A stretch of DNA of 20,952 bases from a virus: IMG/VR virus record IMGVR_UViG_3300034063_000629, positions 1 to 20,952 of that record, one strand, 5' to 3'. Below, piece after piece: positions 1-20,952 of the stretch. Every line of letters begins with the position of its first letter. The stretch's first letter is position 1. Both the position numbers and the translations under genes were made by a program. Under the pieces are notes generated by a model that did no database searches, had not been told where the DNA came from, and was given only the letters and a program-made list of their open reading frames with translations.

Positions 1-35
1 GAAGGAGGAGAGCAACCTTCCTCTCCCCCCTAGCT

Positions 36-67
36 CCCTCTCTTTCCCTCTCTTTCCCTCTCTTTCC
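36..67 (+). repeat. 10-bp homopyrimidine tandem repeat, about 3.2 copies
   Basis: The unit TCTTTCCCTC is repeated without change about three times, inside a longer homopyrimidine run on the + strand. No coding frame explains it. Such tracts can form triplex DNA or be products of replication slippage; nothing here decides between these. Confidence 0.8.
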
Positions 68-218
68 TCCCCCACGCCGCGCACGCGCTCGGGAAAAACG
101 GTTTCGCTCCTCCCCTCCTTTCCTTTCCCGTGGGACGAGCGCACGCGCCCTCCGTTCGTCCTAGGCGTAGGGCCAGCCCCCTCCTCCGCGCTCCTCCTCT
201 GCCCGGACTACGGGAGAT

Positions 219-234
219 TTGAACTTTCGTGCAA
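219..234. repeat. Phage-wide inverted repeat, site 1 (degenerate)
   Basis: TTGAACTTTCGTGCAA matches the TT-spacer form of the repeat (TTGCACGTTCGTGCAA) at 14 of 16 positions; the right arm is intact. It is followed by ATTTGTG and then a -35-like TTTACA. The same CGTGCAAATTTGTGTT string follows site 5 at 11634-11649, which supports common ancestry of the two control regions. Confidence 0.7.
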
Positions 235-241
235 ATTTGTG

Positions 242-271
242 TTTACAAAGGAAAGAGGGTAGGCTTATACT
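242..271 (+). promoter_or_regulatory. Promoter of the small-gene cluster
   Basis: TTTACA (242-247), an 18-nt spacer and TATACT (266-271) resemble a sigma70-type promoter. Transcription would begin near 278, giving a leader of about 53 nt before the ATG at 331. Inverted repeat site 1 ends 7 nt before the -35, the same spacing as at 11625 and 15806. Confidence 0.6.
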
Positions 272-330
272 TCATCACCGCAAGGGGGCCGGGTAAATCT
301 CCCCCCTCAATCCACAACCACCACACCGAT

Positions 331-489
331 ATGAAGAACATCACTGAAGACCTCCCCAAGCCGATCATCATCGCCCTCGCTTCCGCCGCCGCGGTCACCC
401 TCCTGGCCTTCGCCTTCTGGACGGCGCAATACATGACCAGCCTCCACAACCCGGAGTTGGTCAACGGTCCCCGCATTCAGTCTAAGTAA
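331..489 (+). CDS. Small single-span membrane protein, unknown function
   Basis: This predicted protein has 52 residues. It has a short polar N-terminus, one hydrophobic segment at about residues 11-31 rich in Ala, Ile and Leu, and a polar tail ending in Lys. It looks like a single-pass inner membrane protein. I chose the ATG at 331 because it follows a C/A-rich leader like those before the next four genes and lies downstream of the promoter at 242-271; there is no Shine-Dalgarno sequence. An upstream start at 229 would overlap that promoter. It is first in a cluster of five small genes. Small membrane proteins in phages can act in exclusion, lysis or host take-over, but nothing in this sequence points to one of these. 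Confidence 0.6.
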   Translation: MKNITEDLPKPIIIALASAAAVTLLAFAFWTAQYMTSLHNPELVNGPRIQSK

Positions 490-522
490 TTCACCGTTCA
501 CCAACCAACCACCCCACAAACC

Positions 523-846
523 ATGAAGAAGACTATCACCGCCACGCTCTCCGCCTCCATTGATGACCTCCCCAGCGCGAACGCCACGGGCATCACGCTC
601 TCCCTCTCCTTCCTCTGCTCCTCCCGCCGTTCCCACCGCTACGACTTCACGCTCTCGTGGTATACCGCGGGGAAGGGAGGAAACGCTGTCAGCGGCACGC
701 TGGAGGCATACAAGGGGACGGGGCGCGTGAAGGTCTACGGAAGCGCCGGACCTACCCTCCGGGGCCGCGTCCTTTACCTCCCCACCGGGGAGGAGGTCGA
801 GGGCGATAAGTCCGTCCTCTCCGCTCTCCTCCCCTTCGCCCTCTGA
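523..846 (+). CDS. Hypothetical protein, 107 aa
   Basis: I do not recognise this protein. It has no signal peptide that I can defend, although the N-terminus (MKKTITATLSASI) is mildly reminiscent of one. The body alternates Ser, Thr and hydrophobic residues, as in a beta-rich fold, for example around residues 23-45 and 55-85. It follows the membrane protein gene by 33 nt. The leader contains CCAACCAACC and a further C/A-rich run up to the ATG and no Shine-Dalgarno sequence. Codons end mostly in C, as in its neighbours and unlike genes after 2400. This coding bias, together with the orderly spacing in the cluster, is the main evidence that it is real. Confidence 0.6.
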   Translation: MKKTITATLSASIDDLPSANATGITLSLSFLCSSRRSHRYDFTLSWYTAGKGGNAVSGTLEAYKGTGRVKVYGSAGPTLRGRVLYLPTGEEVEGDKSVLSALLPFAL

Positions 847-890
847 TTCCCTCTCCCGTTAGTCTAACACCACAACCAAAAGTCAATCCC

Positions 891-1187
891 ATGAACCACC
901 CCACCAGCTACCCTCCCCTCGCCTCCCTCCCTCACCTCGCCTTCAATCTCGGGGGCGGATATAACGCGAAGGGCCAGCAGTGCGCCGCGGCCCTCGTCGC
1001 CCCCAACCTCGTCTATTTCGTGGACATCGCCCGCGGTCTCGATTACTTCTTCGCCTGCGACCTCTCCGTGCGGATGATCCGAGAAGACTACCTCTACAAC
1101 CGCAAGGTCTTCGTCCCCTACGCGGACGGGCAGTGCGAACTCCGCGCCGAGCTGGAGAAGCTTGCAGCCACCGCCCCCTCCCTCTGA
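891..1187 (+). CDS. Hypothetical protein, 98 aa
   Basis: The family is unknown to me. The protein has a Pro-rich N-terminus (about residues 1-15), a Gly-rich stretch (LGGGYNAKGQQ, about 20-30) and a mixed alpha/beta-like remainder with many aromatic residues. There is no clear membrane segment or catalytic motif. The gene follows its neighbour by 44 nt, with a C/A-rich leader (ACACCACAACC) and no Shine-Dalgarno sequence. The C-ending codon bias matches the adjacent small genes. Long open frames on both strands overlap it, but those appear to be by-products of the high GC and codon bias. Confidence 0.6.
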   Translation: MNHPTSYPPLASLPHLAFNLGGGYNAKGQQCAAALVAPNLVYFVDIARGLDYFFACDLSVRMIREDYLYNRKVFVPYADGQCELRAELEKLAATAPSL

Positions 1188-1220
1188 ACCCTACCATCAC
1201 AACCAACCTACCTCACAGCC

Positions 1221-1436
1221 ATGCCGACCTACACGATCAACATCGCCCTCCTCCGCAAAGACTACGACGGGAAAGAGCGTTACCGCCACCACTTCCGGGT
1301 GGTCACGGACTTCCAGACGAAGGAGGAAGCCATCGCTCTCTTCTACGAGCTGAAGGAGCGTTACCCTGCTCCGGCCTACAGCCTCTCCTTCTCCGAGACT
1401 CGCACGACCTCCTACGACCTCACCTCTGTCCTCTGA
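1221..1436 (+). CDS. Hypothetical protein, 71 aa
   Basis: I do not recognise the family. The protein starts with a predicted strand (TYTINIALLRKDYDGKERY, about residues 3-21), then a helix around residues 33-48 containing KEEAIALFYELKERY, and a Ser/Thr-rich tail. This looks like a compact alpha/beta fold. The leader before the ATG is C/A-rich (CATCACAACCAACC) with no Shine-Dalgarno sequence. Its position 33 nt after one small gene and 35 nt before the next fits the regular spacing of this cluster. I cannot propose a function. Confidence 0.6.
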   Translation: MPTYTINIALLRKDYDGKERYRHHFRVVTDFQTKEEAIALFYELKERYPAPAYSLSFSETRTTSYDLTSVL

Positions 1437-1471
1437 ACCTACCTCTCCCCAACCCTAACATCACTACCAAA

Positions 1472-1957
1472 ATGAAGCACCACGCTCTCGCATCCATGCA
1501 CTTCGCTAAGTTCGTTCTCGCGAACCTCTCCCGGCGCGGGGTTCACGTCATCGGAGTCCAGCCCATCCCGGACATGACCTCCCCCCTCCCCTACGCTAAC
1601 GCGACCACCGGCTACGTCGTGAGCGATAACGGCTGTGGGAAGGTCTGGACGCGGGCGGAGGTGGAAGCCGCCTCTTCCTCCCCCTACCTCTCCGGGATCG
1701 TGGACACGGTGGAGGAGGCGGAGACGAACGCCCTCTCCCTCGCCTATTCGCTGAAGGAGTTCGCCTCCACGATGGGTCTCGCCAACGATCTGAAGAAGGA
1801 GGGCCACACCGTCGCCCCCTCCTCCGTCGAGGTCTATCGCGAGACGCTCCGGGACATCGTTTACGGGGTGAACTTCCTCGCGGAGATGGTCGGCCTTGCC
1901 GAGAAAAACTTCTACGCCATCTTCCCCGAGAAGGGGGAGGAGGAGACCGCAGCCTAA
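1472..1957 (+). CDS. Hypothetical protein, 161 aa; last gene of the small-gene cluster
   Basis: The family is unrecognised. The frame stays open far upstream, to 980, but the upstream part is an Arg/Pro-rich shadow overlapping two genes. The ATG at 1472 follows a C/A-rich leader (CATCACTACCAAA) of the same type as its neighbours, so I use that start. The protein looks mostly helical: a helix near residues 4-19, an acidic helical stretch around 70-105, and another near 118-150. There is no membrane segment. A strong terminator begins 28 nt after the stop, which closes the cluster as one transcription unit. Codon use is C-rich, as in the four genes before it. Confidence 0.6.
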   Translation: MKHHALASMHFAKFVLANLSRRGVHVIGVQPIPDMTSPLPYANATTGYVVSDNGCGKVWTRAEVEAASSSPYLSGIVDTVEEAETNALSLAYSLKEFASTMGLANDLKKEGHTVAPSSVEVYRETLRDIVYGVNFLAEMVGLAEKNFYAIFPEKGEEETAA

Positions 1958-1985
1958 CCATCCACCTTCCTCTGCCTAGGCTGAG

Positions 1986-2013
1986 ACGCCCGGACTTACC
2001 CTCCGGGCGTTTT
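1986..2013 (+). terminator. Intrinsic terminator of the small-gene cluster
   Basis: A perfect 9-bp stem (ACGCCCGGA / TCCGGGCGT) with a 7-nt loop is followed by a short T run. It lies just after the stop of the 1472-1957 gene. Confidence 0.85.
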
Positions 2014-2043
2014 CGTGTCCAGCACTCTCCTCCCCTTCCCGTT

Positions 2044-2059
2044 TTGCACACGCGTGCAA
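2044..2059. repeat. Phage-wide inverted repeat, site 2
   Basis: TTGCACACGCGTGCAA differs from TTGCACG-NN-CGTGCAA at one arm position. The outer arms TTTGCAC (2043-2049) and GTGCAAA (2054-2060) are perfect. It lies 30 nt after the terminator. I see no promoter at the 7-nt spacing found at other sites. Confidence 0.8.
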
Positions 2060-2195
2060 ACGCCGCCACGCGTCCGGCCCTATCCGGGAGGGTGAGGAGC
2101 CTAGACTGCGGCAGGACGACGGCTACAGACGAAGTGGCATCGCCTTACCGGGGTCGAGGGAGAGGAAGAGAAGGGGAGGTCGCACTGGGAAGGGT

Positions 2196-2265
2196 TAGCT
2201 AGGTTTCGCCCCGACCTAGCTAGGCCACCCCGAGGGGGGGTGCCAAAATTCCCCGGACGCCGGGG
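2196..2265 (+). other. Three consecutive hairpins in non-coding DNA
   Basis: The first stem is a perfect 9-bp pair, TAGCTAGGT (2196-2204) with ACCTAGCTA (2214-2222). The second pairs CACCCC (2226-2231) with GGGGTG (2237-2242), extended by GG/CC across a bulged C. The third pairs CCCCGG (2251-2256) with CCGGGG (2260-2265). None has a T tail, so they are not classic terminators. They could be part of a structured RNA, an origin or a protein binding region. Confidence 0.5.
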
Positions 2266-2342
2266 CTGACGACCTACTTAACTACCGCTGATATGAATTG
2301 AAAATTTTCGGGGTCAGGGGGTCTACTTTTCTTTGCAAGTAA

Positions 2343-2393
2343 AAAAGTCATCGGCACAGATCATTGACTTTTCAAAAAACATGGGGGTAAACT
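2343..2393 (+). promoter_or_regulatory. Leaderless-type promoter of the 2400 methyltransferase gene, with operator-like inverted repeat
   Basis: TTGACT (2364-2369), an 18-nt spacer and TAAACT (2388-2393) form a sigma70-like promoter. The -10 ends 6 nt before the ATG at 2400, so the transcript would start at or next to the start codon. An 8-bp inverted repeat, AAAAGTCA (2343-2350) and TGACTTTT (2365-2372), covers the -35 and could be a repressor site. Confidence 0.6.
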
Positions 2394-2399
2394 CCCAGC

Positions 2400-3248
2400 A
2401 TGACCCTACACTGGACGCGGACTTCGCCACTACTTGAAACCCCACCAAAGCAAGCTGTCTTCGCGTATCTCCACAGGCTATCACGCTGCGGAGTGGACGC
2501 TAAGGTCATTCAACGCATGATCGACAACATCAACCAGTCGAGGGAAGCCCAAGCAGGGGGGCTACGCGAACGAATAGCTTTGGAAAACCAATGGTATTCC
2601 TCATTGCAAGACATGAAGGCAGGGAAAAGAGCCGAACCTGATTGGTCCGTTTACGCCTCTCCTCATTATCTGGGAGACCTCTGGGGGTGCTGGACCCAAT
2701 ACAGCAGAAAATATCTTCGAGAGATGAACAACCCAAAGTCCATGTTCTCCCACTCAGTCTTGGACGACTTCGGCACAGTCCGCCTTCTTGTTGACGTAGG
2801 TTGCGGAATCGGTTACACGACGGCAGTGTGGAAACAGCTATTTCCCACGGCTAGGGTCGTAGGGACCAATCTCCGGGATACGGTTCAATGGCGGGTTTGT
2901 GAAAAAATGCGAAAAGCTCACTTCTTTGAACTCGTGGAGAAAAAAGCCGACGTGGGCGGGGAGCGTGCGGACGTTGTCTTTGCTTCCGAGTATTTTGAGC
3001 ATTTTCAAGACCCGATTACCGAATTACGGGAAATGGTTAAAGACTTGCGGCAACCCCGATGCCTTCTTTTGGCTAGTTCATTCAATACGGTGTCGATTGG
3101 CCATTTTACCGAGTATCTGTGCGATGGGGAGTTTATCGACCAGTCTCGTATAAGCAAGAGGTTCAACGAGGAGTTGAAAAAACTTGGCTATGCGAGGCAG
3201 AAAACGAGGATTTTTAACAAGAAGCCGGATTACTGGCGCTGCGACTGA
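2400..3248 (+). CDS. Class I SAM-dependent methyltransferase
   Basis: The protein is predicted to transfer a methyl group from S-adenosylmethionine. The SAM-binding motif I is clear at residues 131-139 (VDVGCGIGY), with a following strand and GTN around 155-157. The segment DVVFASEYFEHF (about 191-202) is in the position of motif IV. The first 120 residues are helical and may form a substrate or interaction domain. It lacks the DPPY/NPPY and PC-ENV motifs of DNA adenine or C5-cytosine methyltransferases, so a sugar, a modified base or a small molecule is more likely as acceptor. The gene has its own promoter with almost no leader. It is the first of three genes (with the ParB-like and glycosyltransferase genes) that sit just before the terminase and may act together in DNA modification; that grouping is inference. 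Confidence 0.85.
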   Translation: MTLHWTRTSPLLETPPKQAVFAYLHRLSRCGVDAKVIQRMIDNINQSREAQAGGLRERIALENQWYSSLQDMKAGKRAEPDWSVYASPHYLGDLWGCWTQYSRKYLREMNNPKSMFSHSVLDDFGTVRLLVDVGCGIGYTTAVWKQLFPTARVVGTNLRDTVQWRVCEKMRKAHFFELVEKKADVGGERADVVFASEYFEHFQDPITELREMVKDLRQPRCLLLASSFNTVSIGHFTEYLCDGEFIDQSRISKRFNEELKKLGYARQKTRIFNKKPDYWRCD

Positions 3249-3297
3249 TCTCCGCAAGCGGGAAGGGGGCAGGACAGGAGGGGCGCGAATTTATCCC

Positions 3298-3325
3298 TTG
3301 TCTCCAGTTTCCTATTGTGTAACAT
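3298..3325 (+). promoter_or_regulatory. Candidate promoter of the ParB-like gene
   Basis: TTGTCT (3298-3303), a 16-nt spacer and TAACAT (3320-3325) resemble -35 and -10 elements. The ATG at 3347 would lie about 15 nt after the predicted transcription start. The match is moderate. Confidence 0.4.
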
Positions 3326-3346
3326 TCCGCTCCATAAGCCAACGCC

Positions 3347-4399
3347 ATGAGAAAACGCACCCTTCCACAGAGTCCTCCGAAAGTCGAAGCCCCCTCACGT
3401 TCACGAAAGCCTGCGCCTTCTGAGAAGACCGCGCAAATTCGTATTGAGAGGAAACTGCTCTCCGAGTTGCAAGACCATCCAAGAAACCACGAAATCCGCA
3501 AGCACCCGGAGGAGGGCACTCCAAAGTGGGAGGCGCTGAAGCTCAGTCTCGAAAACGATTATTTTGACCCGATGGTCTGGAACGAGCGCAATAGGCAGCT
3601 CGTTTCAGGGCACTTGCGGAAGAAGCTCCTCCTTTCCATGGGATACACGCACGCTGACGTGAGCGTCGTCAGCTACACGGAGGAGGTCCACCTTGCGAGG
3701 CTGCTCGCGGCGAATAAGGGCATGGGTGACGATGACCTTGAGGGGCAAATTGCCATGTTGAAGGAACTAGAAGACATCGACGAAGACCACGGGTTTGCCC
3801 TCGCGGGTTTTACCGGCGAAGAGTTTGACGATTTGCTGTCAGAGTTTTCCAGCGGTGGCGCGGTTCTTCGCAAAGAGGAACCCGGTAGTCGAGGAGGGGA
3901 TAGCGAAGAGGAAGGAGAAAGGCCCAGCCTTTATACGTCGAAGATCGACGCCCCGGTTTATACGCCGAAGGGAATAAAGCCGCAAGTTTCGGAGCTTTAT
4001 GATGGCACCCGAACGGACCAGCTACTCAAGCAGCTTTCTGAGGTGCGTGCCTCAAGAGAAATCCCTGCGGAGGTTATATCTTTTCTGAGGTATGCGGCGT
4101 ATCGCCATACTGTTTTCGACTACGGTAAAATCGCTGAGTTTTACGCCCACGCTCCCGCCCCGCTCCAACGACTCATGGAGGACAGCACTCTTATAGTCGT
4201 GGACATCGACAAGGCCATTGAGAATGGGCATGTTTTAATGACGAAACGCTTCGAGAGGCTCTACCAGAAAAACGACAAGATTTTGGAAGCCGAGGGATAT
4301 GACATAAACCGACATTGCCGGGATGACGGCGAGTCCCTTACTGATGAGGAAGCGGAGGAGTTCGTGGAGGATATTGAGGCTGATGAGGAGTTTGAGTAA
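3347..4399 (+). CDS. ParB/sulfiredoxin-fold domain protein with conserved C-terminal tail
   Basis: Residues about 31-125 read as a ParB N-terminal (ParB/Srx) domain: LQDHPRNHEIRKH (41-53), then WNERNRQLVSGHLRKKLLLSMG (split here as WNERNRQLV and SGHLRKKLLLSMG, 78-99), the second carrying the G-H-x-R signature. The segment around 149-163 (GFALAGFTGEEFDDL) is typical of phage ParB-like proteins fused to DNA methyltransferases, but no methyltransferase follows. Instead the C-terminal 160 residues hold a separate conserved-looking block (KIDAPVYTPKG near 199; EVISFLRYAAYRHTVF near 244-259; LQRLMEDSTLIVVDIDKAIE near 274) and an acidic end. From memory, that block occurs in phage DNA-modification loci; I could not check it. 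There is no helix-turn-helix for partition-type binding. It lies between a methyltransferase and a glycosyltransferase, so a role in targeting or processing modified DNA is plausible. Confidence 0.75.
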   Translation: MRKRTLPQSPPKVEAPSRSRKPAPSEKTAQIRIERKLLSELQDHPRNHEIRKHPEEGTPKWEALKLSLENDYFDPMVWNERNRQLVSGHLRKKLLLSMGYTHADVSVVSYTEEVHLARLLAANKGMGDDDLEGQIAMLKELEDIDEDHGFALAGFTGEEFDDLLSEFSSGGAVLRKEEPGSRGGDSEEEGERPSLYTSKIDAPVYTPKGIKPQVSELYDGTRTDQLLKQLSEVRASREIPAEVISFLRYAAYRHTVFDYGKIAEFYAHAPAPLQRLMEDSTLIVVDIDKAIENGHVLMTKRFERLYQKNDKILEAEGYDINRHCRDDGESLTDEEAEEFVEDIEADEEFE

Positions 4400-4440
4400 A
4401 AGCCCCCCTTTCTTCCCTTCCTTCATTCTCCTTTTTTATC

Positions 4441-4446
4441 TATAAT
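4441..4446 (+). promoter_or_regulatory. Consensus -10 element upstream of the glycosyltransferase gene
   Basis: TATAAT is a perfect -10 hexamer, but no good -35 lies at the usual distance. Inverted repeat site 3 begins at the next base, so it would cover the predicted transcription start, as expected for a repressor operator. The leader would be about 48 nt. Confidence 0.4.
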
Positions 4447-4462
4447 TTGCACGAATGTGCAA
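4447..4462. repeat. Phage-wide inverted repeat, site 3
   Basis: TTGCACGAATGTGCAA matches the consensus with one arm mismatch and an AA spacer. It lies between the ParB-like and glycosyltransferase genes. A possible AGGACA-17-TCTACT pair starts 8 nt after it, but its predicted start would fall inside the coding sequence, so I do not rely on it. Confidence 0.85.
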
Positions 4463-4500
4463 AAGTATGCAGGACAGACAGTTGGACACGCACTCTACTT

Positions 4501-5427
4501 ATGAAAAAACAAGCTGTGAGAAAACGAGAAAGTCGCCCCACACCTGCGGCAGCCCCCGTGTTAAACGAGGAGCAGCTCGCTGTTTTTATTCTTACGCACA
4601 AGCGTCCTGATCGGGTCTTCACCACCGCGTCGCTGAAACGGCACGGGTGGACGGGACCAGTCTACTACATCGTGGATGACGAAGACCCCACGGTGGATGA
4701 ATATCGGAAAAATTTCGGTGAGGATAAGGTAATCATGTTCTCAAAGGAGGAGGAAGAGAAGACGATGGACCTCTTCGATAACCACACAGGGAATCGAGGC
4801 ACTATTACTTACGTCCGCAATGCAGCCTTCCACATCGCTGAAAAACTCGGTTACCGATACTTCATCCAGTTGGACGACGACTACGCCTTTTTTGCGTTGA
4901 CGCGGGATACACGCGGTCGCTTTCATCGAAAGCCAATCCGCAATCTGGATGAAGTCCTTCACACCCTACTGGATTACTACAAATCGCTGCCTCCGCATGT
5001 CCTTAGTTTGGCTATGGCACAGGGGGGCGATTTCCTAGGGGGTTCTCAGGGGAGCATGGCCAAGAATTTGAAAATGCGGAGAAAAGCCATGAACTCTTTT
5101 ATCTGCGATGTGAAGCGCCCGTTCAAATTCCGCGGTCGAATGAACGAGGACGTGAACACGTATGTATCCCTACAAGCTAGAGGGTTCGTGTTTTTTACCA
5201 CGCCGCTTTGTCATCTCACGCAGCACGCGACGCAGAGCAATGCAGGCGGTATTACCGAACTTTACAAAGCCTTCGGGACGTATGCGAAGTCGATGTATAC
5301 CGTGATGTCGAACCCATCCTGCGTTAAGGTTGGGGTTATGGGTTCTCGGTTTCCACGAATCCACCACCAGATTAACTGGAGGTATGCCGCTCCGAAGATT
5401 ATTTCTCCTGATTACCGAAAGGAGTAA
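4501..5427 (+). CDS. TET-associated-type DNA glycosyltransferase (TAGT family)
   Basis: This is a GT-A-like glycosyltransferase. The N-terminal strand VFILTHKRPDR (28-38), the strand YYIVDDEDP (55-63), VRNAAFHIAEKLGYRYF (105-121) and the metal-binding DDD (125-127) follow the GT-A order. Further blocks match my recollection of the TAGT family: MAQGGDFLGG (172-181), RRKAMNSFIC (193-202), GRMNEDVNTYV (212-222), TQSNAGGITELY (244-255), SMYTVMSNPSCVKV (264-277) and RIHH (286-289). TAGT proteins are phage enzymes predicted to attach sugars to oxidised 5-methylpyrimidines in DNA. I start it at ATG 4501; the frame is open upstream through the inverted repeat from a TTG at 4447, which is unlikely to be used. 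No TET/JBP dioxygenase is in the window, so the hydroxymethylated substrate must come from outside it, or the substrate differs. It lies directly before the terminase, as expected if DNA is modified before packaging. Confidence 0.8.
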   Translation: MKKQAVRKRESRPTPAAAPVLNEEQLAVFILTHKRPDRVFTTASLKRHGWTGPVYYIVDDEDPTVDEYRKNFGEDKVIMFSKEEEEKTMDLFDNHTGNRGTITYVRNAAFHIAEKLGYRYFIQLDDDYAFFALTRDTRGRFHRKPIRNLDEVLHTLLDYYKSLPPHVLSLAMAQGGDFLGGSQGSMAKNLKMRRKAMNSFICDVKRPFKFRGRMNEDVNTYVSLQARGFVFFTTPLCHLTQHATQSNAGGITELYKAFGTYAKSMYTVMSNPSCVKVGVMGSRFPRIHHQINWRYAAPKIISPDYRKE

Positions 5428-5433
5428 GCCATC

Positions 5434-6066
5434 ATGGGTTTACCAAAGATTAAAGTTCGGAGTAGAGTTCCGCAGCTTAACGCAAAGCGGGAACCGCGAT
5501 ATGGCACGCCACCGAAAGTCGCTGCCAAGGTGCAGGAGAATAAGCAGCTAATGCTTTTCCATCTGCGTGCGTCGAAGGGTAATGTAGCATACGCCTGTGG
5601 AAAGACGGGGATAAGCCGCATGACGCACTACCGATGGCTTCGCGGAGACCCTGATTACGCACAGACGGTTGATGACATCGGGGAGGACTTGGTGGACAAC
5701 ATGGAGTCTCTTTTCATCAGCACGACTATCAAGGAGAAGGATTTGCGGTCGATGCGGTGGTTTTTGGAGCGTCGAGGAAAGGACCGTGGATACGGGAAGC
5801 CCTCCGTCCAGCAGTTTGACGAGGACGGAAACCCTGTTCATTCCATCGGAGTCCAGAATAACAACATCATCATGCTTCGTGAAGATGTTCCGGCGAAGTC
5901 TCTCGGGTTCGCGTTAGCCGACATTTTGAAAAACCGCCCTGACCTTCTGGAGCAAGCCCAACCAAAGAAGGGGAGCGCCCATCAGCACTATACTTTGGAT
6001 GTTTCCGCGGAAGATGAGCAGCTTGAGCAATGGGAGGATACAGACTTCGACGATGATGAGGGCTGA
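5434..6066 (+). CDS. terS: Terminase small subunit
   Basis: This protein should recognise phage DNA and load the large terminase. After a basic N-terminus, residues about 47-75 (KGNVAYACGKTGISRMTHYRWL split across the helix-turn-helix, then RGDPDYAQTV) match the small-terminase DNA-binding fold. DNMESLFISTTI and FLERRGKDRGYG (about 89-121) follow, as in many phage small terminases. The C-terminus is very acidic (DTDFDDDEG), which is common in the part that contacts the large subunit. It starts 7 nt after the glycosyltransferase stop; GGAG at 5421-5424 is one of the few Shine-Dalgarno-like sequences in the window. It overlaps the large terminase gene by a few codons. Confidence 0.85.
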   Translation: MGLPKIKVRSRVPQLNAKREPRYGTPPKVAAKVQENKQLMLFHLRASKGNVAYACGKTGISRMTHYRWLRGDPDYAQTVDDIGEDLVDNMESLFISTTIKEKDLRSMRWFLERRGKDRGYGKPSVQQFDEDGNPVHSIGVQNNNIIMLREDVPAKSLGFALADILKNRPDLLEQAQPKKGSAHQHYTLDVSAEDEQLEQWEDTDFDDDEG

Positions 6067-7654
6067 CCCTAAAATAGAACGGGCTACGGGGGATGCTGTT
6101 CGCAAAGGTCGCATCGTCACCCCCGAAGGATTTGGGAGTGATGACGAATATATTGCCATGCTTACGGTGTTGATCGAACTGGCACGGCATGATTTCCTTG
6201 CCTACTACCACCTATTCAACCCGCAGGGTCATTCCAGCTTCGTGTTAAGCCGCGTCCACCGCTATTTGATCAGTTTGGTCCAGCGGGTCATGCACGGAGA
6301 GTTGCCCCCGAACACCGCGGTTTCGGTTCCGCCGCAGCACGGGAAAAGCTCCATGCTTTCAATCGAGGCTCCGTCGTGGAGGCTGGGCGATGCGCCTACG
6401 GACCACGTTGCGATTACGGGTTTCAGCCACACGCTCGTTACGAAGTTCTCCAAGGCAATTCGCGCCCGCATGGAATCCCCCCTTTACCAGTTGGTCTTCC
6501 CCGGCGTCCACCCCGTGCGGGGAAGCAACAAGGCGGACGAATGGGTTACAACGCGGGGCGGCGGGGTAGTCGCGAAGTCCGCGGGGTCGAAGCTCACGGG
6601 TCGCCGAGTCGATTGGCTCATCATGGACGACGTTCACGCGGGCCGCGCGGAAGCAGAGTCCGCCGTTTTGCGTCAGAAGGTGATCCAGTGGTATTTCGGT
6701 GACTGCTTCACCCGTCTCCACCCGAAGGCGAAGCAGTTCATCATTGGGACGCGCTGGCACCCCGACGATTTGATCGGGAAGCTGACGAGCGAGGAACACA
6801 TCAACCAGCTAATTGCCGAAGGGCGGGAAGACCAGAAGTTCAATTACATCAACATTCCCGCGTTGGTCGCGGAGGGTGAGGAGGACATCCTTGGCCGCGG
6901 ACCGGACGAAGCCCTCTTCCCCGAGGAACGCCCGCTTTCCTATTTGCAGGGGATTCGCGCCACGATTCCAGCCTACGAGTGGGAAAGTCAGTATTTGGGC
7001 AAGCCCCGGTCGGCGAGCAGTGGGGTGACGGACCTCTCTAGGATTCGCTACGTGAAGATGTCGGACGTTCCTTGGGACGACATTGACGAAATCGTCAGAG
7101 GATGGGACACGGCGTTGAGCGAGCAGCAAACGGCGGACTACACGGCGGGGGCGCTTCTCGGTTATGGGAAGAAGTCGAAGACGATTTATGTCCTCAACAT
7201 GGTTCGGCGTCGTTTGGCGTGGGCGAAAATGCGCTCCCTCATTACGCTGCAAGCCGAGGTCGATTTGCGCGGATACCCGCAGAACATCGCGGCGGTCGAG
7301 GAAGGAGGGGAGGAACCCGAACCCGCCATTCGCGTTCTCCGCATGGGTATGGAGGGTGTCGGCGGTTTCAAGGGTGTCGTTGAGGACGTGCGTGACGCGC
7401 TCCTCGGTCGCGTCAAAGTCGAGTTGAAGAACCCACCGAAGCGTTCAGAGGGAGGCGGAAGCAAGCTGCTCCGCGCTCAATCTTGGCTCAACAAAATCGA
7501 AGCGGGTCAAGTCGTAGTAGTCCAAGCCGAGTGGACGAAAGATTTCATCGACGAGCTTGATACATTCCCAGATGGAAAGCACGACGACCAGATTGACGCC
7601 GTAAGCGTCGCATGGGAAATGCTCGAAAAGCGCGGAAAACTGCTTCTTGCTTGA
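6053..7654 (+). CDS. terL: Terminase large subunit (ATPase and nuclease)
   Basis: This is the motor that cuts concatemeric DNA and pumps it into the prohead. With the start at 6053, the Walker A-like motif is PPQHGKSS (93-100), Walker B is VDWLIMDDVH (186-195), and the coupling motif is FIIGTRWHPDDL (229-240). The nuclease domain begins with VRGWDTA (348-354), has AAVEEGGEE in the middle, and ends with FPDGKHDDQIDA near residue 510, supplying the acidic metal ligands. The length of 533 residues is normal. ATG 6053 and 6056 overlap the end of the small terminase gene; the longer frame from 5999 overlaps it by 68 nt and is less likely. No key residue is missing, so it should be active. Confidence 0.93.
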   Translation: MMRADPKIERATGDAVRKGRIVTPEGFGSDDEYIAMLTVLIELARHDFLAYYHLFNPQGHSSFVLSRVHRYLISLVQRVMHGELPPNTAVSVPPQHGKSSMLSIEAPSWRLGDAPTDHVAITGFSHTLVTKFSKAIRARMESPLYQLVFPGVHPVRGSNKADEWVTTRGGGVVAKSAGSKLTGRRVDWLIMDDVHAGRAEAESAVLRQKVIQWYFGDCFTRLHPKAKQFIIGTRWHPDDLIGKLTSEEHINQLIAEGREDQKFNYINIPALVAEGEEDILGRGPDEALFPEERPLSYLQGIRATIPAYEWESQYLGKPRSASSGVTDLSRIRYVKMSDVPWDDIDEIVRGWDTALSEQQTADYTAGALLGYGKKSKTIYVLNMVRRRLAWAKMRSLITLQAEVDLRGYPQNIAAVEEGGEEPEPAIRVLRMGMEGVGGFKGVVEDVRDALLGRVKVELKNPPKRSEGGGSKLLRAQSWLNKIEAGQVVVVQAEWTKDFIDELDTFPDGKHDDQIDAVSVAWEMLEKRGKLLLA

Positions 7655-7688
7655 GCCTAACAAAGCCATAACCTAACAAATACATAAA

Positions 7689-8282
7689 ATGAGCAATCTC
7701 AGCGGTTCGTTCTTCAAGTATCCCCCGCAAGACGCGGACGAGTTTGAAACCCTATGCCAATACGTTCGTGATTTGCGCCCGAAGACCATTATGGAAATCG
7801 GCTCGCGTCATGGGAGATCCCTCATCCGTCTTGCGGAAGCCTCGATGCCGTCTCTGCGCCGCGTCATCATCGTGGATCTACCAGGGTCTCTTTGGGGCAA
7901 AGCCAATTCGGAACAAGCCCTGAGTGATTGCGCGGAGCATCTTCGGGGTCGTGGGGTTGAGGTTGACTTGCATTTCATCGACTCGCATAGCCGGGAGGCG
8001 CACGCACTTTCCCTTCGCGAAAGAGGATGCGTGGATTTCCTGTTCATCGACGGTGACCACACCTACGAAGGGGTCATGAACGACTACCTCTGGTTTGCCC
8101 CGTGTGTTGTTTCCGGCGGGGTCGTCGCGTTTCATGACGTTTGCGCTACGCCGAACCTGGCTTATCGCGGCAATCGCGTGGAAGTCCCAAGGCTCTGGGA
8201 TGAAATCAAGACGCCAGAGGATGTGGTTTTGCACAAGGTCGGTTCCCCATATGGAATCGGAATCAAGACCATCAAGTATTGA
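7689..8282 (+). CDS. Class I SAM-dependent methyltransferase (Methyltransf_24-like)
   Basis: The protein has a compact Rossmann methyltransferase domain with almost nothing added. Motif I is IMEIGSRHGRSL (34-45). VIIVDLPGSLWG (59-70) supplies the acidic residue that binds the SAM ribose, DFLFIDGDHTYEGVMNDY (116-133) carries the motif IV region, and GGVVAFHDV (143-151) follows. That set, above all IDGDHTYEGV and GG-x3-FHD, is typical of the Methyltransf_24/cephalosporin-hydroxylase-like group, which methylates small molecules or sugars rather than DNA bases. It follows the terminase by 34 nt with a C/A-rich leader (CATAACCTAACAAATAC) and no Shine-Dalgarno sequence. Its place between terminase and portal is unusual and it is not needed for assembly. 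It may modify the same product as the neighbouring sulfotransferase-like protein. Confidence 0.85.
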   Translation: MSNLSGSFFKYPPQDADEFETLCQYVRDLRPKTIMEIGSRHGRSLIRLAEASMPSLRRVIIVDLPGSLWGKANSEQALSDCAEHLRGRGVEVDLHFIDSHSREAHALSLRERGCVDFLFIDGDHTYEGVMNDYLWFAPCVVSGGVVAFHDVCATPNLAYRGNRVEVPRLWDEIKTPEDVVLHKVGSPYGIGIKTIKY

Positions 8283-8307
8283 CCGTTTTGCGGTGGGGGG
8301 CTATACT
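8279..8307 (+). promoter_or_regulatory. Leaderless-type promoter of the sulfotransferase-like gene
   Basis: TTGACC (8279-8284), a 17-nt spacer and TATACT (8302-8307) form a near-consensus promoter. The -10 ends 5 nt before the ATG at 8313, so transcription would start at the start codon. The -35 overlaps the stop codon of the preceding methyltransferase gene. Confidence 0.75.
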
Positions 8308-8312
8308 TCGGC

Positions 8313-9161
8313 ATGAGAACAAATAAGGAGCGGTCAATCATCTTGATCGAAAACCCACTCACCGGAAACGAATCCTTCGCGACGGCGATGGGTCTGAAAG
8401 ACACCCTTGAGTTGGCCAAATATGTCAGGCCAACCGATGCGCGTTCCGTAATGCCGCGTCAAACTTGGGATTCCGCTCAAAAGGTCATTCTGGTGCGCGA
8501 TCCCGTTCAGCGATTGGAGAGTGCCGTGACTCTCGCCTTCCTCAATGCCGGATCAGCGGATTTCAGTGAGCCGTTCAACGATCTACTCATGAGCAGTCGT
8601 GGCGGAAAACCAGAAGAGCGAACAACTGCTGTTCTGGAATTTCTCCAGTCGTCAATGGACCTAGCCCCGGAGTTTTTCCTTCCTCAAAATCGGTGGCTCA
8701 CGGCAAAGTTCGATCTGATTCTCGCTACGAGGGACATCGCGCAATACTTCAACACGGTGGTCGGGAAGTGTTGTTTGAAAAAGAACGCCATCAAGTCCAA
8801 CCCCCAGTATCGCGTTTTTCGTGGAAGCGTAAAATCACCGCTTCTCAAACAGGTCTACGCAGAAGACTACGCCCTGTTTGATCGTCTGCGTGTTTGGTCG
8901 CCTGACCCGCGAATCATTCGATTGGTGGAAGGGAACTGCAAACGGTGTATGCAAAATGAGGGAAAGTTCGATTCCCTGCTAGACGGTCAACAGCTTTCGG
9001 AAGACAACGATCAGCCCGAGACACAAGCAGAGCCTACCCATTCGGATGAAGCTCAAACCGAACCAGAAGTTTTGCACGTTCGTGCAAAACGAAAACGAAG
9101 GAAACCTTCGACAATCGAATCGGAGCTTGAGGTGATTGACACTGATGGCGCGGAGGCGTAA
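8313..9161 (+). CDS. Sulfotransferase-like protein
   Basis: VILVRDPVQRLESA (58-71) matches the R-D-P-x2-R-x2-S motif by which sulfotransferases bind the 3'-phosphate of PAPS. The order of later blocks also fits the Sulfotransfer_2-type family: PQNRWL, FDLILATRDIAQYF and, near the end of the domain, VYAEDYALFDRL. The N-terminal segment ILIENPLTGNESFA (10-23) sits where the 5'-phosphosulfate loop should be, but is not the standard PK-x-G-G-T form, so activity is uncertain. After about residue 225 comes a low-complexity tail, first acidic (Glu, Asp, Gln) then basic (AKRKRRKP). The tail encodes inverted repeat site 4. The gene has its own strong promoter and is inserted between terminase and portal, so it looks like a moron. 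Sulfation of a sugar on DNA or on the particle is a hypothesis. Confidence 0.65.
   Translation: MRTNKERSIILIENPLTGNESFATAMGLKDTLELAKYVRPTDARSVMPRQTWDSAQKVILVRDPVQRLESAVTLAFLNAGSADFSEPFNDLLMSSRGGKPEERTTAVLEFLQSSMDLAPEFFLPQNRWLTAKFDLILATRDIAQYFNTVVGKCCLKKNAIKSNPQYRVFRGSVKSPLLKQVYAEDYALFDRLRVWSPDPRIIRLVEGNCKRCMQNEGKFDSLLDGQQLSEDNDQPETQAEPTHSDEAQTEPEVLHVRAKRKRRKPSTIESELEVIDTDGAEA
9072..9087. repeat. Phage-wide inverted repeat, site 4 (perfect, inside a gene)
   Basis: TTGCACGTTCGTGCAA is a perfect copy. The arms extend to 10 bp each (9069-9078 and 9081-9090), the longest in the window. It lies in the low-complexity 3' end of the sulfotransferase-like gene, 48 nt before the portal promoter. Confidence 0.92.
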
Positions 9162-9164
9162 ACT
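9136..9164 (+). promoter_or_regulatory. Portal promoter
   Basis: A consensus TTGACA (9136-9141), a 17-nt spacer and TAAACT (9159-9164) form the best promoter in the window. The TAA of the -10 is the stop codon of the sulfotransferase-like gene. Transcription would start near 9171, after the ATG at 9145, which favours the portal start at 9190. Confidence 0.75.
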
Positions 9165-9189
9165 GACCCCTAGTAACCGCGCCATACTC

Positions 9190-10686
9190 ATGCCAAATCT
9201 TCTCAACCTTCTTGGATTTTCGAGGAAATCGAAAGTCGCGTCAATCACCCCGGCGGAAGCGGCTATGCTGTCCCGTTTGCCCGACGAGAAGACGCGGGAG
9301 TTCATCGAATACCGCATCGGTGTTCCGATTCACAAGTTTACGGATTACTCCAGCTACATCAACGCCGGGGCGAAAAAAGTATGGGCGGCTATGCGAGCCG
9401 TCAGGCTGATTTCCGCCACGGCGATCAGCGCGAACTTCAAAATCGTGGACACTACGGCGGCGGATGATTCGATGATCGTCCCAATCGGGGCTAAAGACCC
9501 CGATACCGTCGCTTTCGGAAAAGGCAGGTTCCTGACCAAGCCCAACCCCTACGATACTTGGGAAGAGCTAATCGACATGACCGTGGCTCATCTGGAGTTC
9601 ACCGGAAATGCCTACTGGCTCAAGGATGAAACCGATCTGCTCGGTCGCCCTTCCGCGCTATTCCCTCTTCTTCCTCAAAACGTGAAGTGGATTCCTTCGC
9701 TTACGGAGAAGGTTTCTGCCTTCATCTATACGGTCAACGGGAAAGAACTGCGATTTGAACCGGAACAGATTATCCACTTCCGTTATACCAATCCGTCTGA
9801 CTTGATTGCGGGGCTGGGTAGCCTTGAAGCTGCCGAAGACCTCTACCGCGATGCAATGGCGCAGACGGAGATTCGACTGAAGTTCAAGGAGAACGGGGCG
9901 CAACCTTCCGGCGTTATGACGTTGGACGACGGATCTGTTTCTGATGAGGTTGAGTGGGAGAAACTTCGTCGCAAGTTCCATGCGGAATACGCTGGCAAAA
10001 AGAATTCCGGGAAGGTGGCGTTCTTGAACGGCAAGTGGTCCTATCACAAGCTCGGACTCACCATGTCCGAAATGCAGTCGCTTGAGGAATCGAAGTGGAC
10101 CATCGAGCAGATTTTCCTCAACCACGGTGTCCCCCTTTCCATCGCCGGGGTGCAAGGCGCGGCCAATTACGCTACGGCGCGGCAGGATGAAATGAACTTC
10201 CGCCGTTACAAGATCGTGCCGCTCATCGACATCATCGTCGGCAAGATCAACGCGGATGGCTTCATTCAGAAGGTCAGCCCGACGTTCAAGCTCGTCTATG
10301 AACTCTACGGAGTGATTGATACGGAGCAGATTTCCAAGACGCACCTCCCGCTTCTACGCGAAGGCGTCATCACTCGTAACGAATTCCGCGAGCTTCTCGG
10401 TTTCCGTCGCATTGAGAATCCGATTTTGGATCAAATCATGGTCATGAATCACACCATTCCGATTGAGCTTGCGGGTCTTGCAAGTTTGTCGAATGAAGAT
10501 ATGCTGCGTGCCTATGGTGAGCTTGTCGGAGGCGACGTGGAGGAAATCACCAACGAAGGCGGGGGCAACGGAAGCGGTGGTGACGAGGGCGAGGAGGAAG
10601 AGGATGACCCGAAGGGGAGTATGACGCTCATCCCGCCGAAGAAGTCGAAGAGCTATCCGGCAAAACCCAAGAAGCGTAGGCGTTGA
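9190..10686 (+). CDS. Portal protein (HK97 type)
   Basis: The portal is the dodecameric ring at one capsid vertex through which DNA passes. Diagnostic blocks are present: FTGNAYWLKDE (about 137-147), FPLLPQNVKWIP, EQIIHFRYTNPSDLIAGLG, KENGAQPSGVM, and the stretch from LEESKWTIEQIFLNHGVP to GAANYATARQDE (about 300-340), which is the hallmark of HK97-type portals. The 498-residue length fits. The C-terminus is acidic and Gly-rich, then ends in a basic tail (PAKPKKRRR). I use ATG 9190 because the promoter at 9136-9164 would start RNA near 9171; ATG 9145 adds 15 residues but lies inside the promoter spacer. There is no Shine-Dalgarno sequence. The stop overlaps the start of the MuF-like gene. Confidence 0.92.
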   Translation: MPNLLNLLGFSRKSKVASITPAEAAMLSRLPDEKTREFIEYRIGVPIHKFTDYSSYINAGAKKVWAAMRAVRLISATAISANFKIVDTTAADDSMIVPIGAKDPDTVAFGKGRFLTKPNPYDTWEELIDMTVAHLEFTGNAYWLKDETDLLGRPSALFPLLPQNVKWIPSLTEKVSAFIYTVNGKELRFEPEQIIHFRYTNPSDLIAGLGSLEAAEDLYRDAMAQTEIRLKFKENGAQPSGVMTLDDGSVSDEVEWEKLRRKFHAEYAGKKNSGKVAFLNGKWSYHKLGLTMSEMQSLEESKWTIEQIFLNHGVPLSIAGVQGAANYATARQDEMNFRRYKIVPLIDIIVGKINADGFIQKVSPTFKLVYELYGVIDTEQISKTHLPLLREGVITRNEFRELLGFRRIENPILDQIMVMNHTIPIELAGLASLSNEDMLRAYGELVGGDVEEITNEGGGNGSGGDEGEEEEDDPKGSMTLIPPKKSKSYPAKPKKRRR

Positions 10687-11624
10687 TGAACACGCCAGGT
10701 AACCTCCGATCTTCAGCCCTTGTTCTTCCAGTGATTGACCCAGACGCACTCGCGTCGGTCATAACGCTGCGATACCTGCACGGTGGCAAATCACTTCGCG
10801 TGAAGGACGCGAACGAGTCGTTGCGGTTGCTCCAACTCATCTATCGCGGTGAAGCAATGCGTGGGCTACTGTCCCCTGTCGAGAAGACGCTGGAAAGCTA
10901 CGTCCTCTCCATTTGTGAGACCGTGGAGCGGTCCTATCGTTCCATCTATGGGTCTCGCTCCGCGGTCAAAGCCCCGGAGAGTCATCATATCCCACCGGAC
11001 GCGATGCGTGCCATCTGGGAATCAGCCCTCGAAAGTAACGAGCGAGGAGCTAGGTTGGAGAACGTGCTGAACATTCAGTCCATGCACAACGAGGTAAGCG
11101 AGCGTGCTTATCGTGCGGCGGCAGAGATCATGCAAGTCGATGTTCGCCCTTCGTTGATTTCGGAAGTGGCCGCTCGCTCCGCTTCACGAACCCCGCTCAT
11201 CGCCGGGATTCTGGAAACGACCAAGAATGCCGTTCGGACAGTGGTGGAGGCAGCAATTCGTGCAGGTAAAAGCGTTCGTGATACGATTGCCGCAGTTCGT
11301 GACAAGGCCACGAAGATTGCAAAGGGTCGAAGCGGCGTGATTGCCAGAACGGAATCCGTCCGCGCCACGAACGTCGGCGTAGGCTTGGCGGCAAAACACA
11401 GTTGGGCAGTAACTCATATCAGTGTCGTTGGATGCACGCAGGTCGAATGGCGCGGCCCCGCCTTCTACCGTGGCTTGCCGACGTGCAATATTCAAAACGT
11501 CCCAGCGCAAGATGCGGAAACGCTGGACTGGCACCCTAACCACACAGGGTTCTTGGCAATTTCTGGAACAATCAATCCTGACGGTAGTGTTCCAAATCTG
11601 CCTCTTCTTGCTGGTTCTGCGTGA
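10686..11624 (+). CDS. MuF-like minor head protein
   Basis: The protein resembles the phage Mu F / SPP1 gp7 family of minor capsid proteins that bind the portal and take part in head assembly or DNA ejection. A mostly helical first two thirds leads to GVIARTESVRATNVGVGLA (about 218-236), the usual start of the MuF signature. A Cys/Trp/His region ends in LDWHPNHTGFLA, comparable to the H-P-N-C end of the family motif. The family normally has paired Cys residues here; this one has only some of them, so metal binding may be lost. The start ATG overlaps the portal stop (TGATG), which implies coupled translation. The stop is followed at the next base by inverted repeat site 5. Confidence 0.75.
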   Translation: MNTPGNLRSSALVLPVIDPDALASVITLRYLHGGKSLRVKDANESLRLLQLIYRGEAMRGLLSPVEKTLESYVLSICETVERSYRSIYGSRSAVKAPESHHIPPDAMRAIWESALESNERGARLENVLNIQSMHNEVSERAYRAAAEIMQVDVRPSLISEVAARSASRTPLIAGILETTKNAVRTVVEAAIRAGKSVRDTIAAVRDKATKIAKGRSGVIARTESVRATNVGVGLAAKHSWAVTHISVVGCTQVEWRGPAFYRGLPTCNIQNVPAQDAETLDWHPNHTGFLAISGTINPDGSVPNLPLLAGSA

Positions 11625-11640
11625 TTGCACGAACGTGCAA
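11625..11640. repeat. Phage-wide inverted repeat, site 5 (perfect)
   Basis: TTGCACGAACGTGCAA is a perfect copy with an AA spacer. It begins directly after the MuF-like stop codon and ends 7 nt before a -35-like TTGCGT, the spacing shared with sites 1 and 6. Confidence 0.92.
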
Positions 11641-11647
11641 ATTTGTG

Positions 11648-11675
11648 TTGCGTCGATTTTCGTGGGTGTTAAGAT
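11648..11675 (+). promoter_or_regulatory. Leaderless-type promoter of the prohead protease gene
   Basis: TTGCGT (11648-11653), a 16-nt spacer and TAAGAT (11670-11675) form a promoter with a weak -35. The -10 ends 6 nt before the ATG at 11682. The weak -35 next to the inverted repeat is compatible with activation by a bound regulator. Confidence 0.55.
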
Positions 11676-11681
11676 TTCGAT

Positions 11682-12917
11682 ATGTCCAAGCTAGTGAAAG
11701 TCAAACGTGCTGCGGGGATTCACCGGAAGACTCAGGTGATCCCGCCCCCGGCACCTCCGCTGCGTCCATCGCTTGTCGGAAAGACCGTTCGCTATCGCCT
11801 TGGATTCGGTGACGAGATGATCGAGGTCATCGGGTTGGTCCGCGACGTGAAGGGTGGCGCGGCAACGGTGTCCCCGACTATCCCAAACCCGGACGGGGTT
11901 TTGTATGTCTCGAAAGACGCCACGTTCACGCTCCCTGTCGATCAACTCGACATCATTGACGCTCGTTGCAGGGCTGACCGCAATGTCAAAGCGTTCGAGA
12001 CTCGCGACCCTCTTGAAACAACTAAAGCGGCAAGAGAAGTCAAGTCAGACGGTATCATCGTGGATTTTCAAGACGTTACTTTTGAGGGCTATGGCTCTAC
12101 GTTCAAAAACGTGACGCCGGAAGATCGAGATGGCGATTACATCATGCAAGGAGCATTCGACCGAACGCTTCGTCAGTTCATGGAGAACCCCGTTATGCTT
12201 ACCGATCACACTCGTTCGGTTAAGAATCTGATGGGGCGGTATGACAAGATTTCGGTCAATAATCGTGGCTTGGCCCTTCGCGGAATCGTGACCAATTCTC
12301 CTCACCCGGATGCTGTCCATGTTCGCTTCCAGATCATGGAGAAGGCATTGAAGACTCTCAGCATCGGTGGGTTCTTCTACTACATGGATGACTACAAGGG
12401 CATCGAGGAGATCGAATTGCACGAAACCAGCCTCGTCGTCATTCCCGCCAACCCTGACGCAAGTTTCAGCGTTCGTTCCATCACGGAAGAAGTTTCTGCA
12501 AAGGCATTTCAGCGGTATCGAACGCTGAATGGCGGAGAACTTCGGCAGTCCGAGGAGTCTATTCTGGCTGAAAAAGCACCGCCGTCGTTGATCGCGCCAT
12601 CCTTCATGGCGGCTTCTGCCAAGCGAGGACTGCGCCTTCATGAGGAGGGCTATTCCGGCGAAGGCTTGAAACCCGCCACCGTTGCGGACGCTACCCGAAT
12701 GGCCAACGGAGAAGCTCTCAGCGAAGATAAATGGCGAAGGATTGGACCGTGGATCGCGCGTCATATTGGCGATCTTGAAGCGGTGGACGGGGATGAGATC
12801 ACTCCTGGTCTTGTCGCTATGCTGCTTTGGGGCGGCGGGGCGTCTAACGCAACTGCTCGCCGCGCTCAATCTTACGCGGAACGTCTTGTCGAACGTATTG
12901 ATGCGCAGAACGCGTAA
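11682..12917 (+). CDS. Prohead protease (HK97 S78 family) with extra N- and C-terminal domains
   Basis: The protease should cut the capsid N-terminal region during head maturation. Its core is at residues about 125-265: FEGYGSTFKNVTPEDRDGD (134-152), catalytic His176 in MLTDHTRS, catalytic Ser227 in LSIGGFF, and IEEIELHETSLVVIPANPDA (241-260), which supplies the acidic member. Residues about 28-92 form a small beta-rich, SH3-like segment (VGKTVRYRLGFGDEMIEVIG) not usual in the family. Residues about 314-405 form a second added domain: RGLRLHEEGYSGEGL, ADATRMANGE, KWRRIGPWIARHIGDL, ITPGLVAMLLWGGG and RRAQSYAERLVER. I have seen similar blocks fused to phage head proteins; their function is unknown to me. 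At 411 residues it is about twice the HK97 protease length. Confidence 0.88.
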   Translation: MSKLVKVKRAAGIHRKTQVIPPPAPPLRPSLVGKTVRYRLGFGDEMIEVIGLVRDVKGGAATVSPTIPNPDGVLYVSKDATFTLPVDQLDIIDARCRADRNVKAFETRDPLETTKAAREVKSDGIIVDFQDVTFEGYGSTFKNVTPEDRDGDYIMQGAFDRTLRQFMENPVMLTDHTRSVKNLMGRYDKISVNNRGLALRGIVTNSPHPDAVHVRFQIMEKALKTLSIGGFFYYMDDYKGIEEIELHETSLVVIPANPDASFSVRSITEEVSAKAFQRYRTLNGGELRQSEESILAEKAPPSLIAPSFMAASAKRGLRLHEEGYSGEGLKPATVADATRMANGEALSEDKWRRIGPWIARHIGDLEAVDGDEITPGLVAMLLWGGGASNATARRAQSYAERLVERIDAQNA

Positions 12918-12958
12918 CGACTGATACAGCGGTGCGAAAACCAAGTTAATCAATACAC

Positions 12959-12986
12959 TTGACGATTTCTATTTTCCCCCTACTTT
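12959..12986 (+). promoter_or_regulatory. Candidate capsid promoter
   Basis: TTGACG (12959-12964), a 16-nt spacer and TACTTT (12981-12986) resemble a promoter in a pyrimidine-rich stretch. The leader to the ATG at 13074 would be about 80 nt and ends in C/A-rich sequence. The tail tube promoter at 18557 has the same -35 hexamer. Confidence 0.45.
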
Positions 12987-13073
12987 TTTTAAAGCAATTT
13001 TCTCCTAAAGTGTCGCGTCATAATCCGGCGTGGTCGATCAGCAGAAGCCCAACCAAAAACTAAGACAATACCC

Positions 13074-19980: not shown

Positions 19981-20168
19981 TTGCCCCTAGCTGGATGCTA
20001 CGATTGTGCGTTGTTGTGCATCTGGTGACGGGGTATAAGCCATCCTACATTTTCAAGAAAATGCCGCTGCGTCTGGTTTTCGCCTACGAACATCTGTTCT
20101 ACTTACGAGAAGGATACAAGATCCGAAGACCGCACGAAAGAATTGAAAATTTGTTGGATGAAGTGTAG
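19977..20168 (+). CDS. Tail assembly chaperone, downstream reading frame (lambda gpT-like)
   Basis: This frame codes for about 63 residues with a hydrophobic first part (WMLRLCVVVHLVTGYKPSYI) and a basic C-terminal part (EGYKIRRPHERIENLLDEV). It is in the -1 frame relative to the upstream chaperone. A -1 slip at 19968-19974 would give a fusion of about 215 residues, as lambda gpGT. Alternatively GTG 19977, which overlaps the TGA stop, could start it alone by coupled translation. The gene directly precedes the tape measure gene, as expected. Confidence 0.7.
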   Translation: MIAPSWMLRLCVVVHLVTGYKPSYIFKKMPLRLVFAYEHLFYLREGYKIRRPHERIENLLDEV

Positions 20169-20171
20169 TAT
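20143..20171 (+). promoter_or_regulatory. Candidate leaderless-type promoter of the tape measure gene
   Basis: TTGAAA (20143-20148), a 17-nt spacer and TAGTAT (20166-20171) resemble a promoter. The -10 ends 5 nt before the ATG at 20177, the same geometry as at 2400, 8313, 11682 and 14944. The -10 overlaps the TAG stop of the chaperone frame. Confidence 0.45.
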
Positions 20172-20176
20172 CAGCC

Positions 20177-20952
20177 ATGGCCACCCACACTGTTTCCATT
20201 AATTTTTTGGCTAACGCGACTGCGGCTCAAACTGCGATCAACTCGTTGACTCGCAGCTTATCTGGAATCAGTAGGGTGGCAGGCGGAGCTTCTACCCCGA
20301 TTGGTGCCATGGCTGGGGGTTTAGCCGCGATGGGCGGTCCTGCCGCAGCAGTTGCCGCGGGTCTTGTCGGCATCGCTGCCGCGGCCAAGGTTGTTAGCGG
20401 TGCAGTTGCTTCTTTGATGGCATTTGAAAGTGCCATGCTTACAGTCAAGTCAGTGGTTCAAGAGGGTAGCAGTGACGTTGGCAAAGACATGGAGTATCTG
20501 GAATACGTTGCCAGAAAAGCTGGAAAGGAGACCAGATTTTCCATGACCGAAGCGGCTCAAGGTCTGGAACACCTTGCTAAAGCTGGTTACAACGCCGGGG
20601 ATGCGGGGGATGCGTTGGCTGGAGTCCTCAACATGGCCCAAGTCAGTGGAATGGGTATCGCTGAGACCGCCGAAAAAGTTGCTGACATGATGACTGTTTT
20701 CGGGGCAAACGCCTCGGAAACTTCGCATTTCGTTGACGTGCTTGCTATCACCGCAGCTAAGTCCACTACCGACATGTATCAACTCTCCGAGGGGTTCAAA
20801 TACATCGGTGTTGCTGGTTCAGCGATGGGCCAAGACTTTGAGAATATCGCAGCCGCAATGGGTGCGCTTGCAGGGGCCGGGGTTAAGGCGAGTATGGCAG
20901 GAACTGCTATCCGCGGAATGCTAGTCCAACTAGCAGACCCAAGCTCTAAAGC
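20177..20952 (+). CDS. Tail tape measure protein, N-terminal part (TP901 type)
   Basis: The gene is open to the window end, giving 258 codons. The protein sets tail length and helps DNA pass into the cell. After a Gly/Ala-rich hydrophobic segment at about residues 40-75, the sequence reads as a TP901-type tape measure domain: FESAMLTVKSVV (about 84-95), YVARKAGKETRFSMTEAAQG, LEHLAKAGYNAGDAGDALAG, MAQVSGMGIAETAEKVADMM, SETSHFVDVLAITAAKSTTD, YIGVAGSAMGQDFENIAAAM and AGVKASMAGTAIRGML. The position right after the chaperone frames confirms it. The C-terminal part lies outside the window. Confidence 0.92.
   Translation, partial: MATHTVSINFLANATAAQTAINSLTRSLSGISRVAGGASTPIGAMAGGLAAMGGPAAAVAAGLVGIAAAAKVVSGAVASLMAFESAMLTVKSVVQEGSSDVGKDMEYLEYVARKAGKETRFSMTEAAQGLEHLAKAGYNAGDAGDALAGVLNMAQVSGMGIAETAEKVADMMTVFGANASETSHFVDVLAITAAKSTTDMYQLSEGFKYIGVAGSAMGQDFENIAAAMGALAGAGVKASMAGTAIRGMLVQLADPSSK

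Follow-up and report, generated by a model that had tools for sequence, protein, structure and literature searches.

TET/JBP-TAGT hypermodification systems of phages were reportedly described by Iyer et al. in 2013. The locus studied here raises the question of what a TAGT-family glycosyltransferase does in a phage when no TET enzyme accompanies it, and on which acceptor it would then act. The window is the whole IMG/VR record IMGVR_UViG_3300034063_000629 (20,952 bases), which is a fragment of a tailed-phage genome. A first-pass annotation, made from the letters alone, had proposed that a SAM methyltransferase (called MT1 here), a ParB-fold protein with a conserved tail and a TAGT enzyme form a DNA hypermodification cassette, and that a dioxygenase might be encoded outside the window.

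Results

Gene content of the locus

The ORF listing contains all three reading frames, and profile matches bear out the identities proposed for them (Table 1). The third has two candidate starts, of which the ATG at 4501 (308 aa) is likelier than the TTG at 4447. That the cassette lies immediately 5′ of the terminase was also confirmed, the small and large subunit genes following it directly. Further 3′ are genes for the portal, the prohead protease and the capsid, and then a tail tape-measure-type gene that is cut at the 3′ end of the record.

Table 1. Features of the cassette and the adjoining terminase genes
Feature	Position	Strand	Evidence
MT1, class-I SAM methyltransferase, 282 aa	2400..3248	+	Pfam Methyltransf_23/11/12, SAM motif
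ParB-tail protein, 350 aa	3347..4399	+	phrog_620, phrog_498, model
ParB/Srx-fold N-terminal domain, residues ~30-144	3434..3778	+	VIA-align to ParB, Noc and sulfiredoxin structures
TAGT-partner tail domain, helical, residues ~196-315	3932..4291	+	invariant residues, stand-alone copies
TAGT-family glycosyltransferase	4447..5427	+	PF20691, phrog_842, GT-A model, catalytic motifs
Terminase small subunit, directly 3′ of TAGT	5434..6066	+	phrog_4044, 7e-6
Terminase large subunit	5999..7654	+	phrog_38 5e-93, Terminase_6C

The TAGT-family glycosyltransferase

The product read from 4501 matched the Pfam TAGT profile PF20691 with 120 bits against a curated cut-off of 27.5, and it also belongs to phrog_842 of PHROGs (7e-67). 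The assignment to the TAGT family, which was to be given up if the profile did not match, therefore stands. In an alignment of 65 TAGT relatives, D143-D144-D145, E234-D235 and H306-H307 are conserved, and with the DDD at 143-145 and E234-D235 kept, a DxD-type metal site is present. In the AlphaFold2 model (pLDDT 78) the protein adopts a GT-A fold, which answers the structural check that had been suggested for this protein. In the fold search it matched N-acetylglucosaminyltransferase I (Z 12.6, rmsd 4.0, 203 residues), polypeptide GalNAc-transferases matched at Z ~12 and the peptide S-glycosyltransferase ThuS at Z 10.9, and many of its GT-A neighbours in the PDB are protein and polysaccharide transferases. 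The model and the motifs show what looks like an active glycosyltransferase, its acceptor aside. In a tree, which is a quick one only, a second clade of TAGT enzymes, set off by a branch with support 96, pairs with ParB and not with the tail.

The ParB-tail protein

The protein encoded from 3347 matched phrog_620, labelled 'ParB-like partition protein', at 1e-23 over residues 27-301, the tail included, whereas phrog_498 (ParB-DNA methyltransferase) matched its ParB part more weakly (6e-14). The ParB N-domain fold in the model aligns with Noc (7ng0) at Z 11.7 over 92 residues with an rmsd of 2.2, and ParB-DNA methyltransferase fusions (phrog_498; PADLOC MTase_II) carry a similar domain. Known ParB relatives are nucleotide-switched DNA clamps. 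No ParA was seen in the Pfam lists of phage c5, a complete relative.

In the tail, Y196, Y205, R253, A263, Y266, E278, D286, A290 and G294 are invariant in 80 aligned proteins. The tail domain has no NCBIfam match, no significant Pfam match and no PADLOC family, and the two Pfam candidates, PDDEXK_10 (0.0075) and RnlA-toxin_DBD (0.023), are both below the cut-off and were rejected. It models as helices, and the fold-search rows for the tail part had Z below 4, in a list filled by the ParB domain. The motifs RH, YYAH, LME and IID were considered as those of a di-iron hydroxylase; this reading was dropped because conservation of its two histidines reaches only 93% and 80%, and it is not claimed here.

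Pairing of the tail and TAGT

We collected 135 TAGT loci whose TAGT sequences differ by 20% or more, 133 of which have enough upstream sequence to be tested. The tail is upstream of TAGT in all 133 of these non-redundant loci. In 92 of them it forms the C-terminal part of a ParB fusion, in 36 it is a separate protein of ~130 aa, and in the other 5 the contig breaks off within it. The idea that 'ParB' is the partner in every TAGT locus was rejected on this ground: the ~130-aa partners are the tail without ParB, and hence ParB is optional and the tail constant. In 106 of the 133 loci the two ORFs share 1-60 bases, lengths that are approximate because longest-ORF starts were used. When IMG/VR was searched with the tail alone, TAGT was found downstream in each of the 80 best loci, and when 50,697 phage records were searched, the 28 records with the tail were all among the 36 with TAGT. 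Conservation of the pairing is thus far beyond chance (133/133), and the tail and TAGT are, as far as gene neighbourhoods tell, an obligate pair.

MT1 and accessory genes

MT1 is above the Pfam cut-offs for Methyltransf_23, Methyltransf_11 and Methyltransf_12, and its SAM motif DxGCGxG is invariant, as in a class-I methyltransferase. A search with MT1 alone found a TAGT-family gene in 68 of the 80 best loci, which were not dereplicated, in nearly all cases at a distance of 1.8 kb or less; many of these TAGT-family genes belong to the second, tail-less clade. MT1 homologues lie between the tail and TAGT in three loci and beside the tail in two others. Judged by these neighbourhoods, MT1 is a dedicated companion of TAGT-family enzymes. 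The link between the cassette genes, which had been drawn from their position, becomes firm with the co-occurrence counts for TAGT, the tail and MT1.

NAD epimerase/dehydratase genes, which are typical of nucleotide-sugar synthesis (UDP-sugar-type epimerases), adjoin TAGT in four loci, follow a second TAGT in one and stand beside ParB in another. TAGT paralogues in tandem were found in three loci. The epimerase genes and the tandem paralogues near the cassettes would be in keeping with a supporting sugar supply. The association of MT1 with TAGT and epimerase genes suggests that it may methylate the sugar. In an unbiased clustering of neighbours, MT1 and the epimerase family recurred alongside the terminases and further genes of the late operon and of replication, and none of the neighbour clusters listed was oxygenase-like.

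Search for TET and other base-modifying genes

The profiles PF12851 (Tet_JBP), PF00145 (DNA_methylase) and PF00303 (Thymidylat_synt) had no match in the 20,952-base record. This agrees with the first-pass annotation, which had seen neither a dioxygenase nor a DNA C5-methyltransferase in the window and had proposed a profile check for these and for thymidylate synthase-like genes. Since the record is a fragment, absence of a gene from it alone proves nothing, and the relatives carry more weight. Tet_JBP matched none of 75 tail-TAGT virus records (48 + 27), which are mostly fragments and include the complete c5, phi jlb1, HHTV-2, NTR1, PMBT4, pv27 and a Porphyromonas phage. As positive controls, the same profile detected gp2 of the TET phages Nigel and Zemanar (E ~4e-8, below the curated cut-off) and a contig (54.6 bits) in which a weakly TAGT-like glycosyltransferase lies beside TET, the classical pairing. 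The generic 2OG oxygenase profile PF13640 matched none of 34 records, and PF00145 matched only 3 of 48, so that nearly all relatives are without a C5-methyltransferase match. Among the relatives PF00303 matched only in the large Vibrio phage pv27, at an annotated thymidylate synthase beside DHFR, and dCMP hydroxymethylase, the thymidylate-synthase-family marker of T-even type hmC, was not found in the relatives of the cassette. In the complete phage c5 (31.8 kb), no plausible base-modifying genes were found apart from those for ParB-tail and TAGT; a Pfam scan of nearly all the remaining proteins of c5 gave structural, replication, recombination, regulatory and lysis families and no base-modifying enzymes.

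The missing dioxygenase is therefore probably not merely out of view. TAGT does not in itself imply TET either, because ggt of phage T6 passes the TAGT cut-off and T6 has no TET match. The earlier interpretation is upheld in part: the cassette stands, and on stronger grounds than position, but relatives without Tet_JBP, complete phages among them, speak against a dioxygenase gene beyond the window. The other option offered at the time, a sugar placed on a base that arises by a different route, is favoured, in a form that also admits an acceptor other than a base.

Distribution

Cassettes are found in E. coli Rac prophages and in viruses of Lactobacillus, Nocardia, Vibrio, Porphyromonas and Haloarcula, and also in genomes or MAGs from a wide range of bacterial phyla; the hosts are bacteria and archaea. 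In the Rac prophage, ynaK and a gene for a protein that PGAP names hypothetical or 'GREB1-related protein' have the same ParB-tail - TAGT - terminase order, with a TAGT 47% identical to that of the window, but no MT1 adjoins them and a small ORF lies between TAGT and the terminase. At least 80% of this stretch is carried by 863 of 5,426 complete E. coli genomes (about one in six), and some others keep only part of ynaK.

Discussion

Comparison with known systems

The cassette resembles the TET/JBP-TAGT systems in its TAGT-family glycosyltransferase and in its slot just 5′ of the terminase. It differs from them in having neither TET/JBP nor a C5-methyltransferase and in having the obligate tail and MT1 instead. 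In Nigel and Zemanar a ParB-like gene heads the same slot, in the order ParB - TET - (ADDT, an amino acid:DNA transferase, in Zemanar) - P-loop kinase - terminase. Their gp1 proteins match the ParB part, whereas the tail is absent from the stretches of these phages examined. ParB-CTPase folds fused to DNA methyltransferases have been reported in phages, as have ParB fusions to Methyltransf_23, the Pfam family of MT1 (PMC12704722). As in those fusions (phrog_498), a ParB domain is coupled here to modifying enzymes, but its fusion partner is the tail, and the modifying enzymes are encoded separately.

The gene for the T6 beta-glucosyl-HMC alpha-glucosyltransferase, ggt, encodes a DNA glycosyltransferase (PMC13390438). 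It passes the PF20691 cut-off and belongs to phrog_842, so that a TAGT-family enzyme is able to work on DNA without TET, by way of hmC. Unlike the cassette, T6 makes hmC with a dCMP hydroxymethylase encoded next to ggt. The tail domain was not found in 50 kb of T6 examined, and ggt lies far from the cassette TAGT in the quick tree.

A candidate route to glycosylated phage DNA

Three arrangements headed by ParB can be set side by side: the ParB-DNA methyltransferase fusion, ParB-TET-kinase-terminase, and ParB-tail-TAGT-terminase. Common to all three are the slot and the domain at the head, which suggests that they also have a target in common, namely phage DNA awaiting packaging. We give a slightly better than even chance to the cassette being a TET-independent phage glycosylation module that acts, most likely, on phage DNA shortly before packaging, with the ParB-tail protein for targeting and MT1 methylating the sugar. 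The ParB domain and the tail would hold the glycosyltransferase on phage DNA, and TAGT, drawing on a nucleotide-sugar supplied by the host or the phage, would attach a sugar to DNA, either at an unmodified base or at one that the tail protein itself has altered. The transferred sugar would then be methylated by MT1, and the bulky group would shield the DNA from host nucleases.

Several observations bear on this DNA reading from the other side. Sugar transfer requires a nucleophile on the acceptor, and an enzyme that would hydroxylate a base was not seen. The tail has no known catalytic fold, the late-operon position fits glycosylation of the virion too, and the stand-alone tails (36/133) operate with no attached ParB domain. 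We know of no chemistry established for any tail-TAGT phage. As a tentative suggestion, to which we give a minority chance, the tail could be the missing activator: TAGT would glycosylate an unmodified DNA base or the tail would make the acceptor, and neither TET nor hydroxymethylated nucleotides would be needed. If so, the tail and TAGT would constitute a widespread two-gene system for coating DNA with sugar, with methylated or two-sugar variants.

Other explanations must be weighed against a DNA acceptor. The cassette may glycosylate a protein, such as the terminase, the portal, the capsid or the tail domain of the cassette itself, with MT1 capping the glycan and the late-operon place reflecting virion assembly. 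The position 5′ of the terminase and the GT-A matches to polypeptide GalNAc-transferases and ThuS would fit this, and in phage Corndog an O-methyltransferase and glycosyltransferases lie among structural genes and capsid modification has been proposed (PMC4351075). However, the constant neighbour of TAGT is the ParB-linked tail and no structural protein, the best-understood phage member of the family, T6 ggt, modifies DNA, and ParB has links to DNA methyltransferases and to TET as well. We regard a protein acceptor as rather unlikely, though the chief competitor of the DNA reading, and from these considerations DNA appears the likelier acceptor.

Canonical TET-type hypermodification, with the dioxygenase and C5-methyltransferase elsewhere in the phage or in the host, is suggested by the family name, the known TET-TAGT pairing, the incomplete record and the one contig with TET beside a weakly TAGT-like enzyme. 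It is hard to reconcile with the counts for Tet_JBP (0/75), PF13640 (0/34) and PF00145 (3/48) and with the complete c5, which has none of them; a host TET would moreover be required alike in Lactobacillus, Haloarcula, Nocardia and E. coli hosts. We consider it very unlikely. Hardly more credible, and if anything less so, is a host-directed two-gene module, toxin-antitoxin-like or acting in superinfection, in which the glycosyltransferase would target a protein or nucleic acid of the host and the tail would serve it as antidote or adaptor. Its strict two-gene order, short overlaps and small upstream partner would look familiar in such a role, as would its carriage in prophages, including those of E. 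coli, but the tail is often fused to ParB and has a fixed place beside the terminase, the additions of MT1, epimerase and a second TAGT fit a biosynthetic pathway better, and neither TAGT nor the tail has a PADLOC match.

Implications

TAGT and ParB were already known; the features that set this cassette apart are the tail as obligate partner, the dedication of MT1 and the lack of TET, with earlier TET-TAGT comparative genomics outside this comparison. Should DNA prove to be the acceptor, bacterial and archaeal phages would have a route to glycosylated DNA that is explained neither by TET oxidation nor by hydroxymethylated nucleotides, and sequence searches that require TET or dCMP hydroxymethylase would miss such cassettes. 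The tail is an unnamed and strictly conserved partner that PHROGs has folded into phrog_620, a label that probably presents many phage genes wrongly as partition proteins. Because the pair is so common in complete E. coli genomes, the question of its acceptor can be tested with the E. coli genes.

Related cassettes and neighboring genes

A second clade of the TAGT glycosyltransferases (related loci L298, L306, L330 and L336) scored 131-163 bits against PF20691. In this clade MT1, the companion SAM methyltransferase, adjoins TAGT, and ParB is often adjoining too; the tail, the conserved C-terminal domain of the ParB-tail protein, is absent. Near the second-clade cassette, L313, L317 and L332 encode a possible tail counterpart, a small 'W..MPEF.Q' protein of ~90 aa without a family in Pfam or PHROGs. 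L298 has an MT1-ParB-TAGT operon in which a Radical SAM/SPASM gene overlaps TAGT, and its product possibly performs additional base or sugar chemistry. In L306, a single block unites a nucleotide-sugar enzyme, a glycosyltransferase and a methyltransferase.

Table. Features of the window and of related loci
Feature	Location	Remarks
Second-clade TAGT	L298 6430-7317	PF20691; 'P.Y..SKGR'
Second-clade TAGT	L306 4088-5002	PF20691; 'P.Y..SKGR'
Second-clade TAGT	L330 4018-4851	PF20691; 'P.Y..SKGR'
Second-clade TAGT	L336 4093-5007	PF20691; 'P.Y..SKGR'
Radical SAM/SPASM protein	L298 7295-8248	gene overlaps TAGT gene
Epimerase-ParB-TAGT-MT1 operon	L306 2485-5819	then terminase-like genes
Second SAM methyltransferase	window 7689-8282	Methyltransf_24 1e-17; RMNT_CmcI 5e-6
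282-aa protein	window 8313-9161	adjoins second methyltransferase
294-aa protein	window 14944-15828	3' of capsid gene
Broken ynaK + 'GREB1-related protein'	L379 4001-5717	E. coli Rac prophage
Frameshifted TAGT, two ORFs	L126 9983-10908	Spirochaetes MAG

The second methyltransferase of the window is encoded immediately 3' of the large terminase gene. RMNT_CmcI is a rhamnosyl O-methyltransferase family, and the product is possibly another sugar O-methyltransferase. Family matches were not found for the 282-aa and 294-aa products; the former contains KVILVRDPVQRLESAV, which is similar to sulfotransferase motifs, and the latter has, by sequence, the appearance of a GT-B or polysaccharide-type enzyme.

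In the L379 strain ynaK, the ParB-tail gene of Rac prophages, is disrupted, and its C-terminal part remains as a separate ORF, annotated as 'transcriptional regulator', upstream of the TAGT gene.
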